A stretch of DNA of 64,000 nt from a virus. The notes under the pieces are model-generated. The model saw only the letters and a list, made by a program, of their open reading frames with translations, ran no database searches and was not told where the DNA came from. Positions 1-64,000 of this stretch are shown here, in pieces. The stretch's first letter is position 1, and each line of letters opens with the position of its first letter. The stretch is from the IMG/VR virus record IMGVR_UViG_3300037485_001485, positions 1 through 64,000 of that record. One strand, given 5' to 3'. A program made the position numbers and the translations under genes.

Positions 1-36
1 GCAAGCGAAGCGAACACGGGGGGTCGCGTCAAGGTA

Positions 37-2217
37 ATGCCGACGCTTTCCCCTGGGTTTGTCGTCCACCTTCCGAAGTGGACGGTGCCGTTTCGCTCCG
101 ACGTCGGCCGTGCAATGCGCTGGTTTCGGGGGACGCTGGTGTGGCGACCCCCGACGGCGATCTATCAACCGACGCCCGAGCAGTTGGCGGCCTTCATTCT
201 CCGGCCCGGCGGGGTGCTCGCCTACGACTACGAGACGGATGGGATCGAGCCGCTGACGTGCAATGTCCGCTGCATCGGCATCGGGGACGCCGACAACGTC
301 CACCTTGTCGGGCTCGTCGCCAAGGACGGCGTGAGCCGCTTCTACACGCCCGCCGACGAAGCGCGCATTCACACGATCCTCCGCGAGTTCTTCGTCCGGC
401 CCGACATCATCAAGGTCGGGCACAACGCCGGAAGCTACGACCGCATGGTCGTCCGCGCGCAATACGGCATTGACCCGATGCCGACGCTCGACACGATCCT
501 GCTTCACCGGCTCGTGGAGTCGGAGCTACCGCACTCCCTCGCGTTCGTCGGGTCGATGTATACGGACATCCACGCATGGAAAACCGACCGCGAAGGTCGC
601 AAACTCGCGTTCGACTCCGAAACCGATGAGGAGCTTCACCGCTACTGTGTGCTCGACGTGGCCGTCACGGCGCGGGTGCTTCCGCCGCTCTACGACGCGA
701 CGCGGGTGCGCGCTCAGGACCATCTGATCGCGTGCGACCACAAGATCCAGCGCATCTGCTGCGACATGCACACGGTCGGCATGTACGTCGATCAAGCGGC
801 GCGCACGGTGAAGGAGAAGAGCAAGCTCCGCGAGGTGTTGGACCTCCGCGCGTCGCTTCGCGAGGCTTCCGGGCTCCCCGACCTGAACCCTGGATCGACG
901 CACGCCTTGCGGCGTCTCCTGTTCGGGACGTGGGATCTCACGCCCCCGATTGACGACGATCTGCGGTTCACGGGCAGCGGCGACCCTTCGACCAACGACG
1001 ACGTCATCCGGGGATGCTTGATGATCCCCAAGCTGACCGACCAGCAGAAGGTCTTCCTGAAGACGCTGCGGAACTACCGCTCCGCACAGAAGGAGTTGGG
1101 GACGTACATCGTCAAGTTGCGGCCCCTGACCGACGCCGTGGACGGCATCGGCTGGGACGAAGACGAGGGCGAAGACGAGCGCGGCGAGCGCGAGAAGCGA
1201 GGCTACGAGAAGCGCGGCATCGTTTGGGCCGACGGTAGGATGCGCCCCGGATACAACGCGCACGTCACGGTGACGGGGCGGTTGTCCTCGTCCAAGCCGA
1301 TCAACGCCCAGAACTTCCCGAAGGGGCTGAGGTCGCTGATCACGGCGCAACCGGGCCACGTCCTCGTCGGCGCCGACGCCGACCAGTTGGAGCTACGGAT
1401 CGCGGCGTCGCGGTGGGGCTGCAAGCTCTACCTCGACGCCTTCGCCGCCGGAGCCGACCCGCACAGCATGACGGCGATGGCGGTGTTCGGGGACCGCTTC
1501 GCCGCGTCGAAGGGGTTCCCCGAGGGGAACCGCTTCCTCCGTCCCGGCGACCGGCGCATTCCGTTCCTGTTCCAGCCCACGGGCAAGTGGAGCGACGACG
1601 CCTATCGGATGCGAAACCTCGCGAAGATGGTGCAGTACGCCTCGCAATACGGCGGATCGGTCGAGACGGTTCTTCGGCTCCTTCAGTTGACCGAAGACGA
1701 CAAGGGCGAGCTGGTCTACCTGGGGCTCACGCTTCGCGAGGTCCGCGCGATGCACCAAGCGTGGCTGGAAGGCGCCCGCGAGTTCCCGATGGGCTGGGAA
1801 CAGGAGCTTGCGTCGTTCCGCGCACAGGGCTTCATCTCCGAGCCCGTGATGGGGCGGCGCCGCGACTGCCTGAACGGCGAAGACCTCAACGAGATCGTCA
1901 ACTTCCCGATCCAGGGCGCGGCGTCGTCGCTGATGAACCGCGCCATGATCCAGATCGCAGGCGAGATCCCGCTTCACAAGTGGGGGCCGGGAACCGGCCT
2001 AATCACGCAGACGCACGACGCCCTGGTGATCGAGTGCCCCCAGGACACGGCGACCTACGACGCGGAGGCGAAGAAGTGGACGGCGCCGGAGGGGTCGATC
2101 CCGTGGCGCGTACAGCAGATCATCGAAGACGCCATGCGGCAGACCGACCCGTCGCTCCCCGGTGTCACGTTCACGGCCACCGCCGACATCGGCTTCACTT
2201 GGAAGGAAGTAGGATGA
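37..2217 (+). CDS. Family A DNA polymerase with 3'-5' exonuclease domain
   Basis: This 726-aa protein is the likely replicative polymerase of the element. The N-terminal half has the three DEDDy exonuclease motifs: DYE at about residues 64-66, HN plus Asp at 129-135, and YxxxD at 203-207. The C-terminal half has polymerase motif A (Asp448 followed by QLELR), motif B (RNLAK...QYGG, about 527-541) and motif C at 660-662. There is no N-terminal 5' nuclease domain, as is usual for phage-type Pol A. Motif C reads HDA rather than the usual HDE; the catalytic Asp661 is kept. The stop overlaps the next start (ATGA), so the two genes are probably translationally coupled. The ATG at 37 has only an AAGG close upstream; its promoter lies outside the window. 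Confidence 0.96.
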   Translation: MPTLSPGFVVHLPKWTVPFRSDVGRAMRWFRGTLVWRPPTAIYQPTPEQLAAFILRPGGVLAYDYETDGIEPLTCNVRCIGIGDADNVHLVGLVAKDGVSRFYTPADEARIHTILREFFVRPDIIKVGHNAGSYDRMVVRAQYGIDPMPTLDTILLHRLVESELPHSLAFVGSMYTDIHAWKTDREGRKLAFDSETDEELHRYCVLDVAVTARVLPPLYDATRVRAQDHLIACDHKIQRICCDMHTVGMYVDQAARTVKEKSKLREVLDLRASLREASGLPDLNPGSTHALRRLLFGTWDLTPPIDDDLRFTGSGDPSTNDDVIRGCLMIPKLTDQQKVFLKTLRNYRSAQKELGTYIVKLRPLTDAVDGIGWDEDEGEDERGEREKRGYEKRGIVWADGRMRPGYNAHVTVTGRLSSSKPINAQNFPKGLRSLITAQPGHVLVGADADQLELRIAASRWGCKLYLDAFAAGADPHSMTAMAVFGDRFAASKGFPEGNRFLRPGDRRIPFLFQPTGKWSDDAYRMRNLAKMVQYASQYGGSVETVLRLLQLTEDDKGELVYLGLTLREVRAMHQAWLEGAREFPMGWEQELASFRAQGFISEPVMGRRRDCLNGEDLNEIVNFPIQGAASSLMNRAMIQIAGEIPLHKWGPGTGLITQTHDALVIECPQDTATYDAEAKKWTAPEGSIPWRVQQIIEDAMRQTDPSLPGVTFTATADIGFTWKEVG

Positions 2218-2612
2218 AGCGCATCTTTCTCGCCGCCGCCAAGGGCGATTCGCCCGACAAGGTCGCCGCGTGGAAAGCGGAGATCGAGGTGCAAGCCCCC
2301 GGCGTCGCCATCGTGGACGGGCTGACCGATTGGGGAGAGAACTTCTCCCGGTGCGGTGGGTGGAGCGGCTGGGTTCAGGACGTTGCGCGAGGGCGCGACC
2401 TGAACGGCCGCCCGCGCTTCGACGCGGTTGTCTGCCCTCGGGCGAGCGTCGGCAAGGCGACGGCGCAGATCGTGGAAGCGGCTCTTCAGGAGCGAAAGCC
2501 GGTTTTGCTGGTGGACGCGGGGGGCGTGCGGCGGGTCACGGGTGTCGTGCAAACCGATTCGGATTCGTGGAAGGCGGGCTGGGAGCTGGTAACAGACGGG
2601 GCAGGGGCATAG
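2214..2612 (+). CDS. Small Rossmann-like protein coupled to the polymerase
   Basis: The predicted protein has 132 aa. Its start overlaps the polymerase stop (ATGA). The N-terminus has a strand-like IFLAAA segment, then a central FDAVVCPR segment, a helix and a KPVLLVD strand. This is the pattern of small Rossmann-like proteins such as nucleoside 2-deoxyribosyltransferases, and it could act on nucleotides next to a DNA polymerase. I do not recognise catalytic residues, so the biochemical role is unknown. A candidate promoter for the following gene lies directly after its stop, so it ends the polymerase transcription unit. Confidence 0.8.
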   Translation: MKRIFLAAAKGDSPDKVAAWKAEIEVQAPGVAIVDGLTDWGENFSRCGGWSGWVQDVARGRDLNGRPRFDAVVCPRASVGKATAQIVEAALQERKPVLLVDAGGVRRVTGVVQTDSDSWKAGWELVTDGAGA

Positions 2613-2620
2613 GGGTCAGG

Positions 2621-2649
2621 TTGACGGAAGGCAACAAAAGGGCTAATCA
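2621..2649 (+). promoter_or_regulatory. Sigma70-like promoter of the element's early family
   Basis: TTGACG (2621-2626) and TAATCA (2644-2649) are separated by 17 bp. The spacer carries the GGCA and GGGC words shared with the other members of this promoter family. It lies 18 bp ahead of the ATG at 2668. Confidence 0.6.
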
Positions 2650-2667
2650 TGCAGAAAGGGTACTACA

Positions 2668-2916
2668 ATGGGATCAACGGACGAAACGACGGAACTGGCG
2701 TCGCCAGCACAGCAGATCGTGACGGCGCTGATGGATCGGGGCTACTCCGCGATGCAGATCGCGGATCTGCTCGACGGTCGGGTGTCGTGGCGGACGATCT
2801 ACCGTTGGGCGAAGGGGGAGGCGAAGCCGCAACGCCCGTCGGACGAGGAAGCCCTACGCGAACTGGAGGCGCTGCTGACGGCGCCGGACCTCCTCCCGCC
2901 GACCCCGGAGGGGTAG
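2668..2916 (+). CDS. Small helix-turn-helix DNA-binding protein
   Basis: The protein has 82 aa. Residues about 17-50 read as a helix-turn-helix: a helix with AQQIVTALMDRGYS, the segment MQIADLL, a turn, then SWRTIYRWAKG as the recognition helix. The Tyr-Arg-Trp end of the recognition helix is typical of small phage repressors and replication-control proteins. It has its own early-family promoter and lies between the polymerase and a recombination-type ATPase, which fits a local transcription or replication regulator. The target is not known. An AGGG sequence upstream is a modest ribosome site. Confidence 0.85.
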   Translation: MGSTDETTELASPAQQIVTALMDRGYSAMQIADLLDGRVSWRTIYRWAKGEAKPQRPSDEEALRELEALLTAPDLLPPTPEG

Positions 2917-2929
2917 TTCGACGGGAGCG

Positions 2930-2958
2930 TTGACAAATGGCAACGGCGAAGCTATGAA
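2930..2958 (+). promoter_or_regulatory. Sigma70-like promoter of the ATPase gene
   Basis: TTGACA (2930-2935) and TATGAA (2953-2958) are separated by 17 bp, with TGGCA just after the -35 box as in the other family members. Because it lies inside the open frame that begins at 2930, it argues that translation starts at 2996 instead. Confidence 0.7.
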
Positions 2959-2995
2959 GTCCGCTCAGTCCGAACCATGCAAGGAGGCACCTGTC

Positions 2996-4756
2996 ATGTA
3001 CGTCAAGAGCATCGAAAGCAACGTGAAGAAGGGCGCGAAGACGGAGTTGGGGCGTTTGACCTTGATTGTCGGCCCGAACGGCGGGGGGAAGTCGAGCATC
3101 GTCAACGGTGTCGAACTCGCTCTGACCGGGCGCGCATCCGACGTCGTCGGACGCGCCGAGGTCGCCAAGGGGATCGACCTGTTGACGCTCGCTCCGGCGG
3201 CCGACGACGCCTTGTGGGCGAACGTGCGGCTGTCGGACGGGCGAGAGGCGTCGTGGCGCTGCGAACGCAACACGCGCACGGGCGGGGCGCGCGAGGCCAC
3301 GCACTCCCTCCCCAACGGGGTGAAGATCACCTTCCCGGTGCGCGCCGTCCGTGAGGCGCTGGCGGGGGCGCCGGCTACGGTGCGCGCGTGGCTCGTCGGG
3401 CGCATCGGCTCGACGGTGAGCGAAGAGGCGATCCGGGGGCTGATCCCCGAGGATCTGCACGCGCCCTATGCGGATCTCATCAAGCCCCTGTTTGGCTACC
3501 CGGCTCAGGTGCTCCTCGATGCCCGCGAAGCGGCGGCGAAGCAGGCGCGCAACGCCGGAACCGACGCGAAGGCGGCCAACGCCCTCGCCGAGCAGACGGG
3601 GGCGAACCTCGCCGGGGAGCCGAGCGAAGAGGACGTGGAGGCCGCGCGCCATCGGGTGCGCGAGGCGGCGGTCGCCGCGTCTGCGGGGTCGGCTCCGCGT
3701 CCGGCGCGGTTCAACCTCGCTGCGCTCCGCGCGCAGGCCGAGGTGAAGATCAAGCTCTACGCCGACTTCGACGCCGAAGCGGCGCGCCTTCAGGGCATCC
3801 TCGACACCACGCCCGCCGTCAACGCCGACGTGGTCCGCATCCGCGACGCCTTGACGCGGGTGCTGGTGTTCACGGCCCAGAAGGACGCCGCCGACTGTCT
3901 GATCTGCAATAGCGCCGTGCCCCACGGCGCCCACGCGGCGATGCTCCAGCGTGCCGAGACGCTGACCCGTGCCGCCCAAGGGGACGTGGTCGCCGTGGAG
4001 GCACAGGCGCGGCTGGGGCTCGTCCAGACGGCGCTGGCAGACGCACAGGGACGCGCCGAAGAGGCCGTGCGCGGCTTCCGCGACGCCGAAGCCGAAGATG
4101 CGCGGATCGCCGCGCTGCCGGAAGCGGCGGCGTCCCAGGGCGACGCGCTCGCGGCGCTCCGCGCCGCCGAGGAACAGGTGCGCGCATTGGAGGGTGCCCG
4201 CGCCGCGTGGTCGAACGTCCGCGCTGCGAAGGCTCGCGCCCGCGACCTCTCCGCGCGCCAGCGTGTCTATGCCGACCTGCACACGGCCATCGAAGACGCC
4301 ATCGTCGGCGTGCTGGACCGTGCGCGCTCCGGCTTCGCGAAGAAGGTGCAGTCGTACCTGCCCGCCGAGGACGCCTTCGACCTTGTGCTCGATGACAACG
4401 GAAAGGACGTGTGCAAGTTCGGCTTCACGCGCGACGGCGTCCTTCACACGGCGCTCTCCGGCGCCGAGTGGGCGCGGTTGACGCTCGCCCTTGCGGCGGC
4501 CGTTACGAGCGACGAAGAAGCAGACCTCGCCGTCCTGACCCCGGAAGATCGGGCGTTCGACCCGGAAACGCTGGCCTCGGTCATGCGCGCCCTGGGCAAC
4601 GCTCCGGGGCAAGTGCTCCTCTGCTCCCCGGTGGCCCCGGCGGGCCGCACCCCGAAGGGGTGGACGATCATCGACCTGACCGCGCCGAAGGTGCCGAAGG
4701 GCGGGAAGAAGGCCGACGAAGCCGCGACCTTCGATTCCATCGGGGAAGCCAAGTAG
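2996..4756 (+). CDS. RecF/SbcC/Rad50-like coiled-coil ATPase
   Basis: The 586-aa protein is an SMC-family-like ATPase. Walker A is GPNGGGKS at about residues 26-33. Alanine- and charge-rich coiled-coil segments flank a central CLIC pair (Cys301, Cys304) that resembles half of the Rad50/SbcC zinc hook. Near the C-terminus LSGAE (487-491) matches the ABC signature. The following DLAVLTPED stretch stands where Walker B is expected but lacks the clear hydrophobic-DE end, so the active site may be degenerate. I chose ATG 2996 because AAGGAGG lies 8 bp upstream and the promoter overlaps the upstream part of the frame. A role in recombination or replication-fork processing is inferred. Confidence 0.93.
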   Translation: MYVKSIESNVKKGAKTELGRLTLIVGPNGGGKSSIVNGVELALTGRASDVVGRAEVAKGIDLLTLAPAADDALWANVRLSDGREASWRCERNTRTGGAREATHSLPNGVKITFPVRAVREALAGAPATVRAWLVGRIGSTVSEEAIRGLIPEDLHAPYADLIKPLFGYPAQVLLDAREAAAKQARNAGTDAKAANALAEQTGANLAGEPSEEDVEAARHRVREAAVAASAGSAPRPARFNLAALRAQAEVKIKLYADFDAEAARLQGILDTTPAVNADVVRIRDALTRVLVFTAQKDAADCLICNSAVPHGAHAAMLQRAETLTRAAQGDVVAVEAQARLGLVQTALADAQGRAEEAVRGFRDAEAEDARIAALPEAAASQGDALAALRAAEEQVRALEGARAAWSNVRAAKARARDLSARQRVYADLHTAIEDAIVGVLDRARSGFAKKVQSYLPAEDAFDLVLDDNGKDVCKFGFTRDGVLHTALSGAEWARLTLALAAAVTSDEEADLAVLTPEDRAFDPETLASVMRALGNAPGQVLLCSPVAPAGRTPKGWTIIDLTAPKVPKGGKKADEAATFDSIGEAK

Positions 4757-4769
4757 TTATAGTTACGGC

Positions 4770-5156
4770 GTGAAACGTACTCGCGCCATCTTCCGCACCC
4801 TCGCAGGCGGCATCGCACCCCACGCTCCGGGGCTGCGGTGCCGCCTTTCGCGTGGCGACCCCGCCGACTTCCCCCACGCGCGAAACTTCGCAATGTGCGG
4901 GTTGGAAGCTCACGATGAAGCCAACGTCATCGTTGCGCCGAAGCTGGAGCGCGAGCCCGACGACGTGATCCACGCGCTGCTCCGGCACGAACTGGCCCAC
5001 GGCATCCTGCTGTTTTGCGGGCACGACGATCATTCCGAGCGCGACGCCGACGCGCTCGCCGAAGCCATCTGGGGCGACCGGCTGAACTACGACCATCGGG
5101 ACGTGCAAACCCTTGCGCCGGGCCGTCACCCGCGCCCCGAGCACCTTCACCGATGA
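4770..5156 (+). CDS. Small HExxH metallopeptidase-like protein
   Basis: The 128-aa protein starts at GTG 4770. HELAH at residues 73-77 is a zinc-binding HExxH motif, and GHDDHSERDADALAE follows about 10 residues later, giving candidate third ligands (His or Glu/Asp). This is the pattern of small SprT/ImmA-like or minimal zincin domains. It lies between the RecF-like ATPase and the recombinase, and its stop overlaps the recombinase start (ATGA). Processing of a DNA-bound or regulatory protein is possible. The substrate cannot be read from sequence. Confidence 0.85.
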   Translation: MKRTRAIFRTLAGGIAPHAPGLRCRLSRGDPADFPHARNFAMCGLEAHDEANVIVAPKLEREPDDVIHALLRHELAHGILLFCGHDDHSERDADALAEAIWGDRLNYDHRDVQTLAPGRHPRPEHLHR

Positions 5157-5938
5157 CGCTGGACCGCCACCTCGCCGAGCGCGGGCTGCTGCCCAACACC
5201 CGGAAAACCTACGAACACCTCGCCGCGCAAGCGGGCGACGACCCCGTCGCGTGGCTGAAGGGCTTGATCGCGACCCGGCGCCCGATGGGCACGCTGGCCC
5301 CGGCGCGTGCCGCCGTGCGGCATCGCATGGAAGCCGAGGGCATGAGTGAGATCGAGGTTCGGGCGCTGCTGCCGCGCATCCGAGGCCCGAAGGGAAAGAC
5401 CCGCGAAGCCCTCTCCCCCGAAGACCTCATCGCCTACTACGAGGCCGTCGAAGCGGAGGCGAACGAGCCGATCCGCACGATCCTCCTCCTGCTGCCGCGC
5501 ACGGGGCTCCGCATCACCGAAGCCTGCCGCCTTCGCCGGGAGAACGTGGTCGAGCGCGCGGGGCGCCTCGTACTGCGCTTCCGGGGCAAGGGCGACAAGG
5601 AACGGGTCGTTCCGCTGGGCGCGGCGGGGACGGCGCTGCTGCGCGTGGTCCTCCAGGGTGCGGGCGACGGCTTCCTGTTCCCAGGGCGCGGGGGTCCGAT
5701 CACCGACGCCGCCGTGCGCCGCGTCACGCGGGTCATCCGAGAGAAATACGGGATTACTACCGACCTTTCTCCGCATATCCTCCGACATACCTACGCGACG
5801 TCGTTGCTCTCCGAGGGCGTGGACGTGCGCTCGCTTCAGGCCCTCCTGGGCCATGAGTCGGCGAGCACCACGATGCGCTATCTGCATCCGAGCACGGACG
5901 ACCTCACGCGCGCCGTGGACAAGCTGGAGGGACTGTGA
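5153..5938 (+). CDS. XerC/D-like tyrosine recombinase
   Basis: The 261-aa protein has a short N-terminal core-binding domain (about 1-75) and a full catalytic domain. Catalytic residues are present: Arg120 in TGLRITEA, the GKGDK lysine pair at 146/149, His208 and Arg211 in HILRHTYAT, His234 in LGHESASTT, and Tyr243. It could integrate the element, resolve dimers or resolve replication products. I start at ATG 5153 because it overlaps the preceding stop; the open frame continues upstream with no better site. No att-like direct repeats were found beside it, so dimer resolution is as likely as integration. Confidence 0.95.
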   Translation: MTLDRHLAERGLLPNTRKTYEHLAAQAGDDPVAWLKGLIATRRPMGTLAPARAAVRHRMEAEGMSEIEVRALLPRIRGPKGKTREALSPEDLIAYYEAVEAEANEPIRTILLLLPRTGLRITEACRLRRENVVERAGRLVLRFRGKGDKERVVPLGAAGTALLRVVLQGAGDGFLFPGRGGPITDAAVRRVTRVIREKYGITTDLSPHILRHTYATSLLSEGVDVRSLQALLGHESASTTMRYLHPSTDDLTRAVDKLEGL

Positions 5939-6489
5939 CGGACGAAGAGGCGCTGCGAAAGGCGCGACTGCTGAAGACGCTGACCGAGCGGGGCGCGACC
6001 GACGGGGAGCGCGCCGCCGCGAAGAACGTGCTCGACATGCTGCTGGCGAAGTACCCCGGCATCCGGGCGCAGTTAGAGGCGCCGGCCGGGGCTGAAACGG
6101 CTTCGCCCCCGCCGTGGGGCGGCGCATGGGGCGCGCAACCGCCGCCCCCACCGGGCGCGCGGCCCGGCGGGTTCCAGCCGAGCGGAAGGGCCGAGACGGC
6201 GAAGCCGGGAGGATTCATGGGCTCCGTGTGGGACTTTCTCCAGGGCGCCGCCGCGAGTGTGCGCGAGGGTCTGACGATCCGGGATCGCATCCGCGACGTG
6301 GCGGACGTGAGCACGACGCTCAACACGCGCACCTTCACGATGCGCGTCGTCATCCCCGTCCGCGATCTGGAGGATCTGCTGAACGAAGCCGGCCCCGAGC
6401 AAGACGAGATCATCGCCACCATTCTGGCGAGCTTTGTCCGCGAGGAGTTCCTGTCGGTGCTGGCTTCGATGGACGTCGAGGAAGAGTAG
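5935..6489 (+). CDS. DUF2786-like N-terminal domain protein
   Basis: The 184-aa protein begins at a GTG overlapping the recombinase stop. Residues 1-45 (EEALRKARLLKTLTERGATDGERAAAKNVLDMLLAKY) resemble the DUF2786 helical repeat found in plasmid and phage proteins. A Pro/Gly-rich linker (about 50-90) leads to an alpha/beta C-terminal part ending in acidic residues. The function of DUF2786 is not established. Tight coupling to the recombinase suggests an accessory in DNA metabolism. The family match is from memory of the pattern and needs a profile search. Confidence 0.82.
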   Translation: MTDEEALRKARLLKTLTERGATDGERAAAKNVLDMLLAKYPGIRAQLEAPAGAETASPPPWGGAWGAQPPPPPGARPGGFQPSGRAETAKPGGFMGSVWDFLQGAAASVREGLTIRDRIRDVADVSTTLNTRTFTMRVVIPVRDLEDLLNEAGPEQDEIIATILASFVREEFLSVLASMDVEEE

Positions 6490-6528
6490 CTCCCTGCTCG
6501 TCGGCTCGCGTGCGTGGTACGAAAGCGC

Positions 6529-6945
6529 ATGTCTGACAACCACGTCGCAGCCCGACTGTCCGCTGTTCCCGCGCCTGTGGCGCTCGTTGCAGCGCCGGCA
6601 GCGGCGGCGCCCCCTTCCGACGAAAGCGTCGGCACGGCGGGCTGGCTGCGGGAGATGCGAGAAATGCGTCGCGAACAACAGAAAGAGCGCGAGCACCAGA
6701 CCGAAGCCTTCGTCGGCGCCCTCGACAAGCTGGGGGCGCGCATCGACGTCAACCTGACCGATCTGCGCCTGGAGATGCGGAAGTACCTCACCATGCTCGT
6801 AGCGACGTTCGTGCTGTCGTTCGCGGTGCTGGGGGGCTTGGCGGGCCTCACGGTCTACTTCAAGGGGCTGGGGATGCTGATCCAGACCGTCCCCGCTGCC
6901 GAGCCCGCCGCCGAGCCCGCTGTCGAGCCCGCGCCTACGCCATGA
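6529..6945 (+). CDS. Coiled-coil membrane protein
   Basis: The 138-aa protein has an Ala/Pro-rich N-terminus and a charged coiled coil (about residues 35-80, with MREMRREQQKEREH). One hydrophobic segment follows (about 88-110, MLVATFVLSFAVLGGLAGLTVY), and the protein ends in an Ala-Glu-Pro repeat tail. The coiled coil before the membrane span is like small phage membrane or spanin-like proteins, but no signal peptidase site is visible. Its 3' end overlaps the convergent gene by 11 bp. A GTG at 6514 in the same frame is an alternative start. Confidence 0.8.
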   Translation: MSDNHVAARLSAVPAPVALVAAPAAAAPPSDESVGTAGWLREMREMRREQQKEREHQTEAFVGALDKLGARIDVNLTDLRLEMRKYLTMLVATFVLSFAVLGGLAGLTVYFKGLGMLIQTVPAAEPAAEPAVEPAPTP

Positions 6946-7153
6946 ACTGGATGACGAGGGTATTCGCGGCGTCGAAGCCTCGGTTGACCACAAGGCCCAG
7001 CGGCTCCTCAACAAGGGTGACGCGACCTGGGATCGACGCCTCGCCCGCCGGAACGTCCCCGACGGCGACGGCGTAGACCTCCTGGGTGAGCGCGAGCTTC
7101 ACCACGGTGGGGTTCGCGTTGAGTACGGCGTTGAGGTAGGCGTAGGTGTCCAT
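6935..7153 (-). CDS. Small beta-rich hypothetical protein, end of operon
   Basis: The 72-aa protein begins MDTYAYLNAVLNANPTVV and continues with alternating Val/Ala/Gly strands. It is the last gene of the 10271-6935 operon of beta-rich proteins and starts one base after the stop of the gene before it. The start of the protein (YLNAVLNANP) may be a short helix. I do not recognise the family. Its position after a pair of surface-type proteins suggests a small virion component or assembly helper. Confidence 0.72.
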   Translation of the reverse strand: MDTYAYLNAVLNANPTVVKLALTQEVYAVAVGDVPAGEASIPGRVTLVEEPLGLVVNRGFDAANTLVIQFMA

Positions 7154-7154
7154 G

Positions 7155-8138
7155 TCAGGCTCCGAGGAGAACGCCGTTCGCGGGCGCCGTTAGGCTCGCA
7201 CTGTAGAGGTAGCCGACGACGGTGGCGCCCTCGCGGATCGTTGCGCCCGAGTAGGTTTGGCGCGTTGCGATGTAGATCCCCCGACCCTGGCCCAGGAAGA
7301 CGCCAGCCGCCGAGGCGATGCAGTAGGGGATGCGCGGCACGTCACCCGAGAGTGAGCTAAAACCAATCGTACCCGTCGAAAGCGTGAAGCTGCCGAAACG
7401 CTTGGTTTGGACGCCTGCGCCGCCGAACATGACGGCGGTGCCCGGAGCGAAAATGCCCGCGTGGACCTCGTTGGCAACGCCGTTGTTTCCCTCGCCCCAT
7501 GCGCCGAAGTTGGTGGTGCCCAGCCAGTTCGTAGCTACCGTGGTCGCGCTGCCCGTGCCGCACATGGAATAGAGTCGCCCGTCGGACTCGCAGTTCCCCG
7601 CCGCCGACGAAAGCGGGTCGAACAGCGCGCCGAACTGGACGGACGACGTCACGCCCGACGAGGCCACGCCGAACTGGATCGCGCATCCCTCCTGTGACTC
7701 CCACATGAGGACGGTATCGTAAGCGATGGTCGAGAAGGCGCGCGTACCTCGCCAGTAGTTAGAGAAGCCCGACGTGAACGGCTGGGCGTTTCCCCACGAG
7801 GTGAAGGCGCCGCTGGCTCGATTCATGCCATAAAGCAGCGTGTTCACCTGCGTCCCAGAATCGGGCGTGAGGATCGGGTAGGCGACTGCGCCGACCTGAC
7901 CCCCGACAATGTAGCGGAAGTTCAGGGCGTTCACGGGCGGGTTCCCGTACACGGCAACCGTCACGCCGCTCACCTCGCGGAGCCACGTCCACGCACTGCC
8001 GGTGCCGGGGACGCGCGCGGTCCCATCGGCGTAGGTCGTCGCGGTCCCGAGCGCATACGCGGCGTCCAGGGCGTTGCTGATCGAGGACGTGATGCTTTTC
8101 GACCCGACATAGCGCCAGTTGAGAGCGGGGAGCGCCAC
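7155..8138 (-). CDS. Putative virion surface protein, copy A of a tandem pair
   Basis: The 327-aa protein starts at GTG immediately after the stop of its paralogue. It begins MALPALNWRYVG, then a helix about 20 residues long, then TYADGTARVPGTGSAWTW and a long run of Ser/Thr/Gly-rich beta strands. The same layout is found over its full length in the neighbouring protein at 8139-9107. Both have an internal WESQEGC segment with one cysteine. This composition suits a receptor-binding, spike or decoration protein. No enzyme motif is visible. Confidence 0.88.
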   Translation of the reverse strand: MALPALNWRYVGSKSITSSISNALDAAYALGTATTYADGTARVPGTGSAWTWLREVSGVTVAVYGNPPVNALNFRYIVGGQVGAVAYPILTPDSGTQVNTLLYGMNRASGAFTSWGNAQPFTSGFSNYWRGTRAFSTIAYDTVLMWESQEGCAIQFGVASSGVTSSVQFGALFDPLSSAAGNCESDGRLYSMCGTGSATTVATNWLGTTNFGAWGEGNNGVANEVHAGIFAPGTAVMFGGAGVQTKRFGSFTLSTGTIGFSSLSGDVPRIPYCIASAAGVFLGQGRGIYIATRQTYSGATIREGATVVGYLYSASLTAPANGVLLGA

Positions 8139-9107
8139 CTACGCCCCCAGCAAAACGGAATCGCTCGCCGCGTTCGTGCTGGCACCGAAGACGTAGCCCA
8201 CGGGGGTCGCGCCCACCGTGTAGACCTGCCGCGAGATCGCGTCTCGGATGACGTAGATATTCCGCGTCTGACCGAGGTAGTTTCCGGCAGTCGAGAGCTG
8301 GCTGAAGGGGATCCGCACGATGTCGCCGTTGGGCGAGACGAGCGCCGCCGAGGCGCTGAAGTCCCCGAACCGCGAGGTCTGCACCCCGGCCCCGCCGACC
8401 ATGACGGTGCTCCCCGGTGCGAGCGTTCCCGCGTGCGCGCCGTTGGCCCCTACGGCGCCAGATCCGAAAAGGCCCCCTCCTGTGGCGTTGAGCCAGCCGC
8501 CCGAGGTGGGGCCCACAGACCCGGTTCCGGACATGGAGTAGATGCGCCCATCCGACTCAGCGATGAGGGTGCTCGCCGAGAGCGGATCGAACAGAGCGCC
8601 GAGGGTGACCGCCGAAATGTTCCCCGTCGTCAGGCGATTGAACTGGATCACGCACCCTTCTTGACTCTCCCACATCGTCACGCTGTCATACGGGTTCGTG
8701 TAGGCCGCCGTTGCGCGCCAGTAGCCTGAGAAGCCGCTGGTGAACGGCTGGGCATTGACCCAGGACGTGTAGGCGCCGCTGCTGCGGTTCATGCCGTAAA
8801 CGATGATGTTGCCAAGGGTCGTTGCGTCGGGAGTGAGAAACGTGTAGGCGCCCGCGACCAGGGTGCCGCCGATGATGTAGCGGAAGTTCAAGGCGTTTGT
8901 CGGCGGGTTTCCGTAGGCTGCGACGGTCACGCCGCTGATCTCGCGGTTCCATGTCCAAGCGGAACCCGTGCCGGGGACGCGAACGGAGCCGTCCGCGTAG
9001 GTCACGGCGGTCCCAAGCGTATACACCGCGTCCAACGCCGAGTTGATCGAGGATACCGTGTGGTTGAGCGCGCCAACGTACTTCCAATTGAGCGTGGGGA
9101 GAGCCAT
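8139..9107 (-). CDS. Putative virion surface protein, copy B of a tandem pair
   Basis: The 322-aa protein is a diverged paralogue of the 7155-8138 product. Shared landmarks include MALP-LNW-YVG, ADG-RVPGTGSAWTW, SGVTVA-YGNPP-NALNFRYI-GG, YGMNR-SGAYTSW, NAQPFTSGFS-YWR and MWESQEGC-IQF. The C-terminal thirds are less alike, as expected if they contact different targets. The start overlaps the preceding stop (TAATG). A beta-rich virion surface role is inferred. The pair could allow two receptor specificities or form a heteromeric spike. Confidence 0.88.
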   Translation of the reverse strand: MALPTLNWKYVGALNHTVSSINSALDAVYTLGTAVTYADGSVRVPGTGSAWTWNREISGVTVAAYGNPPTNALNFRYIIGGTLVAGAYTFLTPDATTLGNIIVYGMNRSSGAYTSWVNAQPFTSGFSGYWRATAAYTNPYDSVTMWESQEGCVIQFNRLTTGNISAVTLGALFDPLSASTLIAESDGRIYSMSGTGSVGPTSGGWLNATGGGLFGSGAVGANGAHAGTLAPGSTVMVGGAGVQTSRFGDFSASAALVSPNGDIVRIPFSQLSTAGNYLGQTRNIYVIRDAISRQVYTVGATPVGYVFGASTNAASDSVLLGA

Positions 9108-9568
9108 TATGCGATCACTCCGGCTTCAACGACGGCGGTGGTGGCTACGGGGAGCGCGTCTGCGCCATAGTCCAGATACTCGATGAGTTCCACCCCCGCG
9201 ATGAGGCTCACCGTCGCGGCGAGCGTCACCCATACCAGAGCGCCGGCCACGCGCGAGAGCACCTGCCCGTCCTGGGTCGCTGCGACGGCTTGCGCGGCGC
9301 CGGCCCCGTCGAAGGCCGCGACGGAGGTGACGGTCCCGGTGTGACCCGAGGCCGACCAGCCCAGGGAGGTGAGCGCCGTGTGAGCGGAGACGCCCCCGGC
9401 GCCCAGCCACGTCGCCGCGCCGAGGGCGTCGGACGTGCAGAGGTAGAGGGCGTCGGGAGTCGCGGAGGTATCTACCCACGCCGACCCGACGACGAAGCCC
9501 CGGCTGGAGTCGTCGTTCACCGTAGGCGCGGCGGCGCGGACAACCTGCGGGGGGAGACGGTAGCTCAT
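9107..9568 (-). CDS. Putative fibre or spike-base protein
   Basis: The 153-aa protein begins MSYRLPPQVVRAAAPTVNDDSS. A stretch with WVDTSATPDALYLCTSDALGAATW follows, then GHTGTVTSVAAFDGAGAAQA; both resemble linkers seen in phage fibre and collar proteins. The ATG at 9568 overlaps the preceding stop (ATGA), so I prefer it to an in-frame ATG three codons upstream. Its C-terminus is hydrophobic and beta-rich. Position between two small beta proteins and the duplicated pair supports a structural role. Confidence 0.83.
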   Translation of the reverse strand: MSYRLPPQVVRAAAPTVNDDSSRGFVVGSAWVDTSATPDALYLCTSDALGAATWLGAGGVSAHTALTSLGWSASGHTGTVTSVAAFDGAGAAQAVAATQDGQVLSRVAGALVWVTLAATVSLIAGVELIEYLDYGADALPVATTAVVEAGVIA

Positions 9569-9927
9569 GTGATCCACCAGTTCGTACCGTCGCTCTGGAC
9601 GGTGATCGAGTCGAAGGTTCCGCCTGCGAGGGCGATGCCGGTGCCCGCCGCCACGCCGTCGATGGTCCCGCCTGCCGAGGTGACAGTGACCACGTTCGCG
9701 GACGTGTTGACGCGCTTCACGGTGTAGGGGCGGCCTGCCGTTACACCCGCGTCATTCGCGGCGGGGAGCTGGATGGTCTGTGCGCCGACGGGCGCTGCGA
9801 GCACCGTGGTCGTCGCCGCCGCCATGACGTAGGGGCTCGCCGAGGTCGTGACGAGGCCGTAGCTGGGGCCGCCGCCGCCGCCGCCGATGACCGTGTAGCC
9901 ACTGAAGGGGGGGCGAGCCGTGGGCAT
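9565..9927 (-). CDS. Small virion-type protein with N-terminal RPPFSGY motif
   Basis: The 120-aa protein begins MPTARPPFSGYTVIGGGGG. Almost the same opening (STRPPFSGY) starts the large beta-helix protein encoded at 60308-61633. After a glycine hinge, the rest is a small beta domain ending VQSDGTNWWIT, typical of phage fibre repeats. The start at 9927 is set by TAATG overlap with the gene before. The shared N-terminus suggests both proteins attach to the same virion site, with different distal domains. Confidence 0.83.
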   Translation of the reverse strand: MPTARPPFSGYTVIGGGGGGPSYGLVTTSASPYVMAAATTTVLAAPVGAQTIQLPAANDAGVTAGRPYTVKRVNTSANVVTVTSAGGTIDGVAAGTGIALAGGTFDSITVQSDGTNWWIT

Positions 9928-10271
9928 TAGGACGGGCCGATGCTGTTGAGGTAGGTCACGATGCAGTCGCCCGCGCCGCCCGTTGCGTCGAAGATGAGCA
10001 CGCGCCCAGGGGGGTCGAAGTTGCCGCCCGCCCGGTTCGTGTTCGTGCCGATGGCGAGGGTGATCGCCCCCGATGCGGGGATCTCCGTTCCGCCGCCGAT
10101 GGCGATGGCCCCGCCCGCCGTGCCGATGGCGACGGTGAGCACGTTGGCCCCCCGGTTGTAGACGACCAGGGTGTGCGTGTTCTCGTAGGGCTGCGGATTC
10201 GCCGCGACCGATGTGCCGGGCGCCGCGACTTGCACCCGCTGCGAGTCGAGCGTGTTCGTGGAGATAGCCAT
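9927..10271 (-). CDS. Small beta-sandwich-like virion protein, first gene of the operon
   Basis: The 114-aa protein (MAISTNTLDSQRVQ...) is built of short Val/Ile/Gly strands with NTHTLVVYNRG and AIAIGGGTEIPASGAITLAIG. This is the character of a small jelly-roll or decoration domain. It opens the leftward operon of structural-type genes. GAGG lies about 4 bp before its ATG. No sigma70-like early promoter is evident upstream; the intergenic region there is A/T-richer than its surroundings. Confidence 0.82.
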   Translation of the reverse strand: MAISTNTLDSQRVQVAAPGTSVAANPQPYENTHTLVVYNRGANVLTVAIGTAGGAIAIGGGTEIPASGAITLAIGTNTNRAGGNFDPPGRVLIFDATGGAGDCIVTYLNSIGPS

Positions 10272-10481
10272 GTTCCTCTTCTACTCGCGTGGTCCGTACC
10301 GCGCAAAACGTCAAGCGGACGCCGATGGCTGTTGACCTCCCGTTCACCCCTGCGTCCCCTCGCGTTCCGATAAGGATACATTATCGTAAGTATCATAAAG
10401 CACGGTTCTACCTACGTTTCTCACTAAGAAGCCCAGGACGCGGGTGTGAACGCGAAGAACGCCCGGTTTACGCCGCGCGCA
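10272..10481. promoter_or_regulatory. Intergenic region with inverted repeat, upstream of the 10271 operon
   Basis: This 210-bp gap separates the helicase stop (10482) from the start of the 10271 operon; both are leftward. It holds a relatively A/T-rich tract (about 10365-10435) with the inverted repeat CGATAAGGATACATTATCG at 10368-10386. No credible gene is seen in either strand. It probably carries the operon promoter or a regulator site, but no consensus promoter stands out. Confidence 0.5.
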
Positions 10482-12236
10482 TCAACGTGCGCGTCGTCGC
10501 ACAAGGAGCGGGGAGGCGGCAGCACGGCGCGGCGGGGTGCGCTTCAGCGCGCGGTAGGCCGCCGAGCGGGCGCGTTGGGTCGTCGCCGGCTTCCCGGCGA
10601 CCATCCCGAAGTCGGCGGCGAGCCGGGCCGTGCGGAGCGTTCCAGGGACGAAGGCGCCCTTCGCCCGGATCTCGATCCGCACGGTGTTCCCCTGCCGGTC
10701 CAGCTTGCGCTGGCGATAGCCCGCCGCCCGAAGCGCACGCTGCACGTCGGGGATGGGCCACCGGGTCGCGTCGAACAGGACCGCGTGAACGATGCGCGGG
10801 TCGGGCAGCTTGGGCAACGGCAGCGCCGCCGTGGGGTTGCTCGCGACGGTGGGGACGCCGTCCTTCAGCGTCTTCATGCGCTCCCAGGCGTCCATGACGT
10901 TGGGGGCATCAACGTGTTCGATGGTGGCGGTGCCGATGTGCGCTGCGACGATTCCGCGCTTTGCATCTACAATCTCGCCGATGCGCTCGTCAATGGTGTC
11001 GTCGGCGTGGAGATACCAGATCGTCGTCGGGCGCGTCTGCCCGATGCGGCGGATGCGATCTTCCGCCTGCTCCTCAGCCGCCGGGGTGTACCACCGCTCT
11101 AAAAACAGGAGGTGGCGAGCCTTCGTCAGCGTGATGCCTTCCTTCGCGGCCATGCTCCCCAGGAACAGGGGCACCTTGCCCGCTTGGAAGGCGTCGATGG
11201 CGACCTGACGCTGTTGCCGCGAGTGTGTGCCGTCGAGCCGGACGAACGGAATGGACAGGCGGGACAGGGCTTGACCCAGGAGATCGAGCACGTCGGAGAA
11301 CATGCCGAAGATCACGACGGGCTCCCCCCGCTTGACCATGTTCGCGGCCCACGCCGCCGCACCGGGGACTTTGCCGCGCCCGAGGATGCGCCGGAGGTAG
11401 GCCACCTTCGCCAGCGGTTCCGCCGCCAAGGCGCGCGTCGCCGCGCTCTCCGCAGCCGCCGCGTCCTCCAGCACGCGAGGGAGGTAGTCGTCCAGCCACT
11501 CGCTGAACTCCTCCTTGGCCTTGTCGTACTCCATGCGAATGTCGTCGGGGATCGTCGTCTTCAGGGTGACCCGGCGCTTCGGCGGGATGTCGGGTGCCAC
11601 GTCCTCCAGCAGTCGCCGCAACATGACCGGGGGCGTCGGCCCGAACATGCTCCGCAGCGTCTCCAGTTCGTCGGCGTGGTTCACCAGCGGCGTGCCCGAG
11701 AGGAGCAGGACGTGCGGCGCCGGGGCACAGATCGCCTGCAAGGCCCGTCCCCGCTGCGTCTCCTCGCCGGCCTTCGCGTAGTGCGCCTCATCCGCGACGA
11801 TGCACCGGAAGCCCCGAGAGAGGAGGTCAGGGAGCCGCGCCGCGAGCACGTCCCAGGGACAGATCGTGATGTGCGTCCCCTTCGGGATGGCGCCGTGAAA
11901 GCCCTCGACAACGTGGACCTTCGCGCCGGGAACCCACCGCGCCGCTTCCCGCCGCCAGTTCCACGCGACCGACGACGGGCACACGACCAGCATCGGGCAG
12001 AGCTTCGCGGCGTTTTCCCGCATGGCAACGAGCACTTGCGGCGTCTTCCCGCAGCCGGGGGCATCGGCGAGGAGCACCCGCCAGCCGTTCGCCGCGAGGA
12101 AGTCCACGCCGTCGCGCTGAAACGGCCGCAGCTCCGGCGGGGGCGCTTTCGGGGCGACGCGAGCACGGAGAGCAGACGATCTGGACTTCGCGGCGTGAGC
12201 GAGACGAAGAGCTGCGGTACGGCGGTCAACGGCCAT
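10482..12236 (-). CDS. SNF2/RapA-like superfamily 2 helicase
   Basis: The 584-aa protein has motif I DAPGCGKT (58-65), DEAH (149-152) and SGTP (180-183). A C-terminal helicase lobe follows, with VIFGMFSDVLDLL, RLDGTHSRQQR and RRIGQTRPTTIWYLH. This is a SWI2/SNF2-type translocase. After the core, residues about 477-550 form a separate module (VHAVLFDATRW...FVPGTLRTARL...GMVAGKP) that also ends the 1379-aa giant protein of the same operon. The tail is Arg-rich. I start at ATG 12236; the long upstream frame is only antisense to the Nudix gene. A role in remodelling DNA during replication or packaging is possible. Confidence 0.93.
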   Translation of the reverse strand: MAVDRRTAALRLAHAAKSRSSALRARVAPKAPPPELRPFQRDGVDFLAANGWRVLLADAPGCGKTPQVLVAMRENAAKLCPMLVVCPSSVAWNWRREAARWVPGAKVHVVEGFHGAIPKGTHITICPWDVLAARLPDLLSRGFRCIVADEAHYAKAGEETQRGRALQAICAPAPHVLLLSGTPLVNHADELETLRSMFGPTPPVMLRRLLEDVAPDIPPKRRVTLKTTIPDDIRMEYDKAKEEFSEWLDDYLPRVLEDAAAAESAATRALAAEPLAKVAYLRRILGRGKVPGAAAWAANMVKRGEPVVIFGMFSDVLDLLGQALSRLSIPFVRLDGTHSRQQRQVAIDAFQAGKVPLFLGSMAAKEGITLTKARHLLFLERWYTPAAEEQAEDRIRRIGQTRPTTIWYLHADDTIDERIGEIVDAKRGIVAAHIGTATIEHVDAPNVMDAWERMKTLKDGVPTVASNPTAALPLPKLPDPRIVHAVLFDATRWPIPDVQRALRAAGYRQRKLDRQGNTVRIEIRAKGAFVPGTLRTARLAADFGMVAGKPATTQRARSAAYRALKRTPPRRAAASPLLVRRRAR

Positions 12237-12244
12237 GATCCAGC

Positions 12245-12670
12245 CTAACGTGCGGCGCGAAAGACCTGTTCCAGCAGTTCGCGGACGCTGGGCACGAACC
12301 GCATGTGCGGGAGATCGTCCTGGCTGATCCACGCATACCCGTCGCTCTCCCACGTCACGACGGGCTCGCCCTTCCACTTCGTCGCGACGAAGGCGTCCAG
12401 CACAAACCCTTCGGGGTCGTTCCACGTCGTGAGGTAGCGGAGGTCGGTCGGCGAAAGGCTGATCTCCTCCTCGCACTCGCGGCGAGCCGCGTCCTCTGCC
12501 GTCTCCCCCGCGTCGATCCCCCCGCCGGGGAGGTTCCAGTAGTTCGGCTTCCACGGGGCCGTGATGCCGCGCTTCAGGACGAGCGCCTGGAGGCGCGGTA
12601 CGCCCTTCACGGCGCGCTCTTGGACGAGGATGGTGGCAGCGGTGTCGCTGCCGTTGCGGCGCACTTTCAT
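12245..12670 (-). CDS. Nudix hydrolase
   Basis: The 141-aa protein has a Nudix box at about residues 50-72: GGIDAGET followed by ARRECEEEISL. The final Gly of the canonical GX5EX7REUXEEXGU pattern is replaced by Ser. Such enzymes hydrolyse nucleoside diphosphates linked to another group, for example oxidised dNTPs, NAD derivatives or capped RNA; the substrate here is unknown. AGGAG stands 6 bp upstream of the ATG. It lies 9 bp after the 1379-aa gene and 8 bp before the helicase. A second, longer Nudix protein is encoded at 61640-62326. Confidence 0.93.
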   Translation of the reverse strand: MKVRRNGSDTAATILVQERAVKGVPRLQALVLKRGITAPWKPNYWNLPGGGIDAGETAEDAARRECEEEISLSPTDLRYLTTWNDPEGFVLDAFVATKWKGEPVVTWESDGYAWISQDDLPHMRFVPSVRELLEQVFRAAR

Positions 12671-12679
12671 GGGGATCTC

Positions 12680-15600
12680 CTAAACGGGGCGGCCGACGAG
12701 CGCGAGCACGCCGTCGCCGACGGCGCGAGCGCGGATGCTGCCGGGGTAGAAGCCCGCCGAGCCGTAGACCTCGACGCGCCAGTTCGCGCCGGCCGCCGTG
12801 ACTTGCACGCCTTCCATCCCCCGCTGCACAAGCCAGTTCCGCACGGCGCCCGGCCCCCACTTCGCGCGGGGGAAGAGGAAGGCGTGGACCTCGCGCATCG
12901 TGAGCCGCGTCGCCGGGGCGGGGTTGCGGTGGACCGCGATGCCCGCCGCCGGACCCACGGGCTTCGCCCCGGTGGGGTAGGCGGGCCGCGCCCGAATCCA
13001 CGCCCACAACTGCGGTTCCGCGAGGCGGGCGAGGTCGTGGACAAGGATCACTTCGGCTTTCAGGGGCTTTTCGTCCACCGTGACGAAGACGACGGCGCCT
13101 TCGCTCTGAAAGGTAGCGAGCGCACCCCCGCTGATCGTAGAGCCGGGAAGCAGGACGAAGCGCGGGTCGCGCGTGTTTGCCCGCAGGCAGAACGTGTGCT
13201 GGGTGCCATAGCCCCACAGGGGAGCCGACCACTCCGACGCCGTGAACTTGGAGAACGTCGGGTCGTGGTAGTCCACGCAGAACCCCTCGACGTTCGCCCA
13301 CGGCTGCGCGGCCCAATTGGGGTACGGCATCTTTCCGTTCCAGCCGTTGCCGCCCTCGATGCGCTGCTTCGTGTTCCAGCCGCGCACGGTATCCGTGTCA
13401 GAGTAGGAGCCGAGCGAGGTCAACTGGCCCGCGTAGGACGACGGGGGCGTGAGGTCGCTCGACGCCTGCCACGGCTGGCCTACGTCGGCGCGGAACCATC
13501 CGCTGCCCGACTTCTGCTTGTTCAGCCACGCCTTCATCGCCCCCCAAGGGGAGATGGCCCCGCTCCCGATGGTGCCCGCCGCCTGCATGGTTTCGATCTG
13601 CGAAAGCCCATCGGCGTTGACCCGAAGGGACTGCGACGGATCGTTCGTCTGAAGCTCCGTGAAGGAAAGGCCGCGCACGACGCTCCGCTCGCCGGGGTCG
13701 ATGTAGTTCTTCCAGAGGCCCGCCGCGCGAGCCGCGACGAGGTAGCGGAGCCACTGCGCGAGGCTCCCCGAGGTTTCGGGGCGAGGTGTGCCCCCGGAGC
13801 CGTACATGCTGCTCAGTTTGATGTCCATCTGGGAGCCGACCTGGGTTCCGGCGCTGGGCTTCGTTCCACTCCCGAGCGCCGCCTTCAGGGCTTCCGACAC
13901 CGCCTTGATGATGCCGACTTCTTCGTTTGTGCCCGGTGCAAAGGAGCCATCCGCCGGGTTGCGCTTCCGGGGGAGGCAGTCGTGAAGGGGCAAGCCCGCC
14001 GCTTCCAGCAGTTCCGCGTCCTGAAGGTCACGGAACGACGGGCGCGGGTTGCGGAGCACGTCGCGAACGACGGCGCGGTAGCGTTCCGGGTTCGACCGGA
14101 ACCCGCCGAGGATCGCCGGGTTCTTCTTCAGGAGGGGCGACATAGCCGTCGCAGGGATGGGCGGAACGATCTTGCTTCCCATGTAGGGAATGCCCGTCTG
14201 CGCGAGCATCGCCTGCAACGCCTTCGTCGTGAACAGGGCGGCGACGAGCGGGTCGATGCCGAGGGCTTCGGCGAGCATTTCGACCTGTGCCGATGCCGTC
14301 TGTGCCTTGACCTCCGCGTTGTCGATGCGCTTGCCTTCGATCCACTCCTTGTAGGTGCCGCCGTCCTCGACCTTGCCCTTGCCCAAAAAGAGCAGGTGGA
14401 CCGCCAAAAGCGTACCCTTGGAACTCATGCCCTTGGCGTCGAGCACGAGCTTCTCCGGCGTGCGCGGAGTCGAGCCGATGACACCCGTTCCGGGCTGGAT
14501 CTTCTCGTAGGATCCGCTCGCCAGCCGCACGGCGTAGACCGAGCCGCCCGAAAAGTCGGTGCGGGTCAGGGTGCCGATGGGCAGTTCCGAGTAGACCGCC
14601 AGCGTCGGCGCGACCTGCACGGCAGGCCAGCCGAGGGACTTCGGCGCCGGGAACACGATGCCCTGCTGGGCCGCCGCTTGCGGGTCGGACACGGGCTTGA
14701 AGTAGGTGTCCCAGCTTGGATAGGCGTAGTAGCGGACAACGCCGCCGACGATGTGCGAGCCGTTGGGCAGCGCCGCGATCTGCGCGTTCGTGGTCAGTTC
14801 CGCGCCCGTGACGATGGGGACGCCGCCCACCACGGTCGGGTCGGGCAGACCGGGGGGCGGCTGGACGTTTACCTTCCCGCCGCTCTCATGCGCGTAGACG
14901 AGGAAGTAGACCATCGCCTGTGCAATAGTGCTCGCCACCATGCCCGCCGCGTCCGGAACCGCGATGGTGACGATCTTTTCGCTCTGGAAGATGGAGTCGG
15001 CGAAGAAGCCGAGCGTGACGGTGTTCTTGCCCGCTTCCATGATCCGAACCGAGGCGTCGTAGTTCGGCTCCAGCATCATCGAAGCGAAGCCCGCCCCCAC
15101 GTCGGTGACCACGCCCTTCACCTTTGACGCCGCTTCCTTGATCAGCGGGGCGAGGAGGGCGAGGTTGTCCCCAACCGAGACGATCTGCTTGCTCTTCGGG
15201 CCGGCGGTGACCGGCGCCGTGACCTCCGCTGCCGCTGCCGCTGCCGCCGTCTTCGGGGCCTTCGGCGCCTTCGGCGCCTTCCCCACCGTCGAGGGGTCGG
15301 AGTAGCCTTCGCCCCACGCCGTCGCGACGCTCTGGCCCAAGGAAGTCACTTCATACGCTTTCTTGCCCGTCGCGGAAGCGCCCGCGTAGGTGAACAGGCC
15401 GAGGTCGGCGAGCTTCGACAAGTAGGCGCCGCGCTGCGGGATCGTGCCCTGGTAGTCGAACGCGCTGCTGGACCCCGAAGAAGCGGCGTACATCTGTTGC
15501 TTTGCCGCTTTCTCCGCGACGTGGCCGAACAGGGCTTTTGTCATAAGGAGCTTCACGGCGTCGCCCTTGATGTAGGCGTGGAGCGCCTGCAAGGCCGCGA

Positions 15601-16819
15601 CGACGCCGGGGCTCATCCCGCCTACGGAGGCGGCGGGCGCCGGGGCGGCGGGCGCCGCAGCCGTCGGGGTGGACGTGGCGCCGACGAGCGACGCCAGCGG
15701 GGGCACCGCGAAAACCGCGATGGGCACCTTCAAGTTGGTTTTGTACCAGTCGAAGCCCCCCGGAAGCTCCACGACGGCGGCGGCCATCTGCGCGAACTCC
15801 GCGAACTCCGACTCGACCTTCTGGTTGGACGAATAGGATCCGTATTCGGGATGCAACTCCGACCAATCGCCCACGGAGTAGTGATACCAGACGGTCTTCT
15901 CGCCGTTCGGAGAGAACACGACGAGGACGGTGCCGCTGTCCATGCCAACGGGAAGCGTCTTCCACGCCGTTTTCTTCGGCAGCACCTTGCCCCACGGCCC
16001 CGAAGAGGCGGCGGGCACCGGGACAGCGGCGGGAGGGCCTACCGGCGCGAGATTCACGACGGGGCCGATGTAGCTGGACCCCAGCGACTCGGCCTTTCCC
16101 GCGTAGAACACGGCCTTGGCCGACGCGCACATCGCCGCGAACTCTTTTTCGGTGAGGTACGTTTCCTTGTAGGCTCCGGGCTGGGTGTCGGCCGGACCTC
16201 CGACCTTGGACCAATCCCCGGATGCGTAGTGGAACCACGCGGTCAGGTCTTCGGCCGGGTCGGTCGAGTAGACGACGAGGATGGCCCCACCGCCCTTCTG
16301 CACCCGCGTCGGGAGCGCCTGGATCTGCGCTTCGGTCATCGGGGGCAACCACGCCGGGGGCGCGGGCACCGGGGAACCGGGCGCCGCAGCGGCGGCGATC
16401 ATCGACGCAAAGGCCACCGCGTCCCACCCCGAGACGCCGAGGTTCTGCACCGTGCCGCCCCCGGCGAGCGCCGCGTCCACGAAGCTCTGCATCTTTTCTT
16501 CGGTGAATGCGGCGCTGGCGTATTCACCGCTCTCCAGATTGATCTGCGACCAATCACCGAACTTGTAATGGAACCACGCGATCTTTGTCCCGTCGGACGT
16601 CGTGACGAGGAGTAGCACGCCCTTCTTGTTGGGATCCCCCGGCAGACCCGCGTCCGGCAGGCTCGTCACGTCCAGCGCAACGAGTGCGGCGGCGGGCGCC
16701 GAGGCGGCGAGCCCAACGAGGGCGAGCAGGCCCTTCGACGTGAGCAACGCCAGGAGGGCGTCCGCGACGCCGCTATCGTAGGGGTTGCGGCGAGTGGGGC
16801 GTAGCTGAGAGGCGCGCAT
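12680..16819 (-). CDS. Giant modular protein with three WFHY-type repeats
   Basis: The 1379-aa protein begins MRASQLRPTRRNPYDSG, an NP-type basic leader. Three diverged repeats centred on (A/V)W(F/Y)HYxxGDWS occur near residues 83, 195 and 311, joined by Ala/Pro linkers. A KAPKAPKA linker lies near 510. The second half has several (K/R)xNP motifs (KKNP, RSNP, LRNPRP, KRNP). A later region with VVRGLSF and an STISGGA...FQSEGAVVF segment faintly resembles ADP-ribosyltransferases, but I cannot confirm the catalytic triad. The last 75 residues match the helicase C-terminal module. It may be a polyvalent protein carried in the virion. No function is assigned. Confidence 0.9.
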   Translation of the reverse strand: MRASQLRPTRRNPYDSGVADALLALLTSKGLLALVGLAASAPAAALVALDVTSLPDAGLPGDPNKKGVLLLVTTSDGTKIAWFHYKFGDWSQINLESGEYASAAFTEEKMQSFVDAALAGGGTVQNLGVSGWDAVAFASMIAAAAAPGSPVPAPPAWLPPMTEAQIQALPTRVQKGGGAILVVYSTDPAEDLTAWFHYASGDWSKVGGPADTQPGAYKETYLTEKEFAAMCASAKAVFYAGKAESLGSSYIGPVVNLAPVGPPAAVPVPAASSGPWGKVLPKKTAWKTLPVGMDSGTVLVVFSPNGEKTVWYHYSVGDWSELHPEYGSYSSNQKVESEFAEFAQMAAAVVELPGGFDWYKTNLKVPIAVFAVPPLASLVGATSTPTAAAPAAPAPAASVGGMSPGVVAALQALHAYIKGDAVKLLMTKALFGHVAEKAAKQQMYAASSGSSSAFDYQGTIPQRGAYLSKLADLGLFTYAGASATGKKAYEVTSLGQSVATAWGEGYSDPSTVGKAPKAPKAPKTAAAAAAAEVTAPVTAGPKSKQIVSVGDNLALLAPLIKEAASKVKGVVTDVGAGFASMMLEPNYDASVRIMEAGKNTVTLGFFADSIFQSEKIVTIAVPDAAGMVASTIAQAMVYFLVYAHESGGKVNVQPPPGLPDPTVVGGVPIVTGAELTTNAQIAALPNGSHIVGGVVRYYAYPSWDTYFKPVSDPQAAAQQGIVFPAPKSLGWPAVQVAPTLAVYSELPIGTLTRTDFSGGSVYAVRLASGSYEKIQPGTGVIGSTPRTPEKLVLDAKGMSSKGTLLAVHLLFLGKGKVEDGGTYKEWIEGKRIDNAEVKAQTASAQVEMLAEALGIDPLVAALFTTKALQAMLAQTGIPYMGSKIVPPIPATAMSPLLKKNPAILGGFRSNPERYRAVVRDVLRNPRPSFRDLQDAELLEAAGLPLHDCLPRKRNPADGSFAPGTNEEVGIIKAVSEALKAALGSGTKPSAGTQVGSQMDIKLSSMYGSGGTPRPETSGSLAQWLRYLVAARAAGLWKNYIDPGERSVVRGLSFTELQTNDPSQSLRVNADGLSQIETMQAAGTIGSGAISPWGAMKAWLNKQKSGSGWFRADVGQPWQASSDLTPPSSYAGQLTSLGSYSDTDTVRGWNTKQRIEGGNGWNGKMPYPNWAAQPWANVEGFCVDYHDPTFSKFTASEWSAPLWGYGTQHTFCLRANTRDPRFVLLPGSTISGGALATFQSEGAVVFVTVDEKPLKAEVILVHDLARLAEPQLWAWIRARPAYPTGAKPVGPAAGIAVHRNPAPATRLTMREVHAFLFPRAKWGPGAVRNWLVQRGMEGVQVTAAGANWRVEVYGSAGFYPGSIRARAVGDGVLALVGRPV

Positions 16820-16821
16820 GG

Positions 16822-19800
16822 CTATGCTCCGACGGGAAGCATGAAGGTGATTCCGCTGCCCGACTTGCCGAGGGCAGGGGGCAAAGCGGCAAAGAACGCC
16901 GAGAGGTCTGTGCTCTCACCGACCCGGATGACGATGGCGGCCCAGTTTTCCCCTTCGGTCAGGGCCACGGTCGAAATGTCGTCCCCCGAGGTGACGACCG
17001 CGCCCCCGAGACGCACAGTGCGCCAGCCCGAGGGGGTGCGCTGGTAGATCAGCATGGACGCCGCGCTGCCGGAGAGTGTGCGTTCGCCGAAGACGATGAC
17101 GCTCCCTGCGGGCAGGGCATCGAGCTGCCCGGTGGTCGTGAGCGACGTACCCGTTGCAATGGGCGCCGTCGGGGGCGCCATCGGGGGCGCCTTCGTCAGC
17201 CCGTAGTTCGCCATCGAGAGCCGGAGGAACGCGAGGATCGCGCCCGCGACCGTCGAGGCGGTGTCGGGCTTGATCTTGACGTAGGTGAACTCCGGCCCGT
17301 CCTTCAGCGTCACCTTCAGCTTGCCCCCCACCAGGGCGAACGTCGTGACGTAGGCGTGTGACGTCGTCCCTTCATGCAGGAAGAACGTCAGGGTAGGCGC
17401 TACCCCGAACTGAGCCATGCCGGCCGAGACTCCCATGAAGCCCTTCTCTTTCACGCGGCCGAGCACGGCGGCGGCGAGGGCGTGAACTTCGTCCAGCGTG
17501 ATCGTCGGGGCGACGGGCGCCGGAGCCGCAGCGGCGGGCACCGCATACTTCGCATATAGCTCAGTAACCGGCGTTTCACCGACAACATTCCCCACAAGCA
17601 GGATCTCGTAGGTGCCATAGGGAAGATCGCCCGTCTCTCCCACCCACCCGGCGGCGTTGAACCGCTGGAACTTCCCCCCGCTCAGGCCGCCGATGTAGAA
17701 GTCGGTGCCGCCCACGCTCTTCAACAGCGTATAAACGCCTTGCTTGCTGCCTTTCTTCAGGACCGACTCCGTGCCGATCTGACCGACAAAGGGAGGCGTC
17801 GGTTCCGTCGGCTGCGCGGCCGTCGGTTGCGGCGCGGCCGTCGGCGTTTCCGAGGAGAGCATCCCCGCGAGCCAGCCGGCGCGGCCCTTCAGCGTCGTCG
17901 CCAGATCCCCACGCTGGGCATAGTCGAGGGTCGCGGCGAACCCTGGGTCTGCAACGAGGCTCCCGATGCGCTTGATCATCTCCGCGCCGTTCGTCGGGGT
18001 CGCGCCATCGAAGACCTTGAAGAGCGTCGGGTTCTGCCCCGCCGAGAGGAAGTTCCCCCACGTCTGCGCCGCGTTCGTACTCCAATCAGACGCACTCTTC
18101 TTCACGCTGCCGGTCGAGCGGTAGTCGAGCGCGGCGCCTTGATCGACGCGGAGGTAGTGCTTCGGGTTCTGGTCCCCGAAATCGTCGGTGACGAGCAGGT
18201 TGTCGTACTTCGTCGCCGGTCCCTTTCCGACCACGTCGTAGTTCACCATCCACACGTCGGCGGGGAACTCGCGGCGAAGGAACTGGCGTTCGGCAGGGTC
18301 GAAGTTGCCGCTCGTCCGCTGGATGTAGCCGCCCTTCCACGGGGAGAGGAGCGCCAGCGCGTAGCCGCTGCCCTTGCTCCCGAGGAGCGAGGCGTTGACG
18401 ACGCGAACGTCGGGCGCGTTGATGCCGAGGAGCCGGTAGAGGTGCGACGCGAGGGCTTCGGTCTGCGCGTGCTCCGTGTTCTTGAAGAACTTGACGTAGA
18501 CCGTCTCCCCGGTGAGCGGGTCGGTCATCTTCCCGCCGGGGAAGCTGCCAAGCTGCGCGCCCTTCGTCGCATTCGCCAGCCGCTTCGCCACGGCCCCCGC
18601 GCCGCCGACGTGCCCCCAGATGGGATCGGGCGCGAGGGAGTAGGGAAGCGCGGATGCGGGCCACGGGTAGGGGTCTACGGACGTCACGGACTGCGCGTAG
18701 GTCGGCGTCGGGGCCGGGGCCGCGACGGGCATCGGGGCCGGCGCCGGGGCCGGCGCCGGGGCCGCGACGGGTGCCGTGGACTTCTTGCCCCCTGCGAGAA
18801 CCTGCTGGGCCGCCGTGTAGTAGGCCGAGAGCATGATCGCGTCGTCGGCTTCCGGTCCCGTGCCGCTGCCCTCGTTGACGAGGAGGACTTCCATGTCGAG
18901 CGTGTCATACACGTCGTCGGCGAAGAGCCCCGGCATGAAGTCGCCGTACTCCGTCAACTCGCGCCAGAGGCCCGAGGCGTCGCGGACGAAGAACGTCTCA
19001 CCGGGGGACGCGCCCCCCGTCACGATGGAACCGTCGGGGAGGGCGTCGATCTCCGTCATGCTCGACACGTCCGTCAGGCCCGCCGTCGAAGTCGCGAAGG
19101 TCGTCGGGGCGCTGGGCGCCGACAGCGTGGCCTTCAGCGCGGACACCGCGAGGTAGGGCTTGAAGGCGTTGGCGATGTCGGCAGCGCGCGACACGACGAA
19201 CGACGTGAGCGACCCCGAGGGAATGGGGTACTCCAGCTTCGTCTTTGGCTCGCCCCCCGCCATGATCAGAGCGATGAGGACGCCGCCCTTCGCTTCCACC
19301 ATCACGCCGTTGCCGGGGGACGCCACCACTGTCCACGGCCCGACCGATGTGCCGCTCGCCGTCGTGCTGGGGAGGAGTGCGGCGATCTTCTTCGCGATGT
19401 TTTCGACCATGCCGACGGACGAGGACGCGGCCGTGAACGTAAACGCTGAGGCGACGGGGGCCGGGGCCGGGGCCGACACGCCCATCTTCGCTACCACGGC
19501 GCTCCGGAGTGACTGCGCGCGTGCCGCGAGGTAGCCCCCGAGGGTCATGCCCACCGGGATGCCCGCCGTCATCGTGTAGCCCGCCCACCCGGCCAGCACG
19601 TCCACGAAGGGCTTGACTGCCGGGAGCACCAGGGCGTCCGCCACCGGAAGCATGAGGAACGGGCTGGCCTTCGCCTTCGCGAACACGACGGGCGTCTTGT
19701 CGTTCTTCGGCACGAAGAGCATCGAGTCGAGGTCGGGCGCCGCGTTCGTGCCGGGGAGCGGGAGCTTCAGCGAGCCCGATGCGCGGAACATGAGCGAGGC

Positions 19801-21573
19801 GCCGGGATCGACGCGGATGACGTGCGGGTCGGGCGGCACCCAGAGCATGTTGTCGTAGGTGAGGCCGACGACATCGTAGTCCGCGAGCCACACGTCGAGC
19901 GGGAACGTCGCGGCCAAGTAGAACTGCTCAGTCTCCGGCACCGCCGCGCTCCAGCCCGAGGCGCTGGACGCGACCTGCTTCAGCCCGTCGATCCACGGCG
20001 AGAGGATCGCCACCTTCCCGTCCACCATAGCGGGGCGCATGTCGGGCGCGGGGGCACCGAAGGCGCGGTAGAGGTGCGCGGCGACGACTTCGCTCGCGAC
20101 CATGTCGGGGTTCGGCGGATACTTCGCGAGGTAGAACTCCCCGGTCTTCGTGTCGCGGAGGACTGCACCCGCCAGCCCGCCCCCCGGCTTCGGCTTGGAG
20201 TAGACGAGGCGCGCGGCGATGGCGTCCACGCCACCCCCGTCGGCCCACACGGGGTTCGGCGAGTACGGCTCCAACGCCGCCCCGAAGGGCACCGCGATGG
20301 ATTCGATGGGCGACGGGGGCGGGGGGTTCGGATCCCCCTTGGCGGCGGCGGGCGCCGCCGACGGCTTCGGCGTCGAAGCCCCGGCGATGCCGGAAACCTC
20401 GACGCTCGCCCCTTCCGCTGCCAGGGCTTGCGCGAGCTTCGTCGCGACGTTCGCAACGGTGTCCTTCTTCCCGGTCCAGCCGACGAGCGACGCTTCCGAG
20501 GTGGCGGCGTCGCTCTGCGTCGCCGCCCACATGAGCGGGGGGTAGCCGTACTTGCCCTCCTTCCCCGTCCACATGAAGCCCGCGTCCTTGATGATCTCCT
20601 TCACGGCGTAGGTGTCGCCCGAGACGAACAGACCCACGCCCGGCTTGAACGCGATGGTGATCTTGCCCGCTTCGGGCTTGGGCGCCTTCGGCGCGGCGGC
20701 CATCGGCTTCGCGCTTTCGTCAGGGAGAAGGCGGAACTCGCTGTCTCCGTAGCTCATAATCAAGCGGTGAGCGGCGGGGTCGATGCCGATGTGCGGCAGG
20801 TACTCGTTCGCCAGCGCCAACGCCTGCGTCGGCTTGGTCTTCGACCCGTAGAAGTTCGTGACCGTGAAGTCGTTGGCGTCTACGAGGGCGGTTTTCGGCG
20901 CCGCCGCCGAGCCCGAGAACACACGCCCGCCCCCCATCTTCAGCACCTTGCCGAGATTCTTGTGCTTGAAGTCGTAGAAAGACTTGATCGCGAACTTGGA
21001 CGTAACGAGCGAGACGGCCATCTCGCCGCTCGTAACGGAGAACAGGATGTCCCCGACTTCGACCGCGTCGGCGTTGCCGATCAGCTCCCCATAGGTTTGC
21101 TTCCCGCCGGGCAGGGCGGGATTGACCGCGTAGGCGTCGGGCGCGTTGTGCCGCGTGAGCACCGGGGCGAGGCGCGTCGGGGGCGGCGTGAGGGGCGCGG
21201 CGCCGATGCGCCGGGGCGCCTGCGCGAGCGGCGTCCGCGCCGGGGCGGGGTTCGCCAGCGCCTTGGCCTTGCGGCCGGCGGCGAACGCCGAGCGGCCACG
21301 CGCCGCCGGAATGAACAGGTCGAAGGAGGTGGGCTGCGCGTCGGCCGGGACCGCGTGGACCTCGTAGACGGTGCCCTGAAGCGACGGCCCCGAGACGAGG
21401 GCGATGCCCGCGTCGTCCCAGAGGTAGACGCGCGTGACCCCGCTGGCGTCCCGCTGCGAGATCACGCTGGGCTGGCGGCGGTGCCCGTGCGCCCCGAGGA
21501 CGCGCGTGACGGCGTTCTTCTCGGCGAGTTCAGAGGACACGGACGCAAGGGCGGCGCGAAGGGCAGCGATCAT
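16822..21573 (-). CDS. Giant polyvalent protein with two kinase-like modules
   Basis: The 1583-aa protein is modular with Ala/Pro linkers. Residues about 300-400 hold a small domain (GLFVSGDTYAVKEIIKDAGF, then MW) that I associate with viral polyvalent proteins. Two related kinase-like modules lie near 440-640 and 970-1190. Each has a beta-hairpin lysine (FYLAKYP; VYVKFFKN), an acidic helix (ASEVVAAHLYR; QTEALASHLYR), then DVWLADYDVVG...YDNMLW or DVWMVNYDVVG...KYDNLLV, and RVDPGASL or RVDQGAAL. This is the layout of PI-kinase/HipA-like folds. A substrate cannot be named. It heads the operon, and the ATG has GGGAGGT upstream. Confidence 0.92.
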   Translation of the reverse strand: MIAALRAALASVSSELAEKNAVTRVLGAHGHRRQPSVISQRDASGVTRVYLWDDAGIALVSGPSLQGTVYEVHAVPADAQPTSFDLFIPAARGRSAFAAGRKAKALANPAPARTPLAQAPRRIGAAPLTPPPTRLAPVLTRHNAPDAYAVNPALPGGKQTYGELIGNADAVEVGDILFSVTSGEMAVSLVTSKFAIKSFYDFKHKNLGKVLKMGGGRVFSGSAAAPKTALVDANDFTVTNFYGSKTKPTQALALANEYLPHIGIDPAAHRLIMSYGDSEFRLLPDESAKPMAAAPKAPKPEAGKITIAFKPGVGLFVSGDTYAVKEIIKDAGFMWTGKEGKYGYPPLMWAATQSDAATSEASLVGWTGKKDTVANVATKLAQALAAEGASVEVSGIAGASTPKPSAAPAAAKGDPNPPPPSPIESIAVPFGAALEPYSPNPVWADGGGVDAIAARLVYSKPKPGGGLAGAVLRDTKTGEFYLAKYPPNPDMVASEVVAAHLYRAFGAPAPDMRPAMVDGKVAILSPWIDGLKQVASSASGWSAAVPETEQFYLAATFPLDVWLADYDVVGLTYDNMLWVPPDPHVIRVDPGASLMFRASGSLKLPLPGTNAAPDLDSMLFVPKNDKTPVVFAKAKASPFLMLPVADALVLPAVKPFVDVLAGWAGYTMTAGIPVGMTLGGYLAARAQSLRSAVVAKMGVSAPAPAPVASAFTFTAASSSVGMVENIAKKIAALLPSTTASGTSVGPWTVVASPGNGVMVEAKGGVLIALIMAGGEPKTKLEYPIPSGSLTSFVVSRAADIANAFKPYLAVSALKATLSAPSAPTTFATSTAGLTDVSSMTEIDALPDGSIVTGGASPGETFFVRDASGLWRELTEYGDFMPGLFADDVYDTLDMEVLLVNEGSGTGPEADDAIMLSAYYTAAQQVLAGGKKSTAPVAAPAPAPAPAPMPVAAPAPTPTYAQSVTSVDPYPWPASALPYSLAPDPIWGHVGGAGAVAKRLANATKGAQLGSFPGGKMTDPLTGETVYVKFFKNTEHAQTEALASHLYRLLGINAPDVRVVNASLLGSKGSGYALALLSPWKGGYIQRTSGNFDPAERQFLRREFPADVWMVNYDVVGKGPATKYDNLLVTDDFGDQNPKHYLRVDQGAALDYRSTGSVKKSASDWSTNAAQTWGNFLSAGQNPTLFKVFDGATPTNGAEMIKRIGSLVADPGFAATLDYAQRGDLATTLKGRAGWLAGMLSSETPTAAPQPTAAQPTEPTPPFVGQIGTESVLKKGSKQGVYTLLKSVGGTDFYIGGLSGGKFQRFNAAGWVGETGDLPYGTYEILLVGNVVGETPVTELYAKYAVPAAAAPAPVAPTITLDEVHALAAAVLGRVKEKGFMGVSAGMAQFGVAPTLTFFLHEGTTSHAYVTTFALVGGKLKVTLKDGPEFTYVKIKPDTASTVAGAILAFLRLSMANYGLTKAPPMAPPTAPIATGTSLTTTGQLDALPAGSVIVFGERTLSGSAASMLIYQRTPSGWRTVRLGGAVVTSGDDISTVALTEGENWAAIVIRVGESTDLSAFFAALPPALGKSGSGITFMLPVGA

Positions 21574-21671
21574 CGGCTACCTCCCAAAACGGGCACGGGG
21601 TTATCCCCTCCACGCTAACGAAAGCGCGGGCGAGGACAACCCCGAAAGGAGCCGTCGAGGGCTACCGCTGT

Positions 21672-21947
21672 TTAGCGGCGGCTGCGGCGGGAGCGGCGGC
21701 GGCGGTTCATCTTCATCTTGCGGCTGCGACGGCGGGGGTTCTTCTTCGCGGCGCCGAGGCCCGCGAGGCTGAGCACCTTCTTGCCCGGCTTGGTGTAGGC
21801 GAGAAGCGCGAGCGCGCCGAGGCCGAGCGCCCACACGGGTACGCCCATCACGTCTTTCTTCAGATAGTCCATGATGCCGTCGAGTTCGCCCATGTCGTCG
21901 CCCTCGTAGTCGCCGAGGTCGTAGCTTGCCCCATAGTACCCGTACAT
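21672..21947 (-). CDS. Small virion-type membrane protein with basic NPRRR tail
   Basis: The 91-aa protein has three zones. The N-terminus is Tyr/Gly/Asp-rich (MYGYYGASYDLGDYEGDD). One hydrophobic span lies at about residues 37-53 (VPVWALGLGALALLAYT). The tail is extremely basic, starting KKNPRRRSRK and ending in repeated RRSRR. A single span with an acidic head and DNA-binding-type tail suits an internal-membrane virion protein that faces the packaged genome. A near-identical tail ends the 320-aa protein encoded at 32950-33912. The role is inferred from architecture only. Confidence 0.87.
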   Translation of the reverse strand: MYGYYGASYDLGDYEGDDMGELDGIMDYLKKDVMGVPVWALGLGALALLAYTKPGKKVLSLAGLGAAKKNPRRRSRKMKMNRRRRSRRSRR

Positions 21948-21974
21948 GTGTCGCTCCAGTTGAGAGGTGGGGGA

Positions 21975-22916
21975 TCACGCCCCGTGAGAGTCAATCCACT
22001 TTTTCGCCGCCACGAAGCCGTTCGGCCCGCTGAACGCGGGGCCGTGCGGCATGACGGTGTAGGTTCCAGCCGCGATGCGGATGGTCGTGCCCCCGTAGGC
22101 GACCGACCCGGCGGGGTTGACCCGCACGGACGGCTTCCACGTCGTCGGCTGAAGATGAACACGAAGCTGATCGTAGGCGCGGCGCTTGATCGCGTCGGCG
22201 CCCTTGGCGCGGCTCCCGCCCTTCCCACCGTCGGCCACGGGCACGTCGGTGACGAAGGTGCCGTCCTTCGACACGACGCGCGCAAAGCGGCGCCCCGTGC
22301 GGACGTTGTAGTACGAGTCAATCTTGACGGTCTTCTTGAAGTGCCCGAAGTCCAACGAGCCGATGTCGATGGGCGTCGGGTTCTTCCGAAGTTCGGCGGC
22401 GGTGGCGATGGCGAAGCCGCGCGAGACGGCCTCCCGTTTCGCGACGCCCTGCGAGCGCATCCGCCTCGTCACGGCTTCCGCGACGGCGTCCCGGTGCTTC
22501 GTCCCGCGCCCGATGGACGGGTTGCGCCGCCCTCCGTGGGCCGCGAAAGCCTGCATGAAGGCATCGTGCGCCTTGTCCGCGTTCTCGGTTCGCATCACGA
22601 CACCCTGAGAGTGGTCGGTCAGCGTCCAAATGGTTCCGCCGGGGTGAAAAGCCCAGTCCAGTCGGATCTGAGTGCCGTCCTTGGCGGTGCCCTGCTCGTA
22701 GCCCACCGCTCCGTTGCGGCGAGGTCCGCGCCCGATGGACGGGTTGCGGCGCGGCTTGCGGTTCGCCACCGGGGTCGCCGGGGCGAGGAGGGCTTCGATC
22801 CCCGACGCCGCGCCCTGCATCTTCGCGGCGTGCGCGACGGCCTCCGACTCCGAGGCGTAGGTGACTTCACCGACCTTGGAGCCGTTGCGGCGTAGGATGA
22901 CGCGGGTGCGCGGCAT
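21975..22916 (-). CDS. Multi-module basic protein with RRNPSIGRG repeats
   Basis: The 313-aa protein opens with a ~45-aa module (VILRRNGSKVGEVTYASESEA) also seen at the start of the 62335 and 61640 gene products. RRNPSIGRG occurs twice (about residues 56-64 and 130-138), separating compact domains; another joint is LRKNPTPID. One segment has AEAVTRRMRSQGVAKREAVSRGFAIA, a helical, DNA-binding-like stretch. The C-terminal part has RVNPAGSVAYGG and ends in a helix. The NP joints look like linkers or cleavage sites. The start overlaps the preceding stop (TAATG). No enzyme motif is seen. Confidence 0.86.
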   Translation of the reverse strand: MPRTRVILRRNGSKVGEVTYASESEAVAHAAKMQGAASGIEALLAPATPVANRKPRRNPSIGRGPRRNGAVGYEQGTAKDGTQIRLDWAFHPGGTIWTLTDHSQGVVMRTENADKAHDAFMQAFAAHGGRRNPSIGRGTKHRDAVAEAVTRRMRSQGVAKREAVSRGFAIATAAELRKNPTPIDIGSLDFGHFKKTVKIDSYYNVRTGRRFARVVSKDGTFVTDVPVADGGKGGSRAKGADAIKRRAYDQLRVHLQPTTWKPSVRVNPAGSVAYGGTTIRIAAGTYTVMPHGPAFSGPNGFVAAKKWIDSHGA

Positions 22917-23707
22917 TAGCCCACCGTGTAGGTGACGCGGCAGGTGCCGGCGACCGTGCCGTTCGTGGTGCGGAGGACGAGCGTGGCGCCCGCTGCGAAC
23001 ACGGTGTTCGCGAGGACGCCTGCGCGCGTGATGCCGTTGACCGTGGCCGAGGGCGCCATCGCATCGGTGACCGAGGCGACTGTCGTGCGGACGCGCACGC
23101 CGGCACCGCCCGCGCCACCCGAGAGGATGTAGGCGTCCACGATGTTGACCACGCGGCTGTTGGTGAGCACGAACGAGGTGTCCACGTCGACGCCCGTCGC
23201 GTTCGCCGGGAACGAGTAGGTCGCCGTGACGACCGCGCCCATGCCGGTCGCGGCGAGGCTCTGCGACGCGGCGTTCTTCGCCACGTCAATCGCGTTGCTG
23301 TTCGTCGCCGCGAAGCCCGCGTTCACGCCGGTCAGGCTGATGCCGCCATTGCCGGCGAGGAGAAGCGGGGCTTGATTCGTGTTGATCGACACCTGGGCCG
23401 CGCCCGTGGTCGTGATGAACTTCAGGAGGTCGAGGAGGACGGCAGGCCCGATCTGGAGCGCGGGGTTGCTGTTCGCAGCGAGGAGCAACTGCGTGATGTA
23501 GCCGAGATTCGGCAGGAGGAGGGGGGTCCACGTCGTCCCGACGGCCGGAGCCGTGCCCGTCGTCGCGTTCAGGTAGACGAGGGCGTTGCCGTTATCGACG
23601 CGAAGGCAGATCGAGCCACGCGGCGCGGACACTACCCCGGTGGGGTCGATGTCGGAGACGTAGAAGTCCTGACCCTCAACGATGCTGGTGACGTACTGTG
23701 CGGGCAT
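22916..23707 (-). CDS. Beta-rich virion protein candidate
   Basis: The 263-aa protein begins MPAQYVTSIVEGQDFYVSD. Its first third has a short beta region (GSICLRVDNGNALVYLNATTG), followed by a Leu-rich helical middle and a C-terminal beta region of Val/Thr/Gly strands. Composition and neighbours suggest a capsid-associated or surface protein. AGGAGG lies about 5 bp ahead of the ATG. I recognise no named family; jelly-roll folding is a guess that structure prediction would settle. Confidence 0.86.
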   Translation of the reverse strand: MPAQYVTSIVEGQDFYVSDIDPTGVVSAPRGSICLRVDNGNALVYLNATTGTAPAVGTTWTPLLLPNLGYITQLLLAANSNPALQIGPAVLLDLLKFITTTGAAQVSINTNQAPLLLAGNGGISLTGVNAGFAATNSNAIDVAKNAASQSLAATGMGAVVTATYSFPANATGVDVDTSFVLTNSRVVNIVDAYILSGGAGGAGVRVRTTVASVTDAMAPSATVNGITRAGVLANTVFAAGATLVLRTTNGTVAGTCRVTYTVG

Positions 23708-23719
23708 GAAAGCCTCCTA

Positions 23720-24277
23720 TCAGCGGGTCGTGCGGCGGCGGGTGCGGGGCTTGGCGGGGTTGTACTTCTTCACGAAGGTCTTCTTGCGCTGGGCTTCGCC
23801 GCCCTGCTCGATGACCTGGGCCGTGAGCACGCCCTTGTCGGTCGCCTGCGCGGAGTAGACCGAGGGGTGGAAGTAGACCTTGATCTTGCCGTCGGAACGC
23901 AGAAGGGGCTCGTCCACGCCGATCTCTTCGATCTTGTAGTCGGGGCCGACGTGCATCCGGAGGACGTTCTTCGCATCCGCCGAGGCGGCGCGGATGGTCG
24001 CGTAGGGGCCGAAGATCCCGATCTGCTGCTCATCCAGCATGAGCCGGACCTTGTAGATCGTGAGCTTCTTGGGCGCGGCGCCGGTCCAATCGCCAGCGGC
24101 GAAGACCTGCTGGGCCTTCTTGGCCTTGGTCTTCTTGGGCTTCGCCTTGGCCTTTGCGATCTTGTTGGCCGCCGACTTCGCAGCCTGGGTAGCCTTCGCG
24201 GCCTTGCTCTTCTCGGCCTTCAGTTGCGCCTTCAGCTTCTCGATAGCCGTGGCTGCTGCCTTGGTGAACTTCGCCAT
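23720..24277 (-). CDS. Basic coiled-coil protein with a C-terminal NP tail
   Basis: The 185-aa protein has a Lys/Ala-rich, histone-H1-like N-terminal coiled coil (residues 1-60, including KSAANKIAKAKAKPKKTKAKK). An alpha/beta domain follows (about 65-160). The tail is KKYNPAKPRTRRRTTR. The lysine-rich arm would bind nucleic acid without sequence preference. Genome condensation or a link between DNA and capsid is plausible given its place among structural-type genes. Direct DNA binding has not been shown. Confidence 0.86.
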   Translation of the reverse strand: MAKFTKAAATAIEKLKAQLKAEKSKAAKATQAAKSAANKIAKAKAKPKKTKAKKAQQVFAAGDWTGAAPKKLTIYKVRLMLDEQQIGIFGPYATIRAASADAKNVLRMHVGPDYKIEEIGVDEPLLRSDGKIKVYFHPSVYSAQATDKGVLTAQVIEQGGEAQRKKTFVKKYNPAKPRTRRRTTR

Positions 24278-24355
24278 AACGGACCTCTACGGTGCGGGGG
24301 TATCACACACCCTCGCGACGAAGGGCGCGTTGGCGCACGCCGATAGCCACCGAAG

Positions 24356-24733
24356 CTACTGCGCGACCATGAGGACGACTTCGATGGACGTGGCCTGCGC
24401 CGCCGGACGGACGAAGCTCACGCGGATGAACTTGGCGGGAAGCTGGACCGGAACGAGCACGGGCACGTTGAGCGGGGTCGGCACCGCCGTGGTCGCTGGG
24501 AACCACGTTTTGATCTTGTTCGTCTGGTCGGACGTGCTGAACTCGACGGTCGCCTGCGCGGGGATCGCGCCGACGGTCTGCTGAAGGTAAACCGTGACGC
24601 GCGGCATCCCCCGGTTGCCCAGCTCGCGCGAGTAGGCTTCGGCATCCGAGGCCAGGACCACGAAGTCGGTTTGATACGAAACCGCAGCGGCGACGTCAGT
24701 GTGCCCGTGGCCCTTGTTGTTGATGAACGACAT
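24356..24733 (-). CDS. Small beta-rich virion protein
   Basis: The 125-aa protein starts MSFINNKGHGHTDVAAAV and then alternates strands typical of a single small beta-sandwich (PRVTVYLQQTVG, ATVEFST, FIRVSFVRP, SIEVVLMVAQ). The open frame extends 19 codons upstream, but that stretch is out of character, so ATG 24733 is preferred. It is 13 bp after the next structural gene. Proteins of 121 and 135 aa with similar character are encoded at 34486-35269. Likely a minor capsid or decoration protein. Confidence 0.85.
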   Translation of the reverse strand: MSFINNKGHGHTDVAAAVSYQTDFVVLASDAEAYSRELGNRGMPRVTVYLQQTVGAIPAQATVEFSTSDQTNKIKTWFPATTAVPTPLNVPVLVPVQLPAKFIRVSFVRPAAQATSIEVVLMVAQ

Positions 24734-24746
24734 GCGGGGCTCCGGC

Positions 24747-25340
24747 TCAGTAGTAGGCCGCGCACACCGCGAAGGGCGGCGCGGACGCACGGGGGAGGAG
24801 GTAGGTGAAGGTCACGCTCACTTGATACCAGCGGATCGGGTAGCCCTCGCCCGGCGGAAGGAACGTCAGGACCGCCGACGGCACGGTGCCCGTGAACTCC
24901 GAGGTGATGTCGGTGTCGGCTGTGATCTGGCGTACCTGCAAGGGGTCGTTGACATGCCCGAACTCGCGGCTGATGACCTCCAAGTTCTGCACCCAGTTGT
25001 TCGTGGCCGGCGCGGGCAAGTCGAGCGTGAGGTTGTCGATCTGTGCCCAGAGCTTGCCGCTTGCGCCCGAGGGCAACCAGATCGGCGTGCCTCCGGTCAA
25101 GCCCGACATCGCGGCGCGAAGCTGCGGCCGAAGGTCGAACAGCGGGGACTGCCACTTCGCCGTCAGCAAGCCTTCGGTGTTGTTCGTCCATGTGAGGGAA
25201 CCCCGGCCCCCGTCCCAGAGCGCCGAGGGCGCGTTCTGCGGGTACGGAAACGGGACTGTGCCTGCGGGGTTGTGCCGCAGACCGGACGGGTCGTAGTTCT
25301 GGCCCGGAAAGGCTCCGGGGTTCTCCCACCACTGGCTCAT
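24747..25340 (-). CDS. Beta-rich capsid-type protein
   Basis: The 197-aa protein begins MSQWWENPGAFPGQNYDP. Strands with short loops follow (GSLTWTNN, GKLWAQIDNLTLDLP, SAVLTFLPPGEGYPIRWYQVSVTFTYLLP). This could be a jelly-roll domain. The start is 5 bp after the stop of the 180-aa gene, so the two are probably co-translated. With its two neighbours it forms the most capsid-like trio in the window. Family is not recognised. Confidence 0.86.
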   Translation of the reverse strand: MSQWWENPGAFPGQNYDPSGLRHNPAGTVPFPYPQNAPSALWDGGRGSLTWTNNTEGLLTAKWQSPLFDLRPQLRAAMSGLTGGTPIWLPSGASGKLWAQIDNLTLDLPAPATNNWVQNLEVISREFGHVNDPLQVRQITADTDITSEFTGTVPSAVLTFLPPGEGYPIRWYQVSVTFTYLLPRASAPPFAVCAAYY

Positions 25341-25345
25341 GGACC

Positions 25346-25888
25346 TTAGCCCCCGGTGTAGTTGGACGGCCCGCGCATCTCCAGACAGACCAGCGTGATG
25401 TCGATCCGCAGGTTGGCGAGGAGAGGCGTGATCCCGAGGATCACGGTCGCGCCGGGGTTGATCGTGAAGCCGACGCCGCCCAACTCGCCGGGGCGCTGGG
25501 CGGAACCCACGACCGTGGAACCGAGGCGCGCGGCGACGTGGAGCTTGTCGCCCGTCGTGTATTCGACCCGGAAGAGGAACGTGTCCTGGGCCGACACGCC
25601 GACGGGGAGGGCGTTGCCCTGCCCGGTGCTGAACGACGATCCGTTGATGGCGATGAGCCGACACGGGATGTCGAACTGAACGCGGCGGATCGACTCGCCG
25701 TTGACGGCGTAGTCCGCATCCGTCGAGAGGAGCGTCCCGCCGTAAAAGCGGGTTTGATAGCCCACGTTCGGGTTGGTGCTGTAGAACGGCGCGGTCGGGT
25801 AGAACGGCGCACGAATGAAGCGTTGGGGGCCGGGACCGCCGAGATCGGCAGTCGTCGGCATCGAGATGACGGCAGAGCGGTCGGACAC
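25346..25888 (-). CDS. Candidate minor major-capsid (jelly-roll) protein
   Basis: The 180-aa protein starts at a GTG with GGAG about 8 bp upstream. It is almost entirely beta-strand pattern (RFIRAPFYPTAPFYST, RRVQFDIPCRLIAING, DTFLFRVEYTTGDKLHVAAR, GVGFTINPGATVILGITPLL, IDITLVCLEM). Size and texture are like the smaller of the two single-jelly-roll capsid proteins of sphaerolipovirus-like viruses. That comparison rests on length and strand content, not on a match. It lies next to the 232-aa candidate. Confidence 0.84.
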   Translation of the reverse strand: MSDRSAVISMPTTADLGGPGPQRFIRAPFYPTAPFYSTNPNVGYQTRFYGGTLLSTDADYAVNGESIRRVQFDIPCRLIAINGSSFSTGQGNALPVGVSAQDTFLFRVEYTTGDKLHVAARLGSTVVGSAQRPGELGGVGFTINPGATVILGITPLLANLRIDITLVCLEMRGPSNYTGG

Positions 25889-25930
25889 GGCTCACACTCC
25901 AGAAAGGAAAGGAGAAGGGGGGAAACAGAA

Positions 25931-25964
25931 CGGCCCGCCCCGCGACGAGGCGCGAAGCGGGCCG
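25931..25964. terminator. GC-rich hairpin between candidate capsid genes
   Basis: CGGCCCGC (25931-25938) pairs with GCGGGCCG (25957-25964) around a further self-complementary loop. It lies in the 136-bp gap after the 232-aa gene and may attenuate read-through or stabilise the mRNA. There is no long T-run, so classic termination is uncertain. Confidence 0.45.
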
Positions 25965-26024
25965 CTTGTGAGGAGGGTAACGCGCGGCCCGCAAGGGCGG
26001 AACGCGAAACCCTGCCGTACCAGA

Positions 26025-26723
26025 CTACCCGATCTCGATGGCCGTCTTGTAGAAACCGAACATCGCGACCTTCAGCGCGAGGGGGTTGGTCGCGCCGACC
26101 GCCGCCGTGTTCGCGCCGTAGCGGAGCAGGATCGAAAAGGTCGAGTTCCCAGGCAAAGAAATCGGGTGCTTGCGGTACATCCAGATCGAGCCCGCGCCGT
26201 TGTTCATCGAGCCGATCTGGGTCGCGTTCTGCGTGGTGGACACGGAACCGAAGGCGCCGCCGCCCGCACCGATGAGGTGGAGGGGAGCGATGTCAACCTG
26301 GGTCTGGACGAAATCCCAGGTCAAAGTACCGTTGTTCTGCACGTTGACGAGGTCGGTGATCGTCTCGACCGTGTTGAGGGGCACGGCGAGGGTGGTCAGC
26401 ACGTTGGCGACCTGGGAGCCCGCGTAGACGAGGCAGGAGAGGCCGTAGGCGTCGAACGCCACGCCGGCCGGAATACGGCCGCCTTCCTTCAGGGACGTCT
26501 CGGCGATGGTCAGGCCGGACGAGAAGCCCTGGCCGACCTGCCCGAGGGGGGTCGTGAAGAGGCGGAAGGTGCCGTTGGCGAGGGCGGTGCCGACGTTGTG
26601 GAGCTGGGTGCTCCAGAGGGACTGCTCGCCGTACCGGAAGAGGTTCTTGGGCTGCTCGAAGGGAACCTGGGGGATCATGTCGCTGCCGGGGTTGGCGAAA
26701 GCGAAGCCGGGAACACCATACAT
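26025..26723 (-). CDS. Best candidate major capsid protein
   Basis: The 232-aa protein begins MYGVPGFAFANPGSD and reads NLFRYGEQSLWSTQLHNVGTALANGTFRLFTTPLGQVGQG in its first half. Beta strands continue to SIWMYRKHPISLPGNSTFSILLRYG and a final LKVAMFGFYKTAIEIG. It is the most ordered, least repetitive protein of the structural block. An AGGAG site lies close to its ATG and GC hairpins flank the gene on both sides, which fits a highly expressed product. Its size is like the larger single-jelly-roll capsid protein of sphaerolipovirus-like virions. The capsid call is inference. Confidence 0.84.
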   Translation of the reverse strand: MYGVPGFAFANPGSDMIPQVPFEQPKNLFRYGEQSLWSTQLHNVGTALANGTFRLFTTPLGQVGQGFSSGLTIAETSLKEGGRIPAGVAFDAYGLSCLVYAGSQVANVLTTLAVPLNTVETITDLVNVQNNGTLTWDFVQTQVDIAPLHLIGAGGGAFGSVSTTQNATQIGSMNNGAGSIWMYRKHPISLPGNSTFSILLRYGANTAAVGATNPLALKVAMFGFYKTAIEIG

Positions 26724-26765
26724 AGGAGACTCCTGAGAGAGAGAGGATCGAAGCGGAAGTGGAAG

Positions 26766-26786
26766 GGGGCCGGACTACCCGGCCCC
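26766..26786 (-). terminator. Perfect GC hairpin before the candidate capsid gene
   Basis: GGGGCCGG and CCGGCCCC form an 8-bp perfect stem with a 5-nt loop, 7 bp past the stop of the 475-aa gene. It has no T-run. It may be a partial terminator or an mRNA processing and stability element for the capsid transcript. Confidence 0.55.
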
Positions 26787-26792
26787 GGAAGA

Positions 26793-28220
26793 TCAGTAGG
26801 CCGAGCCCGCCGACATGAAGCCGAGGTCGCCCATGCCCTCACTGGCGACCTGACCGAAGCCCTGGCCGATGGCGCCGAAGCCCTGGCCGATGCCCGCGAA
26901 GCTCTGCCCGATGGCGCCCATGCCCTGACCGATGGCGCCCATCGAGGAGCTGGTCCCCACGCGGGTGTCAACGGTCGCCATGGCGTTCTTGCGGAGTTCG
27001 GCGATCAGCGCGCAGCGGGCTTCCGGTTCCATGGCCGCAATGCGACCGAAGCGGTCGAAGCCCACGGCCTTGACGAGCCAGCCCCAACGGTGCCCGCGAC
27101 GACCCGCGTGGCGGGACATCGGGGAGGCAGCGCGGCTCGTCACCTTCGGCGGCGGGCCGAAGGTCGCGTGGTAGGCGTGCGCGCCGTGCATGGCGGCCTG
27201 CCCTTCGTAGCTGTCGAGGTCGGGGCCGCTGTAGTAGGCGTCGGCCATCTCGGCGTCGGCGTAGGCGCCGAAGCCCTGACCGATGGCGCCGAAGCCCTGA
27301 CCGATAGCGCCCATGCTCTCGCCGATGCCGCCGAGGGGCACCACGTCGTAGGCCCCGCCGTCACCGTAGTCGTCCATGTCGCCGAGGTCAGAGGACTGAC
27401 CCTTCAGCGCGCGGAACACGTCGAGGACGCCGCCCGCGATCATCGCCGCGATGCCGAGCTTGCGCTTCTGGTCGTCGGAGAGGAACGGGATCGGGAGCTT
27501 CTGGAGCGCGAAGTTGGCGGCGACGCCCGTGAGGGAGTAGCCGACCGGCGCGAGGTAGCTGCGAGCGAACGCCTGTACCGGCGCGGGAAGCATCCCGCCG
27601 ACGTAGCGGATGGCCTTCACGCCGTAGTAGTGCGTCGCGCCAGCGGCAGCGCCGAAAGCGATGTAGCCGAGTGCCTTCGCAACAGGATGGCCGAGGAAGG
27701 GCACCTTGCTGAGGAGATTCTGCACCGGGCGCAGGATGGGGAGGCTGAAGCCCCCGCCCTCGCTGGGGTTGCGCTTCACGCCGTGGCGACGGCGGTTCAA
27801 CTGGTAGCCCGCGTTCTTGCGGTGGCGACGATTGAGCATGTAGCCCGCGTTCTTGCGACGGCGGCTGCGGTTCTTCTTCGCGAAGAACGACACGGCCTTG
27901 CCATGCGCGCGGAACGACTTCATCGGGTTGAGCGAACGGCGCCGACGGCGGTTCAGCATGTAGCCGGCGTTCCGCTTCATCTTGAACCGCTTCAGGAGGC
28001 GCGCGAGCACGCCCGTCTTCCCGGCACGGCGCCGGTTGTGCCGCATCTTCATGCCCCCGGAAGACCGCCGGCTCTTGCGGCGGTTCTTGAAGAGCCCCCC
28101 GAACAGACGGAAGGCCGTGCGCCCGCGCCGTGCCTTGCGGGCGGTGCGACGACGGCGGGGATTCTTGACGAACAGTGCGCCGCTCAACGGGGCGGGATTG
28201 CTTCGCAGTACGAGGGCCAC
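26793..28220 (-). CDS. Highly basic core protein with NAGYMLNRR and GAIGQG repeats
   Basis: The 475-aa protein starts at GTG with GGAGG 4 bp upstream. Residues 1-155 are Arg/Lys-dominated (VKNPRRRRTARKARRGR) with three NAGY(M/Q)LNRR repeats and KRNPSEGG, like a protamine or adenovirus core arm. A more ordinary middle includes a possible membrane or buried helix (YIAFGAAAGATHYYGVKAI) and FLSDDQKRKLGIAAMIAGGV. The C-terminal part has repeated (M/F)GAIGQ(G/S) hexamer-type units in two clusters. DNA condensation inside the virion plus a membrane-active or assembly tail is the likely role, by inference. Confidence 0.88.
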   Translation of the reverse strand: MALVLRSNPAPLSGALFVKNPRRRRTARKARRGRTAFRLFGGLFKNRRKSRRSSGGMKMRHNRRRAGKTGVLARLLKRFKMKRNAGYMLNRRRRRSLNPMKSFRAHGKAVSFFAKKNRSRRRKNAGYMLNRRHRKNAGYQLNRRRHGVKRNPSEGGGFSLPILRPVQNLLSKVPFLGHPVAKALGYIAFGAAAGATHYYGVKAIRYVGGMLPAPVQAFARSYLAPVGYSLTGVAANFALQKLPIPFLSDDQKRKLGIAAMIAGGVLDVFRALKGQSSDLGDMDDYGDGGAYDVVPLGGIGESMGAIGQGFGAIGQGFGAYADAEMADAYYSGPDLDSYEGQAAMHGAHAYHATFGPPPKVTSRAASPMSRHAGRRGHRWGWLVKAVGFDRFGRIAAMEPEARCALIAELRKNAMATVDTRVGTSSSMGAIGQGMGAIGQSFAGIGQGFGAIGQGFGQVASEGMGDLGFMSAGSAY

Positions 28221-28299
28221 GGTTCCTCCGAACGCTTTATAGGCTTACCCGGTAGCAGTAGCGGGGTGGGGGCCGAACGGGAAGCAGAAGAACCCCCGT

Positions 28300-28312
28300 G
28301 GAGGGCCATCGG
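28300..28312 (-). promoter_or_regulatory. CCGATGGCCCTCC element, 80 bp ahead of the 28220 start
   Basis: The leftward strand reads CCGATGGCCCTCC. The same word lies 69 bp ahead of the 33912 gene and 34 bp ahead of the 63840 gene, and a one-base variant lies 81 bp ahead of the 35269 gene. It may be a site for a late-gene activator. Confidence 0.4.
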
Positions 28313-28342
28313 CGTACCGTGCATCATGGTATACCCGCGCCC

Positions 28343-28540
28343 ATGCCGAACATTGACCCCTCTTCCCCTGACTACGTCCTCGTTCGCGTCAAGCTGCGGC
28401 ACCACGTCGCGTCGGCGCTAAAAGAGGCAGCGGAAGCGGAAACGAGGCGCACGGGGCGCTACGTCTACGTCTCCAACCTCGTCCGCGAGGCGCTGCGCGA
28501 CTATCTGCGCTCGCGCTCCGACGTCGTGATCAGCGGGTGA
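28343..28540 (+). CDS. Ribbon-helix-helix (CopG/Arc-like) regulator
   Basis: The 65-aa protein has a beta strand YVLVRVKLRHHV followed by two helices (SALKEAAEAETRRTG and VSNLVREALRDYLRSR). This is the ribbon-helix-helix fold of CopG/Arc/MetJ regulators, which bind operators as dimers. It is the only rightward gene between 6945 and 40692 and sits between two leftward structural blocks, so it is well placed to control late transcription. The upstream frame is open but ATG 28343 starts the domain. It overlaps the convergent gene by 11 bp. Confidence 0.87.
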   Translation: MPNIDPSSPDYVLVRVKLRHHVASALKEAAEAETRRTGRYVYVSNLVREALRDYLRSRSDVVISG

Positions 28541-29153
28541 TGCCCGGCGACGGACAGGTGTAGGTTCCGCCGGCCAGCCAGAACCGCCCGTCGCTCGACA
28601 CGCAGAGCACGGGGGGAACGCCGCCTTCTTCGCCCATTTCGTGGATGTAGCCGCTGGGGCCGTCACCCTTTTTGTGGGTGAAGTAGGTCAGGTGCCGAAG
28701 CTCGCCCAGCGGCTTCACGTTGACCCTGACGTAGCCGCTGCGCGGGTTCGCGTGGTGGCCTTCGCCCAACTCCTCCGCAGCGTGCGCGAGTCCCATCGGC
28801 TTCGCTTCCGCCATGCGGTAGAGGTCGCGCCCGCTCTCTCGCAGGGCGGGGGAGCACTGGAAGTAGATGCGCTGGTGCTTGTGGTCCGCGTCGAACCCGA
28901 CGTGCGAGTTCGGGATGTCGTCTTCGCGCACGGCGAACACGGTGTCCTTGGCGGCGCCGAAGGGACGAAGATGCAGTTCCATCAGCAGACCGATCTCGAC
29001 CAAGTGCGGAGGGAAGTCCGGATCGCAGTCGATGACGTGCGTGGGCATCTCGCCCCAATGCCACCGCTTGTAGACCTGTTCCAGCCGCTTCTGAGCGGCG
29101 GGGCCGATCCGCTGGGTCGCACGGCGGGCCGGCGTGCGGCGGGTGCGGGGCAT
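28530..29153 (-). CDS. Hypothetical alpha/beta protein, end of the structural operon
   Basis: The 207-aa protein begins MPRTRRTPARRATQRIG, a basic leader. It then has a well-ordered alpha/beta body (THVIDCDPDFPPHLVEIGLLMELHLRPFG, DHKHQRIYFQCSPAL, GHHANPRSGYVRVNVKPLGELRHLTYFTHKKGDG) and ends with SSDGRFWLAGGTYTCPSPGITR. It is less repetitive than its neighbours and may be an enzyme. The conserved His residues do not form a motif I can name. The start is fixed by overlap with the preceding stop (ATGA). Confidence 0.85.
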   Translation of the reverse strand: MPRTRRTPARRATQRIGPAAQKRLEQVYKRWHWGEMPTHVIDCDPDFPPHLVEIGLLMELHLRPFGAAKDTVFAVREDDIPNSHVGFDADHKHQRIYFQCSPALRESGRDLYRMAEAKPMGLAHAAEELGEGHHANPRSGYVRVNVKPLGELRHLTYFTHKKGDGPSGYIHEMGEEGGVPPVLCVSSDGRFWLAGGTYTCPSPGITR

Positions 29154-29941
29154 CAACGGCTCCGAAGGCGACGACGGCGGCGCGGGTTGCGGGCGACGGT
29201 CCCGATGCGGGCGACGGCCTTGTCGGCGGCGCGGCGAGACGCCGCCGCAGCGGCATCGCGGACGCCGAGGATCGGGGCGAGCACCGGACCCAGGACGAAC
29301 CATGCCGCGACGCCCGCGACGCCGAGGCCGGCTACAAGCCATGCGTTGCGCTGGATCCACCAGAGCCAGTCAGGCGTACCCGGCGGCTTCTTGTTCGTGA
29401 TGACGCGCCCGACCTTCTCCAGCCCCTTGCCTACATCCGCCGCCGACGCCGCCGCCGTGTCCACGAGGATGCGGAGGCTCGACTGCTCATCGGCGCGGCC
29501 CTGTGCGCGCTCGATGGCGTCGGCGCGGCTGTTCAGCCCGAAGTTCCGATAGAGCGGCGCCATGCGCCGGTCTTTGTAGGCGTTCGCCGCGTCCAGGGCG
29601 CGCACACCCTCGTCAATGACGGAGGCGATGCCCGAGGCGCTTCCGCTGCTCGCCCACTTGTAGCGGCCCGCCGCGCGCGTGTAGAACGCACGCGCTGCCG
29701 TCGCCAACGCCGGGTAGCCGACGCGCGCACCGACCGCGAGCCAGTAGGCGACGTAGGCTTCGGCGCTCGCCGCGTCCGTGGGCGCCGTGTAGAACCAGTT
29801 CGACGTCACAAGGCCGCCGCCCACCGCCGAGGACAGCACACGGCCCGCCGTCGCCGCGCTGATCTGCTTGCGTACCTCTGCAAGCACCTTGTCCCAGGAG
29901 AGCGTGTCTACGGGTCCGTGGTAGGCCGCGAGGGCGTGCAT
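29153..29941 (-). CDS. Virion-type membrane protein with NPRRRRR tail
   Basis: The 262-aa protein begins MHALAAYHGPVDTLSWD. A mainly helical body (about 20-190) is followed by one membrane segment (NAWLVAGLGVAGVAAWFVLGP, about 206-226), then an amphipathic Ala/Arg helix and the tail ARNPRRRRRLRSR. This head-membrane-basic-tail layout is shared with several neighbours. It probably spans a virion membrane with the basic end inside. Both ends overlap neighbouring genes by ATGA. Confidence 0.86.
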   Translation of the reverse strand: MHALAAYHGPVDTLSWDKVLAEVRKQISAATAGRVLSSAVGGGLVTSNWFYTAPTDAASAEAYVAYWLAVGARVGYPALATAARAFYTRAAGRYKWASSGSASGIASVIDEGVRALDAANAYKDRRMAPLYRNFGLNSRADAIERAQGRADEQSSLRILVDTAAASAADVGKGLEKVGRVITNKKPPGTPDWLWWIQRNAWLVAGLGVAGVAAWFVLGPVLAPILGVRDAAAAASRRAADKAVARIGTVARNPRRRRRLRSR

Positions 29942-30750
29942 CAGCGGCTCCTCTGTTCCCGGCCGCCGCGTCGAAGCGCGAGCGTCACAAGCACCAGGGC
30001 GACGCCGCCGCCGACAGCCCAGCCCCACGTCGGAATGGCCGCCAGCGGCGAACCCCCGGTGAAAAGCGAAGTGCCCTGCTCGTCGGCCGTGCGATCAGCG
30101 GCAGCTTCGGCCTGCGCTTCGGCGGCGTCTTCCTGCTCCAGATCCATCGCGGGGCTGTTGATCTCGTTGACCGCTTCCGACGGGGGCACCGACGGCGCTT
30201 TGCCGACGACGCGCAACGCCTTGCGGTCTTTGGCCGTCAGCTTCTTCGGATTCTCGATCCGCGCCAGTGCGGCGAGGATGGACAACTTCCACTTCAGGGT
30301 CGCGATCCGCTTGGCCCGCGCCTTGGCGAAGATCGGGCTCTTCTGCGCGCTCAGTCGCGCAATGCGCTCTTTGTACCGCGCATAAATCTTCACGCGCGTC
30401 GCGCGCTTCAGCTTCAGCGCACGGACGATGTAGCCCGGCGCCTTCTCCGGGTTCGGCAGCTTCAGCTTCTTCGCGAGCGCGACGGCGTCCTTGCGACGCG
30501 CCTTGCCGGACTTGATCGCGACGACCAACGCCGCGATGCCCGCCGCAGTGCCGAGCACCGCGCCAGCAACCCAGCCCGCGACGGGCACCGTCGCCACGCC
30601 CGCAGCGGTGATCGCCAGCGTAGACGCGACGGCGGCACCGCCGGCAACAGACGCCGCAGCCCCGGTCTTGAAGGCGTCGATGGCGATCTGTTCACCGTCC
30701 CCGTAGTGACCCGAGGGGCGAAACGCTCTGCGATAGGGGTAGCCGTGCAT
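29941..30750 (-). CDS. Virion-type protein with three or four membrane segments
   Basis: The 269-aa protein begins MHGYPYRRAFRPSGHYGDGE, one of the shared RFxPSxYGD-like N-termini. Hydrophobic Ala/Val-rich stretches at about residues 30-75 can form two spans. A Lys/Arg-rich helical middle follows. A final span (IPTWGWAVGGGVALVLVTLAL) precedes RRGGREQRSR. The start is ATG 30750, set by overlap with the preceding stop. Likely a virion membrane protein; no enzymatic motif. Confidence 0.86.
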   Translation of the reverse strand: MHGYPYRRAFRPSGHYGDGEQIAIDAFKTGAAASVAGGAAVASTLAITAAGVATVPVAGWVAGAVLGTAAGIAALVVAIKSGKARRKDAVALAKKLKLPNPEKAPGYIVRALKLKRATRVKIYARYKERIARLSAQKSPIFAKARAKRIATLKWKLSILAALARIENPKKLTAKDRKALRVVGKAPSVPPSEAVNEINSPAMDLEQEDAAEAQAEAAADRTADEQGTSLFTGGSPLAAIPTWGWAVGGGVALVLVTLALRRGGREQRSR

Positions 30751-31199
30751 CACTTGCTCCGCGCCGTCACGACGTTCTTGTAGATCATAGAGCCGAGGAG
30801 GACGACGAACAAGCCACCCGCTGCCCAGCCGAGGTAGCGGAAGGTCTGGGTAGACTCCTCGCCCTTCTTCTTCTTCGTGATCTGCGCGCCGCTGGCCGAC
30901 AGCTTCGCGCGCATCTTCCGGATCTCGTTGTCGTAGAACACGGCGGCGATGGGAAAGCGACGCTTCATCCCCTGAAAGTTCTTGATCTTGGCCTTTAGGA
31001 TCTGCGCCCGCTCTTCCGGGTCGGAAGGCAGGACCAGTTCGCGGGCCACCGAGACATATTGCAGGTAGTCGGCCACGTCCGGAGGACTACCCCCCGCCGC
31101 CCCCGGCGCCCCGCCCGTCGCGAGTTCAGTAGCCGAGGTCAGGGCGGCGGCGGTGGGGCTCGTACCGCTGTAAACGGAGGCGTGAAAGCGGCGCATCAT
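30750..31199 (-). CDS. Tail-anchored membrane protein with the shared N-terminal motif
   Basis: The 149-aa protein begins MMRRFHASVYSGTSP, a degenerate copy of the RFxPSxYGD motif. A Pro/Gly/Ala linker leads to a helical region (DYLQYVSVARELVLPSDPEERAQILKAKI), a basic KITKKKKG patch and one C-terminal membrane span (YLGWAAGGLFVVLLGSMIY). The gene start lies in an ATGATGA overlap with the gene before it, so either ATG could be used. Likely a minor virion membrane component. Confidence 0.86.
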   Translation of the reverse strand: MMRRFHASVYSGTSPTAAALTSATELATGGAPGAAGGSPPDVADYLQYVSVARELVLPSDPEERAQILKAKIKNFQGMKRRFPIAAVFYDNEIRKMRAKLSASGAQITKKKKGEESTQTFRYLGWAAGGLFVVLLGSMIYKNVVTARSK

Positions 31200-31771
31200 T
31201 CGTCCTCTTCCTCGGCGACGTCTTCGCCTTCGCCGTAGCCCTCGTCTTCGTCGCGGCCCTCGTCTTCATCGTGGCCCTTGTAGGGGGCGAGTTCCGTCGC
31301 CGCCGGACGCACAGAGGGGGCGCGGCGCGAAGGCTTGGCCTTGACGTGGATCCGCTTCGGATTGTGCCGCGCCTTCGGCTCGGCTTTCTCGCGGGTGATC
31401 ATGTAGATGGCGAAGCCGACGATGCCGACGCCGCCCGCAATGAGGCCCCACTTCAGCAACGGACTCAGGGCCGTCGTCGGCAGCGGAGCGGGGAGCGAAG
31501 CGCCCGGCATCGTTGTCATAGCCACGGCAGCGGCGCGCTTCGCTTCCGCATCCGCCCTTGCCTTCTTTGCCTTCTTCGCCTTCTTTGCGGCGGCCCGGCT
31601 CCACTTATCGGACTTGGCATCGGCAGCGCGCTGCCATGCGTCGAGGCCCAAACTGATCGCCTGACCCCCCGCCTGGATGGCGGCAGAGGTCAGGTCGGAG
31701 GACGCGCCGGTCGCCCCCGTAGGAGGCGCCACCGCTGCCACGTCAGAGTAGGCGGAAGGCTGAAAGCGCAC
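31196..31771 (-). CDS. Single-span membrane protein with NPKR and acidic tail
   Basis: The 191-aa protein starts at GTG and begins MRFQPSAYSDVAA, a clear copy of the shared N-terminal motif. A Lys/Ala coiled coil (KWSRAAAKKAKKAKKARAD) precedes one span (LLKWGLIAGGVGIVGFAIYMI). The segment after it has RHNPKRIHVKAKPSRR and then a strongly acidic end (DEDEGRDEDEGYGEGED). The combination of basic and acidic zones is unusual. Likely a virion membrane protein. Confidence 0.85.
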   Translation of the reverse strand: MRFQPSAYSDVAAVAPPTGATGASSDLTSAAIQAGGQAISLGLDAWQRAADAKSDKWSRAAAKKAKKAKKARADAEAKRAAAVAMTTMPGASLPAPLPTTALSPLLKWGLIAGGVGIVGFAIYMITREKAEPKARHNPKRIHVKAKPSRRAPSVRPAATELAPYKGHDEDEGRDEDEGYGEGEDVAEEEDE

Positions 31772-31780
31772 GGGGTACTC

Positions 31781-32674
31781 CTACTTCTTGCTCGCGCCCG
31801 AACGGGAGGCGAGGAGCACGATGCCCAGCACCAGCACGGATCCGCCGATGACCCACGGCAGCGGGCCGTCCATGAAGCCCTTCTCCTCTTCGACCACAAG
31901 GGGCGCACCGGGGACCATCGAAGCCGGCGCAGCGGACGCGGCGCTCCGCTTCTTCTTCTTCTTCCGGCCGAAGGGCGTCGCCGCGACCTTCAGGGCGGTG
32001 TCGGTGACGGTGGTGAGGATGTTGGCGCTCCGCGCGTTGACGAAGTCCTTCCACGCGCCGATCTTGGTCGTGATCGCGACCCAACTCTGGTAGCCCGGAT
32101 CCGAGGCGTTCAGCCCCGTGAGGATCGTGCTCGGCGCGAGTAGGTCAGGGCGCGGCGAGACGAGGACCATGATGGCCCCGTCGCGGAACTGACGGTAACG
32201 GTAGGCCCCATCCTGCACTTCGCGGCTCGCGCCGATCCCCGGTCGGGTGTAGTCCACGCCGCCGTAGTCCTGGCCGATGCCGGCGAACGCCGAGAACTGC
32301 GGACGCGCGGCGCTCAACTGAGCGCCGTCGATGGGCTGAGGGAAGGTCGCCCAATCACTCCCCGGCATCCGGGGAAGCGCGGGCGAATAGGACGGCATGT
32401 TCACGCCCCGGATGTTCCACTCGCCCTTGTTCATGGGCATCGTGAACGTCGGGGTATGCCCGACTCTCGGGTAGTTGGGCGTCGGGTGACCGACGAGAGG
32501 CGCGGGCTGCGCGATCTGCATCCGCGTCGGCCCCACGGCCGCGACGGCGGCGGCGCTGGCCTGCGCGGGCGTCTGCTGCCCCAGGTAGGCGGGAGCGAAG
32601 TAGTCGCCGTTCGTGTAGTCGTAGGCCATCACCGTCGGGGACGCCGACAGGTACTCGGGCTGCTGGTCGTTCAT
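31781..32674 (-). CDS. Tail-anchored virion-type protein
   Basis: The 297-aa protein begins MNDQQPEYLSASPTVMAYDYTNGDYF, with a Tyr/Pro/Asn-rich N-terminal half. A compact domain (GAYRYRQFRDGAIMVLVSPRPD, then QSWVAITTKIGAWKDFVNARSANILTTV) precedes a basic KKKKKRS patch. One C-terminal span (LPWVIGGSVLVLGIVLLA) closes the protein. A similar alpha/beta element, with an AIMVLVSPRP strand and ALKVAATP, occurs in no other neighbour. The ATG overlaps the preceding stop. Confidence 0.86.
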   Translation of the reverse strand: MNDQQPEYLSASPTVMAYDYTNGDYFAPAYLGQQTPAQASAAAVAAVGPTRMQIAQPAPLVGHPTPNYPRVGHTPTFTMPMNKGEWNIRGVNMPSYSPALPRMPGSDWATFPQPIDGAQLSAARPQFSAFAGIGQDYGGVDYTRPGIGASREVQDGAYRYRQFRDGAIMVLVSPRPDLLAPSTILTGLNASDPGYQSWVAITTKIGAWKDFVNARSANILTTVTDTALKVAATPFGRKKKKKRSAASAAPASMVPGAPLVVEEEKGFMDGPLPWVIGGSVLVLGIVLLASRSGASKK

Positions 32675-32940
32675 GCCGCCTTCTCCTTCTTGCCCACTAC
32701 CACGTTGACGGCGATGCCCGCGAGGAACCGAGCCCCCGCATGGCGCGTCTCCGCGTCGAGGACTTCGCGCCCGCTGATGGTCGGGTTCCACCCGGCCATC
32801 TCACGGACAAGCACCAAGGCTATGGCGTCGGGCGCAACGCTCGCGCCCGATGCAGCCGCGCGCTTAGCCTGCTCGCCCGCGCTGCGTAGGTACTCACCCA
32901 GCTTTGCGACGAGCGGAAGTAGAGCCGCCGTCGAGAACAT
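32671..32940 (-). CDS. Small helical hypothetical protein
   Basis: The 89-aa protein begins MFSTAALLPLVAKLGEYLRSAGEQ and is mostly amphipathic helix, ending with a hydrophobic stretch GARFLAGIAVNVVVG and KKEKAA. It has no clear membrane span. It is coupled by ATGA to the next gene and follows the 320-aa membrane protein by 9 bp. A scaffold or assembly helper is possible. Family not recognised. Confidence 0.8.
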   Translation of the reverse strand: MFSTAALLPLVAKLGEYLRSAGEQAKRAAASGASVAPDAIALVLVREMAGWNPTISGREVLDAETRHAGARFLAGIAVNVVVGKKEKAA

Positions 32941-32949
32941 GGGAGGCTC

Positions 32950-33912
32950 CTATCGACGGCTGCGACGGGAGCGACGGTTCGCCTTCGCCTTGCGGTTGCG
33001 GCGGGGGTTCTTCTTCTTCGCCCCGCCCTTCAGCGAGCGGAGGAGCTTCGGGCCGTAGAGCACGGCGCCGAGGAGCGCGAGGCCCATGACCCACGGCTTC
33101 GCGGCATACGCCTTGACGGTGTCCACGATGCCGTCGAAGCCCTCTTCCATCTCCTCCATCTCTTCTTCGTCCGCGACGTTGCCGGGAGCGAAGGTGAAGG
33201 AGCCCGCCTGGGGACCGAGGCCCGGCAGGAGCGGCATGTTGTTGCCGATGGGGTCGAGGCCGCGCACGCGCGGATCGGGGTCGATGGAGCGCGTGAAGAT
33301 GCGGGGGTCGATGTCGCGGGTGAGGATGCGGGGGTCGAGGCTGCGCGTCGGCCCCGGAAGCTCGCCGGGCATCGGGGAGTAGGCCGGGGGCGAGAACTGC
33401 GGCAGCGAGGGCTGGGCCGGGGGCGCGGGCCGGGGGCCGGCACGGCGCACGCCACGGAAGAACCCACGGGGGACCATGCGGAGGAGGCTCGGGGGGAGGA
33501 TGCGGCGCTTGGCCTCTTCCTCAGCGGCGTCGGCATCGACACCCACTCCGGTCAACTGCTGGATCATCGCCTGGATAGCGGCGGTCTGGGCAGCGGTGAG
33601 GGCGCCGGACGCGGCGGGGGCAGCGGGTGCCTTGGTCTTGGCCTTCTTCGCCGCATCGCGCTTGGCCTTGGCCTCGTCGCGCTTGGCCTTACGGTACTTG
33701 GACTCCAGCGAGCGGAGTTCGGTGACCGCCTTCGTCACGTTCAGCTCGGCCTGCTTGCGCCCGTAGGTGAAGAGCTTCTCCTTCCAGACCTTGTTGCGGA
33801 GGCCAACGATCTTCTTCTTCAGCGACTCGATCTTGGCCTTGTAATCGTCAGACGCGGCGCCGAAGGCGCCGAAGGCACCGAAGTCGCCGTAAAAACCGTA
33901 TGCGCCGAACAT
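32950..33912 (-). CDS. Virion-type membrane protein with DPRIxTR repeats and NPRRNR tail
   Basis: The 320-aa protein begins MFGAYGFYGDFGAFGAFGAASDDY. A long Lys-rich coiled coil (about 25-100) is followed by a Pro-rich region. Tandem repeats of the type DPRI(L/F)TR(D/S)IDP run over about 40 residues. Near the C-terminus one span (WVMGLALLGAVLYGP) leads to KKKNPRRNRKAKANRRSRRSRR. The tail matches that of the 91-aa protein at 21672-21947. AGAGG lies 5 bp before the ATG; I reject the 17-codon upstream extension. Confidence 0.87.
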   Translation of the reverse strand: MFGAYGFYGDFGAFGAFGAASDDYKAKIESLKKKIVGLRNKVWKEKLFTYGRKQAELNVTKAVTELRSLESKYRKAKRDEAKAKRDAAKKAKTKAPAAPAASGALTAAQTAAIQAMIQQLTGVGVDADAAEEEAKRRILPPSLLRMVPRGFFRGVRRAGPRPAPPAQPSLPQFSPPAYSPMPGELPGPTRSLDPRILTRDIDPRIFTRSIDPDPRVRGLDPIGNNMPLLPGLGPQAGSFTFAPGNVADEEEMEEMEEGFDGIVDTVKAYAAKPWVMGLALLGAVLYGPKLLRSLKGGAKKKNPRRNRKAKANRRSRRSRR

Positions 33913-33980
33913 CGCTACCTCTCGCTTCTGGCTAACCCTACCGGGGCGCCGGGTGCGGGGCAACGGCTACCCCCCACCCC

Positions 33981-33993
33981 GGAGGGCCATCGG
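33981..33993 (-). promoter_or_regulatory. CCGATGGCCCTCC element ahead of the 33912 gene
   Basis: This is an identical copy of the word at 28300-28312, on the same strand, 69 bp upstream of the start at 33912. Between them, TTGCCC and TAGGGT with a 17-bp spacer form a possible promoter for this gene. Confidence 0.4.
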
Positions 33994-33994
33994 C

Positions 33995-34363
33995 CTACGC
34001 GACGAACCCGGCGAGCAACGCGGCGGCTCCGTAGATCCACTCCAGTTGAGCCAGCGGCTCGCCCTTGTCGCAGAACTCGTAAGCCTTGCGCCAGAGCGCC
34101 ACTTCAGTCAGTTCGACGGTGTCGGCGTAGTTGGACGAGGTGCGACGGGTGCGGCCGACCTGTTGCTCCTCCATGCGGACGAGCACTTCGGTCGCTTTCT
34201 CCAACGCGAGGAGGAGCTTCGGATCTCGCACGCGAGCCGCGCGCATCCCGGCGTTCGCGATGGACTGCTGGCGCAGACGTTGGGCCTCGGAAGCGCGACG
34301 ATAGGCCCACTCCACGCTGGTCGCGTTGACCCACTCGCTTACTTCAATGCCCGCTGCGCCCAT
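33995..34363 (-). CDS. Small helical hypothetical protein with its own promoter
   Basis: The 122-aa protein begins MGAAGIEVSEWVNATSVEWAYRRA and is predicted helical throughout, with AQRLRQQSIANAGMRAARVRDPKLLLALEKATEVLVRMEEQQ. The end has a hydrophobic stretch LEWIYGAAALLAGFVA that could touch a membrane. Unlike its structural-type neighbours it has an early-family promoter directly upstream and an AGAGGG ribosome site. A regulator or assembly factor is possible. Confidence 0.82.
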   Translation of the reverse strand: MGAAGIEVSEWVNATSVEWAYRRASEAQRLRQQSIANAGMRAARVRDPKLLLALEKATEVLVRMEEQQVGRTRRTSSNYADTVELTEVALWRKAYEFCDKGEPLAQLEWIYGAAALLAGFVA

Positions 34364-34381
34364 GCTGCCCTCTGCGCCGTA

Positions 34382-34410
34382 CCTCTAAGGCTGGCGCTGC
34401 CAGCCGTCAA
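34382..34410 (-). promoter_or_regulatory. Early-family promoter with internal hairpin
   Basis: On the leftward strand TTGACG (34410-34405) is followed by GCTGGCA and, after 17 bp, TAGAGG (34387-34382). The spacer contains the perfect inverted repeat GGCTGGC-GCT-GCCAGCC, which could also act as a regulator site. Confidence 0.55.
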
Positions 34411-34419
34411 AGGGAAACG

Positions 34420-34442
34420 CCCCGGCGCCTTGCGGCACCGGA
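34420..34442 (-). terminator. Hairpin terminator after the 34486 gene
   Basis: On the leftward strand CTCCGGTGCC pairs with GGCGCCGGGG around GCAA, followed by CGTTTCCC. It lies about 45 bp past the stop at 34486 and separates this unit from the 34363 promoter. Confidence 0.6.
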
Positions 34443-34485
34443 GCGTAGCGCACAGGCTACGCGCCCGTGCGAAGTAGCGGCGGTG

Positions 34486-34851
34486 CTACTGGATGATCGA
34501 GTGTTCCAGAATGAGGGTCACGTTGAAGACCCCGGCCGCCGCCGCGTTGACGAGCTGGACGCTCGGCTTGGCGTTGGTGGCGACCCAGATCCACGCGAGG
34601 CCCGCGACGCCCGTGCCTGAAACGCCCTGGAGCGAGATCACGCCCGCGTTGGTCGTGGAGAACGCGGTCGTGACGACCGGCTCGTTCGCATAGGTCGCGT
34701 TCAGGAAGTCGAACAGCGCGCCCGAGGTGGGCGCGACGGCGAGGAGCTGCGCGTTGGAGATGGTGTCGTTCGCGGCGCCGCTGAGGGTCGCGACGGCGGT
34801 CAGCGAGCGCGTGCCCTTGAAGAGCGACGTGAACAGAGCGACGTTTGCCAT
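34486..34851 (-). CDS. Small beta-rich virion protein
   Basis: The 121-aa protein begins MANVALFTSLFKGTRSLTAVATLSG and ends VFNVTLILEHSIIQ. Alternating strands (GVISLQGVSGTG, LAWIWVATNAKPSVQLVN) suggest a small beta-sandwich. Its end resembles the end of the protein before it (YITHAHTIVQ), and the two may be diverged paralogues. Likely a capsid decoration or minor capsid protein. Starts 10 bp after the preceding stop. Confidence 0.84.
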   Translation of the reverse strand: MANVALFTSLFKGTRSLTAVATLSGAANDTISNAQLLAVAPTSGALFDFLNATYANEPVVTTAFSTTNAGVISLQGVSGTGVAGLAWIWVATNAKPSVQLVNAAAAGVFNVTLILEHSIIQ

Positions 34852-34861
34852 GACGAACCTC

Positions 34862-35269
34862 TTACTGCACGATGGTGTGAGCGTGCGTGATGTAGAGGAA
34901 GCCGGAGGAGTTGGCTTCGGCGGTGAGGGTCAGCTTGGGGTTGTTCGTCCCGCCGTCGTCAATCGCGTTGATGAAGCCGGGGTACTTCGCGGAGGTCGAG
35001 AGCGTGTAGACCAGCGTGGACTGGATGCTCGTCGCGATGGTGCCGCTCAGCGTGCCCGTGAAGCTCGCGCCGGTCTGGAGCGCGGCGGCGGCCTTCGCGT
35101 CGGTGCCGCACTGGCCGGCGAGGCTGGCGATGATCCGGCCGATGGTGGAGGTGGTCCCCACGTCGGCGGCGAGGGTCGCGTAGGCGAGGTCGCCGGGCGC
35201 GTCGCCGGTCCACGAGTAGACGATCTGGTTGTCGGTAGAGACGACCTTGGTGAAAGCAACAGCGGCCAT
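34862..35269 (-). CDS. Small beta-rich virion protein
   Basis: The 135-aa protein begins MAAVAFTKVVSTDNQIVYSWTGD. Short strands, a Thr/Ser/Gly-rich middle and the final GFLYITHAHTIVQ match the texture of the 121-aa neighbour. GGGAG lies about 6 bp upstream of the ATG at 35269. The open frame extends 26 codons further but that part lacks protein-like character. Likely a minor capsid or decoration protein. Confidence 0.84.
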   Translation of the reverse strand: MAAVAFTKVVSTDNQIVYSWTGDAPGDLAYATLAADVGTTSTIGRIIASLAGQCGTDAKAAAALQTGASFTGTLSGTIATSIQSTLVYTLSTSAKYPGFINAIDDGGTNNPKLTLTAEANSSGFLYITHAHTIVQ

Positions 35270-35349
35270 GAGGGCTCCCAGGAAAGAAAAAGGGTGTCGG
35301 GGGAAGGCTATGCGGAGCACCCGCCTTCGGCACGGAAGGAAGGCCACGC

Positions 35350-35362
35350 GGAGGGCTATCGG
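35350..35362 (-). promoter_or_regulatory. CCGATAGCCCTCC element ahead of the 35269 gene
   Basis: One-base variant of the word found ahead of 28220, 33912 and 63840, here 81 bp upstream. It overlaps the last codons of the transglutaminase-like gene, so part of the match is constrained by coding. Confidence 0.3.
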
Positions 35363-36159
35363 CGGCGACGCGCCAGGACGAGGTTGACCAGCGGCCGAGA
35401 GAGGAGGCCGGTGATGAACCCGACGATCATGCCGACGGCGATGCGCCGGGGCGTGAGGCTCTTCCGCACGTCCGACGCGATGCCGCGCACGGTGAAGGCT
35501 TCACGCTCGGCGATGGCTTCGGGGGCCTGCTCCACGCCCGCAAAGCCGTCGGGGCCTGCAAGCTCCGGCAGCGGAACGCTTCCGCCCTTGCTCGCGCTCA
35601 CCACGTCCCAGCCGAGATCGACGGTGCGAAGCGTCGGCTCGGCGAAGTGCCACTTCGTCGGCCCGAACGGCTTGTTCCCGATGGTCAGGTAGATATGTGC
35701 CCAGCGTGCCGGGGTGTAGGCGTCGCCCTCGACCCAGCGGACGACGCGATCCCCACGGCGCCCGCTGATGACGAACTTCCACGGCAGACGGATGCTCTCG
35801 CACAGGGCGGCGAGAAGCAGGGCCATGTCGTCGCAATCGCCGTAGCCCACGCGCAGGGTGTACGCCGGGTCTTGTAGGCGTTCGCCGGGCTCATTCGCGT
35901 AGTAGATGCGGTGCTGGACGAACTTCAGCAGGGCGCGGGCTTGATTGTGATAGTCGCGGGGCTTCACGCCGTTGTCGCGGAGGATGCCGATGGCGACCGT
36001 CGCGACGCGCGGATCACGACCGCCCTCCAACGCGATGCGCCGGAGGATGGCGATGCGCTTCGGGTCGCTCGTCTCCCCCCACGCGGGGAGGTGGTAGGTC
36101 TTCGCACTGTCGAGGTCTACGCGACGCGCTTTGACCCCGCCGACGTTCAGCGTTTCCAT
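35356..36159 (-). CDS. Membrane-anchored transglutaminase-like protein
   Basis: The 267-aa protein has a transglutaminase/cysteine-peptidase core: Cys109 in VGYGDCDDMALLLAALCESI, His155 in WAHIYLTIG, and an acidic residue in HFAEPTLR (about 174). The N-terminal helix before the Cys (QARALLKFVQHRIYYANEP) is typical of this family. A C-terminal span (IAVGMIVGFITGLLSRPLVNLVL) anchors it. In a virus this could process or crosslink virion proteins, or attack the cell envelope on entry. Start ATG 36159 lies 2 bp after the preceding stop. Confidence 0.88.
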   Translation of the reverse strand: METLNVGGVKARRVDLDSAKTYHLPAWGETSDPKRIAILRRIALEGGRDPRVATVAIGILRDNGVKPRDYHNQARALLKFVQHRIYYANEPGERLQDPAYTLRVGYGDCDDMALLLAALCESIRLPWKFVISGRRGDRVVRWVEGDAYTPARWAHIYLTIGNKPFGPTKWHFAEPTLRTVDLGWDVVSASKGGSVPLPELAGPDGFAGVEQAPEAIAEREAFTVRGIASDVRKSLTPRRIAVGMIVGFITGLLSRPLVNLVLARRRR

Positions 36160-36161
36160 GT

Positions 36162-36835
36162 TCAGGCTCCGATCTGCTTGCGGCGAGCCAGGAACGCGCC
36201 GCCTACGAGGAGGAGAAGGGCACCGCCCCCAACGGCCCACGCCCACGCCGGGATGCGCGGCTTCGGCTTCGGCTTCGGCTTCTTCTTCGGCTTCTTCTTC
36301 GGCTTCTTCGTAGCGGCATCCACAAGGGCCTTCGCGGCGGCGTCTTTCTCGGCGTAGATATTGATTAGTTCGCTGCCGCTTTGCACGTCATACTTCGGGG
36401 CAACGACGCCCGGCGCGGCGGCGAGAAGAGCGGCGTCCCCGGCGGCCAGGATCTCCCGCGCGCGAAGCTCGGCCGCCGCGTAGGTGCCGCGACTGTCCAC
36501 GACGGCGGCATCGAGTTCCTGCTTCCGGGCTTCGTCCGACACGTCCCGCATCGACGGCGACGACGTCCAGTTGACGTACCCGCCGGGATCGCCCGCGATG
36601 ATCTTCGTCCGCGATGGCCCGTCGAAGGCGATGAGGTAAGCGTAGAGACTGACCGCCCCGCCCTTGAAGAACACCGTGCCGTCGCTGGTGATCTTGAAGT
36701 AGCGCCCCGTGTCCGCTGCCCCGTAGAACCCGCCGTAATCGCCGGTCGCGCGGCTCGGCTGGAACGCGACACGGTGACCCAGCATCCGGCCCCCCGACAA
36801 GGTCGCCCACGAATCGACGTAGTCGGAGCGCCCGT

Positions 36836-36839
<4 letters not shown>
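36162..36839 (-). CDS. Tail-anchored virion-type protein with KPKP linker
   Basis: The 225-aa protein starts at a GTG overlapping the preceding stop (GTGA). Its N-terminal part carries the segment GHRVAFQPSRATGDYGGFYG, a variant of the shared motif. A small beta domain (YFKITSDGTVFFKGGAVSLYAYLIAFDG) and a helical stretch follow. A KKPKKKPKKKPKPKPKPR linker then leads to one C-terminal span (IPAWAWAVGGGALLLLVGGAFL). The linker could reach across a peptidoglycan or capsid gap. Probably a virion membrane protein. Confidence 0.87.
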
Positions 36840-37348
<509 letters not shown>

Positions 37349-37406
37349 GGGCGTCTACCTACCACGCCCGCCCCCACCATCTACTGCCCCGATGGCCCTC
37401 GGCTAA

Positions 37407-37886
37407 CTACGCGACCTTCTCCGCGTCGGTCCCTTCGGGCGCGGCTGCGCTGTCGGCTTCGGCTTCCTCGGCTTCGGCTTCCTCGGCTTCGGCGCCGTCG
37501 CCCAGCCCCAGCAACGCCTTCAACTGGTCGAGGCCCGCCGTACCCTCCTCCCCGGAGGCGATGTGCGCGATCTCGGTTTCGATGAGGTAGGGCGCGGTCG
37601 CTGCCTTCAGCGCGGCCAACTGCGCGGCGACTTGCACGCGCACGCCTACGACGGCGGCCTTGCGCTGGGCCTTCGGAAGCCCCTGGACGACCTGGGCGAT
37701 CATTGCCTCTTCGACGGCGACGATCTCCTGCCACGCGGGGTTCGCCGCACGGGTCTGAAGGGTGACGCGGGTCCAGCCCACCGGAAGGTCGGCCAGATCG
37801 TCGTCCTCCAGCGGGTGATCAGCGGGAAGGTCGGCGTCGTCGGGAAGCGCGCCCGTGAGGGCACAGAACACGTCGGTGGAAGTCAT
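37407..37886 (-). CDS. Acidic alpha-helical hypothetical protein
   Basis: The 159-aa protein begins MTSTDVFCALTGALPDDADLPAD. Its centre is helical (VEEAMIAQVVQGLPKAQRKAAVVGVRVQVAAQLAALKAAT) and its tail is a Glu/Ala/Asp repeat (AEAEEAEAEEAEAD). It has no membrane span. It follows the 223-aa gene by 3 bp. It could be a scaffold or a partner of the large coiled-coil protein of the same unit. Family not recognised. Confidence 0.82.
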   Translation of the reverse strand: MTSTDVFCALTGALPDDADLPADHPLEDDDLADLPVGWTRVTLQTRAANPAWQEIVAVEEAMIAQVVQGLPKAQRKAAVVGVRVQVAAQLAALKAATAPYLIETEIAHIASGEEGTAGLDQLKALLGLGDGAEAEEAEAEEAEADSAAAPEGTDAEKVA

Positions 37887-37889
37887 CGG

Positions 37890-38561
37890 TCAGTCCTCGG
37901 TGGGATGGATAGCGGGAAGGGTGCGGTACTTGTGGGCGTACTCCAACTGCTCCGCGATCTCGGGGGCATGGAAGGACGCGACCTGGGCGATGTTCTCGGC
38001 GACGAGCCGGGATTCCCGCACCTGTTGAGCATTGAGCGTCCACGTCGCGGCTTCGGGGTCACCCCCGTCGAGGAGGTAGATCGCCTCGCGGGTCGCGTGC
38101 GTCAGTCCGTCGCGCTGCGAGAGGTAGACGGACACGAACGGGTTGAGCGCGACGCTCAGGTTCGCGACGCGATCCGGCTGCGGAGCGTCCGCGATCCCGA
38201 AGTTCTTGCGCCACACTTCGACCAGGGCGATCCACTGGTCCTTGCCGTGAAGCGCCTTGACGCGCTTCTCTTCGGCGATGCGCGTGTCGGGCGTCTCTAC
38301 CGGCGTGACGACGCGGAACGGTGTCACGCTGGCGGTCGGCGCGGCTTCCGCGCCGCCCTCTTCCGCGTCGTCGCCGTCTTCCTCGTCATCGGCTTCCACG
38401 CCGTCAAGGTGCTCGCGCACGGCGTCGGTCACCATCTCCCGCACACGGTGGCGCGAGACTGTGCCCTTCTTGGGCTTTACGAGCTTCGCAAGGGACTTCG
38501 TGAGGGACTTCACGGTGTCGAGGAGGGCGATGAACTCGCCTTCGGTCAGTTCGTATTTCAT
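37890..38561 (-). CDS. Hypothetical helical protein with acidic linker
   Basis: The 223-aa protein begins MKYELTEGEFIALLDTVKSLTKSLAKLV, a helical start with a basic patch (KPKKGTVSRHRVREMV). An acidic linker (EADDEEDGDDAEEGG) joins it to a helical C-terminal domain with WIALVEVWRKNFGIADAPQP and ATWTLNAQQVRESRLVAENI. The N-terminal segment could bind DNA or protein. Encoded 7 bp after the 675-aa coiled-coil gene, so probably part of the same complex. Confidence 0.83.
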   Translation of the reverse strand: MKYELTEGEFIALLDTVKSLTKSLAKLVKPKKGTVSRHRVREMVTDAVREHLDGVEADDEEDGDDAEEGGAEAAPTASVTPFRVVTPVETPDTRIAEEKRVKALHGKDQWIALVEVWRKNFGIADAPQPDRVANLSVALNPFVSVYLSQRDGLTHATREAIYLLDGGDPEAATWTLNAQQVRESRLVAENIAQVASFHAPEIAEQLEYAHKYRTLPAIHPTED

Positions 38562-38568
38562 GGGAAGC

Positions 38569-40596
<2,028 letters not shown>

Positions 40597-40691
40597 GTGT
40601 GTCCGTGGGCCTCTTGCGCCGACCTAATAAGCGCGCGTTAGACATCCAGCAATAGGGGTACGATGCGTTTGCCCCTGCTCCGGAGATCCCG
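40597..40691. promoter_or_regulatory. Divergent promoter region
   Basis: This 95-bp gap separates two divergent units. Rightward, GTTAGA (40637-40642) and TACGAT (40659-40664) with a 16-bp spacer containing CAGCAATAGGGG resemble the early promoter family. Leftward, TTATTAG near 40630 could be a -10 box for the 675-aa gene. The region also carries a CCTAATAA word like those in the origin region. Confidence 0.45.
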
Positions 40692-41141
40692 ATGTCCTTG
40701 CTGAAGCGAACCATCCCCATCCCCACGTTCCGTCGCCCGGACGCGAAGCCCCCCACTGTACCCGTACCCGCTTTCCGCGCGCCGTTCGCGCGGCCCGAAC
40801 TTGTGGCGCCGGAGGCGCCTGTGCTGCCGCCCCCGGCACCCCCGACGCCCGCCGACCCGCTCCCCTCGCACATCGCGAAGAAGGCGGTCCCGAAGGTCCG
40901 GACGGGCGTGAAGCCGCTCCCCGACCCTCGCAAGGGGGGACGCCCCCGGCACAACGTGGGGACGACGCGCGACGTGAAGGCGACGATCAGCTTGTCGCAG
41001 GACGAGGCCGATGTCATGTCGGCGGCGGCGGCGAGGGAGGGGCTGGCCTTCAGCGCGTGGGTGCGCCGCATCATCTTCGACGTGGCGCGCGTCGTCCAGC
41101 GGCCTCACGCGGAGCGGGGCGGTCTGGAGGGCAGCGTCTAA
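40692..41141 (+). CDS. MobC-like ribbon-helix-helix protein
   Basis: The 149-aa protein has a Pro-rich basic N-terminal half and a C-terminal RHH-like domain: strand TRDVKATISLSQDEADVMSAAAAREGLAFS followed by AWVRRIIFDVARVV. The pattern matches MobC-type relaxosome accessory proteins and related antitoxins. No relaxase gene is visible, so a role in mobilisation is not supported; autoregulation or plasmid-type partition control is equally likely. A hairpin follows its stop. Confidence 0.83.
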   Translation: MSLLKRTIPIPTFRRPDAKPPTVPVPAFRAPFARPELVAPEAPVLPPPAPPTPADPLPSHIAKKAVPKVRTGVKPLPDPRKGGRPRHNVGTTRDVKATISLSQDEADVMSAAAAREGLAFSAWVRRIIFDVARVVQRPHAERGGLEGSV

Positions 41142-41148
41142 AACGAGA

Positions 41149-41180
41149 GCGGGGCCGGATCCGTCAGGATCCGACCCCGC
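41149..41180 (+). terminator. Hairpin after the RHH gene
   Basis: GCGGGG(CC)GGATCC pairs with GGATCC(GA)CCCCGC around GTCA, 8 bp past the stop at 41141. It has no T-run. Because the gene downstream is convergent it may act on either strand. Confidence 0.55.
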
Positions 41181-41238
41181 AGGGCGCAAGGAGGCAACAG
41201 CGCACAGGCAGCATAGCCGCTATGCCGCTATGCCGCCA

Positions 41239-41352
41239 CTACAGGGCCATGAGCATCGCCACGACGGCATAGAGCATCAGCCACCCGAAGCAGAGGCCCA
41301 CAACGTGCGCGGGGCCATATTTCGGCAGATCGATGGGATTCGGGCGGGACAT
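41239..41352 (-). CDS. 37-aa small membrane protein
   Basis: The short gene encodes MSRPNPIDLPKYGPAHVVGL followed by a hydrophobic stretch (CFGWLMLYAVVAMLMAL), giving one membrane span. GAGG lies 5 bp before the ATG, and an early-family promoter (-10 TAGAGG) lies about 50 bp upstream. It is too short for strong statistical support. The signals around it and the single membrane span make it credible. Such small early membrane proteins may alter host envelope function. Confidence 0.6.
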   Translation of the reverse strand: MSRPNPIDLPKYGPAHVVGLCFGWLMLYAVVAMLMAL

Positions 41353-41401
41353 GGGAACCTCGGGGAAGTCGAGCCGGGGCGAGATTGCCGCCGACGCCCC
41401 T

Positions 41402-41430
41402 CCTCTATGTCCACCTCTGCCAGCCGTCAA
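41402..41430 (-). promoter_or_regulatory. Early-family promoter for the 37-aa membrane gene
   Basis: On the leftward strand TTGACG (41430-41425) with GCTGGCA directly after it is followed, at 17 bp, by TAGAGG (41407-41402). It is divergent from the promoter at 41465-41492. Confidence 0.55.
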
Positions 41431-41464
41431 GCCGACGGCTATGAAGATAGTTTCGTCTCGTTCC

Positions 41465-41492
41465 TTGCCATCCGACAACGGCGTGCTATTAG
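41465..41492 (+). promoter_or_regulatory. Early-family promoter for the 41515 operon
   Basis: TTGCCA (41465-41470) and TATTAG (41487-41492) with a 16-bp spacer. The -10 box and the GC(T) before it match the promoter at 55303-55330. It lies 23 bp before ATG 41515. Confidence 0.55.
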
Positions 41493-41514
41493 GATTGGGC
41501 AACGGAGAACAAAG

Positions 41515-42009
41515 ATGGCGACCAAGCAGATCGGCAGCAAGCAATGGCAAAAGACGAACAGCACGACCTCGGCGGCGTTCAGCCCCTACAAGCCCTTCAA
41601 GGAGCAGATCACGTCTGCCGTCAAGTCCGACGGTCGCGCCATGGTCACTACCTCCTGGCTCGCGCTCCGGAGCATCGTGCGCGCCACGGTGGGGGAAGAC
41701 GCCCCGAAGTGGTCGGGAATGGACGATTCGGCGCTGGAAAAGAGGATCGGCATGAAGAACCTCGCGTGGGCGCATGTCGCCGATGCGTGGGGCGCGAACC
41801 TCGGCGGCGTGGCCTTTATGATCGACGCGAGCGATCCTCACTACGTCGCCGTTCGCGCTGCCGCCCTTGCTTTCAGGGCGGCGGTCACCGGCAAAATGCC
41901 CGGCGCGCTTCACTCCACGGTCCAGGCTCCGACCCTTTGTGCGAAGGCGCACCTCACGGAGTCGATCATCAAGTCTGCGCTGGTGCTCGCGCTCAGCGGG
42001 GGGAACTAA
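41515..42009 (+). CDS. Hypothetical early-type protein
   Basis: The 164-aa protein begins MATKQIGSKQWQKTNSTTSAAFS and is mainly helical with an ordinary composition (SWLALRSIVRATVGEDAPKWSGMDDSALEKRI, NLAWAHVADAWGANLGGVAFMIDASDPHYVAVRAAALAFRAA). It has no membrane span and no motif I recognise. Its own early-family promoter and position as first gene suggest early expression. The open frame extends far upstream but the promoter lies inside it, so ATG 41515 is used. An AACGGAG site is near. Confidence 0.83.
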   Translation: MATKQIGSKQWQKTNSTTSAAFSPYKPFKEQITSAVKSDGRAMVTTSWLALRSIVRATVGEDAPKWSGMDDSALEKRIGMKNLAWAHVADAWGANLGGVAFMIDASDPHYVAVRAAALAFRAAVTGKMPGALHSTVQAPTLCAKAHLTESIIKSALVLALSGGN

Positions 42010-42010
42010 A

Positions 42011-42301
42011 ATGGGAACGACCTATGCCAAGCTCAACACCGGGGATTGGGGCGTCCGCGTCGAAGGGCCGAAGCCCGCCGAAGGCGCCGCGCTCACCGTC
42101 ACGAAGAAGGACGGAACGCAGAAGAAGGAAGTGATCGAGCGGGTGCTGTGGTCGGGGCAGGGGGTCTACCTCTGCGCCATCGCGCCGAAGGGGGCGCCCC
42201 CGGCGCCCCTGGCTCCGAGCGGCGGGGCACGGCGGCGCCCCTGGAGCCCGTGCGGCTATCCCGGCTGCAACCCCCGGCACTGTGACGAGTGTGACGGGTG
42301 A
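42011..42301 (+). CDS. Small protein with C-terminal Cys/His cluster
   Basis: The 96-aa protein has an N-terminal beta domain (TTYAKLNTGDWGVRVEGPKPAEGAALTVTKKDGTQKKEVIERVLWSG, then GVYLCAIAP) and an Ala/Pro linker. It ends with CGYPGCNPRHCDECDG, a four-Cys, one-His metal-binding end. I associate this beta domain with many phage and plasmid proteins that carry diverse C-terminal tails, but its function is unknown. It starts 1 bp after the preceding stop and overlaps the next gene by GTGA. Confidence 0.84.
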   Translation: MGTTYAKLNTGDWGVRVEGPKPAEGAALTVTKKDGTQKKEVIERVLWSGQGVYLCAIAPKGAPPAPLAPSGGARRRPWSPCGYPGCNPRHCDECDG

Positions 42302-42636
42302 CCGGCGAGGCGTTCAGCGAGAAGATCAGCAAGGCGTGGGTCGCGGCGTTCGGGCGCCGGCCCGACGCGGTCTTCGTTTACGGCGAGGAGATCCGAGTCG
42401 AGGGGCTTGCGATCTACCCCCTCGACGGCGAGCGGTGGGGCGTCGGGATGGTCGTGTCGATCCCGCCCGAAGCCCCCGGCGAGCCCGCCGAAGACACCGT
42501 CATCCCCCAAGCGGAGCTAAACACGCGCGAGGAGGCGTTCTTCCACCTCCTGACGGTCGCGAGCGTCGCCGACGAAGCGCGGCGCCAACTGGAAGGGCGT
42601 CGCTCCCGCTGGGATGAGCTACTGCGCCCGTTTTAG
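42298..42636 (+). CDS. Hypothetical protein in early-type operon
   Basis: The 112-aa protein starts at GTG overlapping the previous stop. It begins MTGEAFSEKISKAWVAAFGRRPDAVFVYGEEIRVEGLAIYPLDGERW, an alpha/beta pattern with a strand-rich middle. It ends with a charged helix (RQLEGRRSRWDELLRPF). No domain is recognised. It is followed by a terminator-like hairpin, so it closes the 41515 unit. Confidence 0.8.
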   Translation: MTGEAFSEKISKAWVAAFGRRPDAVFVYGEEIRVEGLAIYPLDGERWGVGMVVSIPPEAPGEPAEDTVIPQAELNTREEAFFHLLTVASVADEARRQLEGRRSRWDELLRPF

Positions 42637-42659
42637 CCCGCTCCCCCGAAGTCCGATAG

Positions 42660-42693
42660 CCCCCGGTGCGGTCACCTGACCCGCCGGGGGTTT
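42660..42693 (+). terminator. Rho-independent-type terminator
   Basis: CCCCCGG(T)GCGG pairs with CCCGCCGGGGG around TCACCTGA and is followed by TTTCG. It lies 24 bp after the stop at 42636 and ends the 41515 operon. Confidence 0.65.
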
Positions 42694-42729
42694 CGCGTTG
42701 CGATAACGGGGACGCTGGAGATCCCGCGC

Positions 42730-42957
42730 ATGGCCGTCCGCATCCCCATCGTCGCCATCATCGCCGCCATCCCCCGAGCCGTGCGCGCCGCCAAGCTCGT
42801 CGCCGCCGACGACAAGGCCCCCGCGAGCCCCGGCGGAACCAAGGTCACGGCCGCCGAGGTAGCCGAAGCCGTGGCCGTGTTCGTTGCGGCTCTGACCGAA
42901 GAGGTACTGCCCGCCATCCTCGCGTCCAACGGCTGCACGGCGAAGGTCACGGTATGA
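42730..42957 (+). CDS. Small helical protein coupled to the Dps-like gene
   Basis: The 75-aa protein begins MAVRIPIVAIIAAIPRAVRAAKLVAADD. The first 24 residues form a hydrophobic and basic helix that could insert in a membrane. The second half (TAAEVAEAVAVFVAALTEEVLPAILAS) is a second helix. It overlaps the Dps-like start by ATGA. It may be a small membrane or virion protein. Family not recognised. Confidence 0.75.
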   Translation: MAVRIPIVAIIAAIPRAVRAAKLVAADDKAPASPGGTKVTAAEVAEAVAVFVAALTEEVLPAILASNGCTAKVTV

Positions 42958-43391
42958 ACCAGCGTCGCGCCACCCCCGACGCCCTCACCGCCATGCTCCT
43001 CCAGCTTTGGGCCGCGCTGCGCTCCGCGCACCGTGTCTATTGGACGCTGCACTGGCAGGCGCCGAACTACGGGGACCACCTCCTCTACCAGCGGCTCTAC
43101 GAGGCGCGGGTGAAAGAGATCGACCGCGTGGCCGAAGCCATCGCCGGGCTCTACGGCCGCGAAGCCCTTGGGGCCGTCGCGGGCATCGAGAAGGAAGCCC
43201 AGGTGCTCCGCGCTACGATGGCCTCTCCGGAGCCCTCTGTGCGCGCTGCGGAGTTCATCCACGAAGCGACGCGCGCCGCGAACGCCGCCATCGGCTCGCA
43301 TCCCTACGGCATCGCCGTCAACAACATCGTCGCCGGGATCGCGGATAACGCCCTGGAGACGGTCTACCTCCTCCAACAGCGCACCCGGTAG
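42954..43391 (+). CDS. Dps/ferritin-like four-helix protein
   Basis: The 145-aa protein has the Dps/ferritin-like opening helix: LLQLWAALRSAHRVYWTLHWQAPNYGDHLLYQRLYEARVKEIDRVAEAI. The H-W-x(5)-GDH...YE...KEID arrangement supplies His, Asp and Glu positions like the inter-subunit metal site of Dps. The C-terminal helices are shorter than in canonical Dps (about 165 aa). It may bind iron or DNA and protect the genome, or be a structural four-helix bundle in the virion. A similar fold is seen in several phage-encoded Dps-like proteins. Confidence 0.88.
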   Translation: MNQRRATPDALTAMLLQLWAALRSAHRVYWTLHWQAPNYGDHLLYQRLYEARVKEIDRVAEAIAGLYGREALGAVAGIEKEAQVLRATMASPEPSVRAAEFIHEATRAANAAIGSHPYGIAVNNIVAGIADNALETVYLLQQRTR

Positions 43392-43394
43392 GCC

Positions 43395-44252
43395 GTGAGT
43401 CGCAGCCCCGCCGCTCGCGTCAACGCCCTGCTTCCGAAGTCGGAGCAGCGTCGGCTACTCGCCGCGATGGAGAACACACCATCGGGCTCAGCCTACGGCC
43501 CGACGTGGGACGGGGAGCGCCGTACCACGTTCCGGGGCATCTCCTTCACGCCTCCGGCCATCGTGCGGCAGCGCGCCGCCGAGGGTCTGGAGCTTGTCGC
43601 CGCCGGGCACCGGGGCGGCACCGACATCGGCTACGGTCGCGCCGTCCAGTTGGCGACGAAGGCCACCGTCTACCCGCGCGACGTGCTGCGGATGCGGGAC
43701 TACTTCAGCCGCCACGCCGTTGACCTCCGTTCCGCGTCGGCCCGCCGGGGCGACATCACCCCCGGCGTCGTCGCGTGGCTCCTCTGGGGCGGAAACGAAG
43801 GCAGGACGTGGGCGAACCGTACCGCTGCCGCGATGGCCGACGCGCACCGCCGCACGAACCCGGCCTCGACACGCCGCACCCACCCGGCGCTCTGGGCCGC
43901 CGTCGTTCGCGAGGTCACCGCTGGCGCCAAGGGCGGCAAGCCCGGCCAGTGGTCGGCCCGCAAGGCACAGATCGCCGTCACGCTCTACACGGCGGCGGGC
44001 GGCGGCTACGTCGGCCCGAAGTCCCCGTCGAACTCGCTGGCCCGCTGGACCGCCGAGCGGTGGCGCACGAAGTCCGGAGCGCCGTCGTTGGCTACCGGCG
44101 AACGCTACCTCCCCGCTGCCGCTATCGCCGCGCTCTCTGACGCGGAGTACGAAGCAACGACTCGCGCGAAGCGCGCGGGCCTCGCCCGTGGCGAACAGTT
44201 CACCCCGCAACCCCCATCCATCGCGGCGAAGACCCGCCGCTTCCGGAGATGA
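43395..44252 (+). CDS. DUF5872-like protein
   Basis: The 285-aa protein starts at GTG. Its C-terminal 110 residues read TAGAKGGKPGQWSARKAQIAVTLY, GGYVGPKSPSNSLARWTAERWRTKSG and TGERYLPAAAIAALSDAEYEATTRAKRAG. This pattern matches what I recall of DUF5872, a domain of unknown function seen in phages and giant viruses. The N-terminal half has FRGISFTPPAIVRQRAAEG, GGTDIGYGRAVQLATKATVYPRDVLRMRDYFSRH and an ANP joint (RRTNPAST). The protein is basic and may bind nucleic acid. The family match needs a profile search. Confidence 0.87.
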   Translation: MSRSPAARVNALLPKSEQRRLLAAMENTPSGSAYGPTWDGERRTTFRGISFTPPAIVRQRAAEGLELVAAGHRGGTDIGYGRAVQLATKATVYPRDVLRMRDYFSRHAVDLRSASARRGDITPGVVAWLLWGGNEGRTWANRTAAAMADAHRRTNPASTRRTHPALWAAVVREVTAGAKGGKPGQWSARKAQIAVTLYTAAGGGYVGPKSPSNSLARWTAERWRTKSGAPSLATGERYLPAAAIAALSDAEYEATTRAKRAGLARGEQFTPQPPSIAAKTRRFRR

Positions 44253-44443
44253 GCATGAACAAGAACCTCGCCGCTGAACTCGCCCTCGTCACTGCCGTCG
44301 GCTTCGGCCTCGCGAAGTTGACCGGGGCCGTCCCCTTGCTCAACGACCGCAAGATGCTCACCCGCACCCTGCTCTACACGCTGGGGTACTACGTCGCGAC
44401 CCGTCGCCCCGCAGGCGGCTACAAGCTGTTGGAATCGAAGTAG
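44249..44443 (+). CDS. Small membrane-associated protein
   Basis: The 64-aa protein begins MSMNKNLAAELALVTAVGFGLAKLTGAVPLL, with one hydrophobic segment, followed by DRKMLTRTLLYTLGYYVATRRPAGGYKLLESK. A second weakly hydrophobic helix may exist. The first ATG overlaps the preceding stop, and an in-frame ATG two codons on is an alternative. A virion or envelope role is possible from its neighbours. Confidence 0.75.
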   Translation: MSMNKNLAAELALVTAVGFGLAKLTGAVPLLNDRKMLTRTLLYTLGYYVATRRPAGGYKLLESK

Positions 44444-44452
44444 GAGCCTCCC

Positions 44453-46261
44453 ATGCCCATCGTCCGTCGCCGCAACGGCATCGTCCGCGTCCCGAAGCTC
44501 TGGGTAGATGCCGCCACCGAGGCGTTCTTCGACCTCCAGGCAAAGGGCGGCGGCTCCCTGACGATCCCGCTCCCCCTGAAGGTGTTCCCCTACCCGAAGA
44601 TCCGCGAAGCCCTGCTGGCGATCTACCCGGCGAAGTTCGTCCCCCTGTTCTTCAAGGTCGGGACGATCAACGCGGGCGGCAGCACCGGAACGAAGGGCAG
44701 CGGGGGCTACCCCGTCGCGATCAACATCAGCGAGACGGGCGCGTCGGCGGTCAGCACGATCTACCATGAGCTGCGGCACGTCGTGCAGTACCTTGGGGAC
44801 GAGGTCGTGAAGACGAAGAGCGGCACCTTTGGCCGTCCGACCCCGGCAGCGGTGAAGTCGCTTCGCGCCCGCAAGAAGGGGATCAAGTCGGGCGCCATCA
44901 AGGCGACCCCTTTCCAGGCGTACCTCTCGGGGGCGTCGGAGTGGCAACCTTGGATCGGCTCGACGTCGGACAAGATCGTCGGGAAGATCCTCGCCGGAGG
45001 TCTGACGAAGACCGCCGACGTGAACGCCGCGATCCGCAAGGGCATCGTGAGCAGCACTTTCTACGGGGGCACCGACCCGGCGACCCGGCGCGAACTCATG
45101 CGTCAGGTCTACACCGAAGTCGTGCGCCAGTTGAAGGGCTACACCGACGTCATCCCCGCGAAGCACCCGAAGGCCGGGCCGCTTCCGAAGGCGCCGGCTC
45201 CCAGCGCCCCATCGGCGCCGAAGCCCGGCGCCTACACCGTCAACGTGAAGGTCGAGGGCGCCGGCCCGCAGATCGCCAACGAAGCGACCTACGCCGGCAA
45301 GGACAGCAAGGGCCGCGACAAGCTGGCCGTCCCGGCAGCGGACAAGGACGCCGCGCTCCTGGCCGCTGAGCAGTTCGTCATGCTCGCGAAGGCGGGCTCT
45401 ACGCTCTACGGCGGCGTGATCTACGTCGTCCGCATCGCCCACGGGGGCAAGGAAAGCGAGGTCTACGTCGCCGGGGCGAAGGGCGCGGCGGCGTCCGCAC
45501 CGCCTCCCTCTACCCCGAAGCCGAAGGCGGCTCCAAAGCAGGACAGTGGCGTCTACTATGCGGACTTGGGCCTATCGGAGAACGAAGCGAAGACGCTGAA
45601 GAAGTACCGGATGCCCTACGGGTACTCGGAGTTCAGCGTGATCTTCGCGAACGGGAAGTTCTACGTCCAGATCACCCCTGACTTGCTCCTCGGGTTATCG
45701 GGCGCGAAGGCTAAGCAGGCCGTAGGAGCCCTGGGTAGCGTCGGCTGGCACCTTGTGTCGGGCGGGGACAAAGTTGCCGCGAAAACGATGCCGGAACTCC
45801 CGATGTTCTCCCTCGCGAAGCCGAAAGCCGCAGCCGCCCCGAAGGCCCCGAAGGCCCCGAAGGCCCCGAAGGCTTCCGGGGATGCCGCCTCAGTCCTCGC
45901 GAAGTGGGCGTACAAGGGTGGCAAGAAGGCGGTCTACTGGAGCAACGGGCAGCAGACGGTCATGCTTCGCCCGATGCCCCGCGTCAAGGACACGGACGAG
46001 CCCGACGACTCTGGGCATCCGATCTACTACCCGCATCCCGACCTGTTCGTGCTTCACTACGCGGGCTGGACAATCGTGAAGCCCCCGTCCGTCTTCACGA
46101 CGTCCCCGTTGGCCGCGTCGTCGGTGTTTGTAGACAAGGATGTATGGAAGGCCGCGAAAGCGCAGGCAAAGGCGCACGAAGCCGCGAAGAAGAAGGCAAA
46201 GGCCGCGACGAAGAGCAACCCGCGCCGTCCCCGCCGCGCCCCCCGACGCCGCACGCGCTGA
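44453..46261 (+). CDS. Zincin-like metallopeptidase with NPRRPRR tail
   Basis: The 602-aa protein has an N-terminal peptidase-like domain with HELRH at residues 105-109 (STIYHELRHVVQYLGDE). A third ligand may be in SGASEWQPWI. Three further alpha/beta modules follow, joined by Ala/Pro/Lys linkers, one of them KAPKAPKAPKA. A helical Lys/Ala segment leads to KSNPRRPRRAPRRRTR. The tail is of the virion type, so the enzyme may travel in the particle. A hairpin terminator follows. Confidence 0.88.
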   Translation: MPIVRRRNGIVRVPKLWVDAATEAFFDLQAKGGGSLTIPLPLKVFPYPKIREALLAIYPAKFVPLFFKVGTINAGGSTGTKGSGGYPVAINISETGASAVSTIYHELRHVVQYLGDEVVKTKSGTFGRPTPAAVKSLRARKKGIKSGAIKATPFQAYLSGASEWQPWIGSTSDKIVGKILAGGLTKTADVNAAIRKGIVSSTFYGGTDPATRRELMRQVYTEVVRQLKGYTDVIPAKHPKAGPLPKAPAPSAPSAPKPGAYTVNVKVEGAGPQIANEATYAGKDSKGRDKLAVPAADKDAALLAAEQFVMLAKAGSTLYGGVIYVVRIAHGGKESEVYVAGAKGAAASAPPPSTPKPKAAPKQDSGVYYADLGLSENEAKTLKKYRMPYGYSEFSVIFANGKFYVQITPDLLLGLSGAKAKQAVGALGSVGWHLVSGGDKVAAKTMPELPMFSLAKPKAAAAPKAPKAPKAPKASGDAASVLAKWAYKGGKKAVYWSNGQQTVMLRPMPRVKDTDEPDDSGHPIYYPHPDLFVLHYAGWTIVKPPSVFTTSPLAASSVFVDKDVWKAAKAQAKAHEAAKKKAKAATKSNPRRPRRAPRRRTR

Positions 46262-46269
46262 AAGCAGAA

Positions 46270-46300
46270 AGCCCCCGCCGCCTATCGGCGGCTGGGGGCT
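46270..46300. terminator. Hairpin between convergent units
   Basis: AGCCCCCGCCGCC pairs with GGCGGCTGGGGGCT with a single bulged base and a TATC loop. It separates the rightward 46261 stop from the convergent gene ending at 46320 and could stop transcription from both sides. Confidence 0.7.
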
Positions 46301-46319
46301 TGGTTGACCCGGAGAGGGG

Positions 46320-46796
46320 CTAACGAGGGCGGTGACGGGGACGATGGCGCCGGGGCTTGCGCGTCGCCGGCAGCGCGGGGAACAGGTCCAGCGGCTCCCC
46401 ATAGGGCGGCCCGAAGACGTAGTCGGGCGGCGGCCCGTCGTTGCGCCGCCAGCCCCCGAACCGCTGGGGCGGGGAGATCCGAAGCATCGCCCCCCACACG
46501 CTCATGCAAGCGTCATGGTAGTCGCGGCCGTGCTGGCGCGTCGTTTGGTCCTTGAAGTTCCCGAAGTCGATGCTCGCCGTGTAGTCGGCCATGAAGGCGC
46601 CGAAGTCGGTGGCATTGACATAGGCACGGAAAGGGTAGTCCGTCCCGCCCCCGGAGAGGGTCGGCCCCAACGTCGGGCAGCGTGCGCGGACGTTGTCGAG
46701 GGAGAGGGCGTCGCGAGCGCGAACGCACAGGACACCGGGCTCGTCCCCCGGCTTGTGGACGACGGAAACGAAACCGAAGGGAAAGAAAAGCCACAT
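46320..46796 (-). CDS. Hypothetical protein of a widespread uncharacterised type
   Basis: The 158-aa protein begins MWLFFPFGFVSVVHKPGDEPG. Its body has LCVRARDALSLDNVRARCPTLGPTL, GGGTDYPFRAYVNATDFGAFMADYTASIDFGNFKDQT and RDYHDACMSVWGAMLRI. The KPGD, ANFKD-like and helical end pattern is one I have seen in many bacterial and phage proteins of unknown function. The tail is basic (RKPRRHRPRHRPR). It is the last gene of the 47343 unit. No catalytic motif is obvious. Confidence 0.84.
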   Translation of the reverse strand: MWLFFPFGFVSVVHKPGDEPGVLCVRARDALSLDNVRARCPTLGPTLSGGGTDYPFRAYVNATDFGAFMADYTASIDFGNFKDQTTRQHGRDYHDACMSVWGAMLRISPPQRFGGWRRNDGPPPDYVFGPPYGEPLDLFPALPATRKPRRHRPRHRPR

Positions 46797-46797
46797 G

Positions 46798-47343
46798 CTA
46801 AGCCTCGTAGTTCGTGGGGACGGGGTTGGGTCCGTGGAGCGGACAATCCGCGTTGTCGCACTCTTCTTCTTCTTCCTTCGCGTGCTGAGCTTCGGCGTCG
46901 GCCTCCTGAAGCTCATAGAAGACGTTCCCGACGTCGATCTGAAGCGCGCGAGGCACGTCCGTCGGCGCGTCATCGAGGATGAGGCCGACGCGAAACAGGT
47001 CACGCGCGACCAGCAGCGCCTCTCGCAAACCCACATCGTCCTCTTCCTTGTTGCGTGAGACGCCGTCCACGCCGTGCATCACGGCACGGATGAGCAGTTC
47101 CCTCTGCGCGACGACGGTGTCGAAGAGCATGGCGACAAGCTCTTCGTGCGCGGACAGGTCGCCCCCGCGCCGCTTGGCCCGATCCACGATCTGAAGCGCC
47201 ATTTGCATCCCGGCGAGCGTGGGAAGCTGAAGCATCGCAAGGTGCGGCTCGTCTTCCATTCCCGGCGTGTCATCTACCAGAATCCGGGCATCGCAGCCCT
47301 CGCAGTCGTCTACGTCGCAGAAGAAGGTCGGGTGAGTGGTCAT
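46798..47343 (-). CDS. Hypothetical protein with two Cys clusters
   Basis: The 181-aa protein begins MTTHPTFFCDVDDCEGCDARILVDD, with three Cys near the N-terminus, and ends EECDNADCPLHGPNPVPTNYEA with two more Cys and a His. The two clusters could jointly bind a metal ion. The middle is helical. I use ATG 47343 because GGAG lies 6 bp before it and it follows the early-family promoter. The product may be an early regulator. Confidence 0.82.
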   Translation of the reverse strand: MTTHPTFFCDVDDCEGCDARILVDDTPGMEDEPHLAMLQLPTLAGMQMALQIVDRAKRRGGDLSAHEELVAMLFDTVVAQRELLIRAVMHGVDGVSRNKEEDDVGLREALLVARDLFRVGLILDDAPTDVPRALQIDVGNVFYELQEADAEAQHAKEEEEECDNADCPLHGPNPVPTNYEA

Positions 47344-47366
47344 TGAGGCTCCGAGGTTGCCCATTC

Positions 47367-47395
47367 CTTATAGCCCCGCCCTTGCCATGCGTCAA
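47367..47395 (-). promoter_or_regulatory. Early-family promoter for the 47343 gene
   Basis: On the leftward strand TTGACG (47395-47390), ATGGCAAGG in the spacer, then TATAAG (47372-47367) after 17 bp. It overlaps the last codons of the preceding gene. Confidence 0.7.
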
Positions 47396-47805
47396 GCGTG
47401 CAGGAGGTAGCCCGCAGCCGCCACAAGGTCGTCGGGGCCGTGAAGCGTCGATGCCCCGTCGCGGCGTACCAACAGCAGCAACCGAGTCCGCGCCAGCCGC
47501 TCCAGCATCTTCTTCGCGCCCTCCGATGCGGCGTCTCCGGCCTGGATCTCCCGCAGCACCATCGGCACAGAGGCCACGGGCGCCGGGATGTCGGGGATGA
47601 TCCCGGTGAGGTCGGGCCGTTCGGCGTCGGGGAACGTCCCCGGCGCGTCAAGCCAGCCGCAGCGATAGGCGCGGCAAGGGTGCGGACGCTCGGCGTAGAT
47701 GGCGCAGCCCCCGCTGGCGTGCGCGCACGCCGTGAACGCGGGCTTCGCGAGGGCGTCGATGCTGAACGCCGTGCAGCACGCCGTGCAGTCTCCGCAGCCC
47801 CTCAT
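47392..47805 (-). CDS. YkgJ-like Cys-cluster protein
   Basis: The 137-aa protein has an N-terminal cluster CGDCTACCTAFS, then CAHASGGCAIYAERPHPCRAYRCGWL. This is the eight-Cys pattern of the YkgJ/DUF-type zinc or iron-sulfur cluster proteins. The C-terminal half is helical. Its start overlaps the helicase stop (ATGA), so it is translated with the helicase. The function of this family is not established. Confidence 0.88.
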   Translation of the reverse strand: MRGCGDCTACCTAFSIDALAKPAFTACAHASGGCAIYAERPHPCRAYRCGWLDAPGTFPDAERPDLTGIIPDIPAPVASVPMVLREIQAGDAASEGAKKMLERLARTRLLLLVRRDGASTLHGPDDLVAAAGYLLHA

Positions 47806-49592
47806 GCGTTGAGCTTCGCGAGGATCGAGTCGAACACGGCGTCGGGATCGTCCAGCCCGGCGAGGGCTTCGCTCGCCCCGTCCAAGCTCCCCCCGTCGGC
47901 GACCCGCTCGACACGGGCGATCTTGTCGAGGAGGATCGACGCGACGTGCTCGTCCACCGTGCCCTCCGCGATGCAGTAGTAGATGCAGACGGGGCGGTCC
48001 TGCCCAAGCCGGGTGAAGCGGCCCTCCCATTGGGTCAGTTGGCCCGGCGTGTACGGCAGCATCACGAAGAAGGCGGCGTCGGTGCATTGGAGCCCGTCGA
48101 TGGCCGTGCCCCACGCCTCACCCGTCCCGACGAGCACACACCCGCCGTCATGCGCGATGTAGGCCCGCTTGATGTCGTCGCGCTCGTTCTGGCTATGCCC
48201 GCCGTGCCCACACCAGACGGTCGCCTTCCGACACGCGCCCCGGATGCTCGCGGCGAGGTCGTCGGAGTCCCGACGGCGCCCGGTGAACACGACGATCTTA
48301 TGCCCGCTCTCGACATGGTCGGCGATGCGCCCCAGCACCGCTTTGCGCTTCTTCGACGCCGCCTCCGCGAGCTTCAGTTCCAGCAAGGCCGCCGGCCCGT
48401 TGCCCGCCGCTGCCTTCTGTTCGCGGCTGAACCCAGGGGCCGCGTCGCACTGTTCGGCGCCGCTGATATACATGCTCTCCCGACGCTTCGCGGGGAGTTG
48501 GGCGTGGGTCGTCGCGTGATCGACCCGGTGTAGCAGGTAGCCCAGCCGTGCCACAAGTTCGTCGGGGTTGCTAATCCCTGACGTGTCGAGCCCGCCGTAG
48601 GTGCCCGGCCGCGCGTCACAATAGCGACGCGCCCAAACGCTGAAGCTGCCCCAAGCCCCCGGCTCTAACAAGTCGAGTTGGCCCCAAAGGTCGCGGATAC
48701 GGTCGGACACCGGGGTCGCCGTCGTCGCCAGCCGCCGCGTCGCCGCCTTCGACAACGTCGCCACCGCCGTCACGGTGTTGTCCCTGGGCATGATGCCGAC
48801 GATCCCGCCGTCCTGCGAGGGCTTGACGAAGCCGCCTCGCGCCTTGACGCTGGCGATGGCTGCGGCGTCGTCCTCCGCAAGCGGCAGAACCTCCCAGCGT
48901 TTGCCGCTCTTTCCCTTGTGGCTCTCGTCCAGAACGAGCGAGGTTACACCCGTCGCGAGCAGCGCGTTGACATGGTCGGCTACGCTCTCCCAGCCGACGA
49001 CGATCCACGGGGGTTGACCCTCCTGCCGGCACCACGCGACGTAGTCGGCGAGGCCCTGCCAGCGGTCACGCTTCCGCACTTCGGCGGCGGGCTTCAGGGC
49101 GTAAGCCTCGTAGCGGGTGAAGCGTGACACCTCGCGCGCGAACTGCGCCCGCGTCGTTGCCCGCGTCACGATGACGGTGGCCCCGTGGGGACGGCTCGCC
49201 GCCCACAGGATCGCCGACACCGTTTTGCCGCTGCCCGTCGGATGATGGAGCATGGCCCCCGCCCGGTTGACAGTAAAAGCCAACGCCTCTCGTTGGTACG
49301 TTGTCAGAAACCCGTCGAGGACAAACGGCTTCGCCACGCCGTCGAGCGAGGCGCGCACCTCCTCCCAGGACGCATCGCCTTGCGGGGGCTGAAGCCATGC
49401 CACGTCGCCCGCCGTCACGCCGACGCCGCGCAGCAGCCCGTCGAGGATCGGGACGGCGTGCCACGACGCCGTGACGCGAGGCCCCTTCACCCGCACGCCG
49501 GGGATGGCTTCCATCGCTTCCGCCAGCCCGTTCGGCATCGGGGGCATCGTCGCCGTAAGGTGCGGATAAGAAGGCGGGGCAAAGCGGCTCAT
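47802..49592 (-). CDS. Second SNF2-type superfamily 2 helicase
   Basis: The 596-aa protein has motif I PTGSGKTV (118-125), DESH (222-225), a TTATPVSD segment like motif III, and a C-terminal lobe (HKIVVFTGRRRDSDDLAASI; VLVGTGEAWGTAIDGLQCTD; QWEGRFTRLGQDRPVCIYY). This is a phage-type SNF2/SSL2 helicase; it is only distantly like the 10482-12236 helicase and lacks that protein's C-terminal module. GGAG lies about 8 bp before the ATG, and an early-family promoter lies just upstream. Probably an early replication or recombination enzyme. Confidence 0.93.
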   Translation of the reverse strand: MSRFAPPSYPHLTATMPPMPNGLAEAMEAIPGVRVKGPRVTASWHAVPILDGLLRGVGVTAGDVAWLQPPQGDASWEEVRASLDGVAKPFVLDGFLTTYQREALAFTVNRAGAMLHHPTGSGKTVSAILWAASRPHGATVIVTRATTRAQFAREVSRFTRYEAYALKPAAEVRKRDRWQGLADYVAWCRQEGQPPWIVVGWESVADHVNALLATGVTSLVLDESHKGKSGKRWEVLPLAEDDAAAIASVKARGGFVKPSQDGGIVGIMPRDNTVTAVATLSKAATRRLATTATPVSDRIRDLWGQLDLLEPGAWGSFSVWARRYCDARPGTYGGLDTSGISNPDELVARLGYLLHRVDHATTHAQLPAKRRESMYISGAEQCDAAPGFSREQKAAAGNGPAALLELKLAEAASKKRKAVLGRIADHVESGHKIVVFTGRRRDSDDLAASIRGACRKATVWCGHGGHSQNERDDIKRAYIAHDGGCVLVGTGEAWGTAIDGLQCTDAAFFVMLPYTPGQLTQWEGRFTRLGQDRPVCIYYCIAEGTVDEHVASILLDKIARVERVADGGSLDGASEALAGLDDPDAVFDSILAKLNA

Positions 49593-49610
49593 AGCTGTTC
49601 TCCGTTGTTC

Positions 49611-49639
49611 CGCATAGCCCCGCCCTTGCCAGCCGTCAA
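49611..49639 (-). promoter_or_regulatory. Early-family promoter for the helicase gene
   Basis: On the leftward strand TTGACGGCTGGCAAGGGC starts the -35 box (TTGACG at 49639-49634). TATGCG follows after 17 bp (49616-49611). This is the best match to the family consensus. Confidence 0.75.
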
Positions 49640-50046
49640 GGCTTCGGGGCTCCAGGGGTCAGGTGGGCGTCGAGGACGAGGGCGGCGGCGCGACGGCGCT
49701 CCACCGCGAGGATGCGATCCAGGGCCACGGCGCGGTCGTCCGTCCACTCGATGCACGGATCCACGATGGGGCAGTCGGGCACCGGCCGCCCCTGCTGCCA
49801 CGACGCCGTAGCGCACCCGTCGGTGAGCGTCCAGTAGTGCTCCGTCCAACGCTGCCCGAAGCCCACAGCGCGCGTCGGGTCGAGGTGGTAGGGGCTCCCC
49901 TCGGGGAGCCGGGCGTTGACCAGCCAAACAAGCGAGCGCAGCGGGCACGTCTCGGTCGGGTCCACGTCCATCCACTCCTCGCAGCAATACGCGCAGACAT
50001 CGGGCTCTCCGGCGGGCTCGCGGACGTGGGGCAGCAGGGCGCTCAT
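49636..50046 (-). CDS. Small protein with Cys-rich N-terminus
   Basis: The 136-aa protein begins MSALLPHVREPAGEPDVCAYCCEEWMDVDPTETCPL. The CxxCC...C arrangement may bind zinc. The remainder is alpha/beta with several Trp (SLVWLVNARL, GQRWTEHYWTLTDG). The ATG overlaps the preceding stop (ATGA). It is the last gene of a run of seven or eight small coupled genes read leftward from 52697. Function unknown. Confidence 0.78.
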   Translation of the reverse strand: MSALLPHVREPAGEPDVCAYCCEEWMDVDPTETCPLRSLVWLVNARLPEGSPYHLDPTRAVGFGQRWTEHYWTLTDGCATASWQQGRPVPDCPIVDPCIEWTDDRAVALDRILAVERRRAAALVLDAHLTPGAPKP

Positions 50047-50420
50047 GGCGCACTCTCCAGCGCGGCGACGAGGGCCTCGGCCTCGGTGCGGCAACATGCG
50101 AGTGCTTTCTTGTGGAGCCACCCCGCGTAGACCACCGCCCACACCGTCGCGCCTCGCGGCACAACGGTGATCTTCGGATCCCCCCACGCCTCCCGCACCA
50201 ACGCGAGCAGACACCCCCGCGTTGCGGCGTCGGTGAGGTCGGGGATGACAGGCCACGCCGCATAGTCCCAGGTGTCGCCACCGTCGAGGACGCGACCCTC
50301 GCGCAAGAGGTAGTCGCGCATACCGGGCGGGGTAGCGCGCAGGCGCATCATCCCCGGAAGCCAACACCAGCCCTTGCAGGCGACGAGGCGACGGGAGAGG
50401 GCAATCTGTTCGTCGGTCAT
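50043..50420 (-). CDS. Small hypothetical protein
   Basis: The 125-aa protein begins MTDEQIALSRRLVACKGWCWLPGMMRLRA and has the segments DTWDYAAWPVIPDLTDAATRGCLLALVREAWGD and VVYAGWLHKKALACCRTEAEALVAALES. The pattern WLPGM...D...WPVIPDLTDPATRGCLLALVREAWGDP is one I recall in many phage genes of unknown function. It is coupled at both ends by ATGA overlaps. Probably an early accessory gene. Confidence 0.8.
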   Translation of the reverse strand: MTDEQIALSRRLVACKGWCWLPGMMRLRATPPGMRDYLLREGRVLDGGDTWDYAAWPVIPDLTDAATRGCLLALVREAWGDPKITVVPRGATVWAVVYAGWLHKKALACCRTEAEALVAALESAP

Positions 50421-50743
50421 TTCGTCTCCTGGGCGGGCGACCACGGCGCGAGGTGCGGACACGCGGGGTCAGCCATGAGGTAGCGGTAGCCAGCGGCATC
50501 GAGGGAGAGCGGCACGACCACTACCCCCGACAGGAACGACCCGCGTTCGTTCGCGCACACCACAGACCGCCCTACGTCGTCGGCCCACACCTGACCGGCG
50601 CGGTAGCCGGGGTGCGGGAGCGGGTACGCCGCGTCATGGGCGGCTGCTTTCGCCAGGGTCATGTCCGTGTGCCACGGGCGTTCGGGCAGACGGTCAGGAG
50701 CGCACGGGAAGGCACGCCGGACGGCTTCGGGTAAGGGCTTCAT
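50417..50743 (-). CDS. Small hypothetical protein
   Basis: The 108-aa protein begins MKPLPEAVRRAFPCAPDRLPERPWH. It has a beta-rich middle (GQVWADDVGRSVVCANERGSFLSGVVVVPLSLD) and ends DPACPHLAPWSPAQETK. The body looks like a small beta-barrel. It overlaps the genes on both sides by ATGA. The start lies in the first of the repeated coupling modules, which supplies its AGGAGGAG ribosome site. Confidence 0.78.
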   Translation of the reverse strand: MKPLPEAVRRAFPCAPDRLPERPWHTDMTLAKAAAHDAAYPLPHPGYRAGQVWADDVGRSVVCANERGSFLSGVVVVPLSLDAAGYRYLMADPACPHLAPWSPAQETK

Positions 50744-50798
50744 TTCTCCTCCTCGCGGCGGTGCTCACCGCGCTCGATTGCAAGTGCCAGGGCGGTGT
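50740..50798 (-). repeat. Repeated translational-coupling module, copy A
   Basis: This segment encodes the last residues ALAIERGEHRREEEK of one gene, holds the AGGAGGAG ribosome site and ends in the ATGA of the next gene. Copies B, C and D lie at 51225, 51506 and 52215. Copies A and B are closest, sharing CTCGATTGCAAGTGCCAGG on the + strand. Confidence 0.8.
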
Positions 50799-51228
50799 AG
50801 CCACCTCGCTTGATGTGCCATCCGGCGATGATCGCTGCGTTCCGCTTCCGCTCCTCCCGCCGCGCCTCGTCCAGCAGGGCGGCGAGGGCGGCCCCGATCG
50901 CGCTCCGGATGTCCGCGCGATACTCCCCACCGTCGGCAATGGGACGCCCGATCGCCTCCTCGACGCAGGGGATGATACGCGCGCGCTCCTCCCGAAGCCC
51001 GGCCCGTCGCCCGTGTTCGCGCTCCCGCTCGGCCGTGGCGGCTCGGGTGAGGGCAGCGGCCCGCTCGGCGGCGCGCTCGGCGGCGCGCTCCAACCGCAGC
51101 CGCTCGACCTCTGCGCGGATCTCGGCCAGCGCAGAGAAGGCGTCGTCGCGTGCGGTATTGCTCATCCGGTCGTCGCCGTAAATGCCGTCGTTGATGCGGC
51201 TCTCGATGTCGTCAAGGTCGATAGTCAT
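50740..51228 (-). CDS. Coiled-coil protein ending in the repeated C-terminal peptide
   Basis: The 162-aa protein begins MTIDLDDIESRINDGIYGDDRMSN and is dominated by a charged coiled coil (ALAEIRAEVERLRLERAAERAAERAAALTRA). It ends ALAIERGEHRREEEK. The last 15 residues recur, with changes, in the proteins encoded at 51225, 51506 and 52215. Early-type small protein. The coiled coil and the tail suggest homo- or hetero-oligomers. Confidence 0.8.
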   Translation of the reverse strand: MTIDLDDIESRINDGIYGDDRMSNTARDDAFSALAEIRAEVERLRLERAAERAAERAAALTRAATAEREREHGRRAGLREERARIIPCVEEAIGRPIADGGEYRADIRSAIGAALAALLDEARREERKRNAAIIAGWHIKRGGYTALALAIERGEHRREEEK

Positions 51229-51283
51229 TTCTCCTCCGCGCGGCGGTGCCCGCCGCGCTCGATTGCAAGTGCCAGGATGGGGT
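51225..51283 (-). repeat. Repeated translational-coupling module, copy B
   Basis: Encodes ALAIERGGHRRAEEK, a ribosome site and the overlapping ATGA of the 50740-51228 gene. Very close to copy A at the DNA level, suggesting recent duplication or conversion. Confidence 0.8.
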
Positions 51284-51509
51284 ACTCCTCGTCGCGCAAC
51301 CACGTCACCACGGCGGCGCGCTCGCGCTCTGCCTCCGGGTGCAGGGGCATCGGCGTGTCGCCCGTGGTCGTGCCGTCCTCGCAGTCGGGGCAGTTGTGCC
51401 GGTAGCTCGTCGCAAAGCTGAACGCACCCCCTCCATCGTGGTGGATCTTGAGGTTGCCTCCCGTGACGCAGCAGCGCCCCGTGCAGGTCGGGCAGGGTTC
51501 GTCGGTCAT
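51225..51509 (-). CDS. Small zinc-ribbon protein with the repeated C-terminus
   Basis: The 94-aa protein begins MTDEPCPTCTGRCCVTGGNLKIHH and later has HNCPDCEDG. CPTC...C...CPDC is a DnaJ-type or zinc-ribbon Cys arrangement. The C-terminal part (ERERAAVVTWLRDEEYPILALAIERGGHRRAEEK) is helical and carries the repeated peptide. Probably a small nucleic-acid or protein-binding early factor. Confidence 0.8.
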   Translation of the reverse strand: MTDEPCPTCTGRCCVTGGNLKIHHDGGGAFSFATSYRHNCPDCEDGTTTGDTPMPLHPEAERERAAVVTWLRDEEYPILALAIERGGHRRAEEK

Positions 51510-51545
51510 TTCGACTCCTCGCGGCGGTGCTCGCCGTTCTCGATG
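51506..51545 (-). repeat. Repeated translational-coupling module, copy C
   Basis: Encodes IYIIENGEHRREESK and the overlapping start of the 51225-51509 gene. More diverged from A and B outside the GAGCACCGCCGCGAGGAG core. Confidence 0.7.
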
Positions 51546-51964
51546 ATGTAAATGGCGTAGTCGATGTCGTCAGATGCGTGGGCAGTTTCAGACGTGGCGA
51601 GTGTTTCCCGCAGGAACGCCACCACGACGGCCCGTTCGCGCTTCGCGTCCTCGGCGTTCTCGTTCTCCGCTTTCGCGGCTTCCTCGGCCCACGTCCGCAT
51701 GGTCGCGGCCTCGGTGCGAGCGGCTTCCACCTCCGCGATCAACGCGGCGATGTCGCCGGGGGCGGCGGTGATAAAGTCGGCGTCGGCGTTGGCCTGCGTC
51801 CACCCACGGGCGCTACCCTGCTCCGTCGCGTGACACCGCAGCGGGCCGTGCGCCGACCACGCCTTCGGCCCGAACTCGCCGGCTCCGGGGGCGATTGCGC
51901 CCTTCGTCGGCCACTTTCCCACGACGCGGGCCAGCCGGGCTTTGATCGCGTTGAGGTCGATCAT
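51506..51964 (-). CDS. Helical protein with the repeated C-terminus
   Basis: The 152-aa protein begins MIDLNAIKARLARVVGKWPTKGAI and has ADADFITAAPGDIAALIAEVEAARTEAATMRTWAEEAAKAENENAED, a common phage pattern for Ead/Ea22-like early proteins (DADFIAAAPxDIxALLAEVE). It ends AIYIIENGEHRREESK. The first ATG overlaps the preceding stop. Family members are early phage genes of unknown role. Confidence 0.83.
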   Translation of the reverse strand: MIDLNAIKARLARVVGKWPTKGAIAPGAGEFGPKAWSAHGPLRCHATEQGSARGWTQANADADFITAAPGDIAALIAEVEAARTEAATMRTWAEEAAKAENENAEDAKRERAVVVAFLRETLATSETAHASDDIDYAIYIIENGEHRREESK

Positions 51965-52218
51965 TCCGTCTCCTCGTTGTAGGGCACGGGCAGACAGACG
52001 ATGACTTGGCCGGCTCCGGTGTGCCAGCACTCCACGTCGGGACGCGGGGCCTCGCAGGGCGTCCAAGACACCGGGGCAAGCGCGGAGCGTGCCGGGGCGG
52101 CCTCGGTGGCGCCAGCCTGTACCAAGATCGCGCCGATGCCGGCGCAGGCGGCGGCGCTCGCGACGGCGAGGAGGGTGGCGAGGATGACTCCGAAGATATG
52201 ATCGTTTGAACTGCTCAT
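51961..52218 (-). CDS. Small secreted or membrane protein
   Basis: The 85-aa protein begins MSSSNDHIFGVILATLLAVASAAACAGIGAILV. The hydrophobic stretch at about residues 9-33 is a membrane anchor, or with the AACAG segment a possible lipoprotein-like signal. The rest has two Cys (PCEAPRPDVECW) and ends VIVCLPVPYNEETE. It may be exported and disulfide bonded. Early-type gene between coiled-coil proteins; both ends overlap neighbours. Confidence 0.76.
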   Translation of the reverse strand: MSSSNDHIFGVILATLLAVASAAACAGIGAILVQAGATEAAPARSALAPVSWTPCEAPRPDVECWHTGAGQVIVCLPVPYNEETE

Positions 52219-52250
52219 TCCTTCTCCTCGCGGCGGTGCTCGCCGCGTTC
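52215..52250 (-). repeat. Repeated translational-coupling module, copy D
   Basis: Encodes SAIERGEHRREEKE and the overlapping start of the 51961-52218 gene. Confidence 0.7.
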
Positions 52251-52697
52251 GATGGCGGACGCGAAATCGTCGAGTCGTGCCCCACGCACGAACGCCACCA
52301 CGGCGGCGCGCTCGGCGGCGACCTCGGCCCGCGCCTCATCACGCTCCCGCTCGGCACGCTCGATGTCGCTGTGGTCGTTGTAGTCGGCCCGAAGCTGGCT
52401 CACGTCGTCCACCGCGCGCCGCCACAGGTGGACCCACCCGCTCTCCAGGGTGTTGCCGTCGGTGTCGGTGCCGGTGAGAATAGCGCACTCGGCCAGCATC
52501 CGGCGGGCGTCGTCGCGCGCGGCTCGCTCGGCGGCGACCTCGGAGCGCAGGGCGCACACGGCCGCCCAAGCGGCGCGGTGGGCCTCGGACCCGCCTTCGC
52601 GCGCCTCGGCGGGCATCTCGCCCCGGCAGACGGCGGCGATGTCGGAGAGGAGATCGTCGGCGGCGTGAGCGCGGTGGCGCCACTCGTCATGGATCAT
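52215..52697 (-). CDS. Coiled-coil protein, first gene of the small-gene run
   Basis: The 160-aa protein begins MIHDEWRHRAHAADDLLSDIAAVCRG, then has a long charged coiled coil (LRSEVAAERAARDDARRMLAECAIL; IERAERERDEARAEVAAERAAVVAFV) and ends ASAIERGEHRREEKE. It is first behind the early-family promoter at 52732-52760. The upstream open frame crosses that promoter, so ATG 52697 is used. Function unknown; oligomer formation is likely. Confidence 0.82.
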   Translation of the reverse strand: MIHDEWRHRAHAADDLLSDIAAVCRGEMPAEAREGGSEAHRAAWAAVCALRSEVAAERAARDDARRMLAECAILTGTDTDGNTLESGWVHLWRRAVDDVSQLRADYNDHSDIERAERERDEARAEVAAERAAVVAFVRGARLDDFASAIERGEHRREEKE

Positions 52698-52731
52698 TTC
52701 GGGCTCCGGGGTGACGGACGTTGCGCGAAAG

Positions 52732-52760
52732 AGCATAGCGCGAGCCTTGCCAGCCGGCAA
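52732..52760 (-). promoter_or_regulatory. Early-family promoter for the small-gene run
   Basis: On the leftward strand TTGCCG (52760-52755) with GCTGGCAAGG in the spacer, then TATGCT (52737-52732) at 17 bp. It lies about 35 bp before ATG 52697. Confidence 0.68.
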
Positions 52761-52843
52761 CGTGCGGAGTGTTCTCATATAGCGATTATTGCCACTCGGC
52801 AAAAGCGGCGGGGTCGGTTACCCGTCCCGGCGAGGCAACACAC

Positions 52844-54019
52844 ATGATCAGTGAGAAGGAAGCGGCCTGGGCCATCCCGCCGCAGGGTTGGGTACGCGAC
52901 TACATCGAGCACGCCGTGCTCCAGACGACGAGCCCGCTGGGCTACCATCTCGCGACGGCGCTCGCCGTCCTCGCGACGACGTGCCCCACCGACTACGGGA
53001 TGCGCTACGCGGGGACGATGCGCCCCAACTTCTACGCCCTGCTCGTCGGGCGTTCGGGCGAAGACCAGAAGAGCACGGCGCTGGGCATCGGGCGCGACAT
53101 CCTCTTCGCGGCGGCGCCGACGCTCATCGGCGAACATCCGGGGAGCTGGGAAGGGCTCGTTGACTCGCTCTCGCGTCAGCCGTCCCAGGTGCTCGTCTAC
53201 TCCGAGTTCGGCAAGTTCCTTTCGCAGGCGCAGAAGGGGTACTTTGAGCCGCTGAAGGCGTTGATGACCGACCTCTGGGACGCGACGCCGCAGCAGCGGG
53301 CGAAGGCGAACGGTCAGTCGATCCGCGTGGACAACCCCCGCCTCTCGATCATGGCGGCGTGCTCGCTGCCCTATCTGGAGCGTCACACCGAAGCCCACGA
53401 TTGGAGCGGCGGCTTCATGGGGCGGTGGGCCGTCATCTACGCTCGGCGCGAGCGCACCGACCCCGACCCCGTCGGCGATCCGTCGCGCATCCCGGAACTG
53501 GCCGCCGGCCTCGTCGCTCGCGCGACGATTCCCCAGGCGGCGGTTTGCTTGGGCCTCGACGCGCAGGCCAAGGCGATGTGGGATGAGTGGTACTACGAAG
53601 TCGAGCGTCGGCCCTTCCCCGACATGATCTCCGGCGCGAAGACCCGCGCCCCGACCATCGCGCGCAAGGTCGCCATGCTCTACGCCTGGGACTTCGGGGC
53701 GGCGACGGGCGGCGCTCCGTTTCACGTCGGCCTCGACGTGCTGGAGCCGGCGCTGCGCTTCGCGGAACTTCACCTTCGGAGCATCGCGGGCCTCGCCGAC
53801 AAGCTCGCCGAGCATCCGGAAGCCGTGACCCGCCGCACGGTGCTGGAGTCGATCCCCGACACCGGGGCGACGCTGGGCCAAGTGCTGCGTACCACGAAGA
53901 TGAAGCGTCGCGGCGTCTCTGAGATCCTCGACGCTCTGGTCCTCGACGGGTCGATCACCCGCGCCTCGCTCGCGGGCGGCGACGCCTTCTTTGAGCGGAT
54001 GGTCGCCAAGGCCCTGTAG
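52844..54019 (+). CDS. DUF3987-like replication ATPase
   Basis: The 391-aa protein matches my recollection of DUF3987/primase-associated helicase proteins: GYHLATALAVLATTCP, NFYALLVGRSGEDQKSTALGIGRDILFAA, then VYSEFGKFLSQAQKGYFEPLKALMTDLWD and LSIMAACSLPYLERH. The P-loop position reads VGRSGEDQKST, so Walker A is present but unusual. EFGKFL is the likely acidic motif. A winged-helix-like end follows (RRTVLESIPDTGATLGQVLRTTKMKRRGVSEILDALVLDG). GAGG lies about 8 bp before the ATG. It lies beside the iteron region and could be the initiator-associated helicase. Confidence 0.88.
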   Translation: MISEKEAAWAIPPQGWVRDYIEHAVLQTTSPLGYHLATALAVLATTCPTDYGMRYAGTMRPNFYALLVGRSGEDQKSTALGIGRDILFAAAPTLIGEHPGSWEGLVDSLSRQPSQVLVYSEFGKFLSQAQKGYFEPLKALMTDLWDATPQQRAKANGQSIRVDNPRLSIMAACSLPYLERHTEAHDWSGGFMGRWAVIYARRERTDPDPVGDPSRIPELAAGLVARATIPQAAVCLGLDAQAKAMWDEWYYEVERRPFPDMISGAKTRAPTIARKVAMLYAWDFGAATGGAPFHVGLDVLEPALRFAELHLRSIAGLADKLAEHPEAVTRRTVLESIPDTGATLGQVLRTTKMKRRGVSEILDALVLDGSITRASLAGGDAFFERMVAKAL

Positions 54020-54039
54020 ACGGCCGCCAGCGGCAACGC

Positions 54040-54074
54040 AAAAGGGGCATCGGGTTTCGGCCCGGTGCCCCTTT
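54040..54074. terminator. Bidirectional hairpin terminator
   Basis: AAAAGGGGCA(T)CGGG pairs with CCCG(G)TGCCCCTTT around TTTCGG. A-rich and T-rich ends allow termination on both strands between the convergent genes ending at 54019 and 54094. Confidence 0.8.
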
Positions 54075-54093
54075 CGCTTTGTGTGGCGACCCT

Positions 54094-54708
54094 CTACGCG
54101 GCGGTGCGACGGTGCTCGCGGAGGAGACGCTGCATCGTGGTCGGAGCCATCGGCACGGCCTCACCCGGCGCACGGGGGAGCAGGGGCGCCGACGCCGACG
54201 GTGCATCGTCCCCGTAGGCCCAACGGGTGACCACGTCGAGCGGTGCGCGGGGAAGCAGCGCGTAGTCGGCCGTCACACCCGCCGGGGCGGCGAAGAAGGC
54301 GCGATCCGGGAAGGCGCGTTCCTTGGCTTCGGAGTGAACGCGCATCCCCCACGTCATCCCGGCGAGGTCACGGGGTTTCAGATGGCCGGCGATCACCAGC
54401 AACGCGATAGCCGCCACCACGTCCTCCGGCACGTCCACCGCAAGCTCCGACACGATGAGGTCCGGCACCTCCTCTCCCACGCTCGCCGACCACGCGACGT
54501 AGCAGCGCCACGCGGTTCGATGCGGTGAGCGATGGTGCGCCGGCAGGGTGGCTACCCATCCCGCCAGCCCTTCGCTCGTCAGCGGCGCGTGCGCGAGCAT
54601 CCGCCGCACCTGGGTCAGGTAGGTAGAGACGGACGCCGAGGTCAGCCCCCGTTGCGCGACGAGCCACGCGGCGAAGGTCTTCCAGGGTTCGGATCGAGTG
54701 CGGGCCAT
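54094..54708 (-). CDS. Tyrosine-recombinase core-binding-like protein without catalytic residues
   Basis: The 204-aa protein begins MARTRSEPWKTFAAWLVAQRG. Residues 8-70 (FAAWLVAQRGLTSASVSTYLTQVRRMLA...LAGWVATLP) look like the SAM-like core-binding domain of XerC/D recombinases. The second half has no RKHRY catalytic set. AGGAGC lies close to the ATG. It sits next to the iteron region with its own early-type promoter, which suits a DNA-binding initiator, a regulator or a decayed integrase. A complete recombinase is encoded at 5153-5938. Confidence 0.82.
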   Translation of the reverse strand: MARTRSEPWKTFAAWLVAQRGLTSASVSTYLTQVRRMLAHAPLTSEGLAGWVATLPAHHRSPHRTAWRCYVAWSASVGEEVPDLIVSELAVDVPEDVVAAIALLVIAGHLKPRDLAGMTWGMRVHSEAKERAFPDRAFFAAPAGVTADYALLPRAPLDVVTRWAYGDDAPSASAPLLPRAPGEAVPMAPTTMQRLLREHRRTAA

Positions 54709-54733
54709 GATGCTCCTGACAGGTGGGAGCTAT

Positions 54734-54762
54734 GGCATAGCCCGCCTGGACACGGGCGGCAA
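54734..54762 (-). promoter_or_regulatory. Early-type promoter for the 54708 gene
   Basis: On the leftward strand TTGCCG (54762-54757) and TATGCC (54739-54734) are separated by 17 bp ending in GCGGGC. ATG 54708 is 25 bp further on. Confidence 0.6.
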
Positions 54763-54797
54763 GCGTTGACGGTGCTCTCCCCGGTGCTGAAGGCGTG

Positions 54798-54879
54798 GAA
54801 ACGAAACTCCGGAGTTTGGGGAGCGCCGAAACGAAACTCCGGAGTTGGAGGGGGTCCGAAACGAAACTCCGGAGTTTGG
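54798..54879. repeat. Three iterons with 30-bp period
   Basis: The core ACGAAACTCCGGAGTT begins at 54801, 54831 and 54861. The inner AACTCCGGAGTT is a perfect palindrome (AAACTCCGGAGTTT in copies 1 and 3). The spacing is close to three helical turns, so bound proteins would align on one face. Typical of initiator binding sites. Confidence 0.85.
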
Positions 54880-55043
54880 TGAGCCATACCTAATAGGGAT
54901 AGGGGCATAGCTATCACTTTTTATCTCTCTCTCTATACTCACTTTCCTAATAGGGCATAGCGGCTATGACTTTGGCATCCTGAGTAGGGGTTCTCGGGGC
55001 TTCTCCAGGGGTGTAGAAGCACAGTAAAAAAACACGAGCTATG

Positions 55044-55089
55044 CCCTATCGCTATTAGGAATAGGGCCTCTTTCCTAATAGCGATAGGG
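55044..55089. repeat. 16-bp inverted repeat in the origin-like region
   Basis: CCCTATCGCTATTAGG (55044-55059) and CCTAATAGCGATAGGG (55074-55089) are perfect inverted arms around 14 bp. Related CCTAATAGGG words are at 54889 and 54946. Confidence 0.8.
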
Positions 55090-55149
55090 GGCTATGCCCC
55101 AGAAAGTGCCTATGTTGGATAGGCGTATGCCCGCTATGTGTTTGAGCCG

Positions 55150-55289
55150 ATAGGGGGCTATCGGGCTATGAAGTGAGCCGAAACAGTCAGGCATAGGGGG
55201 CTATCGGGCTATGACGCATCGCCGTTCTTTCCACAAAGCGCCCTATGACCATGAACCGCCGTCGGGCATAGGGGGCTATCGAACTATCG
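55150..55289. repeat. Three direct repeats of ATAGGGGGCTAT type
   Basis: ATAGGGGGCTATCGGGCTAT begins at 55150 and 55193, and a partly diverged copy begins at 55268. The same ATAGGGGGCTAT word forms the -10 end of the early promoter at 63924-63951, hinting at a shared binding protein. Confidence 0.75.
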
Positions 55290-55302
55290 GCATAGTGGAC
55301 CC

Positions 55303-55330
55303 TTGACGCGCGGCAGGGACGAGCTATTAG
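55303..55330 (+). promoter_or_regulatory. Early-family promoter for the DUF932-like gene
   Basis: TTGACG (55303-55308) and TATTAG (55325-55330) with 16 bp between and GGCA in the spacer. AAGGAG and ATG 55355 follow. Confidence 0.7.
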
Positions 55331-55354
55331 AGGTGGGCAAGCAAGGAGCACCCG

Positions 55355-56746
55355 ATGCCGACCCCCCTCGACCCGACCCCCCCGACCTCCAACGGAGCCC
55401 CCATGACCCCCCCGAGTCACCTCGTCTACATCCCCCTCGACGGCAAGGCCGTCATCCTCCCGTTCCACGATGCCATGCTCGCCTATGCGGAGGCCGGCTT
55501 CACGGGTCGGATCGTCAAGCCCGACGCCCCGCCCGTCGCCCCCGTTGTCCAGACCGATGCCGGGGCCGTCGCCGCTCAGACCCGCAACGTCCGGCACATC
55601 GCCGCGCTCGATTCGCTCGGCTTCGCGTTCCCTGAGCCCTTCTTCGCCGTCGGCACCCCGCTGGTCGCGAGCGGGAAGAGCAAGTTCCGCGCGCTCGCGA
55701 CCGACCACGCGAGCAAGCCGCCCATCGAAGAGGCGGCGCGCGAGGCTGCGGCGGTCATCGCCGCCGAAAAGCGGGCCAACTTCACCGTCGCGCTCCGCGA
55801 TCTGCGGATCACCCCCGAGGGTCAGATCACGCGCGGCAAGGGCGCGATCCCGCTGGAGCCGCTGGCCTGGGAAGCGTTGGTCGGCATGGCGGCGCCCGTG
55901 CTTCCGTCGGCGAAGGCGCTCCTCCGCGTCCTCGATCCCGACCTCCGCGCCGACCTCTGGAACCGGCAGGCGGCGAAGCTGCCCGACACCGTCCGCACCC
56001 AGGTCGGCGTCCGGAGCGTCGGCGGATCGTGGCAGGCGTTCCGCGCCGTGTCCGGCACCTACCCGACGACGGCACAGGCGGATCGTGTCCTGCTGGGAGT
56101 CGCCGAAGCCCTCGCCGGGGAGGGGATGCGCGGGTCCGTCGTCTACGACCCCGCCAGCACCCGCGTCCGCTGGGAAGCGGCGTGGATGGCGCCCCAGGAG
56201 ATCGACCCCCGCGTCGGTGACATCCTCCGCGTCGGCGTCGCCGGCTCGACGGCCGATGCCGCCAACGGCGGGTTCCGGGTGAGCATGGCCGCGACGCGCA
56301 TCCTCTGCGTCAATCTCACCATCGCGGACGCCTACCTCGCGGCCTACCGTCGCGCCCACCGTGGCAACCTCGACGGCGTTGTCGGGGAGATCGCCGCGAC
56401 GATCAAGGCGGTGCCCGAAGCGTTCGCGGCGTTCGCCGCCGATTGGAAGATCACCCGCGCGACGGCCGTGTCGAAGGTCGCCCTGTTCGGCACGACCTAC
56501 AAGGACGTCCCCTCCGCGCTCGCCGCCTTGGTCGAGAAGGGCGAGATCGACGCGGGTGTCGGCCGCGACGCGACCGTCGAAGCCCTGCTGAACGCCTACA
56601 AGGCCGAAGAGGGCGACACGCTGGCCGACCTCCTGAACGCCGTCACCCGCGCCGCGCACGAAGCCGAGTGGTCCGAGTTTAGCCGCGCCGCACTGGAGCA
56701 CCGGGCCGGCGAGTTGATGCCGGTGTTCGCCCGCGCCGCCGCGTAG
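55355..56746 (+). CDS. DUF932-like phage/plasmid protein
   Basis: The 463-aa protein has a Pro-rich N-terminus and a body that fits the DUF932 pattern. Landmarks are QVGVRSVGGSWQAFRAVSGTY, ADRVLLGVAEALAG, RVRWEAAWMAPQEID and VGDILRVGVAGSTADAANGGFRVSMAATRILCVNLTIAD. A helical C-terminal third follows. DUF932 proteins are common on plasmids and phages near replication functions; their biochemical role is not established. It has an early promoter, AAGGAG about 7 bp before ATG 55355, and a strong terminator after it. Confidence 0.9.
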   Translation: MPTPLDPTPPTSNGAPMTPPSHLVYIPLDGKAVILPFHDAMLAYAEAGFTGRIVKPDAPPVAPVVQTDAGAVAAQTRNVRHIAALDSLGFAFPEPFFAVGTPLVASGKSKFRALATDHASKPPIEEAAREAAAVIAAEKRANFTVALRDLRITPEGQITRGKGAIPLEPLAWEALVGMAAPVLPSAKALLRVLDPDLRADLWNRQAAKLPDTVRTQVGVRSVGGSWQAFRAVSGTYPTTAQADRVLLGVAEALAGEGMRGSVVYDPASTRVRWEAAWMAPQEIDPRVGDILRVGVAGSTADAANGGFRVSMAATRILCVNLTIADAYLAAYRRAHRGNLDGVVGEIAATIKAVPEAFAAFAADWKITRATAVSKVALFGTTYKDVPSALAALVEKGEIDAGVGRDATVEALLNAYKAEEGDTLADLLNAVTRAAHEAEWSEFSRAALEHRAGELMPVFARAAA

Positions 56747-56779
56747 GTTAGGCGGGTCGGGACAGGCTGGCCGTCAGAG

Positions 56780-56819
56780 GGCCACCGGGGCATCGTCCCC
56801 GGTGGCCTTCGCTCTTTTT
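56780..56819 (+). terminator. Strong rho-independent terminator
   Basis: GGCCACCGGGG pairs perfectly with CCCCGGTGGCC around CATCGT and is followed by TTCGCTCTTTTT. It ends the 55355 transcription unit. Confidence 0.9.
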
Positions 56820-56849
56820 CCCGTTAGGGTTCCGGGGACTGGAGCCCTC

Positions 56850-57404
56850 ATGCCCACCGCTCGCCGCCGCAACCCCGCAAAGCGCCTCACCCCCGCCGGT
56901 TTCCGGACCTACTTCGCCTACGACCCCGAAGAAGGCCCGAAAAGCGCAGCGCGTACTGCGGCTGAGCGCGCCGTGAGTCACTGGTGGGCTGCGCGGGATG
57001 CCTCGGCCCTCGGGCGAGGAGAATACCTGTTTCGGGGCATCGACGCCGAGAACGCCATCCTGGCCGGCGGGTCGGCGCCGTGGGTCAAGCAGATGGGGAA
57101 TATCCTGAGCGACATTCGCGAGGCCCGAAAGGGCGTTGTCCGCGAGGCTCACGATGAACTTTCGTGGACCGTGGGGAAGGTAGAAAAGCTGTTCGCGCAG
57201 CCGAAGCAGGTGTTTGAGTCCGCGAAGAGCGAGATTGGGAGCGTCTTGGACAACTACCTTGCGTTGGCTCCGTTCGGGGCCAAGGAGAGCGATCCGACCG
57301 TGGCGCGCTCCGCGCAGCTACTCACGATGCTTGAAGCCGCCCTCGCTTCGGCTGCGAAGTCGAACCCCCGTCGCCGTCGCGCCCTCGCTCGCCGTCGTCG
57401 CTAA
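56850..57404 (+). CDS. Virion-type basic-tailed hypothetical protein
   Basis: The 184-aa protein begins MPTARRRNPAKRLTPAG and ends KSNPRRRRALARRRR, so it carries an NP-basic motif at both ends. The body is helical with RTYFAYDPEEGPKSAARTAAERAVSHWWAARD and HDELSWTVGKVEKLFAQPKQVFESA. GGAG lies 5 bp before the ATG; the same GGAGCCCTC leader precedes the next gene. No enzyme motif. Probably packaged with the genome. Confidence 0.86.
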   Translation: MPTARRRNPAKRLTPAGFRTYFAYDPEEGPKSAARTAAERAVSHWWAARDASALGRGEYLFRGIDAENAILAGGSAPWVKQMGNILSDIREARKGVVREAHDELSWTVGKVEKLFAQPKQVFESAKSEIGSVLDNYLALAPFGAKESDPTVARSAQLLTMLEAALASAAKSNPRRRRALARRRR

Positions 57405-57426
57405 CCGCTCACCCATCGGAGCCCTC

Positions 57427-57984
57427 ATGCCCCCGAAGAAGTTTTGGTACGTCGGCGCGATGCCCGCCGCGAACGGTCGCGTCCACCCCGACGTCTTTCA
57501 GTCGGTCCAGCACCTCGCCGAAGGGAAGCCCTACGGGGGCTACGTCGCGGTCTTCGGGCCGTACTCCTCCAAGGCCGAAGCCAACGTCGCCGCCGCCGCT
57601 TCGGCCGCGAAGTCGAACCCCCGCCGCCGCCGCAACCCCATTGATCTGGGCGGGATCAACTTGGATAGCGATACCTACGTTGACGACTTCTCGGGAGAGG
57701 AAGTCGAGACGGTGGACGCGCTTTTTGACCGCATTCAGGACGCCCTCCGGGCTGTTCGCGGCTTGAAGATCGTTTCGGGCAGCGGCTCCCTCTCCGACGC
57801 ATACAATGAGGTGGATGTCACTTTCGAGGTACGCTATTCGGGTGCGCTTGCCTTCGACGCTCTGGAAGCCGCCATCGTTGCCGCGTTGGCCTTGCCGAAG
57901 GGGGACACGGTTGCTGTCGAGGAAGATCCGCTGGGCGACGGGTTCGTAGTCACTCTCCGTCTGAGCAAGCGCACCTACCGCTAA
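57427..57984 (+). CDS. Two-domain protein joined by a SNPRRRR linker
   Basis: The 185-aa protein has an N-terminal module (PPKKFWYVGAMPAANGRVHPD...GGYVAVFGPYSSKAEANVAAA) ending at KSNPRRRRNP, about residue 68. A second alpha/beta domain follows (TVDALFDRIQDALRAVRGLKIVSG; YNEVDVTFEVRYSGALAFDALEAAIVAAL). The KSNPRRRR motif is usually C-terminal in this element, so here it looks like an internal joint or cleavage site. The stop overlaps the convergent gene by 4 bp. Confidence 0.86.
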   Translation: MPPKKFWYVGAMPAANGRVHPDVFQSVQHLAEGKPYGGYVAVFGPYSSKAEANVAAAASAAKSNPRRRRNPIDLGGINLDSDTYVDDFSGEEVETVDALFDRIQDALRAVRGLKIVSGSGSLSDAYNEVDVTFEVRYSGALAFDALEAAIVAALALPKGDTVAVEEDPLGDGFVVTLRLSKRTYR

Positions 57985-58673
57985 CGGCGGCGACGGCGTC
58001 GAGGGTTCGCCTTCGGCGTGACGACGGCCAGCGTCCTCTTCCCGCCGCCGAGCGCGAACAGGAGGACGGCGCCGACGCCCACCGTGGCGAGGGCGGCGAT
58101 CCACCAGTTCCGCCGGAGCGTCGCAGCCCCGCGCTTCGCCGCTCGCTTGCCCGCCGACACGGCGCGACCTCCGACGGCGACGACTTCGCCCGCCGCCGCG
58201 CGAGCGATGTCGGCGAGTTCGACGGTGAGCAACGGTTCGGGGTCAACGGGCGACGACCCCTTCGCGTAGGGCTTCCCTTTCCAGATTTCAAGGTGAAGGT
58301 GCGGTCCCGTCGTGCGACCAGCGCCGGGGATGCCGACGCCGCCACCCGAAACGCCGACCTTCCCGCCGACGGGGAGCACCGTGCCGGGGGTCACGTCGAT
58401 CCGCGAGAGGTGCAGGTAGCGCGACCAGTAGCCGGTGCCGTGATCGACCTCGACGTAGTGCCCGGCGACCGGATGGTCGCGGACGACGGTGCCTACCTGC
58501 CCGGCGGCGATGAGCGTGACCGGCGTACCCACTTCCGTCGGCATGTCGAGGCCGCCGTGGTTCTGCGCCTTGCCGGTCACGGGGTTCGTTCTCGGCCCGA
58601 ACCGCGACGAGAGGTAGCGGGCGCGGAGCGCGCCGTGGATCATCGTCATCGGGGGCAGGGGCCAAGCGAACAT
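57981..58673 (-). CDS. Membrane-anchored M23 (lysostaphin-type) peptidase
   Basis: The 230-aa protein has a full M23 zinc-peptidase domain. His39 and Asp43 lie in NHGGLDM. His88 is in YLHLS, and His125 and His127 are in GPHLHLE. A helical region and one membrane span (NWWIAALATVGVGAVLLFALG, about 191-211) follow. The tail is PKANPRRRRRR. Such enzymes cut peptidoglycan cross-links. The anchor and basic tail suggest a virion enzyme that opens the cell wall on entry. Start ATG 58673 overlaps the preceding stop. Confidence 0.94.
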   Translation of the reverse strand: MFAWPLPPMTMIHGALRARYLSSRFGPRTNPVTGKAQNHGGLDMPTEVGTPVTLIAAGQVGTVVRDHPVAGHYVEVDHGTGYWSRYLHLSRIDVTPGTVLPVGGKVGVSGGGVGIPGAGRTTGPHLHLEIWKGKPYAKGSSPVDPEPLLTVELADIARAAAGEVVAVGGRAVSAGKRAAKRGAATLRRNWWIAALATVGVGAVLLFALGGGKRTLAVVTPKANPRRRRRR

Positions 58674-59425
58674 TAGCGACTCCGTCGGGGATTCGACTTC
58701 GGGGGAGAGTAGACGACGAACCCTGCCGAGGGGAAGGTCTGCGCGAGGCGTGCCCACACGGCGAGCGCGTCGTTGCTGGTGATCGGGGTGCCGGTGCCGT
58801 AGAACTCCGGGGCCAGCGCAAACCCATCCTTCGCGATCCGGTCAATCATGGCGTAGTAGAGGGCCGATCCCAGCCCCTTGCCCTTCATCTTCGGAAGGAC
58901 GGCGGCGTTGCCGATGACCATCGCCCCCTTCAACGAAGGGTAGTACGCCATCATCGCCTCTAAGTTGGCCGCGCCCGTAGCATCGCGCATCCGGTAGCCC
59001 CCGTCTACCCAGCCCCCCGCGCCGACGCGACCGAGCAGCGCGGACTTCTCCCCAACGTGCCCCGGCTTGTAGGCTGCGGCATCGTAGGAGACAAAGTAGC
59101 GAGGCACGACTGCGGTTTTGCTTCCGGGGACGGGCTCCCACATCCGCGACTGATTCCGATTGACGACAATCTCCGTGTCCACCTTCGGGGTGACGCGCAA
59201 AAGCGTCGGGTGAGGGTGGACCTTCGGCCCCACGTCAAGGTCGTCCAGTTCGTCCACGATGGCCGTAGCGATAGCCTGTGCGACGGGGCCAAAGCCCTCC
59301 CTTTTCGACCCCTGCAACGCCGCGTTCAGCGTCAGGACGCTGGACTGCGAACCCTTCGCGCGCACGACGGCACGCGCGGCCTGCGTGACGGCCGAGATCA
59401 CTTCGTTGCGGGTCATGGTGGCCAT
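58673..59425 (-). CDS. GNAT-like acetyltransferase with KSNPRRSR tail
   Basis: The 250-aa protein ends with a GNAT-like fold: MVIGNAAVLPKMKGKGLGSALYYAMIDRIAKDGFALAPEF. KGKGLGSALY stands at the acetyl-CoA pyrophosphate loop (Q/RxxGxG/A). TSNDALAVWARLA is the usual final helix. The N-terminal 60 residues are helical. It ends YSPPKSNPRRSR. The substrate is unknown; in a virus it may modify a small molecule or a host or virion protein. Coupled to the lysozyme-like gene by ATGA. Confidence 0.86.
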   Translation of the reverse strand: MATMTRNEVISAVTQAARAVVRAKGSQSSVLTLNAALQGSKREGFGPVAQAIATAIVDELDDLDVGPKVHPHPTLLRVTPKVDTEIVVNRNQSRMWEPVPGSKTAVVPRYFVSYDAAAYKPGHVGEKSALLGRVGAGGWVDGGYRMRDATGAANLEAMMAYYPSLKGAMVIGNAAVLPKMKGKGLGSALYYAMIDRIAKDGFALAPEFYGTGTPITSNDALAVWARLAQTFPSAGFVVYSPPKSNPRRSR

Positions 59426-60072
59426 CAGCGACTCCGACGAGAGCGACGGTAGCGGGGATTCGACTTCGGGGGAGCGGGGAGCGTCGGGACGCGCTTCGTC
59501 GCGAGCAACGGAAGCAGGACGACGCCGAGGGCGACGGCGACGACGCCGCCGACGATCAGCCACCAGTTCTTCGACTTCTGCTTCACGACGGGGCGCTTCG
59601 TCTTCGGCGCTTCCGGCGGCGCCGGGGTCAGAGACGAGATCGACGGGCCGCCGGGGAGGGTAGAGATGGGGTTGACGACGACGCGCCCGCGCTCGTACAT
59701 CGCCAGCACTCGGACGATCAGATCGCCCGTGCCCCACGACGACGCAAGGATCGTAGCCGCGACTTCACGCGGAGGCGTGTCGGCCTGGAGGAGCGCCACG
59801 ATGGGCGCGTAGCGCGACATCGTCAGCGTTTGCACCGTCGCGTCCACGCCGTCCTGCGGGGTCAGGTAGTTCTGGACCCCAGCGGTGTTCTTCCCGTAAA
59901 GGGTACTGCCCGGCTTCTTCCACGTCGTGTTGAACGGGTTGTAGGTCGCCTTCCCGCCCTCCGTCTGCCGCCATGCGTAGATGAGGGCGAGCGTGTTCCC
60001 GGTGACGGGCGCCCGAACGCCGCGAAGCACGGCTTCGTAGAACGGGGTGTCGGGCAAGCGGGGCAGTTCCAC
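59425..60072 (-). CDS. Membrane-anchored lysozyme-like muralytic protein
   Basis: The 215-aa protein has a lysozyme-like domain with candidate catalytic Glu38 in YAWRQTEGG. It continues with TYNPFNTTWKKPGSTLY, GVQNYLTPQDGVDATVQTL and YAPIVALLQ, a pattern I know from many phage and bacterial muramidase-like proteins. A Pro linker, a basic patch and one span (NWWLIVGGVVAVALGVVLLPLL) follow, then KSNPRYRRSRRSR. With the M23 peptidase it gives two anchored wall-degrading activities, as in membrane-containing phages. Confidence 0.9.
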   Translation of the reverse strand: MELPRLPDTPFYEAVLRGVRAPVTGNTLALIYAWRQTEGGKATYNPFNTTWKKPGSTLYGKNTAGVQNYLTPQDGVDATVQTLTMSRYAPIVALLQADTPPREVAATILASSWGTGDLIVRVLAMYERGRVVVNPISTLPGGPSISSLTPAPPEAPKTKRPVVKQKSKNWWLIVGGVVAVALGVVLLPLLATKRVPTLPAPPKSNPRYRRSRRSR

Positions 60073-60079
60073 GGGATCC

Positions 60080-60298
60080 TCAGAGGGCGAAGTGAACGGG
60101 GCGGCGCGAGCGGCGGGTCGTCTGCGGAGAGACAGCGGACGCCTGTGCGAGCGCCGCCACGATGGCGTTCGCGCCGAGGAGGGCAGCGATCAGCGTCGTG
60201 CCCGCAAGGGCGATCTTCCAAGCCGGGGGTCGGCTTACGTCGTCGGGTGCGCCGAAGCGCCCGTGCGTCGGCATCGGATAATCGAGGTTGCGCGGCAT
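60080..60298 (-). CDS. Small membrane protein
   Basis: The 72-aa protein begins MPRNLDYPMPTHGRFGAPDDVSRPP. It has one membrane span (WKIALAGTTLIAALLGANAIVAAL) and a basic end (TTRRSRRPVHFAL). It lies between the beta-helix protein and the lysozyme-like protein, so it may anchor the spike or release machinery. No family recognised. Confidence 0.82.
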   Translation of the reverse strand: MPRNLDYPMPTHGRFGAPDDVSRPPAWKIALAGTTLIAALLGANAIVAALAQASAVSPQTTRRSRRPVHFAL

Positions 60299-60307
60299 CG
60301 TAGATCC

Positions 60308-61633
60308 TTAGTAGAGGTCAAGCTGGACGGCGATGTCGGCGGCGCCGGCTGCACTCCGGTCGGCACGAAGCGCGATGTACTCGCCCGCGTTGATTGTCAC
60401 GGCGGAGGTGAGGTTGATCCCCGTCGTCGCGAGGTCGCTCACGGTGATCGTCATGGGGGTGGCTACGCCCGACCCCCCTAAGCCCGTCGCAGATCGGTAG
60501 ACTGTGAACACGACGTTGCGCCCAGCGCCGGGAGCCACGCGCATGTTGACCGACATGCCTTGGATCAAAACAATACGGTCAAACCGGAAGAAAACCTCCG
60601 TGCTGTCACCCCCTGTCGCCAACACTCCCGGCCACAAGTAGCGAGGGGCTGCTTGCAAGGTCGCGTTGATAGCGTAGGCAAGGATGGCGGGTGTCGTTGT
60701 CAAAGCAAACGGGGTGCCCCCCGTCGTCCGGTGAATGAGGTCGGTGCCGGGGCCAATGGAGATACCGTAGGTGTCTCGTGCTACGGGGAGCGTCTGTAGA
60801 ACGTCGCTGCCCGTGTACCCGCCCGCCGTCGAGGGGCCGCTGATTGAGCAGGAACGGAAGGCCGCCTGTGCCAGATTGTCGTTCGTCTCCGCGCTGACGT
60901 AGCTACCCGTGGAGAGCGGGTCGGTCGGGGCCGCGACGTAGAAGTTGGTGTCCCGGAGGCTCAGCGTGTTCGCGCCGTTGACGAGGATCGCCCGTTTGTT
61001 TCCGCCCCCGTTGCTGGAGACGTTGACCGTGCAGCCCCGCGTGAAGTTGAGCGCGAAGTCGGTGGGGTTGAGCGCGGACGCGCCGGGGGAGAGGATGCCG
61101 TAGACGTTGGTAGTCGAGCCCGTCGCGACGCCCGCGTTGTTGACATTGAGCACCATCGTCCGCAGCTTCGCGGTGTCGCTTGTCGCCACCGGAAGCGTCA
61201 CGCCGACGAGGTTCGTCGTCGCGTTCGTGCTCGACAACGTGAGCGTGAGGTCTTCCAGCCGCGTGTTGTCGTTCATCGTGAGCAACGTGGCCGTCCCACC
61301 GGGGACGCTCGCCGCCCAGGTGATCCGTGTCGTCTGCGTGTTCAGGCCGCGCATCGCGCACGTCGCGGGGATCGTGATCCCGGCGGTCAGGTTGTACGTC
61401 CCCGGCAAGATCCAGCACGTCACCCCGCCCGCCGGGAGGACGAGCCCCGCCATGTAGGTCATCGCCGCGTTGACCGTCGCGAACGGCAGACCGTTGACAG
61501 CCCCGGTCGAGTCGTTGCCGTTGATCTGATCGACCACGATGGTGTTGCCCATGCGCGGCGAGGCCGCCGTGCCCGGAGGGAGCACACCCGACGTGTCGAA
61601 GGAGTAGCCGCTGAACGGGGGCCGGGTGCTCAT
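60308..61633 (-). CDS. Right-handed beta-helix-like spike protein with RPPFSGY N-terminus
   Basis: The 441-aa protein begins MSTRPPFSGYSFDTSGVLPPG, the same opening as the 120-aa protein at 9565-9927. A parallel beta-helix pattern follows: GLPFATVNAAMTYMAGLVLP, CWILPGTYNLTAGITIPATC, GLNTQTTRITW and LLTMNDNTRLEDLTLTLS. The final ~150 residues form a different beta domain (VVFTVYRSATG...ISGEYIALRADRS-type strands). This is like viral tailspike and fibre proteins that bind or cut surface glycans; no catalytic residues can be picked. Probably a surface spike. Confidence 0.9.
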   Translation of the reverse strand: MSTRPPFSGYSFDTSGVLPPGTAASPRMGNTIVVDQINGNDSTGAVNGLPFATVNAAMTYMAGLVLPAGGVTCWILPGTYNLTAGITIPATCAMRGLNTQTTRITWAASVPGGTATLLTMNDNTRLEDLTLTLSSTNATTNLVGVTLPVATSDTAKLRTMVLNVNNAGVATGSTTNVYGILSPGASALNPTDFALNFTRGCTVNVSSNGGGNKRAILVNGANTLSLRDTNFYVAAPTDPLSTGSYVSAETNDNLAQAAFRSCSISGPSTAGGYTGSDVLQTLPVARDTYGISIGPGTDLIHRTTGGTPFALTTTPAILAYAINATLQAAPRYLWPGVLATGGDSTEVFFRFDRIVLIQGMSVNMRVAPGAGRNVVFTVYRSATGLGGSGVATPMTITVSDLATTGINLTSAVTINAGEYIALRADRSAAGAADIAVQLDLY

Positions 61634-61639
61634 GGGCTC

Positions 61640-62326
61640 CTACGCGAAGCGGTGGCGGGGGTTCGACTTCGCGGCATGTTTCAGCTTCAGCCAGAGCCCA
61701 TAGCCGGCGTCGAGGACGGCAAGGTCACGCTCGCGGCCTCGCTTGTTCGTGCTCAGGCTCAGCAGTTCCTTCGCCTCGTCGTAGGTGACGAAGGCGATCT
61801 GCGCCGTCTCGTTGTCGAGTACGCCCGTGTTCTCGATGACGCGCATGAGGAAGTAGCGGTTGAGCGCCGACGTAGACTTCCACTCGCCGGGGATGCGCTC
61901 TACGATCTCCGCGCGAACGCCCGTCTCCTCTTCGACTTCGCGCAGCGCGCCTTGCTCCAACGTCTCGCCTTTGTCCACGCCGCCCTTCGGGAGCGACCAG
62001 ACGTAGCCGTCGAAGTGGTTGAGGGGTTCGCGGACAAGGATCAACCCGTCGTCGTTGATGACGACGCCGCCAGCGGCGATGCGCGGCGGCGGGGCGACGT
62101 AGGGCAGCTTTCCGGGGGGCGGGCTGAACGAGGACGCCGAGGGCTTCGCCCCTTCGGGGCGATAGCGCACGCCGCCGATCTCGACGCGCTGAACGACGAC
62201 GTCGGCGTCTTCGCTCAGACGGATCTTGATCGTGCGGGCGTCGGACTGCGCCGCCTGCTGCGACGAGTACGGCCCCATCTCGCCGTGAGACTTCCCGTTC
62301 TTCCGGATGACGATCTTGTAGGCCAC
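61640..62326 (-). CDS. Nudix hydrolase with viral N-terminal module and NPRH tail
   Basis: The 228-aa protein starts at GTG with AGGAG upstream. Residues 1-50 form the shared KIVIRKNGKSHGE...Y module. Residues 84-215 are a Nudix domain with a perfect box, GGVDKGET...GALREVEEETGV (about 115-137). The tail is KHAAKSNPRHRFA. An N-terminal module and tail of the virion type around a Nudix domain suggest that the enzyme is packaged. Substrate unknown. It lies between the beta-helix gene and the 501-aa gene. Confidence 0.91.
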   Translation of the reverse strand: MAYKIVIRKNGKSHGEMGPYSSQQAAQSDARTIKIRLSEDADVVVQRVEIGGVRYRPEGAKPSASSFSPPPGKLPYVAPPPRIAAGGVVINDDGLILVREPLNHFDGYVWSLPKGGVDKGETLEQGALREVEEETGVRAEIVERIPGEWKSTSALNRYFLMRVIENTGVLDNETAQIAFVTYDEAKELLSLSTNKRGRERDLAVLDAGYGLWLKLKHAAKSNPRHRFA

Positions 62327-62334
62327 GCCGTCTC

Positions 62335-63840
62335 CTACTTGTCGAAGTTCTTGATGAACCACGGCACGAAGACGCCGGGAGGCACGGTGCGGATGTCGAG
62401 GCTGTAGGACACCGTGTGCCCGTCGCCCGCATCGTGACGCTGGCCCTTGCCGACGGTCGTGTAGTAGACGGCCTGGGGCTTGAACCACGCGCGAGTCCGA
62501 CCGTCGGGCGAGGTCGCGTGAAGTACGAGCAACGTGGGGCTGCTCAGCTTCCAGCCGGCGGCGCCGAACTCATTGAAGATCCGCTTCCGCGCCACGGCGA
62601 ACGTCTCGGTCTTCGCCGCGCCGTTGCGGCGGTTGCGCGTGAACGAGCGCCCATAGAGCCGCTTCACGTCGTCTTCGTACTGCATCACGTCCTTCGCCGG
62701 GGTCGTGGCAATCGCACGGCCGCCTTCGGTTTCGCGGAGGCCGTCCACCACGGCCTGCGCGCCTTTGAGCGTCGGGGCGTTGAAGGCAACGGAGAGGCCC
62801 GATTCGTGGAGCACCGTCCACCGCCCCCCTGCCTTCGGGACGAGCGGGCCGCCCTCATCGAAGGACTTGAACGTGTATTCTTGGACGAGGTAGTAGCCTC
62901 GGTAGGCGTACCCTGGCTGCTCGCGAAACCCGTCGTGCATCTTTCGCTTGACGATGACGCGCTTCGGGGTCGTGGAGTAGAAGGCGATCTGGCCGAACTG
63001 CACGGTGTCGTCCATGCCGACGAGCTTGGCCTTGCCGTTGCGCCGGGGGTTCGCCTTCGCGAGAATGTCAGCGAGGGCGCCGTGACGAGGGCCGCGTCCC
63101 TTCCCGTGGCGAATGTTCGCCGATTGGAAAATCATCCCGCGAGTCACCGGGGACGGCAGACCGGGGGCAGCGCGAATGACGAGCGCACGGCGGCGCACGC
63201 CGTTGTCGCTCATCGTCACTACCGTCCCTTCCGCAAGGCCCGAAGTGGAGAGAAGCCACGTCGAGTGCGTCGCACGCTCCTCAAGGTAGGGCTTCCACGC
63301 ATGGGCCGCCGTCATGCTGCCGGCGTTGCGCCGGGGGTTCGCCTTCGCCTTCGTGAGCACGCCTTCGGAGTCGGCGGTCCAGCCGTAGCCGCCCTCTTCC
63401 TCCGACCATCCGGGGAGGTAGTAGTCCCAGCCATTCTGACCGTACTTCCGCTTGCGGCTGAACGCCGTGCCCTTGGGGAAACGCTGCCCCTCGATGGTGA
63501 TGTCGTGCGTAGCGACGATCTGCTTCGACCCGTTCCGCACGAGGCCGGAGCGGTGGACGAGCGAGCGGGACGCCGCGATGTTCGCCGCCGTCGTGCCGTT
63601 GCGGCGGGGGTTGCGCTGGCTATGCCCCTCGCGCTCCCAGACCGGCGGTTCCTTGGGCTTGCTCTTCGGGTTCGCCTTCACGCCGTCGCAGCCGCAGCCG
63701 GTGCCGTTGCACCGGGCCACCGACACGTCGGCCCCGGCGTCCCGCATCTTCGCGACCATGCCGGCAGCGACGGCTTCCGACGTGTAGTGCGACTCGCCGT
63801 GCGTTGCGCCGTTCTTGCGTACTGTGACCTTGAAGCCCAT
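62335..63840 (-). CDS. Multi-domain protein with repeated NPRRNG joints
   Basis: The 501-aa protein opens with the shared module (MGFKVTVRKNGATHGESHYTSEAVAAGMV). Then come three joints: QRNPRRNGTTAA near residue 78, KANPRRNAGSM near 170 and KANPRRNGKAK near 270. A fourth, RNRRNGAAK, is near 406. Between them lie compact alpha/beta domains with no recognised enzyme motif. A CNGTGCGCDG cluster lies near residue 46. The layout looks like a polyprotein or a string of anchored domains. I start at ATG 63840; the 25-codon upstream extension is not protein-like. Confidence 0.87.
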   Translation of the reverse strand: MGFKVTVRKNGATHGESHYTSEAVAAGMVAKMRDAGADVSVARCNGTGCGCDGVKANPKSKPKEPPVWEREGHSQRNPRRNGTTAANIAASRSLVHRSGLVRNGSKQIVATHDITIEGQRFPKGTAFSRKRKYGQNGWDYYLPGWSEEEGGYGWTADSEGVLTKAKANPRRNAGSMTAAHAWKPYLEERATHSTWLLSTSGLAEGTVVTMSDNGVRRRALVIRAAPGLPSPVTRGMIFQSANIRHGKGRGPRHGALADILAKANPRRNGKAKLVGMDDTVQFGQIAFYSTTPKRVIVKRKMHDGFREQPGYAYRGYYLVQEYTFKSFDEGGPLVPKAGGRWTVLHESGLSVAFNAPTLKGAQAVVDGLRETEGGRAIATTPAKDVMQYEDDVKRLYGRSFTRNRRNGAAKTETFAVARKRIFNEFGAAGWKLSSPTLLVLHATSPDGRTRAWFKPQAVYYTTVGKGQRHDAGDGHTVSYSLDIRTVPPGVFVPWFIKNFDK

Positions 63841-63873
63841 GACGTGCCCTCGCGCGGGAGAGCGTAGCGGGCC

Positions 63874-63886
63874 GGAGGGCCATCGG
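63874..63886 (-). promoter_or_regulatory. CCGATGGCCCTCC element ahead of the 63840 gene
   Basis: Identical to the words at 28300 and 33981, on the same strand as the structural-type gene it precedes, 34 bp upstream of ATG 63840. A related GGCCATCGA word is at 63911-63919. Confidence 0.4.
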
Positions 63887-63923
63887 GGAGAGAGGGGACA
63901 TTGCGCGAAGGCCATCGAATCCC

Positions 63924-63951
63924 TTGACGGCTGGCAATAGGGGGCTATGAT
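63924..63951 (+). promoter_or_regulatory. Early-family promoter at the right edge
   Basis: TTGACG (63924-63929), GCTGGCA next to it, then ATAGGGGGC and TATGAT (63946-63951) after 16 bp. One of the best matches to the family. It contains the ATAGGGGGCTAT word repeated in the origin-like region. Confidence 0.78.
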
Positions 63952-63973
63952 GTAGGGGCACCAAGGAGATCCG

Positions 63974-64000
63974 ATGCTGACCGACGCAATCCGCCCCCTG
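63974..64000 (+). CDS. Start of a gene cut by the window edge
   Basis: ATG 63974 follows AAGGAG (63963-63968) by 5 bp and the early promoter by 22 bp. Only MLTDAIRPL is visible, so no function can be inferred. Confidence 0.75.

What the first reader, a model, noticed from the sequence alone, without database searches (positions are those of the whole stretch)
54709..55354. Candidate replication origin with 30-bp iterons and palindromic core
Three iterons at 54798, 54828 and 54858 have an exact 30-bp period and a 12-14-bp palindrome AACTCCGGAGTT. They are followed by a T/C-rich tract, a 16-bp inverted repeat and three ATAGGGGGCTAT direct repeats. The flanks encode a DUF3987-like ATPase, a recombinase-like DNA-binding protein and a DUF932-like protein. 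Known family A polymerase phages rarely show such plasmid-type iterons, so this may be a phage-plasmid.
Basis: partly seen in the sequence, partly recalled or inferred. Interest (0 to 1): 0.7.

Follow-up and report, generated by a model that had tools for sequence, protein, structure and literature searches.

The report
Repeat-rich probable phage replication origin
The largest non-coding stretch of an unclassified environmental bacterial virus carries two different sets of protein-binding repeats around its most easily melted DNA, which makes it the best candidate for where the virus starts copying its DNA, but nothing found shows that the virus lives as a plasmid.

Summary
Window 54709-55354 is the only large gap (646 bp; next 210) in a 72,861-bp genome that closes as a circle, and it is the most A+T-rich part of a 68% GC genome. 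A homologous region lies upstream of the same gene in two other viral contigs; a third, distant relative has the same layout with different repeats. Best reading: an origin and early-control region, with two repeat sets flanking a melting element next to the DUF3987 primase/helicase-like gene (about 0.5). Rivals are a pure operator region, a packaging site and a centromere. The phage-plasmid idea is not supported: an integrase is conserved in relatives, and no Rep or ParA was found. GC skew follows gene direction and says nothing about the origin. The proteins that bind the repeats are unknown; 54094-54708, a ribbon-helix-helix-like protein and a small HTH protein are candidates.

The parts
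54709..55354 (.). Non-coding control/origin region, 646 bp, largest gap and most AT-rich 600 bp of the genome
54798..54887 (+). Three 30-bp iterons GAAACGAAACTCCGGAGTT(T)..., each with palindrome AAACTCCGGAGTTT
   Evidence: one AAACTCGCGAGTTT copy in homologous region of G004 (L006 272-285)
54889..54970 (.). AT-rich candidate unwinding element with T/C-rich tract 54915-54949 and CTAT/ATAG words
   Evidence: lowest-GC 100 and 200 bp of the genome; aligned with L005
55038..55055 (+). Conserved core GCTATGCCCTATCGCTAT
   Evidence: identical in G003; first 13 bp also in G004
55044..55089 (.). Perfect 18-bp inverted repeat, 10-bp loop; right arm not conserved in G003
55150..55169 (+). Triplet 1 ATAGGGGGCTATCGGGCTAT, inside 27 bp identical to G003
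55193..55212 (+). Triplet 2 ATAGGGGGCTATCGGGCTAT, 43 bp after triplet 1
55243..55246 (+). Lone CTAT where a third triplet stands in G003 (42 bp after the first CTAT of triplet 2)
55268..55295 (+). Quartet ATAG-N4-CTAT-N4-CTAT-N4-ATAG; its first CTAT is 33 bp after 55243
55303..55330 (+). Sigma-70-type promoter TTGACG-N16-TATTAG of the virus-wide class (TTGNC-N4-GNCA[AG] dyad at -35)
   Evidence: orthologous promoters in L005 and L006
55355..56746 (+). Conserved protein with faint DUF932 similarity; 79% and 74% identical in G003 and G004
54094..54708 (-). 204-aa protein divergent from the region; candidate repeat binder; homologue (31-36% id) next to the equivalent region of G002
52844..54019 (+). 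DUF3987 primase/helicase-like protein (ORF may start at 52769)
40692..41141 (+). Ribbon-helix-helix (NikA-like) protein; hypothetical binder of the CTAT array
   Evidence: PF21983 E 6.5e-4, below cut-off
41213..41231 (+). Only other cluster of three CTAT/ATAG words in the genome, 72 bp after the RHH-like gene

Best explanation
The region is the origin and early-control region of a circularly mapping, integrase-carrying virus. Shown: two unrelated sets of repeats (three 30-bp palindromic iterons on the left; helically spaced groups of CTAT/ATAG cores on the right) lie on either side of the most meltable DNA of the genome, between a divergent pair of genes and next to a DUF3987 primase/helicase-like gene. 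Its key words are kept in relatives while the sequence between them drifts. Inferred: virus proteins bind the two repeat sets cooperatively on one face of the helix and bend the DNA. The AT-rich, T/C-rich tract opens, the DUF3987 protein and helicases are loaded, and the virus PolA copies outward. The same bound proteins control the two flanking promoters, so initiation and early transcription are coupled.
For: Only large gap in a dense genome (646 bp; next 210). Most AT-rich 100, 200 and 600 bp, and the AT-richest stretch of the fetched loci of G002 and G003 too. Repeats far above chance. Motif words kept in G003 and G004, with AAACTCNNGAGTTT also in the homologous region of G004. Distant relative G002 has DUF3987, then the 54094-type gene on the minus strand, then three direct repeats 20-32 bp apart, then an AT-rich island (32% GC in a 71% GC locus). 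Replication genes present: PolA, DUF3987, SNF2-type helicase, Sak4, exonuclease. Phage-inducible islands have the same overall design, two iteron sets flanking an AT-rich region beside pri-rep (PMC6092414).
Against: No known initiator family is encoded nearby. No DnaA box in the region. GC skew is uninformative. Everything seen also fits a pure regulatory region. The 18-bp hairpin is not conserved. The G002 parallel is a single case with unrelated repeat sequences. No read coverage was available.
Confidence: 0.5

Rival explanations
1. Pure transcription-control region: operators for one or two virus regulators between divergent promoters (a lysis/lysogeny or early-gene switch), with no origin function.
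For: Divergent genes; conserved promoter at 55303 belonging to a virus-wide promoter class with a dyad at -35; the CTATGA word of the array resembles the class -10 box (CTATGAT); ATAG-N4-CTAT also sits on the promoter at 63924 in this virus and in G003; palindromic AAACTCNNGAGTTT looks like a dimer operator.
Against: Far longer and more AT-rich than needed to control two single promoters; the G004 promoter at the 63924 position lacks the ATAG half; the array is not repeated at other promoters; the 54708 promoter is weak (7 of 12).
Confidence: 0.3
2. Packaging start or physical genome end (cos/pac-like site) with repeats for a packaging protein.
For: Contigs of both relatives G003 and G004 end inside this region, at points about 70 bp apart in the alignment.
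Against: This genome closes as a circle elsewhere, in polA, by a 127-bp overlap; contigs also break at variable repeats; no terminase was recognised here or nearby; the site is 14 kb from the long minus-strand block of presumed virion genes (7-40.6k, inferred).
Confidence: 0.09
3. Centromere-like site: an RHH protein (40692-41141) binds the 8-bp-spaced CTAT array as Omega binds the 7-bp heptads of parS of pSM19035, and segregates an extrachromosomal prophage.
For: Array units lie next to each other in direct and inverted orientation at 6-9 bp like RHH operators (PMC9499535); an RHH-like gene is present and the only other triple cluster lies 72 bp after it.
Against: No ParA found; integrase present and conserved; RHH match is below cut-off; clusters hold 3-4 cores, and pSM19035 needs at least four contiguous repeats.
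Confidence: 0.07

Closest known systems
Replication origins of phage-inducible chromosomal islands (pri-rep-ori), PMC6092414
   Same: Two sets of repeats flanking an AT-rich stretch close to a primase/helicase gene on an integrase-carrying element
   Different: [quoted passage not shown] here another gene lies between, the two repeat sets are unlike each other, and no Rep is recognised
Iteron plasmid origins (reviewed in PMC4980987, seen as abstract only)
   Same: Tandem repeats at fixed phase beside an AT-rich unwinding element
   Different: No Rep initiator family, no DnaA box; the repeats are palindromic
parS of pSM19035 bound by the RHH protein Omega (PMC9499535)
   Same: Short cores abutting in direct and inverted orientation, overlapping a promoter region
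   Different: 4-bp cores mostly 8 bp apart in clusters of 3-4, no ParA, binder unknown
Extrachromosomal cluster A mycobacteriophage prophages (PMC7157519)
   Same: Phage genome with a non-coding replication region of similar size (about 0.6-0.7 kb segments)
   Different: Those replace the integrase with parABS; this virus keeps an integrase and has no parABS

Membership tests
Iteron-type replication origin | At least three direct repeats at fixed helical phase | tested here: met
   30-bp exact period x3; triplets at 42-43 and 32-33 bp
Iteron-type replication origin | Adjacent AT-rich unwinding element | tested here: met
   Lowest-GC 100, 200 and 600 bp of the genome
Iteron-type replication origin | Cognate initiator gene next to it | tested here: inconclusive
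   54094-54708 has no family; structure model poor
Iteron-type replication origin | DnaA boxes (common, not universal, so not by itself excluding) | tested here: not met
   No TTATNCACA with up to 1 mismatch in the region; the host's own box is unknown
Iteron-type replication origin | Supports autonomous replication | not testable with these tools
   needs the host
Phage-plasmid | Plasmid replication or partition genes (RepA, ParA/ParB) in a phage genome | tested here: not met
   None found by Pfam or PHROGs; canonical Walker A only in the SMC-like and Sak4-like proteins among first gene calls
Phage-plasmid | Extrachromosomal prophage | tested here: inconclusive
   Integrase conserved in G001 and G004 argues for integration; the lifestyle itself was not observed
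RHH/ParA partition site | ParA-type ATPase encoded with an RHH centromere binder | tested here: not met
   RHH-like protein yes, ParA no
Tyrosine recombinase (for 54094-54708) | Family match, with catalytic domain | tested here: not met
   No Pfam, NCBIfam, PHROG or PDB match; homologue only E 0.42 to Phage_int_SAM_5; hhalign with the virus integrase fails

The most novel reading that the evidence does not exclude
A new type of viral origin in which an RHH-like protein nucleates on helically phased 8-bp-spaced CTAT cores on one side, a second regulator binds palindromic iterons on the other, and together they melt the AT-rich tract for a DUF3987 primase/helicase and a PolA replisome without a Rep or DnaA protein.
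Probability: 0.12. Interest if true: 0.65.

Novelty: new member of a known kind. Interest (0 to 1): 0.4.

Why it matters
It gives a concrete, testable origin candidate for a virus group with almost no relatives among 50,697 phage records, and a case where the binding sites are clear and kept by selection while the initiator is unknown. Because the repeats beside the 54094-type gene differ completely between two relatives but keep their place, the pair could show how an initiator and its sites change together.

Tried and rejected
GC skew as an origin marker: rejected, third-position skew has the same sign on both coding strands, so cumulative skew mirrors gene direction. Terminal-protein linear genome: made unlikely by circular closure. 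18-bp hairpin as a conserved structural element: rejected, right arm missing in G003. RNA element: no Rfam match up to E 1. DNA pattern GCTATGCCCTATCNNTAT also hit L018 and L020; both are low-GC, mostly coding DNA without an array, taken as chance. ATAGNNGGCTATCGGGCTATG found only G003 in the viral contigs and one archaeal MAG hit without an array, taken as chance. Full promoters in the array: none but 55303 and a weak 54762 on the minus strand; no intrinsic terminators. AlphaFold models of 54094-54708 (pLDDT 55, N-terminal helices only) and of the DUF932-like protein (pLDDT 40) were too weak to use; Foldseek gave nothing for the first. Phage and plasmid record searches with the flanking genes gave no match, except one weak DUF3987 hit in a Vibrio phage. 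CTAT words at other promoters as proof of a regulon: rejected, CTAT is part of the virus's own -10 box.

Full report
What the window is. The window is bases 1-64000 of a 72,988-bp viral record. Its first and last 127 bases are identical, the overlap an assembler typically leaves when a contig closes on itself, so the unit is a 72,861-bp circular map at 68% GC. The closing point lies in the polA gene and has no special meaning. The virus encodes a family A DNA polymerase, an SNF2-type helicase, a DUF3987 protein, a Sak4-like annealing protein, an exonuclease and a tyrosine integrase. The origin DNA and the flanking proteins have no match among 50,697 phage records except one weak DUF3987 hit.

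The gap 54709-55354 is the only large non-coding stretch (646 bp; next largest 210). It is the most AT-rich 600 bp (54% against 62% GC for the runner-up) and includes the most AT-rich 100 and 200 bp. The three iterons are exact in period, and their palindrome occurs nowhere else in the genome within two mismatches. The region has 32 CTAT or ATAG words against 7.8 in shuffles; 18 neighbouring pairs lie 6-9 bp apart against 5.9 expected, and 9 are exactly 8 bp apart against 1.4. The words form triplets ATAG-N4-CTAT-N4-CTAT (3 found, 0.01 expected). Taking the first CTAT of each triplet, spacing is 43 then 75 bp; a lone CTAT at 55243 splits the 75 into 42 and 33, where G003 has a full extra triplet (its spacings: 43, 43, 31). 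These are close to four and three turns of the helix.

Relatives. The DUF932-like protein led to two contigs, G003 and G004 (79% and 74% identity). Upstream of it both carry the array. G003 shares a 27-bp and an 18-bp word exactly with the window; G004 shares less but has the 13-bp word GCTATGCCCTATC and a perfect AAACTCGCGAGTTT. Overall alignable identity to G003 (66%) is near that at third codon positions (64%), so conservation is concentrated in the words, as expected of binding sites. Both contigs end inside the region, so their left halves are unseen. A more distant contig, G002, has DUF3987, a 36%-identical homologue of 54094-54708 and then a non-coding region with three direct repeats 20-32 bp apart next to that gene, followed by an island of 32% GC. 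Layout is kept and repeat sequence is not.

How it probably works. Shown: two repeat sets around the most meltable DNA, next to a replication gene, with a conserved promoter at the right end. Inferred: cooperative binding, bending, melting of the AT-rich tract, loading of the DUF3987 protein, replication by PolA, and control of the flanking promoters by the same proteins. The published origins of phage-inducible islands have the same plan, two iteron sets flanking an AT-rich region (PMC6092414). I put this at about 0.5, because every feature also fits an operator region (0.3), and none of the tools measures replication.

Who binds. Three candidates, none shown. 54094-54708 is next to the left iterons and has the same place in G002, but it matches no family and its model is poor; the label 'recombinase-like' rests on one homologue's E 0.42 match. 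The 40692-41141 protein has an RHH-like domain (NikA-like, E 6.5e-4, below cut-off), and the only other triple CTAT/ATAG cluster in the genome starts 72 bp after its stop codon; RHH proteins such as Omega bind arrays of short repeats in direct and inverted orientation (PMC9499535). The small HTH protein 2668-2916 is highly conserved in G004 (90% over 62 residues).

Phage-plasmid. Not supported: integrase present and conserved, no Rep or ParA. This does not exclude extrachromosomal replication during infection. GC skew cannot decide: third-position skew is negative on both coding strands, so the cumulative curve follows gene direction.

A side result. The promoter at 55303 belongs to a class found across the genome: a dyad TTGNC-N4-GNCA[AG] covering the -35 box, then a -10 box of the form CTATGAT. 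Of 30 matches to the dyad, 12 lie 44-55 bp before a predicted start codon; 11 decoy motifs of the same kind have none there. The decoy test uses my own gene calls, which are approximate, and the -35 box itself (TTGAC) is part of the dyad, so some of the signal is ordinary promoter. The class is present in G003 and G004.

Limits. Gene calls are from a simple codon model. G003 and G004 stop inside the region. The G002 comparison is one case. No coverage or host is known.

Noticed in passing
2621, 2930, 41465, 47395(-), 49639(-), 55303, 63924 in the window; 64415, 67287, 67689, 69932 in the rest of the 73-kb record: Virus-wide promoter class: dyad TTGNC-N4-GNCA[AG] over the -35 box plus CTATGAT-like -10, about 50 bp before start codons; 12 of 30 dyads lie 44-55 bp from a start, 0 for 11 decoys; also in G003 and G004. 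It may be a dispersed operator for one regulator.
   Followed up: partly
whole record G000, e.g. 7155-40596: No terminase, capsid or tail gene was recognised by Pfam or PHROGs at useful scores (best: a portal family at E 0.0095 and a tail family at 6e-4), and several proteins have one apparent transmembrane stretch and an NPRRRR-like C-terminus. The virion type is unclear.
   Followed up: partly
26025-26723 (-): 232-aa protein 82% identical in G004, the best conserved of the presumed virion block, without any match in PDB sequences or phage records; possible major capsid protein.
   Followed up: partly
10482-12107 (-): Probably a second SNF2-type helicase besides 47802-49592 (PHROG 62 E 2.5e-74 for one of the pooled proteins; assignment to this gene is by inference).
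   Followed up: no
41213-41231: GCATAGCCGCTATGCCGCTATGCC between two convergent gene ends after the RHH-like gene: only triple CTAT/ATAG cluster outside the origin region.
   Followed up: partly
L005 position 1 and L006 position 1: Contigs of both relatives end inside the homologous region, about 70 bp apart in the alignment; longer iteron arrays, strain variation or a physical end could each explain it.
   Followed up: partly
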